Shown here piece by piece: positions 1-64,000 of a DNA stretch of 64,000 nt (its first letter is position 1; the number at the start of each line of letters is the position of its first letter). The notes below the pieces were generated by a model. That model did not search any database, was not told the origin of the DNA, and saw nothing but the letters and a program-made list of their open reading frames with translations. The translations under genes were made by a program, and so were the position numbers. Source of the DNA: Erythrobacter tepidarius (GTDB taxonomy: Bacteria; Pseudomonadota; Alphaproteobacteria; Sphingomonadales; Sphingomonadaceae); assembly GCF_002155695.1 (NCBI RefSeq), contig NZ_MUYJ01000001.1:186001-250000 (forward strand). The letters run 5' to 3'.

Positions 1-483
1 CGAATAGCTCACCTCGAACAGCCCGTCACCCTTGTGAACCACCCGGTTCCAGCCTTTTTGGCGTTCGAGCAGACGCACCATTTCCTCGGCCGCCTTGGGA
101 TCGGTCGGGTCGATGCCGCCCATCATGGCCTTCATCATCTCGGCGTCTTTTTTGGCCTTGGCGGCCCGCTCGGCGGCGCCGGCCTCCCATTCGGCGCGCT
201 GCGAGGCGAGTTCGTCCTTGGTGCACGCGCGGCTCTCGTAGGATTCCTCGTCGAAGCATTCGGACGGAGTGAAGGTCTCCTCGTTTGCCGCGCCGATCAT
301 TGCCAGCTTGGACAGGGTGAGGAAGAAGATCTCGCCCTCGTAGCTGAAGGTGAAGCTGTCCGGCCCGGTCAGCGTCAGCTCGGAGGTGAACTTGCCCGGC
401 GACATGAAGCAGCCTGAAAGCACCAGTGCAAAGCCTGTCAGCAGCGCCGCGGCGCGCAGGCGGATCGTCAAGAACATGGCCAT
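1..483 (-). CDS. putative lipoprotein, C-terminus beyond left edge
   Basis: The frame stays open from the ATG at 483 to base 1 (161 codons), so the C-terminus lies outside the window. The N-terminus is a lipoprotein signal: a short basic start, a hydrophobic run and the lipobox LSGC with Cys near residue 22. This predicts a lipid-anchored protein of the cell envelope. The mature part has a two-cysteine segment and a lysine/alanine-rich helical stretch. A GGGAGGGG ribosome-binding site sits about 7 nt before the ATG at 483; an in-frame ATG at 477 is the alternative start. I do not recognise the family and assign no function. It lies 28 bp downstream of rlmB on the same strand and may be co-transcribed with it. 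Confidence 0.75.
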   Translation of the reverse strand, partial: MAMFLTIRLRAAALLTGFALVLSGCFMSPGKFTSELTLTGPDSFTFSYEGEIFFLTLSKLAMIGAANEETFTPSECFDEESYESRACTKDELASQRAEWEAGAAERAAKAKKDAEMMKAMMGGIDPTDPKAAEEMVRLLERQKGWNRVVHKGDGLFEVSYS

Positions 484-511
484 GGCAATTCCCCTCCCTT
501 GCTCGTGCCTT

Positions 512-1318
512 CTAGCCGCGCGTGGCGACCGCATAAAGCGCAATCGCCGCGGCATTCGAGACGTTGAGGCTCTCGATTGCAGAAGAAATCGGCAACCTCG
601 CCAGCGCATCGCAATGGGCGGCGATGTTGTGGCGCAGGCCTTCGCCCTCGGCCCCGAGCACGATCGCAAGCGGGCCGGTCGGCATGATGTCCGCGAGCGC
701 GCACTCGGCTTCACCGGCAAGGCCGATCCGCCAGTATCCGGCTTGTGCCAGTTCTTCGAGGGCGCGGGCGAGATTGACGACGCGCACCCACGGCACGCTT
801 TCCAGCGCGCCCGAGGCAGCTTTCGCCAGCACGCCGCCTTCAGGCGGGGCGTGGCGATCCTGGGTGACGACGGCGGCGGCATTGAAGGCCGCTGCCGAGC
901 GCAGAATCGCGCCGACATTATGCGGGTCGGTGACTTGGTCGAGCACCACCACCGGACGCTCGGGATCGCCGAGCGCGACCTCATCGAGGAACACGTCCCC
1001 GAGCGGCGCGCATTCGAGCACGAGTCCCTGATGCGGCGCATCCTTGGCGACCAGACGTGCGAGATCGGCGGGGTCGGCATATTCGACCGGAAAGTCGGCC
1101 GGCAGCTCGCCATCGAGGCTGGCGATGCCCTCGCGGGTCGCCCACAGCTTGCGGTGCTGGCGTTGGGGATTCTTGAGCGCTGCCTCGACGGGATGACGGC
1201 CCCATAGGCGCACCTGCCCGGCGCTGGCCTTGCCCGAACCACGCCCGCCCTTCATCCGCCCAGCGCGCCCGCGCAATGCGCGCTTGCGTTCGCCCTTGCT
1301 CGCTTGCCCTCTTGCCAT
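512..1318 (-). CDS. rlmB: 23S rRNA (guanosine-2'-O-)-methyltransferase RlmB-like (TrmH/SpoU family)
   Basis: The 268-residue protein has the SpoU/TrmH layout: a basic N-terminal tail, a substrate-binding domain starting at WGRHPVEAAL, and a C-terminal knotted methyltransferase domain. Motif 1 (DQVTDPHNVGAILRSAAAF), motif 2 (IVLGAEGEGL) and motif 3 (IESLNVSNAAAIALY) are all visible. Family members 2'-O-methylate a guanosine in 23S rRNA (G2251 in E. coli) using S-adenosylmethionine. The start at 1318 is preceded by AAGGAG at 7 nt. The open frame extends much further upstream but would cross the tRNA-Tyr gene, so the longer form is rejected. It is transcribed divergently from tRNA-Tyr. The family is certain; the exact target nucleotide is inferred from homology. 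Confidence 0.93.
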   Translation of the reverse strand: MARGQASKGERKRALRGRAGRMKGGRGSGKASAGQVRLWGRHPVEAALKNPQRQHRKLWATREGIASLDGELPADFPVEYADPADLARLVAKDAPHQGLVLECAPLGDVFLDEVALGDPERPVVVLDQVTDPHNVGAILRSAAAFNAAAVVTQDRHAPPEGGVLAKAASGALESVPWVRVVNLARALEELAQAGYWRIGLAGEAECALADIMPTGPLAIVLGAEGEGLRHNIAAHCDALARLPISSAIESLNVSNAAAIALYAVATRG

Positions 1319-1488
1319 TGTCGCTCCTTGCCGGCACCCGAAATCGTCCCCTGCCAGCAGGGCCATTGACAGGCAAGCACCGCTTCGCCAAAGGGGCGCC
1401 TCTCGGCAGCGGGCCCCCTCGGGGGACTCGCGCAATTTCAGAGCCTCATGTGCTCGGGAACGCCCCCCTTGCTTCAAGGGGACTGTGT

Positions 1489-1574
1489 GGACAGGTGGCC
1501 GAGTGGTTAAAGGCAGCAGACTGTAAATCTGCCCGCGCAAGCGTACGCTGGTTCGAATCCAGCCCTGTCCACCA
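1489..1574 (+). tRNA. tRNA-Tyr (GTA)
   Basis: The acceptor arms GGACAGG and CCTGTCC pair perfectly, followed by discriminator A and an encoded CCA. The anticodon loop CTGTAAA gives GTA at 1523-1525, and GGTTCGAATCC forms the T arm. The long variable arm (CCGCGCAAGCGTACG region) is the class II form expected for bacterial tRNA-Tyr. The 3' end borders a decayed mobile element. Confidence 0.97.
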
Positions 1575-1688
1575 CCTTCCCTTTCGCTGGCAATCCCCCC
1601 GCATCGCCGGAAAGCGCGGTTTCCCAAGGAAAAAGCGTCCACCCGTGCGCGCCCCTGTTCATTGCCAGCCGTCCCAATTCGCGGTAAA

Positions 1689-1712
1689 GTGTGGGTGGAA
1701 AATGTGGGGGAG
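1689..1712 (+). repeat. GTGTGGG-type direct repeats, left side of island
   Basis: GTGTGGGTGG (1689-1698) and ATGTGGGGGAG (1702-1712) lie just before the integrase stub. An inverted copy, CCCCCCACAC, is at 1743-1752. Matching copies occur at the other end of the island (3604-3625). Their place at both ends fits arm-type binding sites for a tyrosine recombinase, but that is inference. Confidence 0.4.
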
Positions 1713-1774
1713 TGAGAACGCCCCGGCCATTTTGGGCCAAATCCCCCCACACTTTCGATCGGCTGGAGATCGAG

Positions 1775-1909
1775 ATGGGGAAGCTGACTGCCAAGCAAGT
1801 GAAAGACGCGCTGAAAGTGCCGGGAGCCTATCAGGATGGCGACAGCCTTTTTCTAAAGGTGGATAAGCGCGGCGGGCCAGCGCGATCGGAAAGTCGTTTA
1901 CCCGTTTAA
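1775..1909 (+). pseudogene. tyrosine integrase, N-terminal fragment (DUF4102-type)
   Basis: The 44-residue peptide begins MGKLTAKQVKDALKVPGAY and continues DGDSLFLKV, which matches the start of P4-type integrases: a short K-L-T helix, then a G-x-Y-x-D-G-x-x-L-x-L strand pair (the DUF4102 arm-binding domain). After about 34 residues the similarity stops and the frame ends at 1909. The core-binding domain and the catalytic R-H-R-Y residues are absent, so it cannot be a working recombinase. A GGAGATCGAG stretch precedes the ATG. The adjacent Rep-like frame begins before this one stops, in another reading frame, so the break is probably a deletion that fused two genes. Confidence 0.75.
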
Positions 1910-1914
1910 TAACG

Positions 1915-2352
1915 GTGCATTGGGAGGCGGCTGGCCTGACAGATGCGGACGCGATGCGGGCGACAACCGCTTTCCTGAAATACTGGCGCGAATGGCTTGG
2001 CGGCGAAACGGCCTACATCTGGACGCGCGAGAATGGTGACGGCAAAGGCTCGCATCTGCACATTCTGGCCCATTTGCCGAAAGGCCGCGAGATAAGCGGG
2101 CGGCGATCGATGCGGTGGGTGGAGCGCATCACGGGCAAGCCCTATCGGCGCACGGTTATTCTAACCGAAAAAATCGGGGGTGCGGGCCAGCCGGACGGCG
2201 CGCTCTATGCCGCAAATCTGGGGGCGGCGCTGGCCTACATCCTGAAAGGCGCGGAGCCGGACGCGGCGGCGGCGATCGGGATTCAGCACGAATATGGCGG
2301 ACGCATCGTCGGCAAGCGGTGCGGGATGAGCCGCAATCTGGGCGGCCTGTAA
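1915..2352 (+). CDS. Rep/relaxase-like HUH-type protein fragment
   Basis: The frame is open from 1867 but has no ATG; the first start codon is GTG at 1915. Translation gives about 145 residues with HWEAAGLTDADA near the start, then TYWTREN-like aromatic spacing and GSHLHILAHLP, whose HLH core resembles the HUH metal-binding motif of rolling-circle replication initiators. Later comes YAANLGAALAYILKG, where a tyrosine and lysine lie in the arrangement typical of the catalytic Y-x-x-K region. Open coding continues upstream of the GTG (FTRLITVHWEAAG), so the natural N-terminus was probably lost in the deletion that also removed most of the integrase. I regard it as a remnant of the element's replication gene. 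The family call is from motifs only. Confidence 0.5.
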   Translation: MHWEAAGLTDADAMRATTAFLKYWREWLGGETAYIWTRENGDGKGSHLHILAHLPKGREISGRRSMRWVERITGKPYRRTVILTEKIGGAGQPDGALYAANLGAALAYILKGAEPDAAAAIGIQHEYGGRIVGKRCGMSRNLGGL

Positions 2353-2474
2353 AGTAGAGGCGGATAGAGGGTTTTTGAATCGCCTCAGAGTGTTATCGTG
2401 CGGCCACCCATGTGGTAGCAATACGCGCGTGGACGCGAGCCTTGAGTATTTGAGATTTGAAAGGGGGGCAACCG

Positions 2475-2852
2475 ATGAGAATTTTCGCTTTGGCGATTTC
2501 GATCTTTGCGCTTTCGGCCTGCGCTTCGAGCATCATGGAAGGCTTTCTTGGTCAACCGGTGCAGGCGGCGATGGTAAAATATGGGCCGCCTCAAAACGCG
2601 TTCGACATGGGCGATGGCAGGCGTGCTTTTCAGTGGGAAATGAAAAGCAGCTACACCACCCCAGTGAACGTCCGAAACAGCGGCAACGTCCAAGCCTATG
2701 GCAATACGGCATGGTGGACGCAAAACACGCAAATCTCAGGTGGACAGACAGTCACGGGCCGATGCCTCTACACCATGTATGGACGATGGTCGGATGAAAC
2801 CAATAGCTGGATTCTGGAGGGCTTCGAAAAACCGCGCTTGATGTGCGAGTAG
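2475..2852 (+). CDS. small putative lipoprotein in island
   Basis: The 125-residue protein starts MRIFALAISIFALSACAS, a typical lipoprotein signal with lipobox LSAC, so it should be anchored to a membrane after processing. A strong AAGGGGGG ribosome-binding site lies 6 nt before the ATG at 2475, which decides the start over an ATG six codons upstream. The mature region has YGPP and an AFQWE-type stretch, reminiscent of small envelope lipoproteins that carry outer-membrane-assembly-like folds, and ends with conserved-looking aromatic and cysteine residues (GRCLYTMYGRW). The function is unknown. It is cargo of the tRNA-Tyr island. Confidence 0.7.
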   Translation: MRIFALAISIFALSACASSIMEGFLGQPVQAAMVKYGPPQNAFDMGDGRRAFQWEMKSSYTTPVNVRNSGNVQAYGNTAWWTQNTQISGGQTVTGRCLYTMYGRWSDETNSWILEGFEKPRLMCE

Positions 2853-2933
2853 GGACGGCCTTCGATTTTTCGACCATTCCGCGCGGGCGCGAAGCTATAG
2901 GACATAGCTACTTAATGCGCATTGTTGTCACGT

Positions 2934-3392
2934 CTAAAATTTGCGCTCTGACAGGTCTTGCGCCCTGCACATTCCGGTAAATCCGTTGTCGCCCGTCATT
3001 ATGCCTGTGCGGCGGTCGATCATGAATTTTGTCCCTGAGAGAAGGCCATAGCGAATGCGGCCTTCGATCTTGTCCTCGTTGACGTGAAGGTCTTTGACAT
3101 CCCGCCAGCCTTTTTCGCCAACGCAGATTGAGCACGTGGGCGGTTGAGGCAAATTCAGTCGGGCCGTTCCATCTTCAAGTTCGAATAGGGCCGTTGTGGG
3201 AACATCCCCGTATTGTGAACTGGCAGCGCCGCCCGAATACACCCGGCCTTCGGGAGTGACTACGGCTCCACCTACTTCGCGGTCTTTGAATTGTCCCCTG
3301 AACGCTCCGTCACAGATGAGGGAAAGGCGATCTTGAGCAGCAACAGGCACCGTCGTTAGTAAGGCTGTGCAAGCAATCAAACTCCTGAGCAT
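2934..3392 (-). CDS. small exported protein of unknown function
   Basis: The 152-residue protein begins MLRSLIACTALLTTVPVAAQ, a good Sec signal peptide with cleavage expected after the A-Q region, so the mature protein is probably periplasmic. It contains a CSICVGEKGW segment with two close cysteines and several glycine-rich turns. The ATG at 3392 gives the best signal peptide; the ATG at 3422 would add ten residues that spoil it. It is convergent with the lipoprotein gene at 2475 and belongs to the island cargo. I do not recognise the family. Confidence 0.6.
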   Translation of the reverse strand: MLRSLIACTALLTTVPVAAQDRLSLICDGAFRGQFKDREVGGAVVTPEGRVYSGGAASSQYGDVPTTALFELEDGTARLNLPQPPTCSICVGEKGWRDVKDLHVNEDKIEGRIRYGLLSGTKFMIDRRTGIMTGDNGFTGMCRAQDLSERKF

Positions 3393-3603
3393 TGGCGGCC
3401 CCCATCTCCTATCTTGTAGCATTCTAGCGGAATGTCAGACTAAGCCAAAGTGGGGGCGGGCAAATTCCTTAAGGCCGCGCCAACGTAGAGCGGGGCCAAT
3501 TCCCCGTGTGATCGCTATTACAGTTTTTCGCCCGCGCGGGTGCGCGCGAGGCTGTTTGCTAAAGTAGGCGGACATAGCAATCTCAGCGCCAATATCGGCC
3601 CGA

Positions 3604-3625
3604 GTGTGGGGGAGAGTGTGGGCGG
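3604..3625 (+). repeat. GTGTGGG-type direct repeats, right side of island
   Basis: GTGTGGGGGAG (3604-3614) and GTGTGGGCGG (3616-3625) are near-copies of the motifs at 1689-1712. Together they bracket the island. Confidence 0.4.
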
Positions 3626-3677
3626 AGAATCTACACTTGATAAATAATCAAAGGAAATCAAGTTTCTGCGTTCCTCG

Positions 3678-3698
3678 TTCTATTCAAGCCCTGACCAC
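3678..3698 (+). repeat. degraded copy of tRNA-Tyr 3' end (candidate attachment site)
   Basis: Aligned without gaps to the T arm and acceptor strand of tRNA-Tyr, 17 of 21 bases match, including AGCCCTG and CCAC. The following bases (TTCCC then TCGCT) also resemble the sequence just after the tRNA. I read this as the far attachment site of the island, mutated since integration. Confidence 0.5.
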
Positions 3699-3970
3699 TT
3701 TCCCCGCTCGCTTGCTCGCCCCTGTCGCCGGACGCAGTCCCGGCGCGGCGAGAGATACGACTGCGCCGGATGCGTGCTGCGCATCGCTTGGGCCAAGTTG
3801 TCTCGACCACCGCGCGTGTCGCGCGCTTGCTTGGCGATCTGTTGCCTCAGGCGATAGGCTGCGCGTGCCGCGATCCGGTCAGTCATGGCGTGAGGGCTTG
3901 AGGCATCCTGCCTGACGGCACCGCTCCCCCCTGCCGCAGGCGCCCGGTTTGCCGGTCTGGCGCCGGCCAA
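3699..3970. other. no supported gene between island and parS
   Basis: The only candidate here is a 68-codon frame on the minus strand starting at ATG 3886 and ending at 3680. Its product is arginine/alanine-rich, there is no ribosome-binding site, and its end overlaps the candidate attachment site, so I do not call it. An imperfect GC-rich hairpin region lies around 3730-3790. Confidence 0.5.
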
Positions 3971-3986
3971 TGTTTCACGTGAAACA
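3971..3986. promoter_or_regulatory. parS partition site (perfect)
   Basis: TGTTTCACGTGAAACA is a perfect 16-bp palindrome and an exact match to the consensus parS bound by chromosomal ParB. Such sites cluster around the replication origin. It lies in the non-coding gap 73 bp beyond the dabA stop codon. Confidence 0.9.
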
Positions 3987-4059
3987 TATCGCGAACGAAG
4001 GCCGGGCGGAAGGCGGACCTAGGCCTGCCCTCCGCCCGCACCTGCGCCTGCTCACGCGA

Positions 4060-6441
4060 TCAGGCGGCCAGCGTTTGCAGCGCGGTGTCGGTCCATCCGA
4101 GGCCCGGGCTATAGCGCGCATCGACCTTGCCATTCTTGAGCACGAACAGATGCAGCCAGCCGTTGTCGAACAGCTCGCGCACCCCCGGATGGCGTTCGAG
4201 GACGCCGAGGATCTCCTCGCGCGGGGCCTCGATCATCACGCTCAGGCGCAGCGGTTCGTGCTGCAATGCCTCGCCGTCATGCACCGCCTGCCATGGCAGG
4301 CCCGCGCGCAGGCGGCCACCATTGCCCTCGATCACCCCGATGCCGCCGACCACGTTGTGGATCAGCTTGTTGCCGCCGCCGAACATCTCGGGCGCAACCG
4401 CAGAACCGAAATATTGCAGGCTGATCCAGCTCGCCACCACCACCGGTGCGGTGATGATGAGTTCGAGCGTGCCGAAGCCTTCGTCCGCGCGCCAGTCGTA
4501 GGAGTGGAGGAAGGCCCGGCCACCAAGGTCGCGGCCGGCAGTCGCCTCGCGCGGGGCGGCGATGAAGGCGGCGCAGCCGACCAGACCCCATTCGGGGCGA
4601 ATCTCGGCCCAGTTGCTGGCGCGGTGGTGGATGGTGTTCGCGCTTGCTCCCGGCAGACGCACTGCCCGTTCGGCCCGGGCGACCTTCGCAGCCTGGGCCA
4701 GCCATTTGCGCACCCTTTCAAGATCGCCGCTGCGGGCTGCAGGCAGGCCGTCGTCGTAAAGGGTGACCGCATCGGTCGTGGTGTCATGCAGGCCGGCGAC
4801 GAACAGCGTGTCCGCCGGCACCGCGACCCCGCGCGCCGCCAGGCCTGCACGGGTTTCGGGATCGTTGAGCAGGATCGCCAGCAGGCGGGCCGAAACCTCG
4901 CCGGTGTAACCCCCGCAGGCGCCGCAGTGATAGGCGCTCTCGTGCGGGTTGTTGGTGAGGTTGCCGCCATGGCCGAGCAGCAGCACGATTTCCCCGTGGT
5001 CGCGGGTGAGGCTCATCGCCTTGAGCACGGCTGCGCCGGTATCGGCCTTGGCCTGTGCGCTCATCCCGCCGATCACTTGCGGAGCGGGTTCGGGTTTGGC
5101 CTTGGGCGCAAATCCCAGCGCCCACTTCACCAGTTTCACCGCGTAGGCCGGGCCCATCGCCTCGACGAAGGCGAAAGAGCTGACCGCCGCCTGCCGGAAG
5201 CGGCCCCAGGCGCGGGCCGAACGGGCGGTGATGCGGGCCTGCTGGTCGCCCGCCGGATCGCCGGCGCTGGTGGTCTCGATTGCAGGATTGAGCAGCACCG
5301 GCAGGTGTGCCTCGCGAATGTCGGAGCCATGGGCATGGTGCGCCAGCGGCAGGCCGAAGAAGCCGGCAAACCCGATCGTGGCGATGCTGTCATCGATACT
5401 TTCGAGCGCGCGGCGGAATATTTCCGAGCGCACGTCGATGCAGAAGGCAGCCTGCAGGAAAGGGCGATTGCCGGAAGGCGCATCGCCGTCAAGCGCCGCA
5501 ATCAGGCGGCGCTGGTAGGCGCGATCGGCCGCGTCCTGCAGGATCGCCAGCGCGACTTCCTGTGCACCGGGCACCACCGGCTCGGCATGGGCGGCAACCG
5601 TCGCCGCCCAGCGCTCGGCAACTTCGGGAGCGTGGACGAGCAGGGCTTCTTCCCAGATCAGGCGGATGGCGAGCAGATCGGCCATGGTGCGATCGGTTTC
5701 GCCGACCAGTTCGGCCTGCCACAGCAGCCAGCGGGCGTGCTGCGACCAGCCGCCCATGCTCATGAACAGGCGGTGGAAGGCGGGTTCGGCGGCGGCATCG
5801 GTGATGCCCAGCGCCTCGGCTGCAAACAGGATTGCGCGTTCGGGCGAGTCGGGCGCAGCGGCGACATGGGCGCAGAACCCCCGCAGGCCGGCGATCTCCG
5901 GGGTCAGGTCATGCGTCGCCCAGGCGCGCCATGCGGCGAAGGCCCCTGAGCCGGGTGCGGGCGACCACAGCGCTTGTCCGCGATCGAAATGGCCCGCGGC
6001 CCACAGGCCGATGCACTTGTCGATCAGCGCCGGCCAGTCGATGCCGGTCGCTTCTGCCGCGAGATCGGCGACGGTCGGCAGGGCAGAAGGCTCCGGCCCG
6101 TCACCCAGCTGTTCGGCGATGCGGCGCAGCTGCATCGTATCGGCCGGGCGCAGCGGCGCAATGGATGCGGCGAGGGCATCGGCGAGGTCCTGCTCAGTGA
6201 TGCGTCCGTCGCGGATCGCGGCGGCATATTCGGCGCCCTTGCGGGTCACGCGGATGCCCGCGACCCGCCCGAGCCGCGCAGCGGCGGTGGCAAGATCTTC
6301 GCCGGTCTGGCCGAGGAAGGGATTGACTGCGACCGTCGCATCGAGCGGAAAGGCCGGGGGGACGGCGCGCGCGGCGGCCTCGGCAGCCTCGAGAATGGCC
6401 GACAGCCTGACCGGCGTGATCTGAGCGTGGTTCATGAACAT
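4060..6441 (-). CDS. dabA: DabA, inorganic carbon transporter zinc subunit (DUF2309/UPF0753)
   Basis: The 793-residue protein matches the DabA family, the cytoplasmic carbonic-anhydrase-like half of the DAB complex that couples CO2 hydration to an ion gradient and so accumulates bicarbonate. The zinc site can be read: FCIDVRSE gives Cys334 and Asp336, and HGGNLTNNPHES followed by HCGACGG gives His491 and Cys506. The Cys-x-Asp pairing and the 15-residue His-to-Cys gap equal those of Halothiobacillus DabA. The start at 6441 is preferred because GGAG lies 8 nt upstream; ATGs at 6447 and 6435 are alternatives. It follows dabB by 26 bp and is certainly co-transcribed. Confidence 0.93.
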   Translation of the reverse strand: MFMNHAQITPVRLSAILEAAEAAARAVPPAFPLDATVAVNPFLGQTGEDLATAAARLGRVAGIRVTRKGAEYAAAIRDGRITEQDLADALAASIAPLRPADTMQLRRIAEQLGDGPEPSALPTVADLAAEATGIDWPALIDKCIGLWAAGHFDRGQALWSPAPGSGAFAAWRAWATHDLTPEIAGLRGFCAHVAAAPDSPERAILFAAEALGITDAAAEPAFHRLFMSMGGWSQHARWLLWQAELVGETDRTMADLLAIRLIWEEALLVHAPEVAERWAATVAAHAEPVVPGAQEVALAILQDAADRAYQRRLIAALDGDAPSGNRPFLQAAFCIDVRSEIFRRALESIDDSIATIGFAGFFGLPLAHHAHGSDIREAHLPVLLNPAIETTSAGDPAGDQQARITARSARAWGRFRQAAVSSFAFVEAMGPAYAVKLVKWALGFAPKAKPEPAPQVIGGMSAQAKADTGAAVLKAMSLTRDHGEIVLLLGHGGNLTNNPHESAYHCGACGGYTGEVSARLLAILLNDPETRAGLAARGVAVPADTLFVAGLHDTTTDAVTLYDDGLPAARSGDLERVRKWLAQAAKVARAERAVRLPGASANTIHHRASNWAEIRPEWGLVGCAAFIAAPREATAGRDLGGRAFLHSYDWRADEGFGTLELIITAPVVVASWISLQYFGSAVAPEMFGGGNKLIHNVVGGIGVIEGNGGRLRAGLPWQAVHDGEALQHEPLRLSVMIEAPREEILGVLERHPGVRELFDNGWLHLFVLKNGKVDARYSPGLGWTDTALQTLAA

Positions 6442-6467
6442 GGGCATTACTCCGGTAAGGCGGCGGC

Positions 6468-8033
6468 TCAGTGCGAGCGTGTGGTGCGAAAGCCCCCGAT
6501 CGCGCGGTCGAGCAGGGCGTTGAGATAGAGGCCGTTGGCGAGGTGGACGCGCAGGCCCGCGGTCGCGGGGTGATGCGCCCACAGCGGGAATAGCGCCTGG
6601 GCGAAAGCGACAAGACCGAAGCTCGCCACCGCCACCACCAGCAGCGCCCATTCGAGCGCGCTCGGCATCGGTGCTGGCGGCAGGAGCGGACCCCAGATCG
6701 CCTGGGCGATGGTCTGGAAGCTGAAGTAGCCCGCCGCGGCCGCCAATGCCGATGCAGCAGTGCGCTTGGTCAGGGCCACCGGCGCACGGTCGGCCAGGCC
6801 CTGAGCGACGAGGTAGGCCACCCCGAAGATCAGGATCGCGCCCAGCGCCAGCGCCTGCGGCGACTTCGGCCCGAAGGCAGCGGTGAAGGCCGCGGCGATA
6901 GCGGCGAAGATCGCCAGCGCCAGCGCGAAGCTCTTGAGCACGGCCGCCATGCTCGGCACCGCCACCGGGCCGGGGCGGCGGATAGCGGCAACTTCGGTGA
7001 CGGCGTTGCCCGAGGACAGGAAGGCATGGGCCTTGTAGAGCGAGTGCGCGACGATGTGCAGCAGCGCGAGGGTCCACAGGCCGAGGCCGCATTGCAACAG
7101 CATGAAGCCCATCTGCGAGATGGTCGACCAGGCCAGCGCGGTCTTGATCGCGCTCTGGGTGAGCATCACGGCAGCACCGAACAGCGCGGTGAAGCCGCCG
7201 ATCATCACCAGTGCGGCCATCGCCCCGGTGCTTGCCTGCACCAGCGGCGCGGCGGTGATCAGCAGCACGCCGCCCGAGTTGATGATCCCGGCGTGAAGCA
7301 GAGCGGAGACCGGGGTGGGGGCCTCCATCACCTCGGTCAGCCAGCCGTGCAGCGGGAAGGCGGCGGTCTTGAGCGCGGCGGCGGCGGCGATTGCTGCAAC
7401 CCCGAGCGTGCCCGCCAGGCCCAATCCGCCGGCGCTGGCTGCTTCGGCGAGCGCCGCGAATTCGAGCGTGCCGAAGCGGGACGCCAGCAGCGCGGCAGCG
7501 ATGATCAGCATGGCATCGCCCGCGTGCCATACCAGCGCGAACTTCGTCGCCGCCCGCTGCGCCTCGGCGCGGCCTGGGTAGAACAGCAGCAGGCGCTTGA
7601 GCGTGAGGCCCACCATCCCCGCGGCCAGTATCATCGTGGCGAGGCTCGCGGCTTGCACGAACACCAGCACCGCGGCGAGCGTGAGCAGCATCAGCCCATG
7701 GAAGGCTCCCTCGCGCGCTTCGCCGTCGAGATAGGTGCGGCTGTAGCGCATGACGATCCAGCCGATGAAGCCGACCAGGCTCGCGACCGCGGTGCTGACG
7801 AGATCGGCGCGCAGACCAAGCCGCGCTACTGCGCCCAACACGCCCACGCCCGCCATCGGGCCAAGCGCGGTCTGCACAAGGCCGCCGAGCGCGAGCAAGA
7901 AGGCCGCCAAGGCCGAGGCCTCGGACCAGCGTGGCAGGCTGCCGGGCCGCCGACCGGGCCGCAGCGCGGCGAACAAAGCGGCGGGCAGAAGCGCCAGCGG
8001 CGCGAAGAACGACAAGGCGTAGGCAAACGACAT
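6468..8033 (-). CDS. dabB: DabB, proton-conducting membrane subunit (NuoL/MrpA-like)
   Basis: The 521-residue, highly hydrophobic protein belongs to the proton-pumping NADH dehydrogenase/Mrp antiporter group. The signature HGWLTEVMEAPTPVSALLHA (proton_antipo_M core) is present, with KRLLLFYPG, FPLHGWL and AHSLYKAHAFL lysine/histidine segments typical of the ion path. Next to dabA it is the membrane partner of the DAB complex rather than a respiratory complex I subunit; no other nuo or mrp genes are nearby. It is the first gene of the pair and is transcribed away from the LysR gene across a 124-bp AT-rich gap. Confidence 0.92.
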   Translation of the reverse strand: MSFAYALSFFAPLALLPAALFAALRPGRRPGSLPRWSEASALAAFLLALGGLVQTALGPMAGVGVLGAVARLGLRADLVSTAVASLVGFIGWIVMRYSRTYLDGEAREGAFHGLMLLTLAAVLVFVQAASLATMILAAGMVGLTLKRLLLFYPGRAEAQRAATKFALVWHAGDAMLIIAAALLASRFGTLEFAALAEAASAGGLGLAGTLGVAAIAAAAALKTAAFPLHGWLTEVMEAPTPVSALLHAGIINSGGVLLITAAPLVQASTGAMAALVMIGGFTALFGAAVMLTQSAIKTALAWSTISQMGFMLLQCGLGLWTLALLHIVAHSLYKAHAFLSSGNAVTEVAAIRRPGPVAVPSMAAVLKSFALALAIFAAIAAAFTAAFGPKSPQALALGAILIFGVAYLVAQGLADRAPVALTKRTAASALAAAAGYFSFQTIAQAIWGPLLPPAPMPSALEWALLVVAVASFGLVAFAQALFPLWAHHPATAGLRVHLANGLYLNALLDRAIGGFRTTRSH

Positions 8034-8123
8034 GGTGGCACTCCGAGCGGGAGGTTCAACGGACGTGCCGTTCGGATAAAGTCTCGACAGAATTAAAAAA
8101 ATTACATATTTTGTATCTGAATA

Positions 8124-8138
8124 TTCTATTTAATAGAA
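8124..8138. promoter_or_regulatory. palindrome in dabB-lysR intergenic region, candidate LysR box
   Basis: TTCTATTTAATAGAA has perfect 7-bp arms around one base and contains the T-N11-A spacing of LysR-type binding sites. It sits 20 bp before the lysR start and about 90 bp before dabB, in a locally AT-rich stretch. Control of both divergent genes by the LysR protein is inferred. Confidence 0.6.
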
Positions 8139-8157
8139 CGATGGGCAGGATTTCCTG

Positions 8158-9075
8158 GTGGCAAACCTCAATCTGCATCACCTGCGCCTGTTCCGGGCCA
8201 CGGCCCGCGAAGGCACGCTGACGGCGGCAGCGCGCGCGCTGAACATCTCGCAAAGCGCGGTCTCCACCCAAATCAAGGCGCTCGAAGCCGATCTTGGCCA
8301 TGATCTGTTCGAGCGGCGCGGGCGCCATCTGGTGCTGACCGAAGCGGGGCGGATCGCGCTCGACTATGCCGATCAGATCTTTCTCGCCTCGGACCAGTTG
8401 ATGGCGACCTTTCGCGCAGTCGGCGGGCAGCGCAAGGTGCTGCGCATCGGCGCCCTGGCGACCTTGTCGCGCAACTTCCAGATGCGCTTTCTAGCGCCGC
8501 TGATCGGGCGCGACGATGTCGAGGTGGTGCTGCGCTCGGGCACCCAGTCGGGCCTGCTGCGCGCGCTCGAGGCGATGAGCATCGACGTGCTGCTGACCAA
8601 CCTCATGCCCGCGCGGGATGCTGCCAGCCCCTATCTGGTGCAGCGGCTCGACGAACAGCCGGTGAGCCTTGTCGGCGCGCGTTCGCGGTTGGCGTTGGCG
8701 GGGCAGGGGCTGAAAGGGCTGCTGAAGACCGCGCCGCTGATCCTTCCCACCCCCGAAACCGCGCTGCGCGCCGGGTTCGACGCGCTGACCGAGCGGCTGG
8801 GGATCGTCCCGCGGATCGCAGCCGAGGCCGACGACATGGCGATGCTGCGGCTTCTGGCCCGCTCGGAGGCGGGCGTGGCGGTGATCCCGCCGATCGTGGT
8901 GCAAGACGAACTCGCCGCCGGCCTGCTCTGCGAACTGTTCCAGCTGCCCGACCTGTCCGAGGTGTTCTACGCGGTCACCATCCGTCGCACCTTTCCCAAT
9001 CCGCTGCTGGCCGAAGTGATGGGCCGTGGCGAGGAGACAGCCGGGGCGCTTCCGGCAGGCGGCGCGGCGGGTTGA
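8158..9075 (+). CDS. LysR-family regulator, probable dab regulator
   Basis: The 305-residue protein has the N-terminal winged helix (HHLRLFRATAREGTLTAAARALNISQSAVS, then IKALEADLGHDLFERRGR) and a C-terminal effector-binding domain to residue ~290. It starts at GTG 8158 with AGGA 7 nt upstream. It is divergent from dabB and shares its intergenic region, the usual arrangement for a LysR protein controlling its neighbour. By analogy with dab loci of autotrophs the inducer might be a metabolite that reports low carbon, but nothing in the sequence shows this. Confidence 0.88.
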   Translation: MANLNLHHLRLFRATAREGTLTAAARALNISQSAVSTQIKALEADLGHDLFERRGRHLVLTEAGRIALDYADQIFLASDQLMATFRAVGGQRKVLRIGALATLSRNFQMRFLAPLIGRDDVEVVLRSGTQSGLLRALEAMSIDVLLTNLMPARDAASPYLVQRLDEQPVSLVGARSRLALAGQGLKGLLKTAPLILPTPETALRAGFDALTERLGIVPRIAAEADDMAMLRLLARSEAGVAVIPPIVVQDELAAGLLCELFQLPDLSEVFYAVTIRRTFPNPLLAEVMGRGEETAGALPAGGAAG

Positions 9076-9157
9076 CCCTCCACCATCGCGGTGCTGCCGG
9101 GTCTTGCCGGGTGCGGGGGCGCGCAGTAAGCCCGCGCGCTCCACGCGAGAGGGATTC

Positions 9158-10297
9158 ATGCAGGACGCGCAACCTAGTCTCACCGCCGGCCTCACGGGGC
9201 GCCCGGTGATTTCCGCCACCGGTCTGTTTACTCCGGCCGAGATCATCACCAACGAGGAGCTGGTCGCCAGCTTCAACACCTTCGTCGATCGCTACAATGC
9301 CGCCCATCCCGAGGCCGAGCCGCTGGCCTATTCCTCGGTCAAATTCATCGAGAAGGCGAGCGGCATCAAGGCGCGCCACGTGATGAGCAAGACGTCGATC
9401 CTCGACCCCGAGATCATGGCCCCGCGCTGGCCCGAACGCGCCAATGACGAGCTCTCGATCATGGCCGAGATCGGTGTGGCCGCGGCGCAACAGGCGCTCG
9501 ACCGGGCCGGACGCCGCCCGCAAGATGTCGACGCGGTGCTGTGCGCGGCATCCAACATGCAGCGCCCCTATCCGGCAATGGCGATCGAAATCCAGCAGGC
9601 GCTCGGGATCGAGGGCTTCGCATTCGACATGAATGTCGCCTGCTCCTCGGCGACCTTCGGCATCCAGACCGCCGCCGACTACATCCGCGCCGGCAATGCC
9701 CGCAGCGTGCTGGTGGTCAGCCCCGAGATCACCTCGGGCCATCTCAACTGGCGCGACCGCGACAGCCACTTCATCTTCGGCGACGTGGCGACTGCGGTGC
9801 TGGTGGAGGATGCGGGACTCGCGCCGGCCGGGCACTGGGAGATCCTCGGCACCAGGCTCAAGACGGTCTTTTCGAACAACATCCGCAACAATTTCGGATT
9901 CCTCAACCGCGCCACGCCCGAAACCCAAGGCACGCCGGACAAGCTATTCGTCCAGGAAGGGCGCAAGGTGTTCAAGGAAGTCGTGCCGATGGTGGCGCAG
10001 TTGATCCTCGAGGAGGCCGCTCGGCTCGGGATTGCGCCGGAGAGCCTGCGCCGATTGTGGCTGCATCAGGCCAACGCCGGAATGAACCGTCTGATCGCGC
10101 AGAAGGTTCTCGGCCACGAGGCCAACGAGGACGAGAGCCCGACGGTGCTTGACACCTATGGCAACACCTCCAGCGCCGGCTCGATCATCGCCTTCCACCT
10201 GCATTCGGACGATCTGGTGGCGGGTGATACGGGGCTGATCTGCAGCTTCGGTGCGGGATACTCGGCGGGCAGCGTTTTCGTGCGTAAGGTCGGCTGA
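9158..10297 (+). CDS. beta-ketoacyl-ACP synthase III (FabH-like, long form)
   Basis: The 379-residue thiolase-fold enzyme condenses an acyl-CoA or acyl-ACP with malonyl-ACP. The catalytic triad is clear: Cys162 in [10 protein letters not shown], His303 in [10 protein letters not shown] and Asn336 in YGNTSSAGS. It is longer than E. coli FabH (317) because of an N-terminal extension and an insert between residues 40 and 90, so it may be a second, specialised KAS III rather than the initiating FabH. GAGAGGGA lies 6 nt before the ATG. It is followed by phospholipid genes psd and pssA, consistent with a role in membrane lipid supply. Confidence 0.88.
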
Positions 10298-10358
10298 GGC
10301 TGCTGCAGCGGACCGAGCATTCTTGCAGGCCCGCGCGCCACTCCCTAGAAGCTGAGCG

Positions 10359-11108
10359 ATGGCAGGTGAAATCCTCGATAACAAGGGCCGGGGAGACGCG
10401 CCCTGGAGCTGGCCCACGATTCACCCGGAAGGTCGCAAGTTCGGGCTGGCCGTGAGCGCGGTCAGCCTGTTTTTCCTGCTGATCGGCTGGGAACTGATCG
10501 GCTGGCCGCTGGCCTTCCTTGCGATTGCAGTGTTCGCTTTCTTCCGCGATCCCGAACGGGTGGTGCCGCAGGCCGATACGGCGCTGGTCTCGCCGGCTGA
10601 CGGGCTGGTCAGCCTGATCGAAGACGTCGAGCCGCCGCGCGAATTGCAGATCGACGACGGATCGGGCTTTGCTGGCCTTGCCTCCGGGCCGGTGACGCGG
10701 GTGTCGATCTTCATGAGCGTGTTCGATGTGCACATCAATCGCACCCCGATAGGCGGAACGGTGCGGCGGGTGGTCTATATTCCCGGGCGCTTCATGAATG
10801 CCGAGCTCGACAAGGCCAGCGAGGAGAACGAAAGGCAGCACATCCTGATCGAGCGCGGCGACGGGCTGAAGATCGGTTTTACCCAGATTGCAGGGCTGGT
10901 GGCGCGGCGGATCGTGCCTTTCGTCAAGCCCGGCGACATTGTCGCCAAGGGCCAGCGGGTCGGCCTGATCCGCTTCGGCAGCAGAGTCGATGTCTATCTT
11001 CCGGCTGGCACTGATCCCAAGGTGATGATCGGCCAGACCGTTATCGCGGGCGAGACAGTGATCGCCGAAATTGGTCAGCGCGGGCTGATCGAAGGGATCG
11101 CCCAATGA
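10359..11108 (+). CDS. psd: phosphatidylserine decarboxylase proenzyme
   Basis: The 249-residue proenzyme makes phosphatidylethanolamine from phosphatidylserine at the inner membrane. A hydrophobic hairpin at residues ~28-62 anchors it. FFRDPER, SPADG and DVHINRTP are family blocks, and the self-cleavage site is Gly207-Ser208 in [11 protein letters not shown]; the new N-terminal serine becomes the pyruvoyl group. The length fits the short type common in alphaproteobacteria. Its stop overlaps the pssA start by 4 bp, so synthesis of phosphatidylserine and its decarboxylation are translationally coupled. Confidence 0.95.
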
Positions 11109-12001
11109 GCCGCCAGCCACCCCGCGCCAGCGGGCCGCGCAAGCTGCCCGGCGCGCGCTTCCTGCCGGCGCGGCTTGGCCCCAAGGCGGCCGAGGACGAG
11201 AACGAGGACGCGCCGGCGGTGCGCGGCGGCGGCCTGACCTTGCGGGCGATGCTGCCCAACGCCATCACTGCCGCCGCGCTGTGCGCCGGTTTGACCGGCA
11301 TCCGCTTCGCGATCGACGGCCAATGGGACTATGCGGTCGGGCTGGTGGTGCTGGCCGGGGTGCTCGACGGGATCGACGGTCGCATTGCCCGCTTGCTCAA
11401 CGCCCAGTCGCGTTTCGGCGCGGAGCTCGACAGCTTGGCGGATTCGCTGTCATTCGGCGTCGCGCCGGCGCTGATCCTGTTTCTGTGGAGCTTGCAGGAT
11501 CTGCCCCGTTTCGGTTGGTTTGCCGCGCTTGCTTTCGCGATTTCCTGCGCCTTGCGCCTCGCGCGCTTCAACGCGCGCATTGACATGGACGAGCAGCCGC
11601 ACAAGTCCGCCGGGTTCCTGACCGGGGTTCCCGCTCCGGTCGGCGCGGGGCTGGCCTTCACACCGTTCTACCTGTGGCATGAGACCGGGATTGCCTTCTT
11701 TCGCGATCCGCTGGTGATGACCGTGTGGCTGGCGGTGATCGCAGGCCTGATGATCTCCAACATGGCGACGCTCAGCTGGGCCTCGCTGCGGCCGCGCAAG
11801 GCGATCCGGCTGTGGCTGATCGCCTTCGCCGCGCTCGCCTTTGCCGCCTTGCTGCTCGAGCCGTGGTGGACGCTGGCGACGATCTGTGCGGCCTATCTGG
11901 CGCTGATGCCCTATGGGCTGGTCAAATACGGCCGGATCAAGCGGCGCCGCGCGCTCGAGCAGGCAACGGCCGCAGCATCGGGGCGCGCCGCGGCAGGATA
12001 A
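11105..12001 (+). CDS. pssA: CDP-diacylglycerol--serine O-phosphatidyltransferase
   Basis: The 298-residue membrane enzyme has the CDP-alcohol phosphotransferase signature from [12 protein letters not shown] through [14 protein letters not shown] (D-G-x2-A-R-x8-G-x3-D-x3-D form). It joins CDP-diacylglycerol and serine to make phosphatidylserine, the substrate of the overlapping psd product. An arginine-rich N-terminal tail of ~50 residues precedes about seven membrane segments. The last ~65 bp overlap the 3' end of a small gene on the opposite strand. Confidence 0.95.
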
Positions 12002-12200
12002 CCGCGCCGCCGAGACGCGCACCGGCGCGCAGCCGCACTTCGCCGGCAGCGAGCTGCCTGATGAAGCCGGCATTCATAACGGCCTTTTCATGCATCAGTA
12101 CGCCATAGGCCCGACGCGCCTTGATCGCGCTGTCGGCAAGGCTCAGCACCGCCATGACCGCGGCGAGGGCAAGCAGCAGGTTGATGGCAAGAGCAAGCAT
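11937..12200 (-). CDS. small single-pass membrane protein, candidate SOS-induced effector
   Basis: The 87-residue protein has one strongly hydrophobic helix at residues ~3-22 and then a basic, arginine-rich tail, so it should be an inner-membrane protein with the tail in the cytoplasm. AAGGAAC lies 6 nt before the ATG at 12200. Three LexA-type boxes lie 23 to 94 bp upstream of the start, with TTGACA (complement of 12268-12273) among them; this is the layout of a tightly repressed SOS gene. Small membrane proteins such as SidA and DidA of Caulobacter are known SOS division inhibitors, but I see no clear sequence match to them. The 3' end overlaps pssA by 65 bp. The gene call is supported by the start signals; the role is inferred. 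Confidence 0.7.
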   Translation of the reverse strand: MLALAINLLLALAAVMAVLSLADSAIKARRAYGVLMHEKAVMNAGFIRQLAAGEVRLRAGARLGGAVILPRRAPMLRPLPARARGAA

Positions 12201-12222
12201 GGCGGGTTCCTTCCGATTCGGT

Positions 12223-12294
12223 GTTCGATATTTGTTCCTTACGGTTTGTTCCCTAGACGTTCCGGCCTGTCAAGCAAATATTCGCGTTATGTTC
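12223..12294 (-). promoter_or_regulatory. three LexA-type boxes upstream of small membrane protein gene
   Basis: Read on the plus strand, GTTC-N7-GTTC occurs perfectly at 12223-12237 and 12248-12262, and ATTC-N7-GTTC (one mismatch) at 12280-12294. This direct repeat is the LexA operator of alphaproteobacteria. A TTGACA -35-like hexamer reads on the minus strand at 12273-12268, between boxes 2 and 3; I see no clear -10. The direction points to control of the gene starting at 12200, although rpsB begins 190 bp away on the other side. Confidence 0.75.
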
Positions 12295-12484
12295 TGCTTG
12301 TTCCGGCGATTCAGGGCTGGATTTTCCCGAGGCCCGCGGCTAAGGGCGCGCTCGCTACGGGCGGGCCGCAGGCCCTGTCCGCAGCACTAACGTCACATGG
12401 AAGGCGCGCATACCGGTGCCGCAGGCGGGGACTCCGCCAGCGCGGTTCCAGCCTTCCAGAGGAACAACCGGAAAGGAATGACAT

Positions 12485-13267
<783 letters not shown>

Positions 13268-13323
13268 TTTTGCGGGGGCGATTGACGGTTTTCGTCAAGC
13301 GCCCGTCACATTCCCCCTCTAGC

Positions 13324-13353
13324 GCGCCGGTCATCCTTGTGGGTGACCGGCGC
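13324..13353 (+). terminator. strong hairpin between rpsB and tsf
   Basis: GCGCCGGTCA pairs perfectly with TGACCGGCGC, and three further pairs close the loop to TTGT. There is no T-tract behind it, so it is more likely an attenuator or RNA-processing hairpin that sets the S2 to EF-Ts ratio than a full terminator. Confidence 0.55.
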
Positions 13354-13379
13354 CCCCCGAATAGAAGAAGGACATTCCC

Positions 13380-14306
13380 ATGGCCGATTTTTCCGTCGCC
13401 GATGTGAAGAAGCTGCGCGAGCGCACCGGCGCTGGCATGATGGACGCCAAGAAGGCGCTCGCCGAAGCCGGCGGCGATATCGAGGCTGCCGTTGACGCCC
13501 TGCGCGCCAAGGGCCTCGCCACCGCCCAGAAGAAGTCCAGCCGCACGGCTGCCGAGGGTCTGATCGGTGTGCTGGTGGAAGGCACCAAGGGCGTGGTGGT
13601 CGAAGTCAACTCGGAAACCGACTTCGTTGCCAAGAATGACAGGTTCCAGGACTTCGTCCGCAAGGTGACAGCGGTTGCCCTGCACCTGGGTACCGACGAT
13701 GTCGACGCGCTCAAGGCGGCGGCCTACCCCGACGGCGGCACTGTCGCCGAAAAGCTGACCGACAATGTCGCCACCATCGGCGAAAACCAGCAGATCCGCC
13801 GGATCAAGACCGTCTCGGTCGAGAAGGGTGCGGTCGTTGCCTATGTGCATACCGCCGCTGCCGAAGGCCTCGGCAAGATCGGTGTGCTGATCGGCTTGGA
13901 GAGCGAGGCGGGTGCCGACGTGCTCGAACCGCTCGGCAAGCAGCTCGCGATGCACGCCGCTGCCGCCTTCCCGATGGCGCTCGATGCTGAAAGCCTCGAT
14001 CCCGAAGTGATCGAGCGCGAGCGCAAGATCGCTGCCGAAAAGGCTGCCGAAACCGGTAAGCCCGCCGAGGTGCAGGCAAAGATGGTTGATGGCGCAGTGA
14101 AGAAATTCGCCAAGGAAAACGCGCTGCTCAGCCAGATCTTCGTGATGGACAACAAGACCGTGATTGCCGATCTCATCGCTCAGGCTGGCAAGGCCGCGGG
14201 CACCCCGATCGTGCTCAAGGACTATGCCCGCTTCCAGCTCGGTGAAGGAATCGAGAAGGAAGAAACCGATTTCGCGGCGGAAGTGGCGGCGGCCGTCGCC
14301 GGCTGA
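13380..14306 (+). CDS. tsf: translation elongation factor Ts
   Basis: The 308-residue protein is EF-Ts, the nucleotide exchange factor of EF-Tu. It opens with the UBA-like domain ([19 protein letters not shown]) and contains the TDFVAKN motif that contacts EF-Tu ([13 protein letters not shown]). The length is standard for alphaproteobacteria. AGAAGAAGGA lies before the ATG. It follows rpsB after a hairpin-containing gap of 112 bp. Confidence 0.98.
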
Positions 14307-14330
14307 TTTTCGCTCTGCCGAAGCACGAAC

Positions 14331-14365
14331 CGGCCGCCGCAGCGTCGATGTTGTGGCGGCCGTTT
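14331..14365 (+). terminator. possible terminator between tsf and pyrH
   Basis: CGGCCGCC and GGCGGCCG form a perfect 8-bp GC stem with a 16-nt loop, followed by TTTGCTT. It sits 25 bp after the tsf stop. The large loop and short T run make it a weak candidate. Confidence 0.45.
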
Positions 14366-14469
14366 GCTTGAGCGCCACCGCGCACGGCGCTACCTTACCC
14401 TTTGCGCAATCGCGGTTTGGCCGTTAAGTGCGCGCCGCAACCAGATTGCTCCCGGAGCCCCGCACCCCC

Positions 14470-15189
14470 ATGCCCCTTCCCCCGCTCAAGCGTGTCCTGC
14501 TCAAACTCTCCGGCGAAGTGCTGATGGGGGATCAGCAGTTCGGGATCGACCCGGGTTTCGTCGCCGCGCTTGCTGCCGAAGTGAAGGCGGCCAAGGATAC
14601 GGGCCTTGAAATCTGCCTGGTCATCGGCGGGGGCAACATCTTCCGCGGCATGGCAGGCGCGGCCAAGGGGATGGATCGCGCCCAGGCCGATTACATGGGA
14701 ATGCTCGCGACGGTGATGAACGCTCTGGCGATGCAGAATGCGCTCGAGCAGCTTGGCGTCCAGACCCGCGTGCAATCGGCGATCGAGATGGACAAGGTGT
14801 GCGAGCCGGTGATCCGCCGCCGCGCCGAGCGCCATCTGGAAAAGGGCCGCGTGGTGATCTTCGCCGCGGGCGTGGGCGCCCCCTATTTCACCACCGACAG
14901 CGGCGCGGCGCTCCGTGCTGCCGAAATGAAGTGCGATGCGCTGCTCAAGGGCACCAGCGTCGACGGGGTCTATGACAGCGACCCCAAGCAGAATCCCGAG
15001 GCAAAACGATTCGATCGGGTTTCCTATGACCGTGTGCTGGCCGACAATCTCAAGGTGATGGACGCCTCTGCCGTGGCGCTGTGCCGTGACAACAAGATCC
15101 CGATCGTCGTCTTCTCGATCCGCGAGAAGGGCAACCTCGCGCGCGTGCTGGCGGGCGAAGGCGTCCAGACCATCGTGCAAGACAGCTAA
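14470..15189 (+). CDS. pyrH: uridylate kinase
   Basis: The 239-residue amino-acid-kinase-fold enzyme phosphorylates UMP to UDP. The motifs [35 protein letters not shown]-like (here [14 protein letters not shown]) and [12 protein letters not shown] mark the nucleotide and phosphate sites. The start is the ATG at 14470; an upstream GTG would add 14 residues that do not fit the family. It heads the tight run pyrH-frr-uppS-cdsA-dxr-rseP. Confidence 0.97.
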
Positions 15190-15207
15190 GAAAGAGGAAC
15201 CTCAGCC

Positions 15208-15765
15208 ATGCCGCAATTTGACAAGGCCGATGTCGAGCGCCGGATGAAGGGCGCGGTGGAATCGCTCAAGAGCGACCTTCAGGGCCTGCGCACCGGCCGG
15301 GCCAACACCACCTTGCTCGATCCGGTGCAGGTGGAGGTCTATGGCGCGATGATGCCGCTTCATCAGGTGGCGACCGTTTCGGCGCCTGAGCCGCGGATGC
15401 TTTCGGTGCAGGTGTGGGACAAGGCGAACGTCCATGCGGTGGAAAAGGCGATCGCCTATGCCAATCTCGGGCTCAATCCGATCGTCGACGGCCAGACCCT
15501 GCGCCTGCCGATCCCCGATCTGACGCAGGAGCGTCGCAAGGAGCTGGCCAAGCTCGCGAGCCAATATGCCGAAAAGGCCAAGATCGCGATTCGCAACGTG
15601 CGCCGCGATGCCATGGAAAGCCTCAAGACCGACGAAAAGAAGAAGGAAATCTCCGAGGACGAGCGCAAGCGCTTGGAAGAGCAGGTCCAGAAGCTGACCG
15701 ATCAGCACGTCAAGGAAGCCGACGAGGCCGCGGCCAGAAAGGAACAGGAAATCCTCGCGCAGTAA
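15208..15765 (+). CDS. frr: ribosome recycling factor
   Basis: The 185-residue protein is RRF, which with EF-G splits post-termination ribosomes. The tRNA-mimic helices and the blocks LRTGRANTTLLD, NVHAVEKAI and IRNVRRDAM are present. The length is exactly the family norm. It starts 18 bp after pyrH behind an AAAGAGGAA site. Confidence 0.98.
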   Translation: MPQFDKADVERRMKGAVESLKSDLQGLRTGRANTTLLDPVQVEVYGAMMPLHQVATVSAPEPRMLSVQVWDKANVHAVEKAIAYANLGLNPIVDGQTLRLPIPDLTQERRKELAKLASQYAEKAKIAIRNVRRDAMESLKTDEKKKEISEDERKRLEEQVQKLTDQHVKEADEAAARKEQEILAQ

Positions 15766-15784
15766 GCGCCGAGAATCTCGGACC

Positions 15785-16474
15785 ATGGGAACAGGATTGG
15801 ACCAGTCGCGCGCCAGACATGTCGCCATCATCATGGATGGCAATGGCCGCTGGGCCAAGAAGCGGGGCTTGCCGCGCGCGGCCGGGCACCAGCGCGGGGT
15901 CGAGGCGGTACGGCGGCTGGTGCGCAGTCTCGAGCCGACTGGGCTTGAATGCCTGACGCTTTATGCCTTCTCCTCGGAAAACTGGAAGCGGCCTGACGAG
16001 GAGGTCGACGATCTGATGAACCTGATGCGCAAGTTCATCAAATCCGACCTGCCCGAATTCGTCGCCAACAATGTCAAGCTCAAGATCATCGGCGACTGGC
16101 AGTCATTGGCGCCCGATATCGTCGCCATGCTGAAAGACGCGCTGGCGCAAACCGCGCATGGCAAGCAGACGCTGGCCGTCGCGCTCAACTATGGCGGCCA
16201 GCACGAGATTGCGCGCGCTGCGGCCAAGGCGGCTGCCGAAGGCCCGGTGAGCATCGAGACGATTGCCGCGCACCTCGACACAGCCGATCTCCCGCCGCTC
16301 GATCTGCTGATCCGCACCAGCGGCGAGATCCGCCTGTCGAATTTCCTGCTGTGGCAATCGGCCTATGCCGAGATGCTCTTCGTCGATACGCTGTGGCCCG
16401 ATTTCGAACCGGCGCACCTTCGCCAGGCGCTCGACGACTTTGCGCGGAGGGAGCGACGCTATGGCGGGCGCTGA
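15785..16474 (+). CDS. uppS: undecaprenyl diphosphate synthase
   Basis: The 229-residue cis-prenyltransferase makes the C55 carrier lipid used for peptidoglycan. HVAIIMDGNGRWAK carries the catalytic Asp and the diphosphate-binding glycine/arginine, and YAFSSENWKRP and LLIRTSGEIRLSNFLLWQ are the other conserved regions. The start lies 19 bp after frr, and its end overlaps cdsA by 14 bp. Confidence 0.97.
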   Translation: MGTGLDQSRARHVAIIMDGNGRWAKKRGLPRAAGHQRGVEAVRRLVRSLEPTGLECLTLYAFSSENWKRPDEEVDDLMNLMRKFIKSDLPEFVANNVKLKIIGDWQSLAPDIVAMLKDALAQTAHGKQTLAVALNYGGQHEIARAAAKAAAEGPVSIETIAAHLDTADLPPLDLLIRTSGEIRLSNFLLWQSAYAEMLFVDTLWPDFEPAHLRQALDDFARRERRYGGR

Positions 16475-17216
16475 CGGGCGCAAGCAAGCTGTCTCCGATT
16501 TGCCGGTGCGGCTCGGCTCGGCGGTGGTGATGCTGGTGATCTCCTTCGGGGCGCTGTGGCTCGGTGGGTGGTTCTGGACCGGCTTCGTCGGCGTGCTGGC
16601 GCTGGGCGTGCTGTGGGAGTGGAACCGGCTGGTGCGCCGCTTCGCTGCGTCCGGCCTTTCCGAGACGCTGTGGTTTTTCGCTGGTGTGCTCTACATCGGC
16701 GGGGCGGCGCTGGCGATGATGGCGCTCAGAAACGGGGCGCAGTTCCTGCCCGTGAATGGCCAGAGCTTGGGCTATGGCCCGCTTGAGGTGCTGTGCGGCT
16801 ATATCGCGCCGATTGTCGCGGTCGATGTCGGGGCCTATTTCGCCGGCCGGGCTATCGGTGGCCCCAAGATCGCGCCGAAGATCAGCCCATCCAAGACGTG
16901 GGCCGGGCTGGGCGGCGGGGCGCTGGCGGCGGGGCTCGTGGGGCTGGGCAACGAGCTGGCGGATTTTGGCCCGGCCTCGGGCTCGCCCGGTTACGACATG
17001 GCCAGTCTGGCGCTGGCGCTGGTCGCCGGCCTGCTGATCGCGGTGCTCGCGCAGAGCGGCGATTTCTTCGAAAGCTGGATGAAGCGGCGGGCAGGCGTGA
17101 AGGATTCGAGCAATCTCATCCCCGGCCACGGCGGGCTGTTCGATCGGCTCGACGGCTTCCTTGCAGTGTTCTTCATGCTGTTTGTGATTGCCTTGGGCCT
17201 GCGTTTGCTGGGATGA
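16461..17216 (+). CDS. cdsA: phosphatidate cytidylyltransferase
   Basis: The 251-residue integral membrane enzyme makes CDP-diacylglycerol from phosphatidate and CTP, the precursor for both PssA and PgsA encoded in this window. The family signature is complete near the C-terminus: SPSKTWAG, then ESWMKRRAGVKDSSNLIPG and HGGLFDRLD. About seven hydrophobic helices precede it. GGAGGGAG lies 8 nt before the ATG, inside the uppS 3' end. Confidence 0.96.
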   Translation: MAGADGRKQAVSDLPVRLGSAVVMLVISFGALWLGGWFWTGFVGVLALGVLWEWNRLVRRFAASGLSETLWFFAGVLYIGGAALAMMALRNGAQFLPVNGQSLGYGPLEVLCGYIAPIVAVDVGAYFAGRAIGGPKIAPKISPSKTWAGLGGGALAAGLVGLGNELADFGPASGSPGYDMASLALALVAGLLIAVLAQSGDFFESWMKRRAGVKDSSNLIPGHGGLFDRLDGFLAVFFMLFVIALGLRLLG

Positions 17217-17223
17217 TGCGGCC

Positions 17224-18390
17224 ATGACCCGTTCGCTCACTGTGCTCGGCGCCACCGGCTCGATTGGCGCTTCGACGCTCGATCTGGTGCGCCGCAACCG
17301 CGGGGCATGGCGGGTAGAGGCCCTCACCGCGCATTGCAGCGCGGCCGAGCTGGCGGCGCTTGCGATCGAATTCGACGCCAAGCTTGCGGTGGTCGGGGAC
17401 GAAGGCTGCCTGCCCGAATTGCGCGCGGCGCTCGGCAATAGCGGGATCGAAGCGGCCGGCGGCGCGAAGGCGCTGGCCGAGGCGGCGGCGCGGCCCGTGG
17501 ACATGACGGTCGCGGCGATCGTCGGCTGCGCGGGGCTCGCCCCGGTGATGGCGGCGGTCGAGCGCGGGGGCACCATTGCGCTCGCCAACAAGGAAGCGCT
17601 GGTTTCGGCGGGCGAAGTGCTGATGCAGGCTGTCGCCAGGCATGGCGCGACGCTGCTGCCCACCGATTCCGAGCATAATGCGATCTTCCAGTGCCTTGCC
17701 GGAAACCGCCTGTCGGATGTCGTGCGCATCACGCTGACCGCGAGCGGCGGGCCCTTGCGCACCTGGAGTGCCGAACGGCTCCATGCCGCCACCCCGGCCG
17801 AGGCCATCGCCCATCCCAACTGGTCGATGGGGGCCAAGATCAGCGTGGATTCGGCCACGATGATGAACAAGGGGCTCGAATATATCGAGGCCTATCATCT
17901 CTTCCCGGTCGGGCTGGAGAAGCTCGCGATCGTGGTTCACCCGCAGAGCGTGATCCACTCGATGGTCGAGTTCCGTGACCGTTCGACGCTGGCGCAGCTC
18001 GGCCCGTCGGACATGCGGGTGCCGATTGCCTCGTGTCTGGCCTGGCCGCAGCGGATGGAGACGCAGCTGCCGGCGCTCGATCTCGCCGCGATCGGCCAGC
18101 TGACCTTCGAGGCGCCCAACGAGGCGCTGTTCCCCGCCACGCGCCTGGCGCGCGAAGCCATAGCGGCAGGCGGGGCCGCGCCGGCGATCCTCAATGCCGC
18201 CAACGAAGTCGCGGTAGCTGCTTTCCTTGCCGGTCAGATCAGGTTCACCCGGATTGCGGCATTGGTCGAGGAAACCCTCGCGCGCAGCAATGACGCCCCG
18301 CCCCCGACGAGCCTCGATGAAGTGCTCGCCGTCGATCAATCGGCTCGCAGGCAAGCCATGAGCCTGCTGGAGAACAGCGCCCTTGTTTGA
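17224..18390 (+). CDS. dxr: 1-deoxy-D-xylulose-5-phosphate reductoisomerase
   Basis: The 388-residue enzyme catalyses the first committed step of the MEP isoprenoid pathway (DXP to MEP, NADPH-dependent). The dinucleotide motif is GATGSIGASTLDL at the N-terminus; the metal and substrate site is PTDSEHNAIFQ, with SGGPLRTW and HPNWSMGAKISVDSATMMNKGLE downstream in two blocks. It follows cdsA by 7 bp. It overlaps rseP by 8 bp. Confidence 0.97.
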   Translation: MTRSLTVLGATGSIGASTLDLVRRNRGAWRVEALTAHCSAAELAALAIEFDAKLAVVGDEGCLPELRAALGNSGIEAAGGAKALAEAAARPVDMTVAAIVGCAGLAPVMAAVERGGTIALANKEALVSAGEVLMQAVARHGATLLPTDSEHNAIFQCLAGNRLSDVVRITLTASGGPLRTWSAERLHAATPAEAIAHPNWSMGAKISVDSATMMNKGLEYIEAYHLFPVGLEKLAIVVHPQSVIHSMVEFRDRSTLAQLGPSDMRVPIASCLAWPQRMETQLPALDLAAIGQLTFEAPNEALFPATRLAREAIAAGGAAPAILNAANEVAVAAFLAGQIRFTRIAALVEETLARSNDAPPPTSLDEVLAVDQSARRQAMSLLENSALV

Positions 18391-19504
18391 TTCCCCCCCT
18401 TTCTGGATGTACGTGGCGGGCTTCCTGCTGCTGCTCGGGCCGCTCGTTACGCTCCATGAGCTTGGCCACCTGCTGGTCGGTCGCCTGTTCGGGGTGAAGG
18501 CGGAAGTCTTCTCGGTCGGGTTCGGCAAGGAGATCGCCGGCTTTACCGACCAGCGCGGCACCCGCTGGAAGCTGTCGGCGCTGCCACTGGGCGGTTACGT
18601 TCAGTTCCGGGGCGATATGAACCCGGCGAGCGTGCCCGATCCTGCCGCGCCCAGAGAGGAAGGCAGTTTCCAACATGCCGCCTTGTGGAAGCGCGCGCTG
18701 ATCGTGGCGGCAGGGCCGGTGACCAACCTTCTGGTCGCGATTGCGATCTTCGCGGCCTTCTATGCCATTCTCGGCAAGCCGGTGATCGAAGGCGCAGAGG
18801 ATTCGCGCACCATCGGCGGCTTCGCCGAGGGGAGCGTCGCCGAGGCTGCGGGGATGCAGGTGGGCGATACCATCATCGCCATCGATGGCAAGCCAGTTGC
18901 CGATTTCGATGAGCTGCGCAGCGCGGTGGGCCTCCATCCGTCCCGCAAGATGGTGTTCACCGTCGAGCGTGAAGGCGCACGGATCGACATTGCTCTCACC
19001 ACCGCGCGGGTCATCAAGATCGATGAGTTCGGCAATCCCACCTCGATCGGCCAAATCGGTGTCGCGCCCGCCGGCGGGAAGTATGTGTTCGAGGATGTCG
19101 GCCTGTTGCAGGCCGTGCCTTTGGCCGTCGAACAGAGCTGGGATCTGATGGGCATGATGGTGACCGGCATCCAGCAGATCCTCGTAGGTGACCGATCCTT
19201 CCAGGAACTGGGCGGTCCGCTCAAGATCGCCAAATACTCGGGCGAACAGATGAGCCTCGGGTTCGCAGCCTTCATCAACTTCGCCGCGCTGATCTCGCTT
19301 AATTTGGCATTCATCAACTTCTTGCCAATCCCCGCTCTCGATGGCGGGCACCTGATGTTCTATCTGGCCGAGGCGATCCGCCGCAAGCCGGTGGGGCCGC
19401 AGGCGACCGAATGGGCCTATCGCACCGGCATTGCGCTGGTGCTGATGCTGATGGTGGTGGTGACGGTGAATGATCTCTTTTCGCTACCCCTGTTCGGCTC
19501 CTGA
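18383..19504 (+). CDS. rseP: RIP site-2 protease RseP family (M50)
   Basis: The 373-residue membrane metalloprotease cleaves transmembrane anti-sigma factors and signal-peptide remnants. The zinc motif HELGH is at residues 25-29, the second site NFLPIPALDGGH is near residue 315, and a single PDZ domain lies between (residues ~125-205, GSVAEAAGMQVGD). The start is a TTG at 18383 inside the dxr 3' end; this gives the normal hydrophobic N-terminus that carries HELGH, and no other start would do so. Confidence 0.95.
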   Translation: MFDSPPFWMYVAGFLLLLGPLVTLHELGHLLVGRLFGVKAEVFSVGFGKEIAGFTDQRGTRWKLSALPLGGYVQFRGDMNPASVPDPAAPREEGSFQHAALWKRALIVAAGPVTNLLVAIAIFAAFYAILGKPVIEGAEDSRTIGGFAEGSVAEAAGMQVGDTIIAIDGKPVADFDELRSAVGLHPSRKMVFTVEREGARIDIALTTARVIKIDEFGNPTSIGQIGVAPAGGKYVFEDVGLLQAVPLAVEQSWDLMGMMVTGIQQILVGDRSFQELGGPLKIAKYSGEQMSLGFAAFINFAALISLNLAFINFLPIPALDGGHLMFYLAEAIRRKPVGPQATEWAYRTGIALVLMLMVVVTVNDLFSLPLFGS

Positions 19505-19671
19505 GCCTGTATCTGCATCGAGCCGCGGTTTGCCGTGGAAAGCGCAGGCTCTATCGCGCCAGGTCTTGGCTCGCGGCTTGATTGCGCGGCGTGCATCGGG
19601 CAGAGGCATCCCCGAGCGCGCCCGGTTCTTCGGGGGCGGATCACCCACAGGTTGGACGGGACGTTAGCTGC

Positions 19672-22404
19672 ATGAACCCTATGAGCGAGACAGGCCGTGG
19701 CCTCGTCACCGGCCAGACCGGCACTTCGCGCACCCTGTCCCGGGCCGAACGGCTGGTTGCTTTGCTGACCTGCGGGTCGATCCTTGCAGGTTTCCCCGGC
19801 GTGGCGATCGCGCAGGATGCGGCGCAGCCGGCGCCCGCGCCTGCGCCTGCCGCCCAGAGCAATATCATCCGCTCCATCAGCGTGGTCGGGGCCGAGCGTC
19901 TCGAGCCGACCACCATCCTCACCTACATCCGGCTGCGCGTCGGACAGGAATATACCTCCGCCGCTGCGGACGAGGCGCTCAAGGATCTCGGTGCGACCGA
20001 GCTGTTCGCCAATTTCTCGATCCGCAATGACAACGGCAACGTCGTCATCACCGTGACCGAGAACCCGGTGATCAACCGCATCGTGCTGGAAGGCAACAAG
20101 CGGCTCAAGGAGGACAAGATCCTCCCGGAAATCAAGCTGGCCCCGCGCCAGATCTTCACCCGCTCGAAGGTGCGCGCCGACGTGGCCCGGATCATCGAGC
20201 TCTACAAGCGTCAGGGCCGGTTTGCCGCTCAGGTCGAGCCGAAGATGGTGCAGCTGCCGCAGAACCGCGTCGATATCGTGCTCGAGATTTCGGAGGGCCC
20301 GAAGTCCAAGGTCCGCCAGATCAACATTCTCGGCAACGAGAAGTTCGACGATGGCAAGCTGCGCGGCGAGATGGTCACCAAGCAGGCGCGCCCCACCAGG
20401 TTCTTCAGTTCGAACACCAGCTACGATCCCGATCGCCTTGCCTTTGACCAGCAGAAGCTGCGCCAGTTCTACCTCACCGAAGGCTACGCCGATTTTCGCG
20501 TCGTCTCGGCGGTGGCCGAGCTTACGCCCGACCAGAAGGACTTCATCATCACCTACGTGGTGGAAGAGGGGGAACGATACAAGTTCGGCGAGGTCAAGGT
20601 CGACAGCCAGCTGCGCGACTTCGACAGTGACGCGATGACCACCCAGCTGCCGATGCAGACCGGCGATTGGTACAACGCCAAGCTGGTCGAAGACACTGTC
20701 GAGCAGCTGACCGAGCTGGCCGGCCGCTTTGGCTATGCCTTCGCCGATGTCCAGCCGCGTTTCCGCGCGAACAAGGATGACCTGACGATGAACATCACGT
20801 TCATCCTGCGCGAGGCGCCGCGCGTCTATGTCGAGCGGGTCGATGTCAATGGCAACACGCTGACGCAGGACAAGGTCGTGCGCCGCGAATTCCGGATCGC
20901 CGAGGGTGACGCCTTCAACAGCCTCGCGGTGCAGCGCACCACGGCGCGCATCAACTCGCTGGCCTATTTCCAGGAGAACTTCGAAGTCACCCAGACCGAA
21001 GGCAGCGCGCCTGACCGGATCGTGCTCGAAGCCAATGTCGAGGAGCGTCCGACCGGCGAATTGCAGTTCTCGGCGGGCTTCTCGTCGATCGAGCAGTTCA
21101 TCCTTGCCGGTTCGATCCGTCAGCGCAACTTCCGCGGGCGAGGTCAGACCATCGGCCTCAGCGTCAACTATTCGCAGTTCTCGCGCTCGGCGCAGGTGAG
21201 CTTTGCCGAGCCCTACCTGTTCGACCGCAACATCTCGGCCGGGGTGGACATCTACCGCCGCGACTTCAACAGCTTCAATTTTACCAACCGCGATCGCAAC
21301 ACCACCTTCCGCCAATCGACCACGGGCTTCTCCGTGCGCGCGGGTGTGCCGCTGACGGAGTACATGTCACTTATCGGCAGCTATACGCTCAATTATGAAG
21401 ACGTGACGCTGGATGAGAACCAGTTCTTCTCCGACCTCGACGGTGACGGCACGCGCGAGTGCGATCCCTTGCTGGCGGGCCGTTTCCTGTGCGACGCGAT
21501 CGGCACCCGGCTGAGTTCGATCCTCGGCCTCACCCTCAACTACAACTCGCTGAATTCGCGCATCCGTCCGAGCCGCGGCAAGACGATCTCGCTGAGCGGG
21601 GAGTTCGCGGGGCTGGGTGGAGACGTGCGCTACGCGCGGTTCCGCGGGCGTGCGCAGCAGTTCTGGAACGTCGGCAATTCCGGCTTCATCTTCTCGGTTC
21701 TTGCGGAAGGCGGCACGATCATCCCGTTGCAGGATCGTCCTGGCGCGGGCGTGGACGACGTCTTGCTGACGGACCGCTTCTTCCTTGGTGAGCCGCAGTT
21801 CCGCGGCTTTGCGATCCGCGGTGTCGGCCCGCGTGTCTTGACCCAGCGTTACGAAACCGATGCCAATGGCAACCCGGTACTGATCACCGATCGCCGCCAG
21901 ACCCGCGATGACGCGATCGGCGGGCGCAATTACTATCTCGGCCGCGCGGAGCTCGAGATTCCGCTCGGCAGCGGCGCGCGCGAGCTCGGCCTGAGGCCTT
22001 CGATCTGGACCGACATCGGGGCGCTGTGGGGCGTCGCGACGCCGGTGCTTCAGGACAACCCGAACGGGCTGCAGCAGCGCGACGCGCAGGGCAATCTGCT
22101 CTATCTCACGCCCCGACTCGACGCCAATGGCCAGCCGGTGCTGGTCAACGGCCAGCCGGTGTTCGACCCTACCACCAGCCCCACGGCTCCCAACGGCACG
22201 GCCAATTCTCCGCTCATCCGACCGGGCAGCGCCATCAAGGAAACCTTCCTTGGCAACTCACCCAGCCCGCGCATCACCGCCGGGATCGGGGTCAATTGGA
22301 ATTCGCCTTTCGGCCCCTTCCGGATCGACTTCGCCCAGACCATCCGCAAGGTTCCGGGCGACGACGAACGCCAGTTCACCTTCAACGTAGGAACCCAATT
22401 CTGA
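19672..22404 (+). CDS. bamA: outer membrane protein assembly factor BamA
   Basis: The 910-residue protein inserts beta-barrel proteins in the outer membrane. A signal peptide ending near AIAQDAAQ is followed by a proline/alanine linker, five POTRA domains (residues ~65-490) and a 16-strand Omp85 barrel ending in a terminal aromatic-type strand (FTFNVGTQF). It is longer than E. coli BamA because of inserts in the barrel loops around residues 580-600 and 800-840. The start is the ATG at 19672; the ribosome-binding site is weak and an ATG at 19681 is possible. Its stop overlaps the skp start (TGATG). Confidence 0.96.
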   Translation: MNPMSETGRGLVTGQTGTSRTLSRAERLVALLTCGSILAGFPGVAIAQDAAQPAPAPAPAAQSNIIRSISVVGAERLEPTTILTYIRLRVGQEYTSAAADEALKDLGATELFANFSIRNDNGNVVITVTENPVINRIVLEGNKRLKEDKILPEIKLAPRQIFTRSKVRADVARIIELYKRQGRFAAQVEPKMVQLPQNRVDIVLEISEGPKSKVRQINILGNEKFDDGKLRGEMVTKQARPTRFFSSNTSYDPDRLAFDQQKLRQFYLTEGYADFRVVSAVAELTPDQKDFIITYVVEEGERYKFGEVKVDSQLRDFDSDAMTTQLPMQTGDWYNAKLVEDTVEQLTELAGRFGYAFADVQPRFRANKDDLTMNITFILREAPRVYVERVDVNGNTLTQDKVVRREFRIAEGDAFNSLAVQRTTARINSLAYFQENFEVTQTEGSAPDRIVLEANVEERPTGELQFSAGFSSIEQFILAGSIRQRNFRGRGQTIGLSVNYSQFSRSAQVSFAEPYLFDRNISAGVDIYRRDFNSFNFTNRDRNTTFRQSTTGFSVRAGVPLTEYMSLIGSYTLNYEDVTLDENQFFSDLDGDGTRECDPLLAGRFLCDAIGTRLSSILGLTLNYNSLNSRIRPSRGKTISLSGEFAGLGGDVRYARFRGRAQQFWNVGNSGFIFSVLAEGGTIIPLQDRPGAGVDDVLLTDRFFLGEPQFRGFAIRGVGPRVLTQRYETDANGNPVLITDRRQTRDDAIGGRNYYLGRAELEIPLGSGARELGLRPSIWTDIGALWGVATPVLQDNPNGLQQRDAQGNLLYLTPRLDANGQPVLVNGQPVFDPTTSPTAPNGTANSPLIRPGSAIKETFLGNSPSPRITAGIGVNWNSPFGPFRIDFAQTIRKVPGDDERQFTFNVGTQF

Positions 22405-23087
22405 TGACGATTTTCTCCAAGCTGATTGCCCCGGCTGCGGTGGCGCTTTGCGCCCTTGCCGCCGTGCCCGCGCAGGCACAGGTCGAAGGCCGCATCGCCA
22501 TTGTCGATATCGCGCGCGCCGTGATCGGCACCACGGCCTTCCAGACCGCCTACGAACAGGTCAACACCACCTACGCCCAGCAGAACGAACTGCGCCGGAC
22601 CAAGGCGCAGGAGCGCCAGACCCTGCTCCAGTCGTTCGATACCAACGGCGACAAGCAGGTCGATGATGCCGAACTCACGGCCAAGCAGAAGTCGCCGCAG
22701 TTCAAGCAGCTCCAGACGTTGGAGCAGGAGATCCAGGCGCTCACCAACCAGATCGATGCCGCGCGCGTCTATGCGGTCGAGCAGGTGATTGCCCAATACG
22801 GCGCTGCCCTGCAGGAAGTGGTGACCAAGCAGCAGATCAAGCTGGTGATCGATCCGGGCAGCGTGATGTACACCGTCCCCGAGGCCGACATTACCCAGCA
22901 GATCACCACCGCGCTGAACGCCAAGGTTCCCTCGGTCGGCATCGTTCCGCCGCAGGGATGGCAGCCCGCGCGCGAAAGCGTGCAGCTGTATCAGGAGATC
23001 CAGCAGCGCCTGCTCACCGCGCAGCTGATCCAGCAGCGCCAACAGCAGCAGCAGCAGGGCAATCCGCAGGCCCCGGCCGGCCGCTGA
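22404..23087 (+). CDS. skp: OmpH/Skp-family periplasmic chaperone
   Basis: The 227-residue protein has a signal peptide ([26 protein letters not shown]) and a long helical mid-section rich in Gln, Lys and Glu, the tentacle region of Skp-type chaperones that hold unfolded outer membrane proteins. [13 protein letters not shown] is the conserved first strand. The C-terminus is a glutamine-rich tail ([11 protein letters not shown]) that looks disordered. The start overlaps the bamA stop as TGATG. Confidence 0.9.
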
Positions 23088-23119
23088 GGCGGGCCTCTAC
23101 GCCAGCCAGGGAGCAAGCG

Positions 23120-23593
23120 ATGAGCGAGGCTGAGATTCCCGCTCCGGCGGCAGTGGATTACGACATCGGCAAGGTCCTCCAGGCCTTGCCGCATCGCTAT
23201 CCGCTGCTGCTGGTCGACCGCGTGCGGTCGATGACGCTGGGCGAGCGGATCCACGCGGTCAAGGCCGTGAGCATGAACGAGCAGTTCTTCCAGGGCCATT
23301 TTCCTGGTGCTCCGATCATGCCCGGCGTGCTTCAGATCGAGGCGCTGGCGCAGGCCGCGGGCATACTCGGGATCGAGACGATGCAGCTGGCCGGTAGCGG
23401 CAAGCTGGTGATCTTCATGGGTATCGAGAACGCCAAGTTCCGCGCCCCGGTGACGCCGGGATGCCTGCTCGATCTGCATGTCGAGTTCACTCAGAAGCGC
23501 AGCCGCGTCTATAAGTTCAGGGGCGTGGCCAGCGTCGAGGGCAAGACCACCTGCGAGGTCGAATTCACCGCGATGATGACCGACGCGCTTTGA
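23120..23593 (+). CDS. fabZ: 3-hydroxyacyl-ACP dehydratase
   Basis: The 157-residue hot-dog-fold enzyme dehydrates 3-hydroxyacyl-ACP in fatty acid elongation. The active site His60 lies in [13 protein letters not shown] and Glu74 in [19 protein letters not shown] is the conserved N-terminal block. A GGGAGCAAGCG site precedes the ATG. In most Gram-negatives fabZ is flanked by lpxD, lpxA and lpxB; none is present here. Confidence 0.96.
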
Positions 23594-24005
23594 GCTGCGC
23601 AGGCCCGTGCGGGCCGCCTTCCTCGGTGCCTGCGCCCGCCTTGCAAGCTCGCGCCGCTACAGCGCGCGCCGTGCGATTGTGGCCGCGGCGCCGCCGTCCC
23701 TTTCTGCTTGATCAGGCCCGGCAGCCGTTCATCCAAGGGCTGGTTCGAGGCACTTGAGACACAGTTCAGGGATCGAAATGGCCGCGCTCAATGCTTGTGT
23801 TGCGATCGGCGGAACCGCCCAGTTCCGCTCCGGCAAAACGGCGATGGCAAAGAGCCGCGTCAGCCTAGCGGCAGGGGAAGGGCATAGGAAAGGCCGCCGC
23901 CGGCCAAAGGCGGTTGCATTGCGCGGCATTCCCCACTAAGGGGCGCGCTTCCCGTTCGATAGCACCGCCGGTCGGCACCGGCGAAAGCTGACAAGGATTT
24001 GCGTC
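23594..24005. other. no supported gene; rpmE leader
   Basis: I find no convincing coding frame here. The part next to rpmE contains short GC-rich inverted repeats such as CCGGTCGGCACCGG (about 23967-23981), plausible as an mRNA leader structure, and GACAAGGA shortly before the rpmE ATG. The rest shows nothing I can name. Confidence 0.5.
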
Positions 24006-24230
24006 ATGAAGGCCGAAGGGCACCCCGATTATCACATGATCACGGTCAGGATGACCGATGGCACCGAATACCAAACCCGTTCGACCTGGGGCAAGGAAGG
24101 CGATGTCATGTCGCTCGAAATCGACCCGCTCAGCCACCCGGCATGGACCGGTGGCAAGCAGCAGGTTGCCGAGGGCGGCCGGGTGGCCGCGTTCAACAAG
24201 CGTTTCGGCGGCCTCAGCCTCAAGAAGTAG
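24006..24230 (+). CDS. rpmE: 50S ribosomal protein L31
   Basis: The 74-residue protein is ribosomal protein L31. It begins [20 protein letters not shown], with [10 protein letters not shown] and HPAWTGG. It lacks the four cysteines of the zinc-binding C+ form, so it is the zinc-independent type usual in alphaproteobacteria. A clear terminator follows it, so it is probably a single-gene transcript. Confidence 0.96.
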
Positions 24231-24269
24231 GCAAGCCAGGCTGCGCGGGTGGCGGCCCGCAACGAGGGG

Positions 24270-24294
24270 GGCGGCCCGGCAGGGTCGCCTTTTT
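24270..24294 (+). terminator. Rho-independent terminator after rpmE
   Basis: GGCGGCCC and GGGTCGCC form an 8-bp stem with one G-U pair and a GGCA loop, followed directly by TTTTT. It ends 64 bp after the rpmE stop. Confidence 0.8.
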
Positions 24295-24350
24295 CGTATT
24301 TGCACTCTCTCGTGCTGGCGGGCCTGGCCTGCTCTCCGGGTAGGCGCGCT

Positions 24351-24668
24351 TCATGCCGCGCACTTGACGCAGCGCGTCGCCATCGGCTGGGCTTCGAGGC
24401 GCGCCCGCGGGATCTCGGCGCCGCAATTGGCGCAGGTGCCATAGGTGCCATTGGCAATCCGGGCGAGCGCGAGGCGGATTTGCCGCGCTTCGGCGCGCAG
24501 CACCTCGTCCACCCCTTCAAGCGCCTCGTCATCGGCCAGATCGACCGCCTGTTCGCTGAAATCATCATCGAGCGGGTGGCGCAGATCGTCCTCGATCTCG
24601 TCGCTGCGTTCGAGAATGTCGGCGAGCCGCGCCTTGAGCTGCTGCGCGATGCCGGAAAAATCAGTCAT
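24351..24668 (-). CDS. TraR/DksA-type zinc finger protein
   Basis: The 105-residue protein has a helical N-terminal part with an acidic coiled-coil region (residues ~10-60) and a C-terminal C4 zinc finger, CANC then CVKC, typical of DksA/TraR proteins that bind the RNA polymerase secondary channel. The DksA tip motif DxxA may be DLADDEA, but I am not sure. The start is the second of two adjacent ATGs (24668), 6 nt after GGAGG. It overlaps the upstream oxygenase gene by one base (four if the first ATG is used). It is shorter than DksA itself (about 150), so it is a DksA-like paralogue. Confidence 0.88.
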   Translation of the reverse strand: MTDFSGIAQQLKARLADILERSDEIEDDLRHPLDDDFSEQAVDLADDEALEGVDEVLRAEARQIRLALARIANGTYGTCANCGAEIPRARLEAQPMATRCVKCAA

Positions 24669-25303
24669 CATCCCCTCCATGGCCTTTCGCGATACCACTT
24701 GGTGATCACGTATTTCACGCCCTTCCTGACCTTCATCCCGTGATGGAGCGTCGCCGGGTTGACGCTTCCGTCGGCCAGGCGATTGTTCCAGCACAGCAAT
24801 TTGCCTGTTTCGGGCTGGAAGGTCTTGTCGAGCATCTTGAAGCGGGTAGCACCGCCCGCCGCGACTTCATTGAGATAGATCATGAAAGTCCAGGTGCGGT
24901 TGCCCGACAAGGTGCAGAACCTCGCGAAGTCGCGGCCGCCGGGAGTGAAATAGTCGGTGTGCGGCTTGAACTCCTGCCCTTCGGCATAGCGCTGGCCCTG
25001 CAGCGGCTCGCCATAGGCGCGATCGAGGCCGGAGAGCTGCGCGATCAGCGCCTCGATCCGCTCCACCGCGGGCAGGCCGGCGGCCAGATCGCAGGTCTCG
25101 CTGGTGCGGAAATAGGCATCGCCATTGTCGTCGGCGATGGTCGAGGGGCGGCGACCTGCGTCGATCAGCGCGATCAGCTCGGCGCACAGGGACGGATCGG
25201 CAAAGCCGCGCAGCTGGAACAGCTCGGCCTTGGCCGTCGGCAAGCGCTGCACCCTGTGATGCGCCGACAGTCGCGCGGCGATGGATTCGCTGGTGCCGAA
25301 CAT
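24668..25303 (-). CDS. prolyl 4-hydroxylase-like 2-oxoglutarate/Fe(II) oxygenase
   Basis: The 211-residue protein is a double-stranded beta-helix dioxygenase. The iron ligands are His115 and Asp117 in HTDYF and a distal His at 187/188, with Lys202 placed to bind 2-oxoglutarate (YVITKWYRER). Family members hydroxylate prolines or other residues in proteins. The start at 25303 lacks a good ribosome-binding site; a TTG four codons upstream is an alternative. It forms a two-gene unit with the DksA-like gene, with stop and start overlapping, so the two products may be functionally linked. Its substrate is unknown. Confidence 0.87.
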   Translation of the reverse strand: MFGTSESIAARLSAHHRVQRLPTAKAELFQLRGFADPSLCAELIALIDAGRRPSTIADDNGDAYFRTSETCDLAAGLPAVERIEALIAQLSGLDRAYGEPLQGQRYAEGQEFKPHTDYFTPGGRDFARFCTLSGNRTWTFMIYLNEVAAGGATRFKMLDKTFQPETGKLLCWNNRLADGSVNPATLHHGMKVRKGVKYVITKWYRERPWRG

Positions 25304-25535
25304 CGCATTCAAGGATAGCTCGCCACAGCAGGGGCGCAATGATTTCGGGAGCCGCGTAACAATCTTGCGCGAACGCTCGCGCAAAGCACTTTTCGCTTCC
25401 CATCGGCAGGCCTTTGTGCAAGAGGCTCGCGCCCGTCCAAAGCGCACTTGACCGCGCGCCAGCCTTGCTTAAACCGCGCGCCTCTAGCGCGGGCTTGGCA
25501 GCGACCGGCAAGGTTGCTTTCGGGCAGGGGCGTGT

Positions 25536-25613
25536 GGCGATCATAGCTCAGCTGGTTAGAGCGCCGGTTTGTGGTACCGGAGGTCACGGGTTCGAACCCC
25601 GTTGGTCGCCCCA
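25536..25613 (+). tRNA. tRNA-His (GTG)
   Basis: The acceptor arms GCGATCA and TGGTCGC pair with one G-U. There is an extra G at position -1 (25536) opposite C73, the identity element of tRNA-His, and an encoded CCA. The anticodon loop TTGTGGT gives GTG at 25571-25573. The T arm is GGGTTCGAACCCC. Confidence 0.97.
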
Positions 25614-25664
25614 TCATCCCCATGCCCTGTCATGCTGTCCCGCGCCGGAAACGGGGACAAGCTG

Positions 25665-26732
25665 ATGACCGCTTTCTGGGCCGAGCCCGATTTCGACGCA
25701 CATGAGTGCGTGCAACTGGTGCATGACCGCAAGAGCGGTCTGACCGCGATCATCGCGATCCATTCGACCCATTGCGGCCCTGCCGCAGGCGGCACCCGTT
25801 TCTGGCACTACAACGATCCCGCCGGCGCGATGCGCGATGCGCTGCGCCTGTCGCGCGGGATGAGCTACAAGAACGCCATGGCCGGCCTGCCGATGGGCGG
25901 CGGCAAGGCGGTGATCCTTGCCGACGAGCAGCGCATCAAGACGCCCGAAATGCTCGCCGCTTTCGGCGACGCGGTCGAGGCGCTGGGCGGCCGCTATATC
26001 ACCGCCGAGGATGTCGGCATCACCGAGGCGGACATGGTCGCGGTCGCGCAGCGCACCGCCTATGTCTCGGGCCTGCCGGTAGCGGGCGCGGGCAATGCGG
26101 GCGGCGATCCCGGCCCGTTCACCGCGATGGGCATCTTCCTTGGCATCAAGGCGGCGGTTCGTCACAAGCTCGGCAAGGACAGCCTTGCAGGCGTCCATGT
26201 CGCGGTGCAGGGCACCGGCAGCGTGGGCGGCGGCGTGGCGCGGCTGCTGGCCAAGGAGGGCGCGCGGCTGACGCTGGCCGACATCCATTCCGAACGCGCC
26301 GCCGGGCTGGCGCGCGAGCTGGGCTGTCAGGCGGTGGCCTCGGACGCGATCATGTCGGTCGGCTGCGATGTTTTCAGCCCCAATGCGCTCGGTGCGATCC
26401 TTGATGATGCGGGGGTTGCCCGACTCGATTGCGCGGTGGTGGCCGGCGGCGCGAACAACCAGCTGGCCCGGCCCGAGCACGGCGTGCTGCTGGCGGAGCG
26501 CGGCATTCTCTATGCGCCCGACTATGTCATCAACGCAGGCGGGATCATCTCGGTCACGCTCGAATATCTTGCCCGGCGCGCGGGAGCCTCGGCCGACATC
26601 AACGAAGTGCGCCGCCGGCTGGCGCAGATTCCGGGGCGGCTCGAATCGATCTGGGCCGAAAGCGACGCCACCGGCGTGCCCGCCGATGTGGTGGCCGACC
26701 GCATGGCGCAAAAGCTGATCGGACGCGGCTGA
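25665..26732 (+). CDS. Leu/Phe/Val-type amino acid dehydrogenase
   Basis: The 355-residue protein belongs to the Glu/Leu/Phe/Val dehydrogenase family, NAD-dependent enzymes that interconvert an amino acid and its 2-oxo acid plus ammonia. GLPMGGGKAVI carries the catalytic Lys81 and YKNAMAG the second lysine (Lys69); the dinucleotide motif is QGTGSVGGGVA near residue 185. The size and the GGGKAVI block fit leucine/phenylalanine dehydrogenases better than glutamate dehydrogenases. The start is ATG 25665, 51 bp after tRNA-His. Substrate preference cannot be decided from sequence. Confidence 0.9.
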   Translation: MTAFWAEPDFDAHECVQLVHDRKSGLTAIIAIHSTHCGPAAGGTRFWHYNDPAGAMRDALRLSRGMSYKNAMAGLPMGGGKAVILADEQRIKTPEMLAAFGDAVEALGGRYITAEDVGITEADMVAVAQRTAYVSGLPVAGAGNAGGDPGPFTAMGIFLGIKAAVRHKLGKDSLAGVHVAVQGTGSVGGGVARLLAKEGARLTLADIHSERAAGLARELGCQAVASDAIMSVGCDVFSPNALGAILDDAGVARLDCAVVAGGANNQLARPEHGVLLAERGILYAPDYVINAGGIISVTLEYLARRAGASADINEVRRRLAQIPGRLESIWAESDATGVPADVVADRMAQKLIGRG

Positions 26733-26838
26733 GCCGGCCTCGAAGCGTCTGGCGCGCGGGAACTATTCGCGGCGTGCATGAATTGCAGTCTTGTCCCGGA
26801 TGGGTGTAAGGCTACAAGCCCCGCCAGACGCCAAAGCC

Positions 26839-27609
26839 ATGCACATCTACGCCAACCCCACCCGATTCCTCGCTCTGGCAAAGTGGCTGATGCCGCTGTT
26901 GTTCTGGAGCGGGCTTGTGCTTTCGCTCGGCGCGATGGGGTGGGGGCTGTTCGTGGTTCCGCCCGATCGGCTGATGGGCGAGACGGTGCGTATCCTGTTC
27001 ATCCATGTTCCCGCCGCGTGGCTGGGAATGGGCGGCTGGGCGGGGATCGCCATTTCCAGCGCCATGCTGCTGATCTGGAAACATCCGCTGGCCGCGCTCT
27101 CGGCGCGGGCAATCGCGGTGCCGGGGATGGTGTTCTGCGCGATCTGCCTTGCGACCGGCTCGATCTGGGGCCGGCCGACCTGGGGCACCTGGTGGGAATG
27201 GGACGGGCGGCTCACCTCGATGCTGGTGCTCTTGTTCCTCTATGCCGGCTATATCGCCCTGACCCAGGCGGCTGCGCGCGAGGGCACGACGCCCAAGATC
27301 GCCGCGATCTTCGGCCTCGTCGGCGCGATCAACGTGCCGATCATCAACCGCTCGGTGGTGTGGTGGAACTCGCTCCACCAGCCGCCCAGCATCACCATGG
27401 GCAAAAGCGCGATCGATGCCACCTATCTGTGGCCGCTGCTGGTCGCGGTGATCGGCTTTTCGCTCTTGTTCGGCGGGATCGTGCTGATGCGGATGCGCGC
27501 GCTGATTGCTGAAGCGCAGGTCGAGGCACGCTTGCGCCGCCGGGCGCTGGACGATGAAGTGCCACGCGCTGGTGCGCCTGCGGCAATGACTTTCGGGGAG
27601 CAGGCGTGA
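26839..27609 (+). CDS. ccmC: heme exporter/handling protein CcmC
   Basis: The 256-residue protein has six membrane helices and the tryptophan-rich heme-handling motif WGRPTWGTWWEWDGR. CcmC loads heme onto the chaperone CcmE in system I cytochrome c maturation. Conserved histidines lie in FIHVPAAW and NSLHQPPS. The start at 26839 gives the usual N-terminus; a TTG 48 bp upstream is unlikely. It is first in the run ccmC-ccmD-ccmE-ccmF-ccmG-ccmH-ccmI. Confidence 0.96.
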   Translation: MHIYANPTRFLALAKWLMPLLFWSGLVLSLGAMGWGLFVVPPDRLMGETVRILFIHVPAAWLGMGGWAGIAISSAMLLIWKHPLAALSARAIAVPGMVFCAICLATGSIWGRPTWGTWWEWDGRLTSMLVLLFLYAGYIALTQAAAREGTTPKIAAIFGLVGAINVPIINRSVVWWNSLHQPPSITMGKSAIDATYLWPLLVAVIGFSLLFGGIVLMRMRALIAEAQVEARLRRRALDDEVPRAGAPAAMTFGEQA

Positions 27610-27749
27610 TGCGCGAGGAACTGGCGCAGTGGGATTTCGTGATCCTCGCCTATGGCGTGGGTCTGGTGGCGCTCGCGGCGGTCAGCATCTGGGCGTGGCG
27701 CGCGATGCGCAGTGCCGAGGCGCGCCGCAATGTCGCGCGGCGGCGCTGA
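27609..27749 (+). CDS. ccmD: heme exporter protein D
   Basis: This 46-residue protein has a single hydrophobic helix (residues ~10-30, FVILAYGVGLVALAAVSIW) followed by a basic cytoplasmic tail, the exact shape of CcmD, which helps release heme-loaded CcmE from CcmABC. The start ATG overlaps the ccmC stop (TGATG). The position between ccmC and ccmE confirms the call. Confidence 0.88.
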   Translation: MREELAQWDFVILAYGVGLVALAAVSIWAWRAMRSAEARRNVARRR

Positions 27750-27762
27750 GAGGGAGCAGGGC

Positions 27763-28224
27763 ATGAAGGCCAAGCATCAACGGCTCGTGCTGGTGGTGAT
27801 CGCGGTGCTGGCGATCGTCGGTGCGGGCTTGCTGGCGGCATGGTCGCTGCGCAATCAGGCGAATTATTTCTACCTGCCCGAACAGATGGCCGCCGATCCG
27901 CCCGAAATTGGTCAGGCGGTACGGCTCGGCGGGATGGTGCAGGCCGGATCGCTCAAGACCGCAGCGGACGGGGTGACGGTCCACTTCATGGTCACTGGCA
28001 AGACCGACGCAGCCATTCCGGTGCGCTACAGCGGCATCCTGCCCGATCTGTTCGTCGAGGGATCGGGCGTGGTCGCCGAAGGCAGCCTTGGCCCGGACGG
28101 CGTGTTCATCGCCACCAACTTGCTCGCCAAGCATGACGAGAACTACGTGCCCAAGGAGCTGGAAGGCATGGGCACCAAGGAAGCTGCGAAGATTGCGGCC
28201 GATACCACGGTCGGGCTGGACTAG
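27763..28224 (+). CDS. ccmE: cytochrome c-type biogenesis protein CcmE
   Basis: The 153-residue periplasmic heme chaperone has an N-terminal anchor helix (residues ~8-28), an OB-fold domain and the heme-binding motif HxxxY at His124-Tyr128 (LAKHDENYVPKE). CcmE binds heme covalently through that histidine and hands it to CcmF. GGGAGCAGGGC lies before the ATG. Confidence 0.96.
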   Translation: MKAKHQRLVLVVIAVLAIVGAGLLAAWSLRNQANYFYLPEQMAADPPEIGQAVRLGGMVQAGSLKTAADGVTVHFMVTGKTDAAIPVRYSGILPDLFVEGSGVVAEGSLGPDGVFIATNLLAKHDENYVPKELEGMGTKEAAKIAADTTVGLD

Positions 28225-28252
28225 GCGCAAGGGACAAGGTGAGGGCTAGGCG

Positions 28253-30235
28253 ATGATTGCCGAAATCGGACTTGCCGCCCTGTGGCTTGCTGCGGCGCTC
28301 GCGGTGCTACAGATGGTCTCGGGCGTGATGGCCTTGCGTGTTCCGGAGGGCGAAGCCGCCCCGCTGGCGATCTACACCCGCCCGGCAGCGATTTTGCAGG
28401 CCTTTCTTGCGGTGCTCTCCTTCGCGCTGCTGCTCTATGCCTTTGCCATCACCGACTTGTCGATCAAGCTGGTGGCGAGCAATTCGCACTCGATGAAGCC
28501 GCTGATCTACAAGGTCACCGGTACCTGGGGCAACCACGAAGGCTCGATGCTGCTATGGGTCGGCGTGCTGGCCGCGTCGGGCGGCCTGCTGGCGGCTTTC
28601 GAGAAGCGCTTGCCCGAACGCACCATGGGCGCAACGCTTGCCGTGCAGGGCTTTGTGGCGCTGGGCTTCTACGCCTTCCTGCTCTTGTCCTCCAACCCGT
28701 TCGAGCGCCTGCCGGTGCCCGCGGACGAGGGCACCGGGCTGAACCCGCTGCTCCAGGATATCGGTCTCGCGTTCCATCCGCCAACGCTCTATGCCGGCTA
28801 TGTCGGCCTTTCGGTCGCCTTCAGTCTCGCCATGGGCGCGCTGCTGACGCGCGAGGTCAATCCATCCTTCGCCCGGGTGATGCGCCCCTGGGTGCTGGGG
28901 GCCTGGGTGCTGCTGACGCTGGGGATCACCGCGGGCTCGTTCTGGGCCTATTACGAGCTGGGCTGGGGCGGCTGGTGGTTCTGGGATCCGGTCGAGAACG
29001 CCTCGCTGATGCCGTGGCTGGCGGCGACCGCGCTGATGCACTCGGTAAGCGTGCTGGCCGCGCGCGACGCGCTCAGGACATGGACGATCATGCTCGGCGT
29101 GCTCGCCTTCTCGATGTCGATGCTCGGCACCTTCCTGGTGCGTTCGGGCGTGCTCACCAGCGTCCATGCCTTCGCGGTCGATCCGGAACGCGGCAGCTTC
29201 ATCCTCGCGCTGCTGGGCCTCTATATCGGCGGGGCTTTCACCATCTTCGCCTTGCGCGCCGGGGCTGTGGCCGAGGGCAAGCGTTTTGCCGCGGCCAGCC
29301 GTGAGGGCGCGCTGGTGTTCAACAACCTGATGCTCTCCGCGATCCTAGCGATTGTGCTGCTGGGCACGCTCTATCCCCTGCTGACCGAAGCCTTCGATGT
29401 GCGCGTGAGCGTCGGCCCGCCCTACTTCAATCCGGCCTCGGCGATCTTTGCCATTCCCATGCTGCTGGTGATGGCGGTGGGCCCGCTGCTGCGCTGGCGG
29501 GCGGACCGGCCGGCGCGCATCCAGTTCGAGATATTGCTGATCGCGGCGGTGGTGATCGGCGCGATCGCGCTGGTGAGCTTTTTCGGCTCCTATCCCCTTT
29601 TGCCCTTGCTCGGACTGGGGCTTGCCCCGGCGCTGGCGGTGGCGGCGGTGCTGCCACTGCGCGGCCGCAATTTGCGCCGCGTGCCGGTGGCGACATGGGG
29701 AATGGTGCTGGCCCATTTCGGGGTCGCGGTTTCGCTGTTCGGCATGGCCTGCGAGGGTGCCTTCACCGAGGAGCGTCTCGCCGCGGTCGCGCCGGGCGGT
29801 ACAGAACAGGTCGGCGATTTCGCCGTCACGCTGGAAGGCGTCGCGCCGGTGGCTGGCCCCAACTGGACCGCGATCGAGGCGCGGCTGGCGGTGCGGCAGG
29901 ACGGCGGGAAGCCGGTCATCCTCACCCCTCAGGCGCGCAGTTTCTGGTCGCCCCCGCAGGCCACCAGCGAAAGTGCGCTGCTGACGAAGTGGAACGGGCA
30001 GCTCTACGCGGTCATCGGCAACCGGGCCGAGGACGGACGCTGGCAGCTTCGCTTGTGGTGGAAGCCGTTTGTGACCTGCATCTGGTATGGTGGCATCCTG
30101 ATCGCGCTCGGCGGGGTGCTGGCGATTGCCGGCCGTTTGCGGGTCGACATCAAGCGCCGCAGGGCCGCTGTCAGGGGCGCTGGGCGCCGGGCCGATCTCG
30201 AAGCGCTCCAACCGCTGCCGGTTCCCGCGGAGTAG
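28253..30235 (+). CDS. ccmF: heme lyase subunit CcmF
   Basis: The 660-residue polytopic protein attaches heme to apocytochrome c. The WWD heme motif is WGGWWFWDPVENASLMPW, with conserved histidines in HNSHSMKPL-like (NSHSMKPLIYKVTGTWGNHEGSMLLW region) and TSVHAFAVDPERG. About fourteen membrane segments and one large periplasmic loop near the C-terminus are visible. It starts 28 bp after ccmE. Confidence 0.96.
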   Translation: MIAEIGLAALWLAAALAVLQMVSGVMALRVPEGEAAPLAIYTRPAAILQAFLAVLSFALLLYAFAITDLSIKLVASNSHSMKPLIYKVTGTWGNHEGSMLLWVGVLAASGGLLAAFEKRLPERTMGATLAVQGFVALGFYAFLLLSSNPFERLPVPADEGTGLNPLLQDIGLAFHPPTLYAGYVGLSVAFSLAMGALLTREVNPSFARVMRPWVLGAWVLLTLGITAGSFWAYYELGWGGWWFWDPVENASLMPWLAATALMHSVSVLAARDALRTWTIMLGVLAFSMSMLGTFLVRSGVLTSVHAFAVDPERGSFILALLGLYIGGAFTIFALRAGAVAEGKRFAAASREGALVFNNLMLSAILAIVLLGTLYPLLTEAFDVRVSVGPPYFNPASAIFAIPMLLVMAVGPLLRWRADRPARIQFEILLIAAVVIGAIALVSFFGSYPLLPLLGLGLAPALAVAAVLPLRGRNLRRVPVATWGMVLAHFGVAVSLFGMACEGAFTEERLAAVAPGGTEQVGDFAVTLEGVAPVAGPNWTAIEARLAVRQDGGKPVILTPQARSFWSPPQATSESALLTKWNGQLYAVIGNRAEDGRWQLRLWWKPFVTCIWYGGILIALGGVLAIAGRLRVDIKRRRAAVRGAGRRADLEALQPLPVPAE

Positions 30236-30242
30236 ATTGATC

Positions 30243-30773
30243 GTGAAGAACCGATTCTTGCTCTGGGTGCCGCTTGCGCTATTCGCCTTCTTCGCGGGGC
30301 TGGCGGCCTACATGCTGACCCAGGAAAAGGACCAGTTCGTCGCGAGCACGATGATCGGCCAGCCATTGCCCGATTTCGCGCTCGATCCGGCCTTCGCCGG
30401 CCTGCCGGGCGCGGCCAAGGCGGATTTCCTCGGAGGCCAGCCACGCCTCCTCAATGTCTGGGCGAGCTGGTGCCTGCCCTGCATCGCCGAGGCCCCGCAG
30501 CTCGAGGCCCTGAAGGCGCAAGGGGTGGAGATCATCGGGATCGCCATCCGCGATCGGCCCGAAGACGTTGCCAATTTCCTTGGTCGCTATGGCAATCCCT
30601 ATAGCCGCATCGGCTCCGACCGCATCTCCGAGGTGCAGCTGGCGATCGGTTCATCGGGCGTGCCCGAAACCTTCGTGATCGATGCCAAGGGCGTGATCCG
30701 CTACCAGCATATTGGTGACATCCGTGCGGATGACGTACCGGTGCTCCTGGCCGAACTGGAGAAGGCGAAATGA
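30243..30773 (+). CDS. ccmG: thiol:disulfide interchange protein CcmG/DsbE
   Basis: The 176-residue thioredoxin-fold protein has an N-terminal membrane anchor (residues ~5-25) and the redox motif WCLPC in NVWASWCLPCIAEAP, with GVPETFVIDAKG as the cis-proline loop. It reduces the apocytochrome CXXCH cysteines in the periplasm. The start is taken as GTG 30243 after GGAG; a TTG two codons upstream is possible. It overlaps ccmH by 4 bp. Confidence 0.95.
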   Translation: MKNRFLLWVPLALFAFFAGLAAYMLTQEKDQFVASTMIGQPLPDFALDPAFAGLPGAAKADFLGGQPRLLNVWASWCLPCIAEAPQLEALKAQGVEIIGIAIRDRPEDVANFLGRYGNPYSRIGSDRISEVQLAIGSSGVPETFVIDAKGVIRYQHIGDIRADDVPVLLAELEKAK

Positions 30774-31210
30774 TCCGCCCTGCCGTTCTTGCTGCTCTGG
30801 CGCTGCTGGCGGTGGTGCTGCCCGGCCCGCTGGGCGCGCAGGACACCATGCCGCCCGCGCCCTATGCCTATCAACAGCTCGACGATCCCAAGCTGGAGGC
30901 CGAGGCGACGGCGCTGATGCACACGCTGCGCTGCCTCAAGTGCCAGTCGCAGTCGATTGCCGACAGCGATGCACCGATGGCGGGTGACATGCGCCATCAG
31001 GTGAGGAGCCGCATTCTCGCGGGCGAAAGCCCCGATCAGATCCGCGCCTGGCTGATCGCGCGCTATGGCGACTATGTCAGCTACCAGCCCGAGGTGAACA
31101 GCATTACCTGGCCGCTGTTCGCGGTGCCGGTGCTGGTCATCCTGCTGGTCGCGGGCGTGCTGCTGCGGCGGCTGGGCAAGCGGCGTTCGGATGGGGGAGA
31201 GGCGGCATGA
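30770..31210 (+). CDS. ccmH: cytochrome c maturation protein CcmH
   Basis: The 146-residue protein has a signal peptide, the redox motif LRCLKCQ in a three-helix periplasmic domain, and a C-terminal membrane helix (residues ~108-130). It works with CcmG and CcmF to present reduced apocytochrome. Start and stop overlap both neighbours by 4 bp. Confidence 0.95.
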   Translation: MIRPAVLAALALLAVVLPGPLGAQDTMPPAPYAYQQLDDPKLEAEATALMHTLRCLKCQSQSIADSDAPMAGDMRHQVRSRILAGESPDQIRAWLIARYGDYVSYQPEVNSITWPLFAVPVLVILLVAGVLLRRLGKRRSDGGEAA

Positions 31211-31854
31211 TCGCAGGCTGGCTGGCTGTGGCCGCGCTGGCGCTTGCCGCCCTTGCGCTTGCGGCTTTCCTGCTGCGCCTGCCGCGTCAGGATCTGACGC
31301 TGTTTGCCGCGGTGCTGGTGTTCGGGCTGGCGGGCTATGCCTGGCAGGGCTCGCCCGGACTGCCCTCGGCGCCCAAGGCGCCCGAGAGCCGCGTCTCGGA
31401 TCAGGGCGAGGCAATGGTCGAGGGCCGCGCAGCGCTGTTCGATCGCACCACGGCGCCGCCTGACTATCTGCTCACCTCCGATGCCTTCGCCCGGCGCGGA
31501 CGGTTCGGTGAGGCAGCAGGCCTGCTGCGGCGCGGTCTGGAGGAACATCCGGATGATCTGGAAAGCTGGCTGGCGCTCGGCCTTGCGCTGGTGGGCCATG
31601 CCGACGGCACGGTGACCCCGGCGGCGATAGAGGCCTTCGGCCGCGCCCGCGCGATCGATCCGGACAACCCCGGCGCGGACTATTTCCTCGGCTTCGCCTA
31701 TCTCCAGAGCGGTGAGGTGCGCGCCGCGCGCGCCGTGTGGGCCAGCCTCGTCGACCGCTCGCCCCCCGATGCCCCCTGGCGCGAAGGGCTGGCGGCCGAA
31801 GTCGCCCGGCTCGACGAGATGATCGCGCGCGCGCCGATGCTGCAGGGGCAATGA
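31207..31854 (+). CDS. ccmI: CcmI-like TPR protein
   Basis: The 215-residue protein has two N-terminal membrane helices (residues ~5-22 and ~28-45) and a TPR domain (residues ~88-190; AFARRGRFGEAAGLLRRGLEEHPDD and the unit after). That is the arrangement of the short CcmI/CycH, which holds apocytochrome C-termini for CcmFH. It closes the ccm operon. The ATP-dependent CcmA and CcmB are not in the window. Confidence 0.85.
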   Translation: MIAGWLAVAALALAALALAAFLLRLPRQDLTLFAAVLVFGLAGYAWQGSPGLPSAPKAPESRVSDQGEAMVEGRAALFDRTTAPPDYLLTSDAFARRGRFGEAAGLLRRGLEEHPDDLESWLALGLALVGHADGTVTPAAIEAFGRARAIDPDNPGADYFLGFAYLQSGEVRAARAVWASLVDRSPPDAPWREGLAAEVARLDEMIARAPMLQGQ

Positions 31855-31991
31855 TGCCCGCGTGCCCGCCGCCTATCGCCCCTGCATCCCATGTTGCGGC
31901 TGCAAAGCCACAGTGCTAGGCGCGCCGCCGCTCCGGCGTGAGTCGCTTGGGTGGGACGGTCAGGACCGAACCGACGGGAAATCCTATTGAG

Positions 31992-33935
31992 ATGACCAGC
32001 ACCGTTTCCCCCGCGACGTCCGGCGATGCCACCGGCCATGGCCAAGGCCATGGCGCCTCCACCGCCGCGCTGGCGCTCGGCGCGGTCGGTGTGGTGTTCG
32101 GCGACATCGGCACCAGCCCGCTCTACGCCTTCCGCGAGACCTTTGCCTCGCATCACGGCGCGCCCGGCATCTCGCCCGACGCGGCGCATATCCACGGCGT
32201 GCTGAGCCTCGTGTTCTGGTCGATGATGATGGTGGTGACGGTCAAATATGTCCTCACCATCACCCGCGCCGACAACAAGGGCGAGGGCGGAAGCCTTGCG
32301 CTGCTGGCGCTGATCCGCCGCGTGTCGGACAGTGCCAAGTGGACCGCGCCGCTGGTGCTGCTCGGGGTGTTCGCGACGGCGCTGTTCTATGGCGACAGCA
32401 TGATCACGCCGGCGATCTCGGTGCTCTCGGCGACCGAAGGTCTGCAATATATCGTCCCCGGCTTCGAGCCGTGGATCGTGCCCACCGCGATTGCCATCCT
32501 CGTCTGCCTGTTCGCGCTGCAATCGCGCGGGACAGAGCGGGTGGGCAAGCTGTTCGGGCCGATCATGCTGACCTATTTCGCCATGCTGGCCACCTTGGGC
32601 GTCATGCATCTGACCGCCGATCCGGCGATCATTTTCGCGACGATCAATCCGCTGAACGCGATCAACTTCTTCATCACCGACGGGTTTACCGCCTTTATCG
32701 CGCTGGGCAGCGTCGTGCTGGCGGTGACCGGGGCCGAGGCGCTCTATGCCGACATGGGCCATTTCGGGAGGAAGCCGATCGGCATTTCGTGGCTGGCCTT
32801 CGTGTTCCCCGCGCTGATGCTCAACTACATGGGGCAGGGAGCGCTGGTGCTGTCGCAGACCTCCCCGGAGGCGACCGCGGCGCTGATCCAAGATCCTTTC
32901 TTCCTGATGATCCCCGATGCGGTCAAGGTGCCGGTGGTGTTGCTTGCGCTGCTCGCCACGATCATTGCCAGCCAGGCGGTGATCTCGGGCGCGTTCAGCC
33001 TGACCCAGCAGGCCATCCAGCTCGGCTTCGTCCCGCGCATGGAAATCCGCCACACCAGCGCTTCGGCTGCGGGTCAGATCTACATTCCGGCGATCAACTG
33101 GGGCCTGATGGTGATGGTGATCCTGCTGGTGCTGTTCTTCCAGTCGTCGAGCAACCTTGCCGCGGCCTATGGCATTGCGGTGACCGGGGCGATGTTCATC
33201 GATACCCTGCTGCTCGCGGCGGTGCTGACGGCGCTGTGGCGCTGGCCGCTGTGGAAGGCCCTGCCGCTGGTCGCAGTATTCCTGATCGTCGATATCGCCT
33301 ATTTCAGTGCGAACCTCGTCAAGGTGCCGCAGGGCGGGTGGGTGCCGTTGGCAATCGGCTTCTTGATCTTCACTCTGCTCACCACCTGGTCGCGCGGGCG
33401 CAACCTGATGCGCGAGCGCATGAGCGAGAGTGCGCTGCCGCTGGAGATCTTCGTCAAGTCGGCCAAGAACTCCGCCGTGCGGGTGCCGGGCACGGCGATC
33501 TTCATGGCCTCGACCACCGCCGGCGTGCCTTCCGCGCTGCTGCACAACATCAAGCACAACAAGGTGCTGCACGAACGTGTGGTGATCCTTACCATCAACA
33601 TCGCCGATGTGCCCTACGTCGGCCCGCACAAGCGCTGCGAAATGACCGACCTGGGTGACGGCTTCTACCGCGCGGTGCTCAACTACGGCTTCATGGAAGA
33701 AACCGACGTGCCGCAGGGTCTCAAGACCATGGAGCGTTGCGGGGGCGAGTTCGACATGATGCACACCAGCTTCTTCCTCTCGCGCCAGACCCTGATTCCA
33801 AGCGACCGTCCCGGAATGTCGATCTGGCGCGAGAAGGTGTTCGCCTGGATGATGCGCAATTCGGCAAGCGCGATGGACTTCTTCAAGCTCCCCACCAACC
33901 GCGTGGTCGAACTGGGCAGCCAGCTGGAGATCTAG
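31992..33935 (+). CDS. kup: potassium uptake protein Kup
   Basis: The 647-residue protein is a KUP/HAK-type proton-coupled potassium transporter with twelve predicted helices and a C-terminal soluble domain. The N-terminal signature is [19 protein letters not shown], and [16 protein letters not shown] is the second conserved block. The start at 31992 is chosen because the family N-terminus lies just after it; 18 codons of open frame upstream are ignored. It is convergent with yciB, with a 4-bp overlap. Confidence 0.96.
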
Positions 33936-34582
33936 CCCTTCGTCGGCGGCTCGTTATTGCGCGGCGCGTCGCGATCCTCGAAGCTGAGTCCATGCTTCAG
34001 CAGCATCGGGATCTGGCTGAAGGTGAACAGGAAAGTCAGCGGCAGGAACACCCACAGCTTCGCCCACAGCCAGCCCTCGAAGCGCAATTGCGCACGCAGC
34101 ACTTCGTTGAGGAAGGCAAGGGCAAGGAAGAACACCCCCCAGTTGCGCGACAGCTTGAGCCAGCCTTCGTGCGACAGCCCTTCGAAGGCGGCTTCCAGCA
34201 GCACTTTCAATAGCGCCTTTCCCATCAAGCAGCCGCCTAGCAGCGCCACCCCAAAGCAGGCGTAGATGATCGTCGGCTTCAGCTGTACGAAGGTCGGATC
34301 GCCGAAAAAGATCGTCAAGCTGCCGAAGCCCAAGATCAGCGCGGTCGAGAACCACAGCATCGGCGAAACCCTGCCGAGCCGCCACCTGGAGACCATGAGC
34401 GCGATGATCGAGGCCGCCATGAACGCCCCGGTGCCATAGACAATCGCGACAGTCTCGCCCGCGGCGCTGACCTCGGCAGGCGACATCCAGCGATAGACCG
34501 CGAGGAACACCAGCAGCGGCCCGTAATCGACCGCGACGTTGAGCCAGCTCGATGCGGCCTTCTTGCCTTCATCCCCGCGCAT
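33932..34582 (-). CDS. yciB: inner-membrane protein YciB / septation protein A (IspZ)
   Basis: The 216-residue protein has five to six membrane helices and the family blocks [31 protein letters not shown] and [17 protein letters not shown]. YciB takes part in cell division and envelope integrity in enterobacteria. The ATG at 34582 shares a base with the ftsY stop (TGATG); a GTG one codon upstream is an alternative. It is the last gene of the dapF-mtaB-ftsY-yciB operon. Confidence 0.93.
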
Positions 34583-35508
34583 CACGCCACCCCGGCAATC
34601 ACGCGGGCGACCAGATCGGGATCGAAGGGCCTGAGATCCTCCATCTTCTCGCCCACGCCAATGGCATGGATCGGAAGTCCATATTGCTCTGCCGCCGCCA
34701 CCAGCACGCCGCCGCGCGCGGTGCCGTCGAGCTTGGTCATGATCAGTCCAGTGACCCCTGCGACCTCCTTGAACACGTCGATCTGGGCGAGCGCGTTCTG
34801 GCCGTTGGTGGCATCGAGCACCAGCACCACATCATGCGGGGCTGCGGGATTGAGGCGGCCGAGCACCCGGCGGATCTTGGCCAGCTCCTCCATCAGTTCC
34901 TTCTTGTTCTGCAAGCGACCAGCCGTGTCGACGATCAGCGCGTCGATCCCGGTGTCGGTCGCCCGCTTGACCGCGTCGAAGACGATCGCCGCCGGATCGC
35001 CGCCCTCCGGGCCGCGCACGATATCCACCCCGATACGCTCCGCCCAGGTGGCGAGCTGGCCGATCGCGGCGGCGCGGAAGGTGTCGCCTGCCGCCAGCAG
35101 CACGCCGTAATCATCTTCCATGAACAGGTGGGCCAGCTTGGCGATGGTGGTGGTCTTGCCCGAACCGTTGACCCCGATCACGAGGATCACCTGCGGGCGC
35201 GGGAAGGCGGTGATTTCGAGCGGCTTGGCGACCGGGCGCAGGATCGCGGCGATTTCCTCGGCCACGGCCTCCTTCAATTCGCGCGCGGTGATCTCCAGCC
35301 CGAAGCGCTTTTCCGCCAGGCGCGCGCGAATGCGGGCCGCAGCCGCGGGGCCGAGATCGGACATGATCAACGCATCCTCGAGGCTATCGAGCGTCGTCTC
35401 ATCGAGCTTGGCCAAGCCGCTGCTGCTGCCCGGCAGGTTGGCCGCGAGCCGTTCCGATGTCTTGGCGAACCCGCCGAACAGGCGTTGGGTCCAGCTGGTT
35501 TCACTCAT
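34582..35508 (-). CDS. ftsY: signal recognition particle receptor FtsY
   Basis: The 308-residue SRP GTPase has the N domain (residues ~10-95) and the G domain with GVNGSGKTTTIAKLA (G1), DTFRAAA, DTAGRLQNK (G3) and TKLDGTARGG (G4). It lacks the long acidic A domain of E. coli FtsY, as is usual in alphaproteobacteria. The start at 35508 overlaps the mtaB stop by 4 bp. Confidence 0.97.
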   Translation of the reverse strand: MSETSWTQRLFGGFAKTSERLAANLPGSSSGLAKLDETTLDSLEDALIMSDLGPAAAARIRARLAEKRFGLEITARELKEAVAEEIAAILRPVAKPLEITAFPRPQVILVIGVNGSGKTTTIAKLAHLFMEDDYGVLLAAGDTFRAAAIGQLATWAERIGVDIVRGPEGGDPAAIVFDAVKRATDTGIDALIVDTAGRLQNKKELMEELAKIRRVLGRLNPAAPHDVVLVLDATNGQNALAQIDVFKEVAGVTGLIMTKLDGTARGGVLVAAAEQYGLPIHAIGVGEKMEDLRPFDPDLVARVIAGVA

Positions 35509-36680
35509 CCGAGCAGGCCCTCCCTGACCTCGCGCACGGTTACGTCGATGATGCGGCCCGCTGCCGTGCCGGGGGGCAGGGAGACGCGGGCGTAATTCGG
35601 GGCATAGCCGCTGCCGTCGCGCTCGGCGAGGACGGGCAGGGTTTCGCCCACAAGCGATTGCAGCCACGCGGCGCGAAGCTCGGCGCTGCGGGCGCGCAGG
35701 TCGGCGGCGCGGGCCTTGATCACTTCGCGCGGGAGTTGCGGCATCCGCGCGGCCGGAGTGCCGGGCCGGGCCGAAAAGGGGAAGACATGGGCGTGGACGA
35801 TGCCTAGCTCGGCGATGACCGCAAGGTTCTCCGCATGCAGCGCCTCGTCCTCGGTCGGGAAGCCGGCGATGAGGTCTGCGCCGACGGCGATGTCGGGGCG
35901 CAGCGCCTTCAATCGCGCAACCAGCTCCACCGCATCGGCCCTGCGGTGTCGCCGCTTCATCCGTTTGAGGATGAGGTCGGCGCCATGCTGGAGCGAGAGG
36001 TGCAGATAGGGCATTACCCGCGGCTCGTGTGCCAGAAGAGCGAACAGACCGGCGTCGATCTCGATTCCGTCAACCGAGGACAGGCGCAGACGGGGCAGGG
36101 CGGGGAAAGCCGTCAGGATCGCTTCGACCAGCGCGCCAAGCCGCGGTGCGCCGGGCAGATCATCGCCCCAGCTGGTGAGGTCGACCCCGGTCAGGGCAAC
36201 TTCCTGCGCTCCTGCCGCAAGGTGGGCTTCGATCTCGCGCAGCACCGCCACCACGGGGAGCGAACGGCTCGCGCCCCGGCCTTGCGGGATGACGCAGAAG
36301 GTGCAGGCGTGATCGCAGCCGTTCTGAACCGCCACGAAAGCGCGGGTGCGGGCCGGGGCGATAGGCGGGGCCTCGGCCGGGATGTTCCAACTGCGCGGAT
36401 CGAGCTTGGCGGCATTGGCGACCAGCGCATCGACTTCGTCCATCGCGCCTATCGCGGCGCGGTCGATCTCGGCTGCGCAGCCGGTCACCACCAGCCGCGC
36501 ACCCGGATGCTCGCGGCGCGCGCGGCGAATCGCCTGCCGCGTCTGGCGCAGCGCTTCGCCCGTCACCGCGCAGGAATTGATCACGACGAGATCGCGCTCG
36601 CCCGCCAGCATCGCGCGCATCCTCTCGCTCTCGGCGATGTTCATGCGACAGCCGAGCGAAATGATCGCAGGTGCGCTCAA
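35505..36680 (-). CDS. mtaB: tRNA t6A37 methylthiotransferase MtaB
   Basis: The 391-residue radical-SAM enzyme adds a methylthio group to t6A37 of tRNA. The N-terminal UPF0004 domain has its three cluster cysteines (SLGCRMN, NSCAVT, TGCAAE), and CDHACTFC is the radical-SAM cluster motif. The start is TTG at 36680: the first cluster cysteine lies only 11 residues in, so the next ATG (36644) would delete it. The TTG overlaps the dapF stop as TTGA. The C-terminal TRAM domain is short. Confidence 0.94.
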   Translation of the reverse strand: MSAPAIISLGCRMNIAESERMRAMLAGERDLVVINSCAVTGEALRQTRQAIRRARREHPGARLVVTGCAAEIDRAAIGAMDEVDALVANAAKLDPRSWNIPAEAPPIAPARTRAFVAVQNGCDHACTFCVIPQGRGASRSLPVVAVLREIEAHLAAGAQEVALTGVDLTSWGDDLPGAPRLGALVEAILTAFPALPRLRLSSVDGIEIDAGLFALLAHEPRVMPYLHLSLQHGADLILKRMKRRHRRADAVELVARLKALRPDIAVGADLIAGFPTEDEALHAENLAVIAELGIVHAHVFPFSARPGTPAARMPQLPREVIKARAADLRARSAELRAAWLQSLVGETLPVLAERDGSGYAPNYARVSLPPGTAAGRIIDVTVREVREGLLG

Positions 36681-37504
36681 GCGTAGTCGTCCCAGTCGAA
36701 GGTGCCGCGGAAACTCTCGACCGCCGGGCCGCTCATCAGGATGCTGCCGGACGGCGCCCCTCTCGGCTCCCACGCGATCAGCAGATCACCGCCCGGCAGG
36801 GTGACGCGCACCGGACTGCTGACCAGTCCGCGCCGGATCGCCGCAACCGCCGTGGCGCAGGCGCCGGTGCCGCAGGCACGCGTCAGCCCGGCGCCGCGCT
36901 CCCACACCCGCAGGCGCAGATGATCCTCTCCCGCGAGGCTCGCGACATTGACGTTCACCCTTTCGGGGAACAGCGGATCATGCTCGATCAGCGGGCCGAG
37001 CCGGTCAAGCTCTGCGGCCTCGGCATCAGCCACGAAGAAGATCACGTGCGGATTGCCGACATTGACCGCCATCGGCTCGGTCAGATTTTCCCAGCCCACC
37101 GGCATCGTGAAGGTATCCATCGGATAGGCGAGCGGGATTGCATCCCAATCGAAGCGTGGCACCCCCATGTCGACCCGCGCGCCGCCCGCCAGCGGTTCGA
37201 GCGTGATCGGCCCGCTGGCAGTCTCCACCGTGGCGGGCGCCCCGTGGAGCACGGCAACCGCGCGGCTGCCATTGCCGCAGGCCCCGGCCTCGCTGCCGTC
37301 GGAGTTGAAGAACCGCACGCGGAAATCGTGGGCCTCGCTTGGTTCCAGCAGCACCAGCTGGTCGCAGCCGATCCCAGTGCGTCGGTCAGCCAGCGCGCGG
37401 GCGATGGCGGGCGTCATCCTCGGCATCGGCATGGTGCGCGCATCGAGCACGACGAAATCGTTGCCCAGCCCATGCATCTTGATGAAGGGGATAGCCTGCC
37501 TCAC
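36677..37504 (-). CDS. dapF: diaminopimelate epimerase
   Basis: The 275-residue enzyme converts LL- to meso-diaminopimelate for lysine and peptidoglycan. The two catalytic cysteines are Cys76 in GACGNGSR and Cys211 in ACGTGACA; KMHGLGNDFVV is the N-terminal signature. The start is GTG 37504, close before the conserved N-terminus; an ATG six codons upstream adds only arginine-rich sequence. It is first in a four-gene overlapping operon. Confidence 0.96.
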   Translation of the reverse strand: MRQAIPFIKMHGLGNDFVVLDARTMPMPRMTPAIARALADRRTGIGCDQLVLLEPSEAHDFRVRFFNSDGSEAGACGNGSRAVAVLHGAPATVETASGPITLEPLAGGARVDMGVPRFDWDAIPLAYPMDTFTMPVGWENLTEPMAVNVGNPHVIFFVADAEAAELDRLGPLIEHDPLFPERVNVNVASLAGEDHLRLRVWERGAGLTRACGTGACATAVAAIRRGLVSSPVRVTLPGGDLLIAWEPRGAPSGSILMSGPAVESFRGTFDWDDYA

Positions 37505-37558
37505 GCGCCTGCATCTATGCACGCGCGGGGCCTGCGTCCAGTCCTGCGCCGGATCGGC

Positions 37559-39274
37559 CTAGGAATTGGCCGCGCGCGACAAGTCCGGCGGCGGGATGCA
37601 ACCCGCGGGCAGCGGCCCGGACAGGCGGCCCGCGCCGGTCAGCTTGCCGCTCGCCGCCAGCCGCTGGCGCACTTGCTCGGCGCTTTCGGGCTCGCCAAAG
37701 ACATAGCCCTGCGCCTTGAGCTTGCCCATCGAGCGCAGCGCGCCGAGGATGTCCTCGTTTTCCACGCCTTCCGCAGTAAGCGGCAGATCAAGCCCGCGGG
37801 CCAGCGCGATGATCGCATCCACCAGCTGCGCATGGCCCGCAGGCTCGCGCAGCTCGCTGATGAAGTGGCGATCGATCTTGATCCGGTCGAACGGCAGATC
37901 GCGCAGCTGTTCAAGGCTCGCATAGCCGGTGCCGAAATCGTCGAGGCTGACCTTTACCCCCTGGTTTCGCAGGGAGGTGAGCATGGCGCGCACCAGTCCG
38001 ATATTCTCGTGCAGGCAGCTTTCGGTGATTTCGATCTCCAGCCGCTGCGGCGGGAAATTGTTCGCCACCAATCGCTTCAGCAGGCGCTGTGCGAACCACG
38101 GATCGCGCAGCTGCACCGGCGAGATGTTGATCGACAGCATCAGTCCTTCGTCCCATTCGCGTGCATCGGCGAAGGCGCGGTCCATCAGCTGTTCGGAAAG
38201 CTGGGTGATCAGCCCCATTTCCTCGGCGATCGGGATGAAGATGTCCGGGCCGACAAGGCCGAGCTGTTCCGACTGCCAGCGCGCCAGCATCTCGAAGCCG
38301 ACCAGCTCGCCGGTCTGGATGTCGATCTGCTGTTCGTAATAGGGGACGAATTCGTGCTGGCTGATCCCGCGGCGGATGCCGGTTTCCAGCTGGTTGCGGA
38401 ACCTGATCTCGCTTTCCATGCCCGGATCGAACCAGAAGTGGCGGTTGCGACCCTGCTTCTTGGCATGGTAGAGCGCCATGTCGGCACGATGCATGAGGGT
38501 TTGGGCATCGAGCCTCGGACCAGGCGAAGCATCGGCATCATAATCGGTGGCAAGCCCGATCGATACCGTCAGCTCGACGGTGACATCATGCGTTTCGATC
38601 GGCGCGGCAATGCTGGCCAAGACCCGGACGACGAGATCGTCGATCCGGTCGGTATGGCCCACCGGATAGGGCATGACGAAGGCGAATTCGTCGCCTCCGA
38701 GCCGCGCCAGCCGGGCATCACGCGGGAGCAGCTCGCGGATCCGTTGGCTCACCCTCACGAGCACTGCGTCGCCGCAGGAATGGCCATACATATCGTTGAT
38801 CTGCTTGAAGTTATCCAGATCTATCATGGCATAGGCGATGGCCTCGCCGCGCTGTGCGGCCCAGGCGCGCAATTGTTCGCTGGCGTCGGCCATGCTGCGA
38901 CGGTTGAGGCATTGGGTGAGCGGATCGGTCGCCGCCAACAGGCGGGCCTGCTCTTCGGCCCGGCGGCGCTCGGCGATTTCGTGGGTGAGTTCGCGGTAAC
39001 GCCGCCAGCCGAAGATGATCAGCGCGATGTTGAGCAGCAGCGCGCTGACCAGGAGTTTATCGGGCGCGCTTCCCGATCCCAGCAGCGATTGCACCGCTGC
39101 GGGCATGACAGCGCCTCCGGTTGCCACCAGCAGCAGGATCGCGGCTGCTGCAATGCCCAATGCGACAATGTCGCGTTCAGCATTGTGGAGCGGATCGTCT
39201 GGTTCCTTGTCCTGCAAAGCCGTCAACCCTGAGTCTTCCCATGGGACTGCAGCCGATGCCGCGCCTTCCCCCAA
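37559..39274 (-). CDS. membrane-bound GGDEF-EAL protein
   Basis: The 571-residue protein has two N-terminal membrane helices (residues ~36-60 and ~72-90), a short linker helix, a GGDEF domain (residues ~112-285) and an EAL domain (residues ~295-545). The diguanylate cyclase signature is intact (Gly193-Gly194-Asp195-Glu196-Phe197), without an RxxD inhibitory site before it. The phosphodiesterase motif reads EML (328-330), keeping the metal-binding Glu; NISPVQL, EITES, DDFGTGYASL and KIDR are present. It could therefore make or degrade cyclic di-GMP, and no sensory domain is seen. The start is uncertain: TTG 39274 or TTG 39226, no ATG. Confidence 0.9.
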   Translation of the reverse strand: MGEGAASAAVPWEDSGLTALQDKEPDDPLHNAERDIVALGIAAAAILLLVATGGAVMPAAVQSLLGSGSAPDKLLVSALLLNIALIIFGWRRYRELTHEIAERRRAEEQARLLAATDPLTQCLNRRSMADASEQLRAWAAQRGEAIAYAMIDLDNFKQINDMYGHSCGDAVLVRVSQRIRELLPRDARLARLGGDEFAFVMPYPVGHTDRIDDLVVRVLASIAAPIETHDVTVELTVSIGLATDYDADASPGPRLDAQTLMHRADMALYHAKKQGRNRHFWFDPGMESEIRFRNQLETGIRRGISQHEFVPYYEQQIDIQTGELVGFEMLARWQSEQLGLVGPDIFIPIAEEMGLITQLSEQLMDRAFADAREWDEGLMLSINISPVQLRDPWFAQRLLKRLVANNFPPQRLEIEITESCLHENIGLVRAMLTSLRNQGVKVSLDDFGTGYASLEQLRDLPFDRIKIDRHFISELREPAGHAQLVDAIIALARGLDLPLTAEGVENEDILGALRSMGKLKAQGYVFGEPESAEQVRQRLAASGKLTGAGRLSGPLPAGCIPPPDLSRAANS

Positions 39275-39419
39275 TCGCGTGCATTATCGCAGGGGGCGCT
39301 AAAGATCGGGTTAATCGCGTGCCTGACGCGCAGCGGGGCTTGAGTGCTTGCGTGCCGGCGGGCTATCGGCGGGGCCGGCCTTTCCCGTATCTATCCGCTT
39401 GCAAGGAGCCGCACGCGCA

Positions 39420-39827
39420 ATGGCCTACTGGCTGATGAAATCCGAACCCTTCAAGTACAGCTGGGATGATCTCGTCGCCGAGGGCGAGGGCACCTGGGAT
39501 GGGGTGCGCAATTACCTTGCGCGCAACAATCTGATGGCGATGCAGGTAGGGGACGAGGCGTTTTTCTACCACTCGCGCGAGGGCCTGGAGATCGTCGGCA
39601 TTGCCGAGATCACTGTCAGCGGGATCAGCGATCCCACCGACGAGACCGGCAAGTGGGCGGCGGTGAAGCTGAAGGCGAAGGAGAAATTCGCCCACCCCGT
39701 CGCGCTCGCTGCGATCAAGGCCGAACCGCGGCTCGCCCAAATGCAGCTCATCCGCCTCTCGCGCCTTTCGGTCTGCGCGGTCACGCCGGCCGAATGGGCG
39801 GTGATCTGCGAGATGGCGCGGGGTTAG
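39420..39827 (+). CDS. EVE domain protein
   Basis: The 135-residue protein is a single EVE domain (PUA-like fold). It begins AYWLMKSEPFKYSWDDL and has VRNYLARNNLMAMQVGDEAFFYHS, the family hallmark. Related proteins bind modified bases in RNA or DNA, and many stand alone as here. AAGGAG lies 11 nt before the ATG. Its ligand is unknown. Confidence 0.92.
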   Translation: MAYWLMKSEPFKYSWDDLVAEGEGTWDGVRNYLARNNLMAMQVGDEAFFYHSREGLEIVGIAEITVSGISDPTDETGKWAAVKLKAKEKFAHPVALAAIKAEPRLAQMQLIRLSRLSVCAVTPAEWAVICEMARG

Positions 39828-39841
39828 TGCGGCGCGGCGAC

Positions 39842-39857
39842 TGTTTCCCGTGAAACC
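39842..39857. promoter_or_regulatory. parS-like site (imperfect)
   Basis: TGTTTCCCGTGAAACC matches the 16-bp parS consensus at 14 positions and the 14-bp core GTTTCACGTGAAAC at 13. It lies 15 bp after the EVE gene. Compared with the perfect site at 3971 it could be a weak ParB site or chance. Confidence 0.45.
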
Positions 39858-39942
39858 GACCAAGGCCTGCCAATGATCGGACAATGACGGCCCAATGGCC
39901 GGTCAACCCTGCAGTGCCCCGCTTCACCCCACCCCGCTGCAA

Positions 39943-41625
39943 TCATCGGGCCCGCGCGCGCAGGCCGCTGATGGTCGCGCCGCTGGCCGCGATCCGCTCG
40001 AGATCGGTCAGAGCATGGATCAGGCGGATGCCGGAGCGGGCCTTGGCTTGTTCGAGCGCGGCGACGAATTGCTCTGTTGTCGTGGCCTTGGCGCTCCACC
40101 CGCCGAAGGCCGCGCCCAGCGCCGCGAAATCGGGGTTCACCAGGCTCGTCCCCGAAACGCGGCCGGGATATTCGCGCTCCTGGTGCATCCGGATCGTGCC
40201 GTAGGCGCCGTTGTCAACCACCACCACGATGAGGCTTGCTCCATATTGCGCGGCGGTGGCGAGTTCCTGCCCGTTCATCAGGAAATCCCCGTCCCCGGCA
40301 ACCGCCACGACCGTCCGCTCGGGATAGTGCAGCGCGGCTGCCACGGCCGCCGGCACGCCATAGCCCATCGCCCCGCAGGTGGGCGCAAGCTGGCCGGGAT
40401 AGGCGGTGTAGCGCCAGTAGCGGTGCCACCACCCGGCGAAATTGCCCGCGCCGTTGCAGATGATCGTATCGGCAGGCAGCGCCGCGCGCATCGCCGCCAC
40501 GCAGGTGGCCAGATCCATCGCCGCGTCGGAAGGCTGCGGGGTTGCCCATTCCAGCCATTCGCGGTGCGCCTCGGCCCCCGCATCGAAGGGGATAATGTCG
40601 GTATCCTCCCAGAGCGCGGCGGCCTCGGCGAATTCATCCACCGAACAGCACAGCGCCAGATCGGTGCGATAGACGCGGCCCAGTTCCTCTGGGTCGGGGT
40701 GGATGTGGACGAGGATCTGGCCGGGGTGGTCGGGCGTGGGGACGGTGTAGCCCTCGGTGGTCGCCTCGCCCAGCCGCGCGCCCACGGCGATGACGAGGTC
40801 GGCGTTCCTTACACGTTCGACCAGCTTGGGGTTGGGGCCATAGCCGAGATTGCCGGCATAGACCGGGCTGTCGGGCGCGATCGCGTCCTGCCGACGGAAG
40901 GCGGTGGCGACGGGCAGGCCGATGCGTTCGGCAAACTGCTGGAAATAGGTCCGCGCCTTGGCGTTCCAGCCCGCCCCGCCGATGATCGCGATCGGGCTGG
41001 CGGCATCGGCGATGAGACCGAGCAGCGTCTGCATCGCATCGGGGCACACGGCCTGCGCGGGGCGGGTGACATAGGGGCGCGGCACGAGACTGACGGGCAC
41101 CTGTTCCACCAGCATATCCTCGGGCAGGGCGAGCACCACCGGGCCGGGCCGCCCGCTCATCGCCACTGCATAGGCGCGGGCGATGTATTCGGGGATGCGC
41201 GCCGGAACGTCGATCCGCGCCGCCCACTTGCAGATCGGGGAAAAGAAGGCGGTGAAATCGATCTCCTGAAAGCCTTCGCGCCCCTGCATCGCGCGGGCCA
41301 CGTCACCGACGAACAGGATCATCGGCTGGCTGTCTTGATGCGCGACATGGACGCCGATCGAGGCATTGGTCGCGCCCGGCCCGCGGGTGACGAAGGCGAT
41401 GCCGGGGCGGCCGGTGTCGGCAGCGTTCATCGCCCCCTCGGCGCAGGCCATGAATGCCGCGCCGCCTTCCTGCCGGCAGGTCACCACCGCGATTTCGGGC
41501 CGTTCGGGGAGGGCATCGAGCACGGCGAGGAAGCTTTCCCCCGGCACGGTGAAGATCCGCGTCACGCCCTGCTCGGCAAGGCAATCGACCAGCAGCGCGG
41601 CGGCGCTGCGCGTGGAATCAGACAC
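39943..41625 (-). CDS. thiamine-diphosphate enzyme, acetolactate synthase-like
   Basis: The 560-residue protein has the three-domain ThDP-enzyme layout. The N-terminal PYR domain has the catalytic-type Glu in VPGESFLAVLDAL and a GGAAFMA-type block; the C-terminal PP domain has GDGDFLMNGQELATA followed by the VDNGAYG Asn, the metal-diphosphate motif. It is related to acetolactate synthase large subunits and similar decarboxylases, but no regulatory small subunit is adjacent, so a biosynthetic IlvB role is not supported. The start is GTG 41625 with GGGAGAG 7 nt upstream. The substrate is not predictable. Confidence 0.85.
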   Translation of the reverse strand: MSDSTRSAAALLVDCLAEQGVTRIFTVPGESFLAVLDALPERPEIAVVTCRQEGGAAFMACAEGAMNAADTGRPGIAFVTRGPGATNASIGVHVAHQDSQPMILFVGDVARAMQGREGFQEIDFTAFFSPICKWAARIDVPARIPEYIARAYAVAMSGRPGPVVLALPEDMLVEQVPVSLVPRPYVTRPAQAVCPDAMQTLLGLIADAASPIAIIGGAGWNAKARTYFQQFAERIGLPVATAFRRQDAIAPDSPVYAGNLGYGPNPKLVERVRNADLVIAVGARLGEATTEGYTVPTPDHPGQILVHIHPDPEELGRVYRTDLALCCSVDEFAEAAALWEDTDIIPFDAGAEAHREWLEWATPQPSDAAMDLATCVAAMRAALPADTIICNGAGNFAGWWHRYWRYTAYPGQLAPTCGAMGYGVPAAVAAALHYPERTVVAVAGDGDFLMNGQELATAAQYGASLIVVVVDNGAYGTIRMHQEREYPGRVSGTSLVNPDFAALGAAFGGWSAKATTTEQFVAALEQAKARSGIRLIHALTDLERIAASGATISGLRARAR

Positions 41626-41786
41626 GTGAACTCTCCCGTCTTTCCGTTCTTTCCGGCCTCTACAGCCCGGCGCGCGGCGGCGCAAACCCGTGGGCACGAT
41701 GCCCCCTTGGCGCAGGTCTGTCCCACGCTGTGACAGGTGGGGTGAGAGCCGTTCCAAAAGGTAAAGAAAGTGTTAACGTCCCCCCC

Positions 41787-42035
41787 ATGACTCGCGCCCG
41801 CCTGACCAGCGACCTCATCACCCGCCCGCGCGGCGACCATCGCACCCGCCGGAGCCTGGTGCTCAGCGATGAGAGCGCCCGCCATCCCTTCCGCGCGTTG
41901 CTGCCGCCGCACGTGAAGCGCGATCTAATCCCGATTCCGGCGGAAGACCTGTGGCGGCTGACGCTGGCCGACGTGCGCGGCTTTGCCAGCGCCTATGTCG
42001 CCGCGACCGCAGCGATCCTGACCTTCATCATCTGA
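41787..42035 (+). CDS. small hypothetical protein with C-terminal membrane helix
   Basis: The 82-residue protein has a basic N-terminus, a middle part with HVKRDLIPIPAEDLWRLTLADVRGF, and one hydrophobic C-terminal helix (residues ~64-82, AYVAATAAILTFII). The shape is a tail-anchored inner-membrane protein. No ribosome-binding site is obvious before the ATG at 41787. It is convergent with the transporter gene downstream. I do not recognise it. Confidence 0.55.
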   Translation: MTRARLTSDLITRPRGDHRTRRSLVLSDESARHPFRALLPPHVKRDLIPIPAEDLWRLTLADVRGFASAYVAATAAILTFII

Positions 42036-42053
42036 AGCAGACCCTTTCGGGCC

Positions 42054-43382
42054 TCACCTGGCGGCATCGGCCGCGCGCGGATTGCCCGCTTCCAGCGCGT
42101 GCAGCTTGCGCGCCAGCTGGGCCGATAGCAGGCACAGGAACAGGCTGATCAAAAGTTGTTCCTGTAGCGGGATGCCGAGGAAGCCGAGCGCCCCGGCCGC
42201 GCCTGCGCCCACCACCATGAACACCGATGAGATGAAGTTGTTCGCCGCCACCGAGCGCGAGGCTTCCGACTTGTCGACCTTGGTGGTGAGAAAGGCATAG
42301 AGCGGCACCACGAACATGCCCCCCGCCACCGCGATCAGCACGAGATTGGTCAGCAGCACCAGCGCCAGCGGCTGGGCAATGAATTCGCTCACGGTGAACA
42401 GCGCGCCCGAGGCCGGGGAGAGGTTCCACGCCCGGCACAGCAGATAAAAGCCGATCAGCAGCACGCCGAGCGCCAGCACCGAGGGCGCGCAATAGCGTGC
42501 CGAGATAGCGCCCTTGAGCAGCGCATTGATCGATACCGAGCCGATCGCGATCCCGGCCGAGAAGGCCACCAGCATCACCGCGGCGACCTGCTTGTCGGCC
42601 AGCAGCACGTTCTTGGCGAGGGGGATGAACTGCACCGAAAGGATCGCAGCGATGGTCCAGAAATAGGAAATCGCCAGCACCGAATAGCGCAGCTCGGGAT
42701 TGCCCATCGAAAAGGCGATCAGCGATCGCGACGCGCGGATCGGGTTCCAGTCGACCTTGGTCTCTTCGGTCTGCGGCGGGGCAGGCGGCACCCAGCGGCA
42801 CACCAGATAGCCGACCAACGCAATCGCGATCACCGCGATGATGCTCCACATGATCGGCATCGCCCCGCCCAGCATCATGCCGACCAGAATCGCGACATAG
42901 GTTCCCGCCTCGACGAGGCCGGTGCCCGCCAGCACCTCGTCCTTTTCGAGATGCTGCGGCAGGATCGCGTACTTGATCGGACCAAAGAAGGTCGAATGCA
43001 TCCCCATCGCGAACAGCGCGAGGAACATCAGCGGGATGGCGAGCGTGCCGACCTGCACCCCCTTGGCCGCCAGCAGCAAGCCGGTGGCGCCGACCGACAT
43101 GATGATGATCTCGGCAAACTTGATCCAGCGGATGATGGTGGTCTTGTTGCGCATGTCGGCGAGCTGGCCCGAGGTCGCGGAGAACAGCACGAAGGGCAGC
43201 ACGAACAGCGCGGTGGCGATGCCGCTGACGAAGGTCTCGGTCTCAGGCGAATCATAGACCTGATAGACCACGAACAGGACCATCGCCTGCTTGTAGAGAT
43301 TGTCGTTGAGTGCGTTGAGCAGCTGGGTCAGGAACAGCGGCAGAAACCGTCGCTGCCGCATGAGGTTGGTCGATGTGGTCAT
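42054..43382 (-). CDS. MFS transporter, LplT-like
   Basis: The 442-residue protein has twelve hydrophobic helices of the major facilitator fold. The N-terminal block FLPLFLTQLLNALNDNLYKQA is typical of the lysophospholipid transporter LplT and its relatives, which in some bacteria are fused to acyltransferases; here the transporter stands alone. The start is uncertain: ATG 43382 fits homologues of similar length, ATG 43424 adds 14 residues. It is divergent from pgsA, and a role in lipid recycling would fit that neighbour. Confidence 0.85.
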   Translation of the reverse strand: MTTSTNLMRQRRFLPLFLTQLLNALNDNLYKQAMVLFVVYQVYDSPETETFVSGIATALFVLPFVLFSATSGQLADMRNKTTIIRWIKFAEIIIMSVGATGLLLAAKGVQVGTLAIPLMFLALFAMGMHSTFFGPIKYAILPQHLEKDEVLAGTGLVEAGTYVAILVGMMLGGAMPIMWSIIAVIAIALVGYLVCRWVPPAPPQTEETKVDWNPIRASRSLIAFSMGNPELRYSVLAISYFWTIAAILSVQFIPLAKNVLLADKQVAAVMLVAFSAGIAIGSVSINALLKGAISARYCAPSVLALGVLLIGFYLLCRAWNLSPASGALFTVSEFIAQPLALVLLTNLVLIAVAGGMFVVPLYAFLTTKVDKSEASRSVAANNFISSVFMVVGAGAAGALGFLGIPLQEQLLISLFLCLLSAQLARKLHALEAGNPRAADAAR

Positions 43383-43533
43383 GCGGATCGGTGCCGGTGC
43401 TTCCCTGTGCGATGCAGGCGACATAGCGTGCAGGACCGCATTAACAAGCCCCGCACGCCCGCTGTCATGCGGTGGAGGGCAGCGCGCGCGGGCTTTTGCC
43501 GCCGCGCCTGCCGCGCTAGAGCAGGGGCCAGCC

Positions 43534-44142
43534 ATGTCGAGCCTGCCCAATATCCTCACGCTCTCGCGCATCTTCGCGGTGCCGCTGCTGGCCTTCTTCC
43601 TGTGGTGGCCGGGCTGGCAGCTGGGCTATCTGATCGGTTTCGGGCTCTATTGCATCATCGCCATCACCGATTTTTTCGACGGCTATCTGGCGCGCGCGCA
43701 GGGGACGGTTTCGAAGCTCGGCATCTTCCTCGATCCGATCGCCGACAAGATCATGGTCGCGGCGGTGATCCTGGTGCTCACCGCGCAGGGCTATCTGCGC
43801 GGGCCCTATGCAGGCGATGTGCATGTGATCGCCGGCCTTGTCATCCTGATCCGCGAGATCGCGGTTTCGGGTCTGCGCGAGTTCCTCGGCGGGATCCAGG
43901 TTTCGGTGCCGGTGTCCAGGCTCGCCAAGTGGAAGACCACATTTCAGCTGGTGGCGCTGGGTGCGCTAATCCTCGGCGGGGCGGTGCACGGGCCCCCGTG
44001 CCAGTCGGTGCTGGAGGGATGCGGTTCCATCGCCGACAGCTGGGTGCACCTGGTGGGTCTCGTCAGCCTGTGGACCGCGGCGGTGCTGACCTGCATCACG
44101 GGGTGGGATTACCTGCGCGTCGGCCTGAAGCATATGGATTGA
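43534..44142 (+). CDS. pgsA: CDP-diacylglycerol--glycerol-3-phosphate phosphatidyltransferase
   Basis: The 202-residue membrane enzyme starts phosphatidylglycerol and cardiolipin synthesis. The CDP-alcohol phosphotransferase motif is DFFDGYLARAQG through GIFLDPIADKIMV, and LPNILTLSRI is the N-terminal hallmark of PgsA. It is slightly longer than usual because of a cysteine-containing insert (PPCQSVLEGCGS, about 148-160). With psd, pssA and cdsA, this window encodes nearly the whole acidic and zwitterionic phospholipid route. Confidence 0.96.
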   Translation: MSSLPNILTLSRIFAVPLLAFFLWWPGWQLGYLIGFGLYCIIAITDFFDGYLARAQGTVSKLGIFLDPIADKIMVAAVILVLTAQGYLRGPYAGDVHVIAGLVILIREIAVSGLREFLGGIQVSVPVSRLAKWKTTFQLVALGALILGGAVHGPPCQSVLEGCGSIADSWVHLVGLVSLWTAAVLTCITGWDYLRVGLKHMD

Positions 44143-44182
44143 GACTGGCGCATAGCGGCGCAATCGGGCTAACCTCGCCCGC

Positions 44183-44656
44183 ATGGGATCGGATTCCACG
44201 TCCGGTGAAGGCCAGTATGTGGACCAGCTGGCCAATCATGCGCGCAAGCTCCAGCGCGAGGCGCGCAGCGCCATCGCGCAGGGCGATTATGCCCGCGCGT
44301 CCGCGCTGATCGGCGATGCCGAGCTGCTGGCCGAGGATGTCCACGGCCTTGTCGACGCCATCGAGCAGCGCCAGAACCAAGAGATCGCGCAGATGGCGGG
44401 CGGCCATGCGCCCGCCGACGGGCAGGCGGATCGAAAAATCAGCCGTTCGCGCCTGCGCCTGTTCATGGCGGCTCTCGGCGCAGGTCTGGCGCTTGGCCTC
44501 GCGCTGGTGGAGTGCCGATCGTCTAGCCCGCCCGCAGCTCTTCCGCCAGCAGTTGGAAATCAGCCTCCCGGGGCGAGTTCTTTCGCCATGCCAGCACGAT
44601 CTCGCGCTTGGCGGTGGGGCTGTCAACGGGCCGCGCCACCACCTGCGTGCCGTTGA
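44183..44656 (+). CDS. small hypothetical membrane protein, 3' end antisense to oxyR
   Basis: The frame encodes up to 157 residues: a helical soluble part (residues ~10-70, YVDQLANHARKLQREARSA), a basic stretch and one membrane helix (residues ~93-110). After the helix it runs on for about 45 residues of low-complexity sequence complementary to the oxyR 3' end. I suspect the ancestral protein ended just after the helix and a lost stop extended it. The helical domain looks real; the tail may not be functional. The function is unknown. Confidence 0.55.
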   Translation: MGSDSTSGEGQYVDQLANHARKLQREARSAIAQGDYARASALIGDAELLAEDVHGLVDAIEQRQNQEIAQMAGGHAPADGQADRKISRSRLRLFMAALGAGLALGLALVECRSSSPPAALPPAVGNQPPGASSFAMPARSRAWRWGCQRAAPPPACR

Positions 44657-45419
44657 GGATGCCGGCTTCCAGCGCCATTTCGGGCAGCATGGTCAGGCCG
44701 AGGTCATTATTGACCAGTTGCACCAGCGTGTGCAGGCTCGTGCCGATCATCGCCGCGCTGGTGCGCAGTTCCGAGCGGCTGCAGGCTGCGAGCGCGTGAT
44801 CGCGCAGGCAGTGACCATCCTCGAGCAGCAGCAGCCGCCCGGTATCGATCATCTCGGGCGGAATGCTCGCCGGGGGATTGCGCGGATCGTCCTTGGGGAA
44901 GGCGACGAACAGGCGATCATCGGCGATGTGGGCGATGGCGGCATCGCCCGTGTCGAAGGGCAGGGCCAGCAGCACGCAATCGACCCGCCCGTGATGCAGC
45001 GATTCGAGCGCATCCTGGCTGGTCTCCTCGCGCAGCATCAGCTTGAGTTCCGGCCGCTCGCGCTTGAGACGCGGCAGCAGGCGCGGGAGCAGGAAAGGGG
45101 CGATGGTGGGGATTACGCTCATGCGCAGCTCGCCCGACAGCGGCTTGCCCGCGGCCTGCACCAGATCGGCCAGTTCTTCAGCCTCGCGCAGCAGCCGGCC
45201 CGCCTTGGCCACCACCTGTTCGCCCAAGGCGGTGAAACGCACCACCCGCCGCGAGCGTTCGACCAGCGTCACGCCCAGCAGGGATTCAAGCTCGCGGATC
45301 CCGGCCGACAGCGTCGATTGCGACACGAAGCTGGCATCGGCGGCCTTGCCGAAATGGCCATGCTCATGCAGCGCCACGAGATATTGCAGCTGCTTGATGG
45401 TGGGAAGATAGGTGCTCAC
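44523..45419 (-). CDS. oxyR: hydrogen peroxide sensor OxyR (LysR family)
   Basis: The 298-residue LysR protein opens with PTIKQLQYLVALHEHGHFGKAAD and a full winged helix. The two redox cysteines are Cys204 and Cys213 in HCLRDHALAAC, nine residues apart as in E. coli OxyR (199 and 208), so the peroxide switch should work. The GTG start at 45419 gives the family N-terminus. It lies 10 bp downstream of rnd and is probably co-transcribed with it. Confidence 0.95.
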   Translation of the reverse strand: MSTYLPTIKQLQYLVALHEHGHFGKAADASFVSQSTLSAGIRELESLLGVTLVERSRRVVRFTALGEQVVAKAGRLLREAEELADLVQAAGKPLSGELRMSVIPTIAPFLLPRLLPRLKRERPELKLMLREETSQDALESLHHGRVDCVLLALPFDTGDAAIAHIADDRLFVAFPKDDPRNPPASIPPEMIDTGRLLLLEDGHCLRDHALAACSRSELRTSAAMIGTSLHTLVQLVNNDLGLTMLPEMALEAGILNGTQVVARPVDSPTAKREIVLAWRKNSPREADFQLLAEELRAG

Positions 45420-45429
45420 CGCTCGCCCG

Positions 45430-46632
45430 TTATTCCGCTGCCAGCCTATCGGGCGCGGGGGCGATGACATCGTCGATATGGGTCATCTTGAGCCGCCCCT
45501 GCTCGACCGCGAAGGCGAGCTTGCCCTCGACGAGGTCGAGCGCGTCCTTGCCGAACACCTCGTAGCGCCAGCCTGTGAGCACCGGCAGATCGCGCACCCC
45601 CGCGGCGAGCGCTTCCAGCTCCTCGGCGCGGGTCAGCAGCCGTGCGGCGACATCGATTTCGCGGGCGCGGATCTTGAGCAGCAGCTTCAGCAGATCGGCC
45701 ACCAGCGCACCTTCCTTGCCCAGCGGCGCCCCGCGTCCGGCCTTTTCGGGCATCTCCTCCTTGGGCAGGGGCTTGGCTTCGGCCAGCACCTTCATCAGCC
45801 GCTTGCCGATGTCGTTGTCCTTCCACGCCGCCGAAAGCCCGCGCACCTTGGCGAGTTCGGCCTGCGTCTTAGGCGGGTGGCTGGCGATGTCGGCCAGCGT
45901 CTCGTCGCGCATGATGCGCCCGCGCGGGATGTTCTTGTGCTGGGCCTCGCTCTCGCGCCAGGCGGCGAGCGCCTTCATCCGCCCGAGCACCTGCGGATTG
46001 CGCCCCGGCTGGCGGATGCGCTTCCACGCCGCGCCCGGATCGGTGAGATAGTTCGCCGGATCGGCGAGCTTTTCCATTTCGGCATCGAGCCAGATGCCGC
46101 GCCCGGTCTTGATCAGTTTCTTGAGGATGCGCGGGAAGATGGTGGCGAGGTGGGTGACATCCCCGATCGCATATTCGATCTGCCGCTCGGTCAGCGGGCG
46201 GCGGCTCCAGTCGGTGAAGCGCGCCCCCTTGTCGATGGTCAGGCCCAACCAGGTCTCGACGAGGTTGGCATAGCCGATCTGTTCCGACTGGCTTATCGCC
46301 ATCATCGCGATCTGGGTGTCGAAGATGGGATGCGGGGTCTTGCCCGTCATATTGACGATGATCTCGACATCCTGCCCGCCGGCGTGGAAGACCTTGAGCA
46401 CGTCCTCGTTGTTGGTCAGCAGATCGAGCAGCGGGGTGAGGTCGATTCCCTCGGCCATCGGATCGATCGCGGCGGCTTCCTCGGTATTGGCGATCTGCAC
46501 CAGGCACAATTCGGGCCAGTAGGTGTTCTCGCGCATGAACTCGGTATCGACCGTGACGAATTCGGATTTCGCGAGGCGGGCGCAAAGCTCACGGAGAGCC
46601 TCGGTGGTGGTGATCAGCGGATGGATTTTCAT
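45430..46632 (-). CDS. rnd: ribonuclease D
   Basis: The 400-residue 3'-5' exonuclease trims tRNA precursors. The DEDD residues are visible in VDTEFMREN, VFHAGGQDVEI and YAIGDVTHL; an HRDC domain follows (residues ~210-290) and a second helical domain ends the protein. The ATG at 46632 has AAGAAG before it. Upstream open frame without a start signal is ignored. It is divergent from aspS across 176 bp. Confidence 0.95.
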   Translation of the reverse strand: MKIHPLITTTEALRELCARLAKSEFVTVDTEFMRENTYWPELCLVQIANTEEAAAIDPMAEGIDLTPLLDLLTNNEDVLKVFHAGGQDVEIIVNMTGKTPHPIFDTQIAMMAISQSEQIGYANLVETWLGLTIDKGARFTDWSRRPLTERQIEYAIGDVTHLATIFPRILKKLIKTGRGIWLDAEMEKLADPANYLTDPGAAWKRIRQPGRNPQVLGRMKALAAWRESEAQHKNIPRGRIMRDETLADIASHPPKTQAELAKVRGLSAAWKDNDIGKRLMKVLAEAKPLPKEEMPEKAGRGAPLGKEGALVADLLKLLLKIRAREIDVAARLLTRAEELEALAAGVRDLPVLTGWRYEVFGKDALDLVEGKLAFAVEQGRLKMTHIDDVIAPAPDRLAAE

Positions 46633-46808
46633 GTCTTCTTTTCGCATTGTCAGGCGGAGTGCCGCCCTCGGGATGTGTCCCGGTCTGCTCTCGCACCGCT
46701 TGACAAAGCGCGAGGCTTCCCCTGTTAGCGCGCCGACAGCGGAGCCCGGCTCCGACCAACGCACCCGCGCGCCCTAGCGTCATAGCCGCGAACAGGACAA
46801 GAGTTTAG

Positions 46809-48599
46809 ATGCATCCCTATCGCACGCATACTTGCGCACAGCTTTCTTCCGCCGATGTCGGCGAAACCGTCCGCCTGTCCGGCTGGATCCACCGAAAGCG
46901 CGATCATGGCGGCGTCTTGTTCGTTGATCTGCGCGATCACTACGGCATCACCCAGATCGTTGCCGACAGCGACAGCCCGGCGCTGCCGGTGCTCGAGGGC
47001 CTGCGCGTTGAAAGCGTCGTCACCATCGAGGGCGAGGTCAAGGCGCGCGTGGCCGAGACGGTCAACCCCAACCTTGCCACCGGCAGCATCGAAGTCTTTG
47101 CCCGCGGCGTGACGGTGCAGAGCGCAGCCGAGGAGTTGCCGATGCCGGTCGCCGACGAACAGCCTTACCCCGAAGACATCCGGTTGAAGTACCGCTTCCT
47201 CGATCTGCGGCGCGAGACGCTCCATCGCAACATCATGACCCGCGTGGCGGTGATCGCCGATATGCGGGCGCGCATGACGGCCGCGGGCTTCAACGAGTTC
47301 TCGACTCCGATCCTCACCGCCTCGTCGCCCGAAGGTGCGCGCGACTTTCTCGTGCCGAGCCGCATCCACGCCGGCAAGTTTTACGCGCTGCCCCAGGCGC
47401 CGCAGCAATACAAGCAATTGCTGATGGTGGCGGGCTTCGACCGCTACTTCCAGATCGCCCCTTGCTTCCGCGACGAAGACCCGCGCGCCGACCGGCTGCC
47501 GGGCGAATTCTACCAGCTCGATCTCGAAATGAGCTTCGTCACCCAGGAAGAAGTGTGGGAGACGATGGAGCCGGTAATCCAGGGCACCTTCGCAGCCTTT
47601 GCGGGTGACAAGAAGGTAACGCCTGCGGGGCAGTTCCCGCGCATTCCCTATGACGAGGCGATGCTGAAATATGGCAGCGACAAGCCGGACTTGCGCAACC
47701 CGCTGGTGATTGCAGACGTGTCGCACCACTTCGCGCAGTCCGGCTTCGGCCTGTTCGAGAAGATCGTTGGCAGCGGCGGAGTGGTGCGCGCCATCCCCGC
47801 ACCCGCCACCCACGAGAAGAGCCGCAAGTTCTTCGACGACATGAACGAATGGGCGCGGCGGGAAGGCTATGCGGGCCTTGGCTATGTCACCCGCAAGGGC
47901 GGCGAGTTCGGCGGCCCGATCGCCAAGAACCACGGCCCCGAGCGCATGGCCGCGCTTTATGCCGAGCTAGGGCTGGGCGAGAATGACGGGCTGTTCTTCG
48001 CCGCGGGCAAAAAGGCCGATGCCGCCAAGCTCGCGGGCGCGGCGCGCATCCGCGTGGGCGAGGAGCTGGGCCTGATCGACGAAAACGCCTTCGCGCTGTG
48101 CTGGATCGTCGATTTTCCGTTCTACGAGTGGAACGAGGACGAGAAGAAAGTCGATTTCAGCCACAACCCCTTCTCGATGCCGCAGGGCGGGATCGCGGCG
48201 CTGGAGGGGCAGGATCCGCTCACCATCAAGGCCTATCAGTACGATCTGGTCTGCAACGGCTATGAAATCGCGAGTGGTTCGATCCGCAACCACAAGCCCG
48301 AAATCATGGTCAAGGCATTCGAGATCGTGGGTCTTTCCCAAGCAGATGTCGAGCAACGCTTCGGCGGGATGTACCGCGCCTTCCATTACGGCGCGCCGCC
48401 GCACGGGGGCATGGCCGCGGGCGTGGACCGCATCGTGATGCTGCTGTGCGGGGCGAAGAACCTGCGCGAGATCACGCTGTTCCCGATGAACCAGCGCGCC
48501 GAGGATCTGCTGATGGGGGCGCCGTCGCCTGCCGAGCCGCGTCAGCTGCGCGAGCTTGGCCTGCGGGTGGTCGAGCCGCCGGCCAAGCCCGCGGGCTAG
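46809..48599 (+). CDS. aspS: aspartyl-tRNA synthetase (possibly Asp/Asn non-discriminating)
   Basis: The 596-residue class II synthetase has an N-terminal OB anticodon-binding domain, the class II motifs ([19 protein letters not shown] is motif 2, [13 protein letters not shown] motif 3) and the bacterial GAD insert (residues ~290-410). The length matches bacterial AspRS. It may charge both tRNA-Asp and tRNA-Asn, as is common in alphaproteobacteria, but sequence alone does not decide this. Its stop overlaps the convergent deacetylase gene by 4 bp. Confidence 0.97.
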
Positions 48600-49615
48600 G
48601 CGCTTTCCAGCCCGGCGAGAAAGGCGGCGACATTGTCGCCCAGCGCCGGCACGTCGTAGCCGCCTTCCAGCACCGTCAGGGTCGGCAGGCCGAGCCTGGC
48701 GATGGCTGCGCCCATGCGCGCCATGTCGTCTCTGGTAAGGGCGAAATGCGCAATCGGATCCCCGGCAAGGGTGTCCGCGCCGTAGCTGACGATGAGCATC
48801 CTCGCGCCGAAAGCGGCAATCGCCTCCAGCGCCTTGGCGAGCGCGCCTGCATAGGCCCGCCACACGGTGCCGCGCGGCAGCGGCAGGTTGAGGTTCGCCC
48901 CTTCGCCCGCACCTGCCCCGCGCTCTTGCGCGTGACCCCAGAAGAACGGGAAGTCGGTGCGCGGATCGGCGTGGATCGAGACAAACAAGACGCTCCCGTC
49001 GGCGTAGAAGATGTCCTGCGTGCCGTTGCCGTGGTGATAGTCGACATCGAGCACCGCCACCGGCCCCATGCCAGCCGCGATCGCCGCGCGCGCGGCGATC
49101 GCGGCGTTGTTCAGGTAGCAATAGCCGCCGAAATAGTCCGCGCCGGCATGGTGCCCCGGCGGGCGGCACAGTGCGAAGGCCTGGCGTGCCTCGCCTGCCG
49201 CGATGGCTGCAATCCCGCCGAGAGCGGCCTGCGCCCCCCAATAGGCCGCCTCCCACGTGCCTGCGGCAATTGGCGTGACCGCATCGAAGCCGAACTGTCC
49301 GAGCTTCGCATCGATCCTTGCCAGCGCCAGCCGGCGCCGGGCGCGGACCGGGAAGGCATAGCCGATGGCGTCACCATCGCGCCCTGCCACTCGCCATTCG
49401 CCAAACGCCGATTGCAGAAAGGCCAGATAGTCCGCCTCATGCACGGCAAGGATCGGGGCAAGGCCGTGATCGGCCGGCGCGCGCACCGGGCTGCTGACCT
49501 GGGCCAGCACGCTATCGAACCGCTGCGGAGTTTCGGCGTGATTCTCCGCCTTGCCGTTGACGATCTCGTGGCTGGGCGCGTGAACTTTCTGGACGGGCGA
49601 GCCGAAGATCAGCAT
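48596..49615 (-). CDS. histone deacetylase / acetylpolyamine amidohydrolase family enzyme
   Basis: The 339-residue zinc hydrolase has the arginase/deacetylase fold. [20 protein letters not shown] carries the His-His active-site pair and [15 protein letters not shown] the Asp-x-His zinc ligands; the third Asp is in the [11 protein letters not shown] region. N-terminal [13 protein letters not shown] resembles acetylpolyamine amidohydrolases. Substrates in bacteria are acetylpolyamines or other small amides. Start ATG 49615 (or 49630). Confidence 0.88.
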
Positions 49616-49779
49616 GACCTGCCAAGCCATCGCACGGCGACGCGGCCGCTGGCAAGCTTGGGCTCGACCCGCGCTCCGGCGCGGTCGTGCACGGGTCGTC
49701 ATGCCCACTTGCGCATCCCCTCGCCCTTCATTAGGGCGGGCACGAGTTTACCCCAACCCCAGTTTCAAGAGGGAATATC

Positions 49780-50016
49780 ATGAGCGATACTGCCGAACGG
49801 GTGGCAAAGATTGTCGTCGAGCACCTCGGCGTCGAGGCTGACAAGGTCACCCAGGATGCCAGCTTCATCGACGATCTCGGTGCGGACAGCCTCGACATCG
49901 TCGAGCTGGTGATGGCCTTCGAAGAGGAATTCGGCGTCGAAATTCCCGATGATGCGGCGGAAAAGATCACGACTGTCGGCGACGCCACCAAGTACATCGA
50001 AGAGCACAAGGGCTAA
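49780..50016 (+). CDS. acpP: acyl carrier protein
   Basis: The 78-residue acidic protein is the fatty-acid-synthesis ACP. The phosphopantetheine site is Ser37 in [13 protein letters not shown]. Size and charge are standard. A terminator-like hairpin lies between it and fabF, which fits the need for much more ACP than FabF. Confidence 0.98.
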
Positions 50017-50126
50017 GACCCGCAAGGACGCCCCGGTGTCCGCGCCTGCGTCCTGCCTGTCCGTCGGGGACAAGGCGGGACATTTGTCCGGCAAGCCGTT
50101 TGCCGATGCGCGGATCAGGGCCTAGA

Positions 50127-50164
50127 CAGGCTCAGCCCTACCCGGGTTGGGCCTGTTGCTTTTT
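50127..50164 (+). terminator. terminator between acpP and fabF
   Basis: CAGGCTCAGCCC pairs with GGGTTGGGCCTG over 12 bp (two G-U pairs) with loop TACCC, followed by TTGCTTTTT. Some readthrough into fabF, which starts 30 bp later, is likely. Confidence 0.75.
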
Positions 50165-50194
50165 CGGAGCCAAGCTCCCTTTCGGAGAACGCGA

Positions 50195-51454
50195 ATGCGC
50201 CGTGTGGTTGTTACCGGCCTCGGTCTTGTCACCCCGCTCGGGGGCGATGTCGAAACCTCTTGGGCAAATCTGATTGCTGGCGAAAGCGGGGCGGGACAGA
50301 TCACCCGTTTCGATGCCTCGAACCAGAAGTGCACCATTGCCTGCGAGGTCAAGCCCAAGGATCACCCCTGGGGTTTCGATCCCGACAAGCGGGTGGATCA
50401 CAAGATCCAGCGCCAGGTCGATCCCTTCATCGTCTATGGTATCGATGCCGCCGGACAGGCGCTCGAAGATGCGGGCCTGACCAACATGACCGAGGCCGAG
50501 AAGGAGCGCACCGGCTGCTCGATCGGTTCGGGCATCGGCGGCTTGCCGGGGATCGAGTTCGAAAGCGTCAATCTCCACGAACGTGGCCCGGGCCGGGTTT
50601 CGCCGCACTTCGTGCACGGCCGCCTGATCAACCTCATCACTGGGCAGGTGCAGATCAAGTATGGCTTCATGGGTCCGAACCATGCGGTGGTGACGGCGTG
50701 CTCGACCGGCGCGCATTCGATCGGCGACGCTGCGCGGATGATCGCGATGGACGATGCCGACGTGATGCTCGCAGGCGGGGCGGAAAGCACCATCAACCCG
50801 CTCGGCATTGCCGGCTTTGCCCAAGCGCGCGCGCTCAACATGAGCATGAACGACCGCCCGACCGAAGCCAGCCGGCCTTACGACCGCAACCGTGACGGTT
50901 TCGTCATGGGCGAGGGCGCGGGCGTGGTGGTGCTGGAAGAATACGAGCGCGCCAAGGCACGCGGCGCCAGGATCTACGCCGAAGTCACCGGCTATGGTCT
51001 TTCGGGCGATGCCTATCACGTCACCGCCCCGCACCCCGAGGGGCGCGGCGCGGAGCTGGCGATGCGCATGGCGCTGAAGAAGGCCGGTCTCGGGCCGGGC
51101 GATATTGATTACATCAACGCCCACGGCACCTCGACCATGGCCGACACCATCGAACTCGCGGCGATCAAGCGGGTGCTGGGCGATGATCTCGGCGGTGCGT
51201 CCATGTCTTCGACCAAGAGCGCGATCGGCCACCTGCTCGGTGGTGCGGGCGCGGTGGAAGCGATCTTCTGCATCCTTGCGATGCGCGACCAGATCGTGCC
51301 TCCCACGCTCAACCTCCACGATCCCGACGATGGCACCGAGGGCATCGATCTGGTGCCCTTGAAGGCGCGCAAGCGCGAGGTGCGCGCGGTGCTCAACAAC
51401 TCTTTCGGTTTCGGTGGCACCAACGCCTCGCTGGTCATGCAGAAGGTCGACTGA
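50195..51454 (+). CDS. fabF: beta-ketoacyl-ACP synthase II
   Basis: The 419-residue elongating condensing enzyme extends acyl-ACP with malonyl-ACP. Its Cys-His-His triad is in VTACSTGAHSIG, NAHGTSTM and KSAIGHLLGGAG; RRVVVTGLGLVTPLG is the N-terminus. The start at 50195 follows GGAGAACG. It lies directly behind acpP, as in most bacteria, and its stop is 4 bp before mltG. Confidence 0.97.
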   Translation: MRRVVVTGLGLVTPLGGDVETSWANLIAGESGAGQITRFDASNQKCTIACEVKPKDHPWGFDPDKRVDHKIQRQVDPFIVYGIDAAGQALEDAGLTNMTEAEKERTGCSIGSGIGGLPGIEFESVNLHERGPGRVSPHFVHGRLINLITGQVQIKYGFMGPNHAVVTACSTGAHSIGDAARMIAMDDADVMLAGGAESTINPLGIAGFAQARALNMSMNDRPTEASRPYDRNRDGFVMGEGAGVVVLEEYERAKARGARIYAEVTGYGLSGDAYHVTAPHPEGRGAELAMRMALKKAGLGPGDIDYINAHGTSTMADTIELAAIKRVLGDDLGGASMSSTKSAIGHLLGGAGAVEAIFCILAMRDQIVPPTLNLHDPDDGTEGIDLVPLKARKREVRAVLNNSFGFGGTNASLVMQKVD

Positions 51455-51458
51455 TCCG

Positions 51459-52424
51459 GTGAGCCGCGCGCGTCTGGCCGCCCTCGGGTTTGTTGCGCTG
51501 GCGCTTGCCGGGCTGGCCTTCGCCCGGATCCTGCTGGGCGCGGCAACCATTGAAAAGGATACCACTTTCACCATTCCGGCCGGGGCATCGGTAGCGCGGG
51601 TGGCTGACAAGCTTGAGGCCGAGGGACTGATTACCTCGGCCTCCGGCTTCCTGCTGCAGGCGCGCATCTTCGGTTCCGATGCGCCGATCCAGGCGGGCGA
51701 GTTCCTGCTTACCCCCGAGATGAGCCAGGGCGATATTCTCGAAGCCTTCCAGTCGGGTGATGTGATCCGCCGCTTCATCACCATCCCCGAAGGCATGCCC
51801 TCGATCCTGGTGTGGGAACGCCTGATGGCCGAGGAGCTGCTCACCGGCCCGGTCGATGTGCCGCCCGAAGGCTCGATCCTGCCCGATACCTACGCTTTCG
51901 AGCGCGGACAGAGCCGCAAGAGCCTCGTCGAGCAGATGCAGGCGGCGATGGACAAGGCCCTGGCCGAGGAGTGGGTGAGGCGCGGTCCGGGAATCGCGGT
52001 CGATACCATGCGCGATGCGCTGATTCTCGCCTCGATCGTCGAGAAGGAGACCGGCAAGCCAGAGGAGCGCGCGATGGTTGCAGGGCTTTATTCCAACCGC
52101 TTGCGCGCTGGCATGAAGTTGCAGGCAGACCCCACCATCATCTACCCGATCACCAAGGGCAAGCCGCTCGGTCGCCGGATCCGCCAGTCGGAGATTGCCG
52201 CGGTCAATGGCTACAATACCTATACACGCGTCGGTTTGCCCGAAGGCCCGATCACCAATCCTGGCCGCGACAGCATCGCCGCGGTGCTCCATCCGGCGCG
52301 CACCAATGCGCTGTTCATGGTCGCCGACGGCACCGGCGGCCACTGGTTCGCCGACACGCTGGAACAGCACAACGCCAACGTCGCCAGGTGGTATGCGATT
52401 CGCCGCGAACGGGGCGAAATGTAG
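51459..52424 (+). CDS. mltG: endolytic murein transglycosylase MltG
   Basis: The 321-residue protein has an N-terminal membrane anchor (residues ~5-25), a LysM-like segment and the YceG catalytic domain with ILASIVEKETGK followed by ERAMVAGLYSNRL. MltG cleaves nascent glycan strands and is thought to end peptidoglycan chain growth. The start is GTG 51459, 4 bp after fabF. Confidence 0.95.
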   Translation: MSRARLAALGFVALALAGLAFARILLGAATIEKDTTFTIPAGASVARVADKLEAEGLITSASGFLLQARIFGSDAPIQAGEFLLTPEMSQGDILEAFQSGDVIRRFITIPEGMPSILVWERLMAEELLTGPVDVPPEGSILPDTYAFERGQSRKSLVEQMQAAMDKALAEEWVRRGPGIAVDTMRDALILASIVEKETGKPEERAMVAGLYSNRLRAGMKLQADPTIIYPITKGKPLGRRIRQSEIAAVNGYNTYTRVGLPEGPITNPGRDSIAAVLHPARTNALFMVADGTGGHWFADTLEQHNANVARWYAIRRERGEM

Positions 52425-52446
52425 GCCTGTCAGGCTGCGGCGGGCG

Positions 52447-52977
52447 ATGGCTGATCCCTTCATCCTCACCGCCGCCCTGCCGCCCGATCTGGCGGGCTTT
52501 GCCGAAGGGCTGCGCCGCGCGCATTATCCGCCGGAACGCAACCATCTCCACGCCCATGTCACGCTGTTTCACGCCTTCGCGCCTGCGCTGCGGGCGGAGC
52601 TGACGGACTTCATCCCGCGCATCGCCGCCCAATTCGCCGCGCCGCATGGCGCGGTCAACGGGGTGATGGATCTGGGCAAGGGCACCGCGATCGCACTCGA
52701 GGCGCCGCAATTGCTGACTTTGCGCGCGCTGATCGCCGAGCACTTCCATGGCAGTCTGACCGCGCAGGACCTTCACGAGCCGCGTCCGCATATCACGATC
52801 CAGAACAAGGTGAGCAAAGCGGAGGCGCGGGCGCTGCAAGCGGCCCTCACGCCGATGCTCGCCCCGTGGATCGCCAAGGGGCGCTTCGCCTTCCCGGCGC
52901 TCGAACTGTGGCGTTATCGCGGCGGGCCGTGGGAACGCGTCAAGGCCTGCGCCTTCCGCGGGCGCGAGAGGCTCTGA
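52447..52977 (+). CDS. 2'-5' RNA ligase superfamily (2H phosphoesterase)
   Basis: The 176-residue protein has the two H-x-T/S motifs of the 2H superfamily: HAHVTLFH (residues ~38-45) and PHITIQNK (~114-121). Relatives open 2',3'-cyclic phosphates or join RNA ends with a 2'-5' bond. It starts 22 bp after mltG. The cellular substrate is unknown. Confidence 0.82.
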   Translation: MADPFILTAALPPDLAGFAEGLRRAHYPPERNHLHAHVTLFHAFAPALRAELTDFIPRIAAQFAAPHGAVNGVMDLGKGTAIALEAPQLLTLRALIAEHFHGSLTAQDLHEPRPHITIQNKVSKAEARALQAALTPMLAPWIAKGRFAFPALELWRYRGGPWERVKACAFRGRERL

Positions 52978-53092
52978 CTTGCGCGACACAACGAAGGCTT
53001 GACCCCGCGCTGCGCCCGCCCTAAGTGCGCGCCTCGCGCAGGGGACACCCGGCGCCGAATCCGGCCCGCAAAGCTGCGCCGGATGTCCATGG

Positions 53093-53169
53093 GGCGGAGT
53101 AGCTCAGCCGGTTAGAGCAGCGGAATCATAATCCGCGTGTCGGGGGTTCGAGTCCCTCCTCCGCTACCA
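53093..53169 (+). tRNA. tRNA-Met (CAT), elongator type
   Basis: The acceptor GGCGGAG pairs with CTCCGCT (the first pair is G-U), followed by A and an encoded CCA. The anticodon loop ATCATAA gives CAT at 53127-53129. The D arm GTTAGAGC and the absence of the initiator's C1-A72 mismatch favour elongator Met; a lysidine-modified tRNA-Ile2 cannot be excluded by eye. Confidence 0.9.
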
Positions 53170-53605
53170 ACGGGATAAGCCTGCTATCGGCCGATGCTCT
53201 GTTCGGGGATTCCCGGTTCCGTAAGGAACGGCTCCGAACAGCTCTTGAAGCGCCCCGGTTTTTCCCGAAGGCCATTTCACGCAAGTTATGTAGCCATGGC
53301 GCGTCGTCCAGGATGGACGAGGACTATCAGCGCCTCGATCAGATCATCATTGCAAATCAGGCCTTGCTGCTGGTGTCGTGCAGCAACCAGCCGGTGATGT
53401 CATCGCCGCTATAGACCGTCTCGAAATCGTAGGTGGGCGCGGCCAGCTTCGCTTCGCAGGTTTGCCGCCTGGCGGGGGCCAGCGCGGCCTCGGCATCGAT
53501 CGCCTGAAGCCCAGCGAGGATGCAGAGCCCTTCCGCAACCGACCGGCCGCGGCTTCGCGGGCGGGGGCAAGGAGGCGGAGGCGTTCAGGGCGGCACTCGT
53601 GAAAC
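53170..53605. other. gap between tRNA-Met and sulfide operon
   Basis: No intact gene is visible in this gap. It contains the fragment listed separately at 53357-53539, and short inverted repeats around 53210-53240 (CCGTAAGGAACGG) that could end the tRNA transcript. Confidence 0.5.
53357..53539 (-). pseudogene. gene remnant, C-terminal ~60 residues only
   Basis: On the minus strand the frame beginning VAEGLCILAGLQAID and ending in a TGA at 53359-53357 reads like a real C-terminus: it has natural composition, an acidic/aromatic stretch (YDFETVYSGDDITGWLL) and ends DTSSKA. No ATG, GTG or TTG start exists between the preceding in-frame stop and the fragment. I read it as the tail of a gene cut off on its 5' side, next to the sulfide operon promoter. 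The family is not recognised. Confidence 0.4.
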
Positions 53606-53643
53606 TTGACACCGTGGCCAAATAACATATACACAGTTTATGT
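53606..53643 (+). promoter_or_regulatory. promoter and operator of sulfide oxidation operon
   Basis: TTGACA (53606-53611) and TATACA (53628-53633) are separated by 16 bp. The inverted repeat ACATA-N9-TATGT (53625-53643) covers the -10, the classic place for a repressor. ArsR-type persulfide sensors (BigR, SqrR) control such operons in other bacteria; no such regulator is encoded nearby. Confidence 0.7.
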
Positions 53644-53662
53644 AAATACATGGAGAAATGAA

Positions 53663-54595
53663 ATGAGTGCTCACGACTCGGTACTTGCCGCCGCCACCGC
53701 CCAGGTCGCGCAGGCGCGCGCCGATGCCGCGCTCCGCCCCGAAGTTGCGGGCTTCTTCGACCCTGCGACTTTTACCGTCACCTATGTCGTGCATGATCCG
53801 GCGACGCGCGAGGCGGCGATCGTGGATTCGGTGCTCGACTTCGATCCCAATGCGGCTCGCACTTCGACGGCCTCGGCGGATGCGGTTATCGATTACGTCA
53901 CGTCGCATAATCTGAAAGTGACGTGGCTGCTCGAAACCCATGCCCATGCTGATCACTTGTCGGCCGCGCCCTATCTTCAGGAAAAGCTTGGCGGGAAGAT
54001 CGCGATCGGCGAGCACATCGTCACGGTGCAGCAGGTGTTCGGCAAGCTGTTCAACGCCGGCACCGAATTTGCGCGCGACGGGTCGCAGTTCGACGCCCTG
54101 TTCAAGGATGGTGACACCTTTACCATCGGCAACCTGCCGGTGACGGTGATGCACGTGCCCGGCCACACCCCGGCTTGCATTGCCTATGTCGTGGGCGAGG
54201 CGGTGTTTACCGGCGATACGATGTTCATGCCCGATTATGGCACCGCGCGCGCCGACTTCCCCGGCGGTGATGCGCGCACGCTGTTCCGCTCGCTGCGCCG
54301 TATCCTCTCGCTACCGGGCGAGACCCGGCTGTTCATGTGTCACGACTATCTGCCCAAGGGCCGCAGCGAATATGTGTGGGAGACCACCGTCGCCGCCGAG
54401 CGCGCCGGCAATATCCATGCCCATGACGGCGTGACCGAGGACGAATTCGTCGCCATGCGCGAGGCGCGCGATGCGACGCTCGACATGCCGCGCCTCATCC
54501 TGCCGAGCGTGCAGGTCAATATGCGCGCCGGGCACCTTCCGCCGGCCGACGATAACGGCATCGTCTATCTCAAGCTGCCGGTGAATGCGGTATGA
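53663..54595 (+). CDS. persulfide (sulfur) dioxygenase, metallo-beta-lactamase fold
   Basis: The 310-residue protein is an ETHE1/Blh-type non-heme iron dioxygenase that oxidises glutathione persulfide to sulfite. The metal-binding motif is THAHADH (residues 92-98), with the further histidine/aspartate ligands in HVPGHTPAC and FTGDTMF. GGAGAAATGAA precedes the ATG. It is the first gene of a six-gene operon with YeeE/YedE halves, a DUF442 protein and SQR, an arrangement typical of sulfide detoxification. Confidence 0.92.
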   Translation: MSAHDSVLAAATAQVAQARADAALRPEVAGFFDPATFTVTYVVHDPATREAAIVDSVLDFDPNAARTSTASADAVIDYVTSHNLKVTWLLETHAHADHLSAAPYLQEKLGGKIAIGEHIVTVQQVFGKLFNAGTEFARDGSQFDALFKDGDTFTIGNLPVTVMHVPGHTPACIAYVVGEAVFTGDTMFMPDYGTARADFPGGDARTLFRSLRRILSLPGETRLFMCHDYLPKGRSEYVWETTVAAERAGNIHAHDGVTEDEFVAMREARDATLDMPRLILPSVQVNMRAGHLPPADDNGIVYLKLPVNAV

Positions 54596-55041
54596 GCTTG
54601 CCCGGCTTTCCCGATGCGGCCCCGCTGCCGGGCCTGATCGGCGGACTGCTGATCGGCCTTGCGGCGGCGCTGATGCTGCTGGGGGCGGGGCGGATCGCCG
54701 GGGTGTCCGGCATTGCCGCGCGCGCCTTCGGCATCGCCTCAAGCTCGCTTGCGCGGATGGGGGCTTGGGCCTTCATCATCGGTCTGCCGCTCGGTGCGTT
54801 GATCGTGACCCAATTGACGGGCGCGACGGCCCCCACTTTTGCCGGCCCCGTCCCGTTGGTGGTGGCAGGGCTGATCGTCGGGATCGGCACGCGGCTCGGA
54901 TCGGGCTGCACCAGCGGGCACGGGGTGTGCGGCATGAGCCGCTTTTCGCAACGCTCGTTGGTCGCCACTGCCACCTTCATGGCGACCGGCTTTGTCACCG
55001 TCGCGGTGATGAACGCGCTCGGACTGGCGGTGCTGCCATGA
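54592..55041 (+). CDS. YeeE/YedE family protein, first half
   Basis: The 149-residue protein has four hydrophobic helices and the family motif GSGCTSGHGVCGMSR with two cysteines. In bacterial YeeE (thiosulfate uptake), such cysteines relay the sulfur compound through the membrane. Here the transporter is split into two genes, this half and the one overlapping it by 4 bp. It overlaps the dioxygenase stop by 4 bp too. Confidence 0.9.
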   Translation: MSLPGFPDAAPLPGLIGGLLIGLAAALMLLGAGRIAGVSGIAARAFGIASSSLARMGAWAFIIGLPLGALIVTQLTGATAPTFAGPVPLVVAGLIVGIGTRLGSGCTSGHGVCGMSRFSQRSLVATATFMATGFVTVAVMNALGLAVLP

Positions 55042-55454
55042 TCCGCGACATTCTGGTGTCGCTTGTCTCGGGCACGGTCTTCGGCGCCGGGCTGGCGCTT
55101 GGCGGAATGACCGATCCGGCGCGGGTGCGGGGCTTTCTCGACCTGTTCGGCGCGTGGGACCCGACGCTTGCCTTCGTGATGGGCGGGGCGGTGCTGGTGA
55201 TGGCGCTCGCCTGGCTGATTCAGAAACGGATGCAGCGTCCGTTGTTTGCCGAGGGCTTCTCGCTCCCCGACCGCCGCGACATCACCCCCCGACTGGTTGG
55301 CGGCTCGGCACTGTTCGGCATTGGTTGGGGTATTGCCGGCTTGTGCCCCGGCCCCGGCTTCGCCTCTTTCGCGATCGAACCGGCGTCGGCGGCGATCTTC
55401 GTGGCCGCCATGCTTGGCGGAATGCTGCTGGTGCGGCTGGTGGAAGGGAATTGA
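55038..55454 (+). CDS. YeeE/YedE family protein, second half (DUF6691)
   Basis: The 138-residue protein has four hydrophobic helices with GAGLALGGMTDPARVRGFLD and GWGIAGLCPGPGFAS, the second-half signature of split YeeE/YedE proteins. It probably pairs with the preceding product to move a reduced sulfur species across the inner membrane. The direction of transport is not shown by sequence. Confidence 0.9.
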   Translation: MIRDILVSLVSGTVFGAGLALGGMTDPARVRGFLDLFGAWDPTLAFVMGGAVLVMALAWLIQKRMQRPLFAEGFSLPDRRDITPRLVGGSALFGIGWGIAGLCPGPGFASFAIEPASAAIFVAAMLGGMLLVRLVEGN

Positions 55455-55456
55455 CA

Positions 55457-55876
55457 ATGGAACTGCGCAATATCGATGCGACCTTGGCGGTGGCCCCGCA
55501 GATGCAGCCCGAAGAGCTGGCGGGCCTTGCCGCGCAGGGCTTTGCCGCGGTGATCTGCAACCGCCCCGACGGCGAGGAGCCGGGCCAGCCGCCGCTCGAC
55601 GAGATGCGGCGCGCTGCGCAGGAAGAGGGCCTCGCCTTCCACCACGTGCCCGTAGCCGGCGGACTGTTTCCACCCGCTGCCGTGGCTGCCTTCGCAGCGA
55701 TCCGGCGCGGCACGCAGGGCAAGGTGCTGGCCTATTGCCGCACCGGCACCCGCTCGGCCACGCTCGATGCCCTCGCCAATATCCACGGGCTGAGCGTGGA
55801 AGAACGGCTGGCGAATGCCAAGGCTGCCGGATACGACCTTTCGGCGCTCGCCGACCGAATGGCGACTGGCGACTAG
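55457..55876 (+). CDS. DUF442/TIGR01244 phosphatase-fold sulfur transferase-like protein
   Basis: The 139-residue protein has a tyrosine-phosphatase-like loop, AYCRTGTRS, with Cys94 as the likely reactive residue. In sulfide operons this domain is found alone or fused to the persulfide dioxygenase (as in Blh proteins), which supports a role in handling persulfide sulfur. It starts 2 bp after the YeeE/YedE gene. Confidence 0.87.
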   Translation: MELRNIDATLAVAPQMQPEELAGLAAQGFAAVICNRPDGEEPGQPPLDEMRRAAQEEGLAFHHVPVAGGLFPPAAVAAFAAIRRGTQGKVLAYCRTGTRSATLDALANIHGLSVEERLANAKAAGYDLSALADRMATGD

Positions 55877-55901
55877 GCCGGAACATCAGGAGGGATCGGG
55901 C

Positions 55902-57128
55902 ATGAGCAAGAACGGTCACAAGGTCGTCGTGGTCGGCGGCGGAGCCGCGGGGATCGCCACAGCTGCCTCGATGCAGAAGCGTCGCCCGGGGCTTGACATT
56001 GCGATTGTCGAACCTTCGGACAGCCACGCCTACCAGCCGGGCTGGACGATGGTGGGCGGCGGGGTGTTCGATGTCGGCACCACTATTCGCCCGATGGCAA
56101 GCGTGATCCCCAAAGGCGCGCGCTGGATTCGCCAAGCGGTCGCCAGTTTCCAGCCCGAGGACAATCAGGTCACCCTCGCCGACGGCAGCACGCTGGCTTA
56201 CGAGGTGCTGATAGTCGCTCCCGGCATCCGGCTCGCCTGGGAAAAGATTGCGGGGCTTGAAGCGACGCTCGGCCAGAACGGCGTCACCTCGAATTACCGC
56301 GCCGATCTTGCGCCCTATACCTGGGAACTGGTCCAAAGAACGCGCGGCGGACGCGCGATTTTTACCCAGCCGCCCATGCCGATCAAATGCGCCGGTGCCC
56401 CCCAGAAATCGATGTATCTTGCCTGCGACCACTGGCGACGGGCGGGCGTTCTGGGGGACATCGAAGTGCAGTTCCGCAATGCCGGGGCGGTGCTGTTCGG
56501 GGTGGCCGATTACGTCCCCGCGCTGATGGAATATGTCGAGAAATACGGGATCCACCTCCATTTGGGCAGCAATCTCGTCGCCATCGACGGCCCGGCCCGT
56601 CAGGCCACCTTCGCCGCTGCCGACGGCGAGGAGACGGTCAGCTTCGACATGATCCATGTTGTTCCGCCGCAGGTCGCCCCCCAGTTTCTTGCCGAAAGCC
56701 CGCTTGCCGGGGCCAGCGGCTTTACCGATGTCGACCACCATACGCTCCAGCATGTGCGCTATCCGAACGTGTTTGGCCTTGGCGATGGAGGCTCTACCCC
56801 CAATGCCAAGACAGCAGCGGCCGCGCGCAAGCAGGCGCCGGTGGTGGCGGTCAACGCGCTGCGCCAGCTTGACGGCAAGGGGCCGACCGCAGGCTACGAC
56901 GGTTACGGCTCGTGCCCGTTGACGGTGGAGCGCGGCAAGATCGTGCTGGCCGAGTTTGCCTATGGCGGCAAGCTCGCACCGAGCTTTCCGACCTGGCTGA
57001 TCGACGGCACCAAGCCTGCGCGCATTGCATGGATGCTCAAGGCCGACGTGCTGCCGTGGATTTACTGGAACGGGATGCTCAAGGGCCGCGAATGGCTTGC
57101 CGGGCCTGGCGGGTTGATCGCGCAGTAA
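55902..57128 (+). CDS. sqr: sulfide:quinone oxidoreductase (SQR)
   Basis: The 408-residue flavoprotein oxidises sulfide and reduces ubiquinone. VVVVGGGAAGIATA is the FAD-binding Rossmann motif near the N-terminus. The active-site cysteines are Cys163 in PIKCAGAPQK and Cys338 in GYGSCPLTV; the third cysteine of type I enzymes is not obvious, so it resembles the type II (mitochondrial-like) group. A GGAGGGA site lies before the ATG. It supplies the quinol that bd oxidase downstream can use. Confidence 0.93.
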   Translation: MSKNGHKVVVVGGGAAGIATAASMQKRRPGLDIAIVEPSDSHAYQPGWTMVGGGVFDVGTTIRPMASVIPKGARWIRQAVASFQPEDNQVTLADGSTLAYEVLIVAPGIRLAWEKIAGLEATLGQNGVTSNYRADLAPYTWELVQRTRGGRAIFTQPPMPIKCAGAPQKSMYLACDHWRRAGVLGDIEVQFRNAGAVLFGVADYVPALMEYVEKYGIHLHLGSNLVAIDGPARQATFAAADGEETVSFDMIHVVPPQVAPQFLAESPLAGASGFTDVDHHTLQHVRYPNVFGLGDGGSTPNAKTAAAARKQAPVVAVNALRQLDGKGPTAGYDGYGSCPLTVERGKIVLAEFAYGGKLAPSFPTWLIDGTKPARIAWMLKADVLPWIYWNGMLKGREWLAGPGGLIAQ

Positions 57129-57138
57129 AGGGAAGTCC

Positions 57139-58896
57139 ATGCTGCAACGCTACTTCCCCATCCTGGCATGGGGCCGCACCTATGATCGCGGCGCGCTGAC
57201 CAGCGATCTGATGGCGGCGGTGATCGTCACCATCATGCTGATCCCGCAAAGCCTCGCCTACGCGATGCTGGCAGGGCTACCGCCGGTAGTGGGCCTCTAT
57301 GCCTCGATCCTGCCGCTGTTTGCCTATGCCATCTTCGGCACGAGCCGGACGCTGGCGGTGGGGCCCGTGGCGGTCGTGTCGCTGATGACAGCCAGCGCGG
57401 CGGGAGCGGTTGCGGCACCGGGGACGGCGGCATACTGGGAGGCGGCCATCACCCTGGCAGCGCTGTCGGGCGTGATGCTGGTGGCGCTGGGCCTGCTCAA
57501 ACTCGGCTTTCTTGCCAATCTGCTCTCGCACCCGGTCGTGAGCGGATTCATCTCGGCCAGCGGGGTGCTGATTGCCACCAGCCAGCTCAAGCACATTCTC
57601 GGCGTGAAGGCCGGGGGCGAGACCTGGCCGGAGATGCTGGCCGGACTGGCGCGCTCGCTTGGCAGCACCAACTTCGCGACCCTGGCAATCGGCATTCCGG
57701 CAACGCTGTTCCTGTTCTGGGTGCGCAAGGGACTGAAGCCGGCGCTGATGAAGCTTGGCCTCACGTCCCATGCTGCCGATATGATCGCCAAGGCCGGCCC
57801 GGTGGCGGCGGTGGCCTTGTCAATCTTTGCGGTGATCGGGTTCGGCCTGGAAGCCAAGGGCGTCTCGATTGTCGGCCGTATTCCGCAAGGCCTGCCTCCG
57901 TTCATGCTGCCTTCCTTCGATCTTGCATTGATCGAAGCCCTATGGGTGCCTGCCTTGCTGATTTCGGTGATCGGCTTTGTCGAGAGTGTCTCGGTCGCGC
58001 AGACGCTCGCGGCCAAGCGCCGCCAGCGGATCGATCCCGATCAGGAGCTGATCGGTTTGGGGGCAAGCAATATCGCCTCGGCGCTGTGTGGTGGCTATCC
58101 GGTGACCGGCGGCTTCGCACGCTCGGTGGTGAACTTCGACGCCGGTGCGCAAACACCGGCAGCGGGGGCCTTCACCGCAGTGGGCATCGCGCTTGCCAGC
58201 CTGTTTCTCACCCCGCTGCTCTACAACCTGCCCAATGCGACGCTGGCGGCGACCATCATTGTCGCGGTGCTGAGCCTCGTCGATTTCAAGACTCCGCGCC
58301 TGCTGTGGGCCTATTCCAAGGCCGATTTCGCTGCCCACGCCGCAACCATCATCGTCACGCTGGCAGCCGGGGTTGAGATGGGCGTGATCGCGGGCGTTGC
58401 GGTCGGCCTGCTGCTCTACTTGTGGCGTGCCAGCCGGCCCCATGCCGCGATCGTCGGGCGGGTGCCGGGCACCGAGCATTTCCGCAATGTCGAGCGCCAC
58501 AAGGTGCTGACCTTGCCGCACCTGCTTACCATCCGCGTCGATGAAAGCCTGACCTACCTCAACGCCCGCTGGCTGGAGGAATATGTGCTTGAACAGGTCG
58601 CCGAGCGGCCCCAGCTGCGCCACGTGGTGCTGATGGCCAGCGCGGTCAACGCGATCGACGCCTCGGGGCTCGAAAGCCTTGAAGCGATCAACCATCGCCT
58701 CGCCGCTGGCGGCATCACGCTGCACCTGTCGGAGGTGAAAGGCCCGGTGATGGACCGGCTCAGGCGCAGTCATTTCCTCGACGATTTGTCGGGGCGTGTG
58801 TTCCTGTCGCAGGATCAGGCCTTTGCCGAACTGGCGAGCGAAACCGGCGAGACCCCCCCATTGCCGGTTTCCGACGAGGCCCGCGGGCTCATCTGA
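57139..58896 (+). CDS. SulP family anion transporter with STAS domain
   Basis: The 585-residue protein has a SulP membrane domain (MLIPQSLAYAMLAGLPPVVGLYAS is the signature, in two blocks) and a C-terminal STAS domain (residues ~440-545). SulP proteins move sulfate, bicarbonate or other anions. At the end of a sulfide operon an export or uptake role for sulfite/sulfate is likely; bicarbonate cannot be excluded. It starts 10 bp after sqr. Confidence 0.92.
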   Translation: MLQRYFPILAWGRTYDRGALTSDLMAAVIVTIMLIPQSLAYAMLAGLPPVVGLYASILPLFAYAIFGTSRTLAVGPVAVVSLMTASAAGAVAAPGTAAYWEAAITLAALSGVMLVALGLLKLGFLANLLSHPVVSGFISASGVLIATSQLKHILGVKAGGETWPEMLAGLARSLGSTNFATLAIGIPATLFLFWVRKGLKPALMKLGLTSHAADMIAKAGPVAAVALSIFAVIGFGLEAKGVSIVGRIPQGLPPFMLPSFDLALIEALWVPALLISVIGFVESVSVAQTLAAKRRQRIDPDQELIGLGASNIASALCGGYPVTGGFARSVVNFDAGAQTPAAGAFTAVGIALASLFLTPLLYNLPNATLAATIIVAVLSLVDFKTPRLLWAYSKADFAAHAATIIVTLAAGVEMGVIAGVAVGLLLYLWRASRPHAAIVGRVPGTEHFRNVERHKVLTLPHLLTIRVDESLTYLNARWLEEYVLEQVAERPQLRHVVLMASAVNAIDASGLESLEAINHRLAAGGITLHLSEVKGPVMDRLRRSHFLDDLSGRVFLSQDQAFAELASETGETPPLPVSDEARGLI

Positions 58897-58924
58897 GCCG
58901 CGTAACCAGGCGTTTGCAGATTCA

Positions 58925-59025
58925 ATTACATCAATATGATAAGTGAATGTGCAGCAATGCGCCATTTTTGGCGCAATTGTAGGCAAGAGGCCATAACTTA
59001 GAAATTCGATTACAATAAGTGAGAT
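58925..59025. promoter_or_regulatory. AT-rich control region before ferritin-like gene
   Basis: ATTACA followed by ATAAGTGA occurs twice (58925-58946 with an 8-bp gap, and 59009-59022 side by side). Between them GCGCCA and TGGCGC form a hairpin (58959-58974). This gap is clearly less GC-rich than its surroundings and likely holds the promoter and operators; I cannot name the regulator. Confidence 0.5.
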
Positions 59026-59087
59026 ATTCAAGTTGCGCGACTCGAGAGCAGGGGTTAACTCGCCTGACGAGAATAAAGGAGGCTGGT

Positions 59088-59624
59088 ATGGCTGGCCGAA
59101 AGCGCAATTTTTCCCAGGTTGCCGGTGGGCTCGCTGTGACTGCCGCAATGGCTGGCGCCGCAGCTTCGGCGCAGTCGGACGGTGATGCGGCAGCGCTGCG
59201 TGCCGCGCTGGATGACGAATATTGCGCCGAGGCGACCTACGCTGCGGTCATCGCGGCGTTCGGCGAAGTCCGCCCCTTCATCAACATCATCGAGGCCGAA
59301 CGCCGGCACGCGGCGCAGGTCGAGGACCAATTGGACCGGCTTGGCATGCCTTACACGCGCGCCAACCCATACCTTGGCAGGCTCACTGCGCCGGTATGGG
59401 TGCTGGCTGCCTGCGAACAGGGCGTCGCCGCCGAGATCGAGAATATCGCGTTGTACGATCGCATTCTGCCCACGATCAAGAATCCGCAAGTGCGTGAGAC
59501 ACTCACTCGTCTGCAATCCGCCTCGCACGAACGCCACTTTCCGGCCTTCGAGCGCTGCGTTGCCCGTGGCGGGCAAATGGGATGCGGGGGTGGCCGCGGT
59601 GCCGGGCGCCCGGCATCGCACTGA
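59088..59624 (+). CDS. ferritin-like DUF2202-type exported protein
   Basis: The 178-residue protein has an N-terminal signal sequence (residues ~1-29, ending AAASAQ) and a four-helix ferritin-like domain. Likely metal ligands are Glu residues in DDEYCAEATYAAV and the NIIEAERRHAAQ helix, plus SASHERHFPAF. The tail is glycine-rich with GGQMGCGGGRG. Proteins of this type may bind iron or other metals. AAAGGAGG precedes the ATG. It is followed by a peroxiredoxin gene 36 bp away. Confidence 0.8.
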   Translation: MAGRKRNFSQVAGGLAVTAAMAGAAASAQSDGDAAALRAALDDEYCAEATYAAVIAAFGEVRPFINIIEAERRHAAQVEDQLDRLGMPYTRANPYLGRLTAPVWVLAACEQGVAAEIENIALYDRILPTIKNPQVRETLTRLQSASHERHFPAFERCVARGGQMGCGGGRGAGRPASH

Positions 59625-59660
59625 TCAGCCCTCAATTCTGGAGATGCAAAGGAAAATCTC

Positions 59661-60290
59661 ATGTCCCTGCACATCGGCGATACCGCCCCTGACTTCACCG
59701 CCGACACCACCATCGGCCCGATTAGCCTGCATGAATGGGCGGGTGACAGCTGGGTGTTCTTCTTCAGCCATCCGGCCGATTTCACTCCGGTCTGCACCAC
59801 CGAAATGGGCATGACCGCACGCCTTGCCTCCGCGTTCGACAAGCGCAAGGTGAAGCCTCTGGGCCTGTCCACCGACACGGTCGAGGAGCACCTCGCATGG
59901 GTCAAGGATGTCGACGAGACCCAGGGCGTGACGCTATCCTTCCCGATCGTGGCCGATCCCGAACTGACGATCGCCAAGCTCTACGACATGATCCATCCCG
60001 ACCAGTCCGAGACCGCGGCGGTGCGTGCGGTGTTCATCATCGATCCGGCCAAGAAGATCCGCCTGACCATGACCTATCCGATGAGTGTGGGCCGCAATTT
60101 CGACGAGATCCTGCGCGTGATCGACAGCCTGCAGCTCGCCGACAAGGCGAAGATTGCCACGCCCGCCGACTGGCGCCCCGGCGCCAAGGTCATCATCCCG
60201 CCCTCGATCCCCGACGAGAAGGCGAAGGAAATGTTCCCCCAGGGCTTCGAGACGATCAAGCCCTACTTGCGGATGGTTCAGGTGGACTGA
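59661..60290 (+). CDS. 1-Cys peroxiredoxin (Prx6-type)
   Basis: The 209-residue protein reduces peroxides. The peroxidatic Cys45 is in HPADFTPVCTTEMG, and the long C-terminal part (after residue ~160, SIPDEKAKEMFPQGF) is the Prx6 dimerisation domain. No resolving cysteine is evident. It is likely co-transcribed with the ferritin-like gene, and a strong hairpin ends the unit. Confidence 0.94.
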   Translation: MSLHIGDTAPDFTADTTIGPISLHEWAGDSWVFFFSHPADFTPVCTTEMGMTARLASAFDKRKVKPLGLSTDTVEEHLAWVKDVDETQGVTLSFPIVADPELTIAKLYDMIHPDQSETAAVRAVFIIDPAKKIRLTMTYPMSVGRNFDEILRVIDSLQLADKAKIATPADWRPGAKVIIPPSIPDEKAKEMFPQGFETIKPYLRMVQVD

Positions 60291-60303
60291 TCATCTCTTC
60301 CCT

Positions 60304-60344
60304 GTGCACCGCCGGACATTCCCCCGTCTGGCGGTGCAACCCTT
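60304..60344 (+). terminator. strong hairpin terminator after peroxiredoxin gene
   Basis: TGCACCGCCGGAC pairs with GTCTGGCGGTGCA over 13 bp (one G-U) with loop ATTCCCCC, then CCCTTT. The T run is short, but the stem is one of the strongest in the window. Confidence 0.65.
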
Positions 60345-60406
60345 TGGGGCGCAAATCGTATTGTCGTTGCAGCCATTGCAATTGATCGACGTGGGGAAGG
60401 GATTAG

Positions 60407-61867
60407 GTGCCAATCATGCTGGAAAATCTCGATGCCCTGCTGCTCGCGCGGATCCAGTTCGCCTTCACGGTGAGCTTCCACTTCTTCTTCCCGGCCTTCT
60501 CGATCGGGCTGGCGAGTTATCTCGCGGTGCTGGAAGGGCTGTGGCTGAAGACGGGCAAGAGCGTCTATCTCGACCTGTTCAAATACTGGCTCAAGATCTT
60601 CGCGATCGCCTTTGCCATGGGGGTCGTCTCGGGGATCGTCATGTCCTACCAGTTCGGCACCAACTGGTCGGTGTTCTCGGACAAGGCGGGGCCGGTGATC
60701 GGCCCGCTGATGGCCTATGAGGTGCTTACCGCCTTCTTCCTCGAGGCGGGCTTCCTTGGTGTGATGCTGTTCGGGATGGAAAAGGTCGGCAGGAAGCTGC
60801 ACTTTGCCGCCACGCTGATGGTTGCGCTGGGCACCTTCGTTTCGGCATTCTGGATCCTCAGCGTCAACAGCTGGATGCAGACCCCGGCGGGCTATTTCGT
60901 GGGCGCGAACGGCCAGTTCATGCCGGGCGAGAGCTGGTGGGCGATCGTCTTCAACCCGAGTTTCCCCTACCGTCTCGTCCACACCGTGATGGCGGCCTAT
61001 CTCACCACCGCCTTCGTGGTCGGTGCGGTGGGTGCATGGCATCTGCTGAAAGACCGCGCCAATCCCCATGCGCGCAAGATGTTCTCGATGGCGATGTGGA
61101 TGGCCGCGCTCGTCACGCCGGCGCAGATTTTCGCCGGCGACATGCACGGATTGAACACGCTCGAACATCAGCCCGCCAAGGTGATGGCGATGGAGGGGCA
61201 CTATCAGAGCCACCCCGAAGGCGCCCCGCTGATCCTGTTCGGCATCCCCGACAGCCAAGCCAAGCAGGTGCGCCATGCGATCGAAATCCCCAAGGCATCC
61301 TCGCTGATCTTGAAGCACGATCCCGACGCGCCGCTCGCGGGGCTGGACACCATTCCCGATGACGAGGAGCCGCCGGTCGCAATGGTGTTCTGGGCTTTCC
61401 GCATCATGGTCGGCATCGGCTTTGCGATGCTGGGCATCGGGCTGTGGAGCCTGTGGGGCCGGATCCGCGGACGACTTTATGACATGCCGTGGCTCCACCG
61501 CGCCGCGGTGCTGATGGGGCCGAGCGGTTTTGCCGCCGTTCTCGCCGGATGGATCACCACCGAAGTCGGCCGCCAGCCCTATGTGGTCTATGGCCTGCTG
61601 CGCACCGCGGATGCGGCGAGCCCGTTGGATCAGCCGGCCGTGGCGGCATCCTTGCTGGCCTTCATCCTCGTCTATTTCACCGTTTTCGGCATCGGCGTGT
61701 GGTATATCCTCAAGCTGATGGGCAAGGCCCCGCACGCGGGCGAATATGGAGTCAAGCGCGGCGATACCGGTCCGATCCGCACCGCCGGAATCACCCCGGG
61801 GCCGACCCAAAACCCGCTCGGCGAGGAGACGCTGCCCTCGGCCCCTTCCGAAAAGGAGCCGGTGTGA
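60407..61867 (+). CDS. cydA: cytochrome bd ubiquinol oxidase subunit I
   Basis: The 486-residue protein is CydA. Heme ligands are His25 (SFHFFFPAF, E. coli His19) and His192 (HTVMAAYL, E. coli His186); WITTEVGRQPYVVYGLLRT is the C-terminal signature. The Q loop is short, so it is the short-loop (CIO-like) kind. The start is GTG 60407, 6 nt after GGAAGG; ATG 60416 is an alternative. Bd oxidases resist sulfide, which suits the neighbouring SQR operon. Confidence 0.95.
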   Translation: MPIMLENLDALLLARIQFAFTVSFHFFFPAFSIGLASYLAVLEGLWLKTGKSVYLDLFKYWLKIFAIAFAMGVVSGIVMSYQFGTNWSVFSDKAGPVIGPLMAYEVLTAFFLEAGFLGVMLFGMEKVGRKLHFAATLMVALGTFVSAFWILSVNSWMQTPAGYFVGANGQFMPGESWWAIVFNPSFPYRLVHTVMAAYLTTAFVVGAVGAWHLLKDRANPHARKMFSMAMWMAALVTPAQIFAGDMHGLNTLEHQPAKVMAMEGHYQSHPEGAPLILFGIPDSQAKQVRHAIEIPKASSLILKHDPDAPLAGLDTIPDDEEPPVAMVFWAFRIMVGIGFAMLGIGLWSLWGRIRGRLYDMPWLHRAAVLMGPSGFAAVLAGWITTEVGRQPYVVYGLLRTADAASPLDQPAVAASLLAFILVYFTVFGIGVWYILKLMGKAPHAGEYGVKRGDTGPIRTAGITPGPTQNPLGEETLPSAPSEKEPV

Positions 61868-62862
61868 TGGATCTTACCGTCATCTGGGCCTTCATCATCG
61901 CCTTTGCCGTGTTTGCCTATGTGGTGATGGACGGCTTCGATCTCGGCATCGGCATCCTCTTTCCCGCCTTTGCCTCCGGGCGCGAACGCGATCGGGCGAT
62001 GAACTCGATCGCGCCGGTGTGGGACGGCAACGAAACCTGGCTGGTGCTGGGTGGGGGCGGGCTGTTTGCCGCCTTTCCGCTGGCCTATGCGGTAATCCTG
62101 CCCGCGACCTATCCGCTGATCATCGCGATGCTGCTGGGTTTGGTGTTCCGCGGGGTCGCCTTCGAATATCGCTGGCGCGACCCTGCGCACCAGAAATTCT
62201 GGGACATGGCCTTCACCGGCGGCTCGCTGGTCGCCGCGCTGGCCCAGGGGATGACGCTGGGGGCGCTGCTGCAAGGGATCGAGGTTTCGGGCCGCGCCTA
62301 TGCCGGCAGCTGGTGGGACTGGCTCACGCCCTACACCCTGCTGACCGGCCTCGGCACGGTGGCGGGCTATGCCTTGCTGGGAGCAAGCTGGCTGATCTGG
62401 AAGCTCGATGGGGCGGAACAGGCCCACGCGCGCAAGCTCGCGATCGGTTGGGGTGCGGCAACCATCGTGCTGATGGGTGCAGTCAGCCTCTACAACATCG
62501 CCTTGAAGCCCGAATATGCCGAACGCTGGCTGTCCGCGCCGGAGATCTACTGGGTCGCCCCGGTGCCGATCGTCACCGCGATTGTCGCGCTGTCGATGCT
62601 GCGCGCGATCCTCAAAGCGCGCAATTCCAAGCCATTCTGGCTCGGCATCGCGCTGTTCTTTCTCGGGATGAGCGGGCTGGGCGTGACGATCTGGCCCTAT
62701 GCCGTGCCCGAAGCATTGACCATCTGGGACGCCGCCGCGCCCGAGCGCAGCCAGATCTTCATGTTGGTGGGCGTCGCGCTGACCATGCCGCTGATTATCG
62801 CCTACACGGCCTGGGCCTACTGGGTGTTCCGCGGCAAGGTGGCCGATGAGGGGTATCACTGA
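61867..62862 (+). CDS. cydB: cytochrome bd ubiquinol oxidase subunit II
   Basis: The 331-residue membrane protein is CydB. It begins with [14 protein letters not shown] and has [25 protein letters not shown], the family signature. It overlaps cydA by one base (TGATG), and its stop overlaps the repeat-encoded frame in the same way. Confidence 0.95.
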
Positions 62863-63005
62863 TGTCCTCAAGCAGCGAAGCGTTAGGACAGAAAATACCT
62901 TCCTCAAGCAGCGAAGCGTTAGGACAGAAAATACCTTCCTCAAGCAGCGAAGCGTTAGGACAGCAAATACCCTCCTCAAGCAGCGAAGCGGCAGGACGAA
63001 AATAA
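62862..63005 (+). CDS. possible 47-residue repeat peptide between cydB and cydX-like gene
   Basis: The ATG at 62862 overlaps the cydB stop (TGATG) and the TAA at 63003 overlaps the next gene's ATG (TAATG). The frame is made entirely of the 36-bp repeat, giving four copies of [12 protein letters not shown] with small changes. Such double coupling would be unusual by chance but follows automatically if a repeat of 36 (a multiple of 3) was copied inside a coupled junction. I cannot say if a stable peptide is made; the frame used by the repeats in the -1 register is also open. Confidence 0.35.
62865..63004 (+). repeat. 36-bp tandem repeat array, ~3.9 copies
   Basis: Copies begin at 62865, 62901, 62937 and 62973 (last one shortened by 4 bp). 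Each starts TCCTCAAGCAGCGAAGCG. Copies 1 and 2 are identical, copy 3 differs at two positions, copy 4 has diverged more. There are no spacers, so it is not CRISPR. It lies exactly between cydB and the CydX-like gene. Confidence 0.95.
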
Positions 63006-63139
63006 TGCTTGCCCCGCCCGAGCAACCGCCCGAAGCGCCGCTGTGGCAACGCCTCCTGTGGATGGCAGGCATCTGGGCTGCGAGCGTGGCGGTGCTGGGC
63101 GCGGTCGCCTTTGTCCTCCGCCTGTGGATCGCCCCTTGA
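63005..63139 (+). CDS. CydX-like DUF2474 small subunit of cytochrome bd
   Basis: The 44-residue protein begins with a proline-rich stretch (PPEQPPEAP) and continues [19 protein letters not shown], the core of DUF2474 proteins that follow cydAB, with one membrane helix (residues ~17-40). The start overlaps the TAA of the repeat frame. A longer in-frame form starting at 62846 would add 53 repeat-derived residues, but the short form equals the family. Confidence 0.82.
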
Positions 63140-63483
63140 GCCGCGTGAAAGTCTGGTACGACGGGGGCTGCCCGCTGTGCCTGCGCGAGATCGCCCTGAT
63201 GCGGCGGCTCGATCGGCGCGGGCGCATTACCTTTGTCGATGTCGCGGCCGATGCCGACCCGTCCTGCCCTATCGACCGCGCCGAGCTGCTCGCGCGCTTC
63301 CATGCCGAGGAGGATGGCGTAATTCACGATGGCGCGGCGGCCTTTGCGGCAATGTGGCGCGCGATTCCCGTGCTGCGTCCGCTCGGCCTCGCTGCGCGCT
63401 CGCCTGGGGTGCTGCGGGTGCTGGAGGCGGCCTATGTGCGTTTCCTCGAACTGCGGCCGCGCCTGCAACGCCTGCTCGCCTGA
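63136..63483 (+). CDS. DCC-family thiol-disulfide oxidoreductase-like protein (DUF393)
   Basis: The 115-residue protein carries [12 protein letters not shown] at its N-terminus, the CxxC motif of the DCC family. It is likely a thioredoxin-like protein of unknown partner. The start is TTG 63136, whose TTGA overlaps the stop of the CydX-like gene; GTG 63145 is an alternative. The position suggests it belongs to the cyd operon. Confidence 0.85.
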
Positions 63484-63552
63484 AAAACCGCTTGCCCCGC
63501 TGCGCCTGATCGTCTGAATCCTTCCCGAAAACGACGGGAGAGACGACACGCC

Positions 63553-64000
63553 ATGACCTATTTCGGCGCGATGCAGAACGAGATCTACAATGCCGGTCTC
63601 AGGGGAATCCTGCCTACCTTCCCGGTCGATTTCGCCACGCTCGAAAGGCGCGCGCACGAGGCCTTGGGGCCGAGCCTCACCAACTATATCGCGGGCGGCT
63701 GCGGGGACGAGCACACGCAGGATCAGAACGCCGCCGCCTTTCACCATTGGGGCATGGTGCCGCGCATGATGGTCGATTGCAGCACGCGCGACCTGTCGAT
63801 CGAGCTGTTCGGCGACACCTATCCCACACCGCTGTTCATGGCCCCGATCGGCCTCAATGGCGAAGCCTCGCAGGACCGCCACGGCGACATCGCCGCCGCG
63901 CGGGCCTCGGCGCTGACGGGGGTGCCGTTCTGCGCCTCTACCCTTGCCAATGATCCGCTGGAGGACGTGAAGGCGGCTTGCGGGGACACGCCTGCGTGGT
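63553..64000 (+). CDS. FMN-dependent alpha-hydroxy acid oxidase/dehydrogenase, N-terminal part
   Basis: The frame is open from ATG 63553 to the window end (149 codons). NYIAGGCGDEHT and PLFMAPIGLNGEASQD match the N-terminal half of the FMN-binding TIM barrel of lactate 2-monooxygenase / lactate dehydrogenase (LldD-like) enzymes. AAACGACGGGAGAG precedes the start. The active-site His and Arg lie in the missing C-terminal half, so the exact activity cannot be judged. Confidence 0.85.
   Translation, partial: MTYFGAMQNEIYNAGLRGILPTFPVDFATLERRAHEALGPSLTNYIAGGCGDEHTQDQNAAAFHHWGMVPRMMVDCSTRDLSIELFGDTYPTPLFMAPIGLNGEASQDRHGDIAAARASALTGVPFCASTLANDPLEDVKAACGDTPAW

Follow-up and report, generated by a model that had tools for sequence, protein, structure and literature searches.

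The best-known examples of mobile repeats lying in frame come from Rickettsia. Rickettsia palindromic elements (RPEs), repeats of 100-150 bp found in Rickettsia and Wolbachia, are described in passages of two papers as short dispersed repeats that lie in frame in many unrelated genes and at the same place in orthologues (PMC10969869, PMC3767692). A second kind of system, the mycobacterial interspersed repetitive unit (MIRU), is presented in part of another paper as inserting at a start codon, with an internal ORF coupled to the gene at a spacing of -4 nt (PMC12548453). Finally, an excerpt on GTAG and CGTC REPs describes short stem-loops with many copies and clusters, some of them in replication or repair genes (PMC3733652).

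We analysed a window of 64,000 nucleotides of Erythrobacter tepidarius DNA (the whole stretch presented above) in which a 36-bp tandem repeat separates cydB from the gene for a small DUF2474 subunit. This array probably consists of four head-to-tail copies of a dispersed, translation-transparent hairpin element placed at an old cydB-DUF2474 junction. By analogy, the element appears to work like RPEs inside genes and like MIRUs at junctions. It is filed with none of RPE, MIRU and REP, in the case of RPE and REP because it falls outside the RPE size range and lacks the REP tag and transposase.

As with RPEs, insertion is in frame in genes that stay open (34/34 sense copies, and PheS with and without the insert), and aminoacyl-tRNA synthetase genes are among the hosts of both, going by the passages on RPEs cited above (PMC10969869, PMC3767692). 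The likeness is one of description: the element is a 36-bp unit with a 28-bp hairpin instead of 100-150 bp, it has a 6-bp stem, a conserved 16-nt loop and head-to-tail arrays, and copies are seen not only in Erythrobacter-like bacteria but also in viral contigs and in other families of the class. The likeness to MIRUs is one of geometry alone, that is, start-codon insertion with an ORF overlapping its neighbours at 17/17 occupied cyd junctions and at one viral junction, the latter with 4-nt overlaps; in contrast, the cyd overlap is 1 nt in 13/17 and the host is Erythrobacter-like. As in REPs, intragenic copies are found in genes such as MutL, RarA/MgsA, GapR and DciA. Unlike GTAG REPs, the element has no unpaired terminal GTAG, the AGG of GGTAGG lying within the covarying stem, and no RAYT (Y1) transposase is encoded in its own genome. 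CGTC REPs have a CGTC tag, an 8-9 bp stem and a 4-5 nt loop, whereas a 6-bp stem, a 16-nt loop and no conserved CGTC are seen here; the dominance of one reading frame among in-gene copies is a further difference from REPs. Core strings and the peptide SSSEAVG gave no match in the open-licence PMC literature, and none of the matches listed there described an element of this kind from Erythrobacter or its relatives.

The cyd array and its hairpin unit

The features of the locus, all on the plus strand, are as follows.

60407..61867, +, cydA-type quinol oxidase subunit I (ORF; start GTG at 60407 or nearby)
61867..62862, +, cydB (PF02322, E 8.8e-96; TIGR00203 above cut-off; stop TGA at 62860-62862)
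62862..63005, +, mini-ORF of 47 aa (TGATG at 62860-62864 at cydB, TAATG at 63003-63007 at DUF2474)
62863..62890, +, element copy 1 (arms 62863-62868 and 62885-62890, 6/6 pairs)
62899..62926, +, element copy 2 (4/6 pairs)
62935..62962, +, element copy 3 (4/6 pairs)
62971..62998, +, element copy 4, diverged: GCGGCAGG (5/6 pairs)
63005..63139, +, CydX-like small subunit, DUF2474 (PF10617, E 1.9e-10)
62846..63139, +, alternative fusion frame of 97 aa (ORF; kept open in few relatives)

Subunit I matched two NCBIfam cytochrome bd subunit I models with low E-values, under the model cut-offs. Its gene overlaps cydB by TGATG, the same type of join as at the end of cydB. TRF placed the array at 62865-63004 (period 36, 3.9 copies, 94% matches) with a score of 245, compared with 62 for the runner-up among 48 rows in the window. 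These results agree with the earlier note, which had reported nearly four 36-bp units between cydB and the CydX-like subunit, and the TGATG/TAATG geometry confirms its open frame, preserved by the 36-bp unit and overlapping both the cydB stop and the next start. The 97-aa frame begins within cydB, in another frame, and would place 53 residues before the DUF2474 Met.

Side-by-side comparison of loci from the E. tepidarius genome shows that the 36-bp unit contains a 28-bp hairpin made of a 6-bp covarying stem and a conserved 16-nt loop, with arm pairs such as TCCT/AGGA, GGCCT/AGGCC, GCCCT/AGGGC and CGCCT/AGGCG around the conserved CAAGYAGCGAAGCGGT. Stem covariation, with pairs counted over 26 element copies (25 distinct), was 0.393 versus 0.141 in shuffled data (0/500 as high), and slid-arm controls gave at most 0.114. 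The RNA fold of cyd copy 1 reached -10.2 kcal/mol (z -2.1); that of the entire array was slightly better than shuffles and unremarkable (z -1.45). Identity with a curated Rfam RNA was dropped, as the region 62700-63200 gave 0 matches at E<=10. One sense frame of the element is stop-free and encodes (A/P/S)SSSEAVGQQ.

Dispersal and reading frame of the element

The element is present at about 20 loci in the E. tepidarius genome. There, a DNA search recovered six places, and the 15-base core had 22 matches with at most 1 mismatch versus 2 for the reversed pattern, so that the recurrence is beyond chance. A covariance model found 34 places at E<=0.1, the last of which are weak and four of which (C8, C9, C10, C12) score identically. 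With the same approach, matches were obtained in 90/100 genomes of the genus (E<=0.001), in 106/396 genomes and 25/84 genera of the order (E<=1e-5) and in 15/398 genomes of the phylum (E<=1e-5), these last all from one class and including the E. tepidarius genome. Among viral contigs, 68 stretches carried the exact 22-base pattern and none the reversed one. A purely local minisatellite was rejected, the unit being dispersed across its own genome.

Some loci were inspected by eye. In the E. tepidarius genome and two other genomes of the family, a small gene with cysteine codons, DUF2256-like in appearance, has element copies nearby (L002:1464-1814, L259, L267); in L267, one copy seemingly supplies the C-terminus and stop of this gene. 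At 80.8 kb of contig C1 of the E. tepidarius genome (L006), a copy is found between genes resembling those of phage tails or gene transfer agents, next to a short direct repeat that surrounds a start codon. In G580, a genome of another family, all four listed copies (L316-L319) are in sequence resembling the 16S-23S rRNA operon spacer. An insertion-sequence end in this genome was considered and rejected, the four identical copies lying within a long shared rRNA-operon sequence.

Genes around the copies were called with a simple codon-usage caller trained on the window, mostly at best-scoring loci. Among 142 distinct copies in 110 stretches, many of the own-genome stretches overlapping, 105 were intergenic, 34 in genes in sense orientation, 2 antisense (L005 and L045, weak matches that are still counted) and 1 partial. 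The intergenic counts, here and in the viral sample, are too high because the caller missed small or truncated genes (L240, L267, L359, L370). Copies are depleted inside genes, since about 89% of the window was called coding. All sense in-gene copies use a single frame, the one encoding SSSEAVG (34/34 copies; 16/16 merged sites). The core C variant occurs in 22/34 of them, where a second sense frame is open, and two antisense frames of the element are open as well; stop codons alone are therefore insufficient to explain the use of one frame.

In the viral sample, 69 distinct copies comprised 26 in sense in the same frame, 1 in another frame, 1 antisense and 41 called intergenic, many of the in-gene copies recurring at identical positions in terminase and portal genes; after merging, 12/13 sense sites use the SSSEAVG frame. 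The figure for other families of the class is 5/6 sense copies, a count that leaves out L313, which belongs to the same family as E. tepidarius. The off-frame sense copies are L373 (viral) and L324 (other family).

The hosts include MutL, GapR and a cyclophilin in the E. tepidarius genome. Those in relatives include PutA, PheS, RarA/MgsA, GlyQ and DciA, together with members of the carotenoid-oxygenase and sodium:sulfate symporter families, and those in viral stretches include a portal protein, a ParB-like protein and phage terminases. Some of these short names are what we take to be the equivalents of the matched Pfam entries. In L336, L337 and other viral stretches, copies in the SSSEAVG frame are seen near the N-terminus of the terminase large subunit and the C-terminus of the portal protein.

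PheS provides occupied and empty orthologous sites. Of the best 30 matches to an insert-bearing query, 23 have a short loop, as does the E. tepidarius protein; the loop is longer in the other 7, and in 6/7 an SSSEAVG-like peptide can be recognised. The ends of the insert are blurred, with the longer loops exceeding the short ones by 8 to 13 aa. In the alignments listed, the insert site corresponds to a gap in solved homologues (two PheS chains and one GlyQ chain). At G030:C1:481845-483050, a listed element copy divides the PheS match into parts whose query coverage overlaps, suggesting tandem element copies in this gene.

All array spacings are multiples of three in 5/5 in-gene and 5/5 cyd arrays versus 5/19 other arrays of the same sample, the intergenic arrays L241 and L254 each being entered as a single array among the 19 (Fisher p 2e-4 with cyd, 0.006 without). 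The viral arrays spaced by multiples of three are those of a junction mini-ORF and of an endolysin (L370). A counter-case is an intergenic viral array type with a spacing of 51, also a multiple of three, in three related contigs.

The junction mini-ORF just mentioned was found in L359 (170-280), L361, L364 and L365, which have nearly identical sequence and represent one site, not four. Three copies, 36 bp apart, form an ORF of 36 codons (MTPSSSSEAVG...SSSSEAVGP, or R), which shares an ATGA with the stop of the preceding gene and another ATGA with the start of the next, giving 4-nt overlaps. The neighbouring genes match phage head-tail adaptor and baseplate-hub or tail families. Judged by its layout, this junction appears to repeat the cyd design in other genes.

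The cyd junction in relatives

The junction was compared at 150 cydB loci (129 distinct), shown at cydB identities of at least 72%; pattern matches in L118, L121, L131 and L223 were dropped as spurious by eye. Those relatives in the comparison that carry a name indicate Erythrobacter/Porphyrobacter. In E. dokdonensis (L088), the TGATG junction is empty, and E. sanguineus (L093) has one copy exactly at this place. TGATG or TAATG directly follows cydB in 76/82 distinct loci (at least 79% identity, occupied ones included), and the overlap is therefore the usual cydB-DUF2474 arrangement. On a cydB tree of 83 loci, the junction holds one copy in 12, two copies in 3, four in 2 (E. tepidarius and G091) and none in 63; in 3/83, a copy lies within the DUF2474 N-terminus instead. 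L129, outside this tree, also has a copy inside DUF2474; there and in L228, these copies use readings other than the main frame. In L138 and L230, an internal stop was noticed in a DUF2474-like frame beside a second, diverged cydB.

In 17/17 occupied junctions, the mini-ORF stop is within 5 nt of a DUF2474 start. Stop and start overlap by 1 base (TAATG or TAGTG) in 13/17, the mini-ORF extends a few bases beyond the first possible DUF2474 start in 3/17, and in the remaining one (L200) its stop lies two bases ahead of the start; some cyd loci have additional possible DUF2474 starts further downstream. Every spacing in the five multi-copy cyd arrays is 36, and each copy adds 12 codons to the separate mini-ORF without a frame shift. 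The sister row of E. tepidarius (L089) has one copy, and copy number varies within close tree pairs, 1 versus 2 (L091, L173) and 2 versus 4 (L200, L201). Occupancy is patchy, with 15 parsimony changes, at least 8 of them forced by well-supported branches although bootstrap is not fully settled, and weakly clustered on the tree (6/500 shuffles as low). Consequently, one old insertion followed by losses, repeated insertion and locus exchange all fit.

These comparisons bear on three other explanations. The hairpin array could be kept as a regulator, its mRNA structure governing how strongly DUF2474 is translated or how stable the cyd mRNA is, and its copy number serving as the dose. The covarying stem, the fold of copy 1, the location exactly at the junction and the differences in copy number among species would all suit such a role, but 63/83 tree rows have no copy at the junction, presence on the tree is patchy, unrelated loci also carry the element, in no clearly preferred orientation, and the fold of the whole array barely beats shuffles. 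We therefore regard a regulatory array as unlikely.

It is very unlikely that, as proposed in the earlier note, a tandem repeat specific to this locus acts through its copy number as a phase-variation-like switch or tuner of oxidase assembly. The close tree pairs do differ in copy number, but spacings of 36 throughout mean that copy number never shifts the frame, the small subunit is not part of the mini-ORF, and the array is not particular to cyd: the search for the unit elsewhere found a dispersed repeat, the very outcome that the note had counted against its own idea. Tuning of the oxidase by copy number is thus not supported. The related idea that copy-number change varies a linker holds in so far as species have 0, 1, 2 or 4 copies; the small subunit, however, is not lengthened. 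That the other frame, in which the note had seen 53 residues fused to the small subunit, gives the true product is most improbable, since this frame, open in E. tepidarius (97 aa), requires a start within cydB, is open into cydB in just 5/17 occupied junctions and stop-closed in 12/17, and a DUF2474 start lies near the mini-ORF stop in all 17.

Insertion, spread and significance

Under the preferred reading, a dispersed element inserted at an old junction, the element would have landed directly behind the start codon of the cydB-DUF2474 TGATG. The mini-ORF would then run from the ATG of this TGATG to a new stop overlapping the displaced start codon (TAATG), and a ribosome ending cydB could reinitiate, translate the mini-ORF and reinitiate at the small subunit. 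The array is probably translated, and its peptide or copy number probably has little effect on the oxidase. The element may be selfish and mobile, filtered by purifying selection, and its arrays may grow and shrink through slippage or unequal recombination; where they are translated, changes by multiples of three would survive. The orientation of intergenic clusters to their neighbours is not clearly biased (19/12/12/11, p 0.39), which points to insertion without strand guidance and to selection for a tolerated peptide as the source of the in-gene bias.

No Y1 transposase (PF01797) was found in the E. tepidarius genome, and one is present in 7/114 genomes of the genus. Y1-bearing genomes include the copy-rich G037 (40) and G091 (25); G031 has 33 element matches without Y1, and the reverse holds in G002, with six Y1 matches but no element at E<=0.001. 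A RAYT-driven REP was rejected as a general explanation on the grounds of the G031/G002 mismatch and of the absence of Y1 from the E. tepidarius genome and 107/114 of the genus. Prophages are plausible carriers. A broader proposal, to which we give somewhat less than even weight, is that Alphaproteobacteria and their phages share a mobile element, as yet unnamed, that is built to be invisible to ribosomes: a 36-nt hairpin doubling as a sense codon cassette (SSSEAVGQQ), which could enter proteins, start codons and operon junctions and leave them working, would multiply there in steps of three and would spread by a non-RAYT route, perhaps via prophages or gene transfer agents.

For annotators, SSSEAVG tails and loops are likely to be insertions and not conserved domains. 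More broadly, the in-frame logic of the Rickettsia type now extends to Erythrobacter-like bacteria and phage sequences, and orthologous sites with and without the element exist both in PheS, a tRNA synthetase, and at a junction of translationally coupled appearance. The element may therefore offer a system in which to study the tolerance of genes to insertions, the survival of coupling despite them and the means by which very short repeats move.
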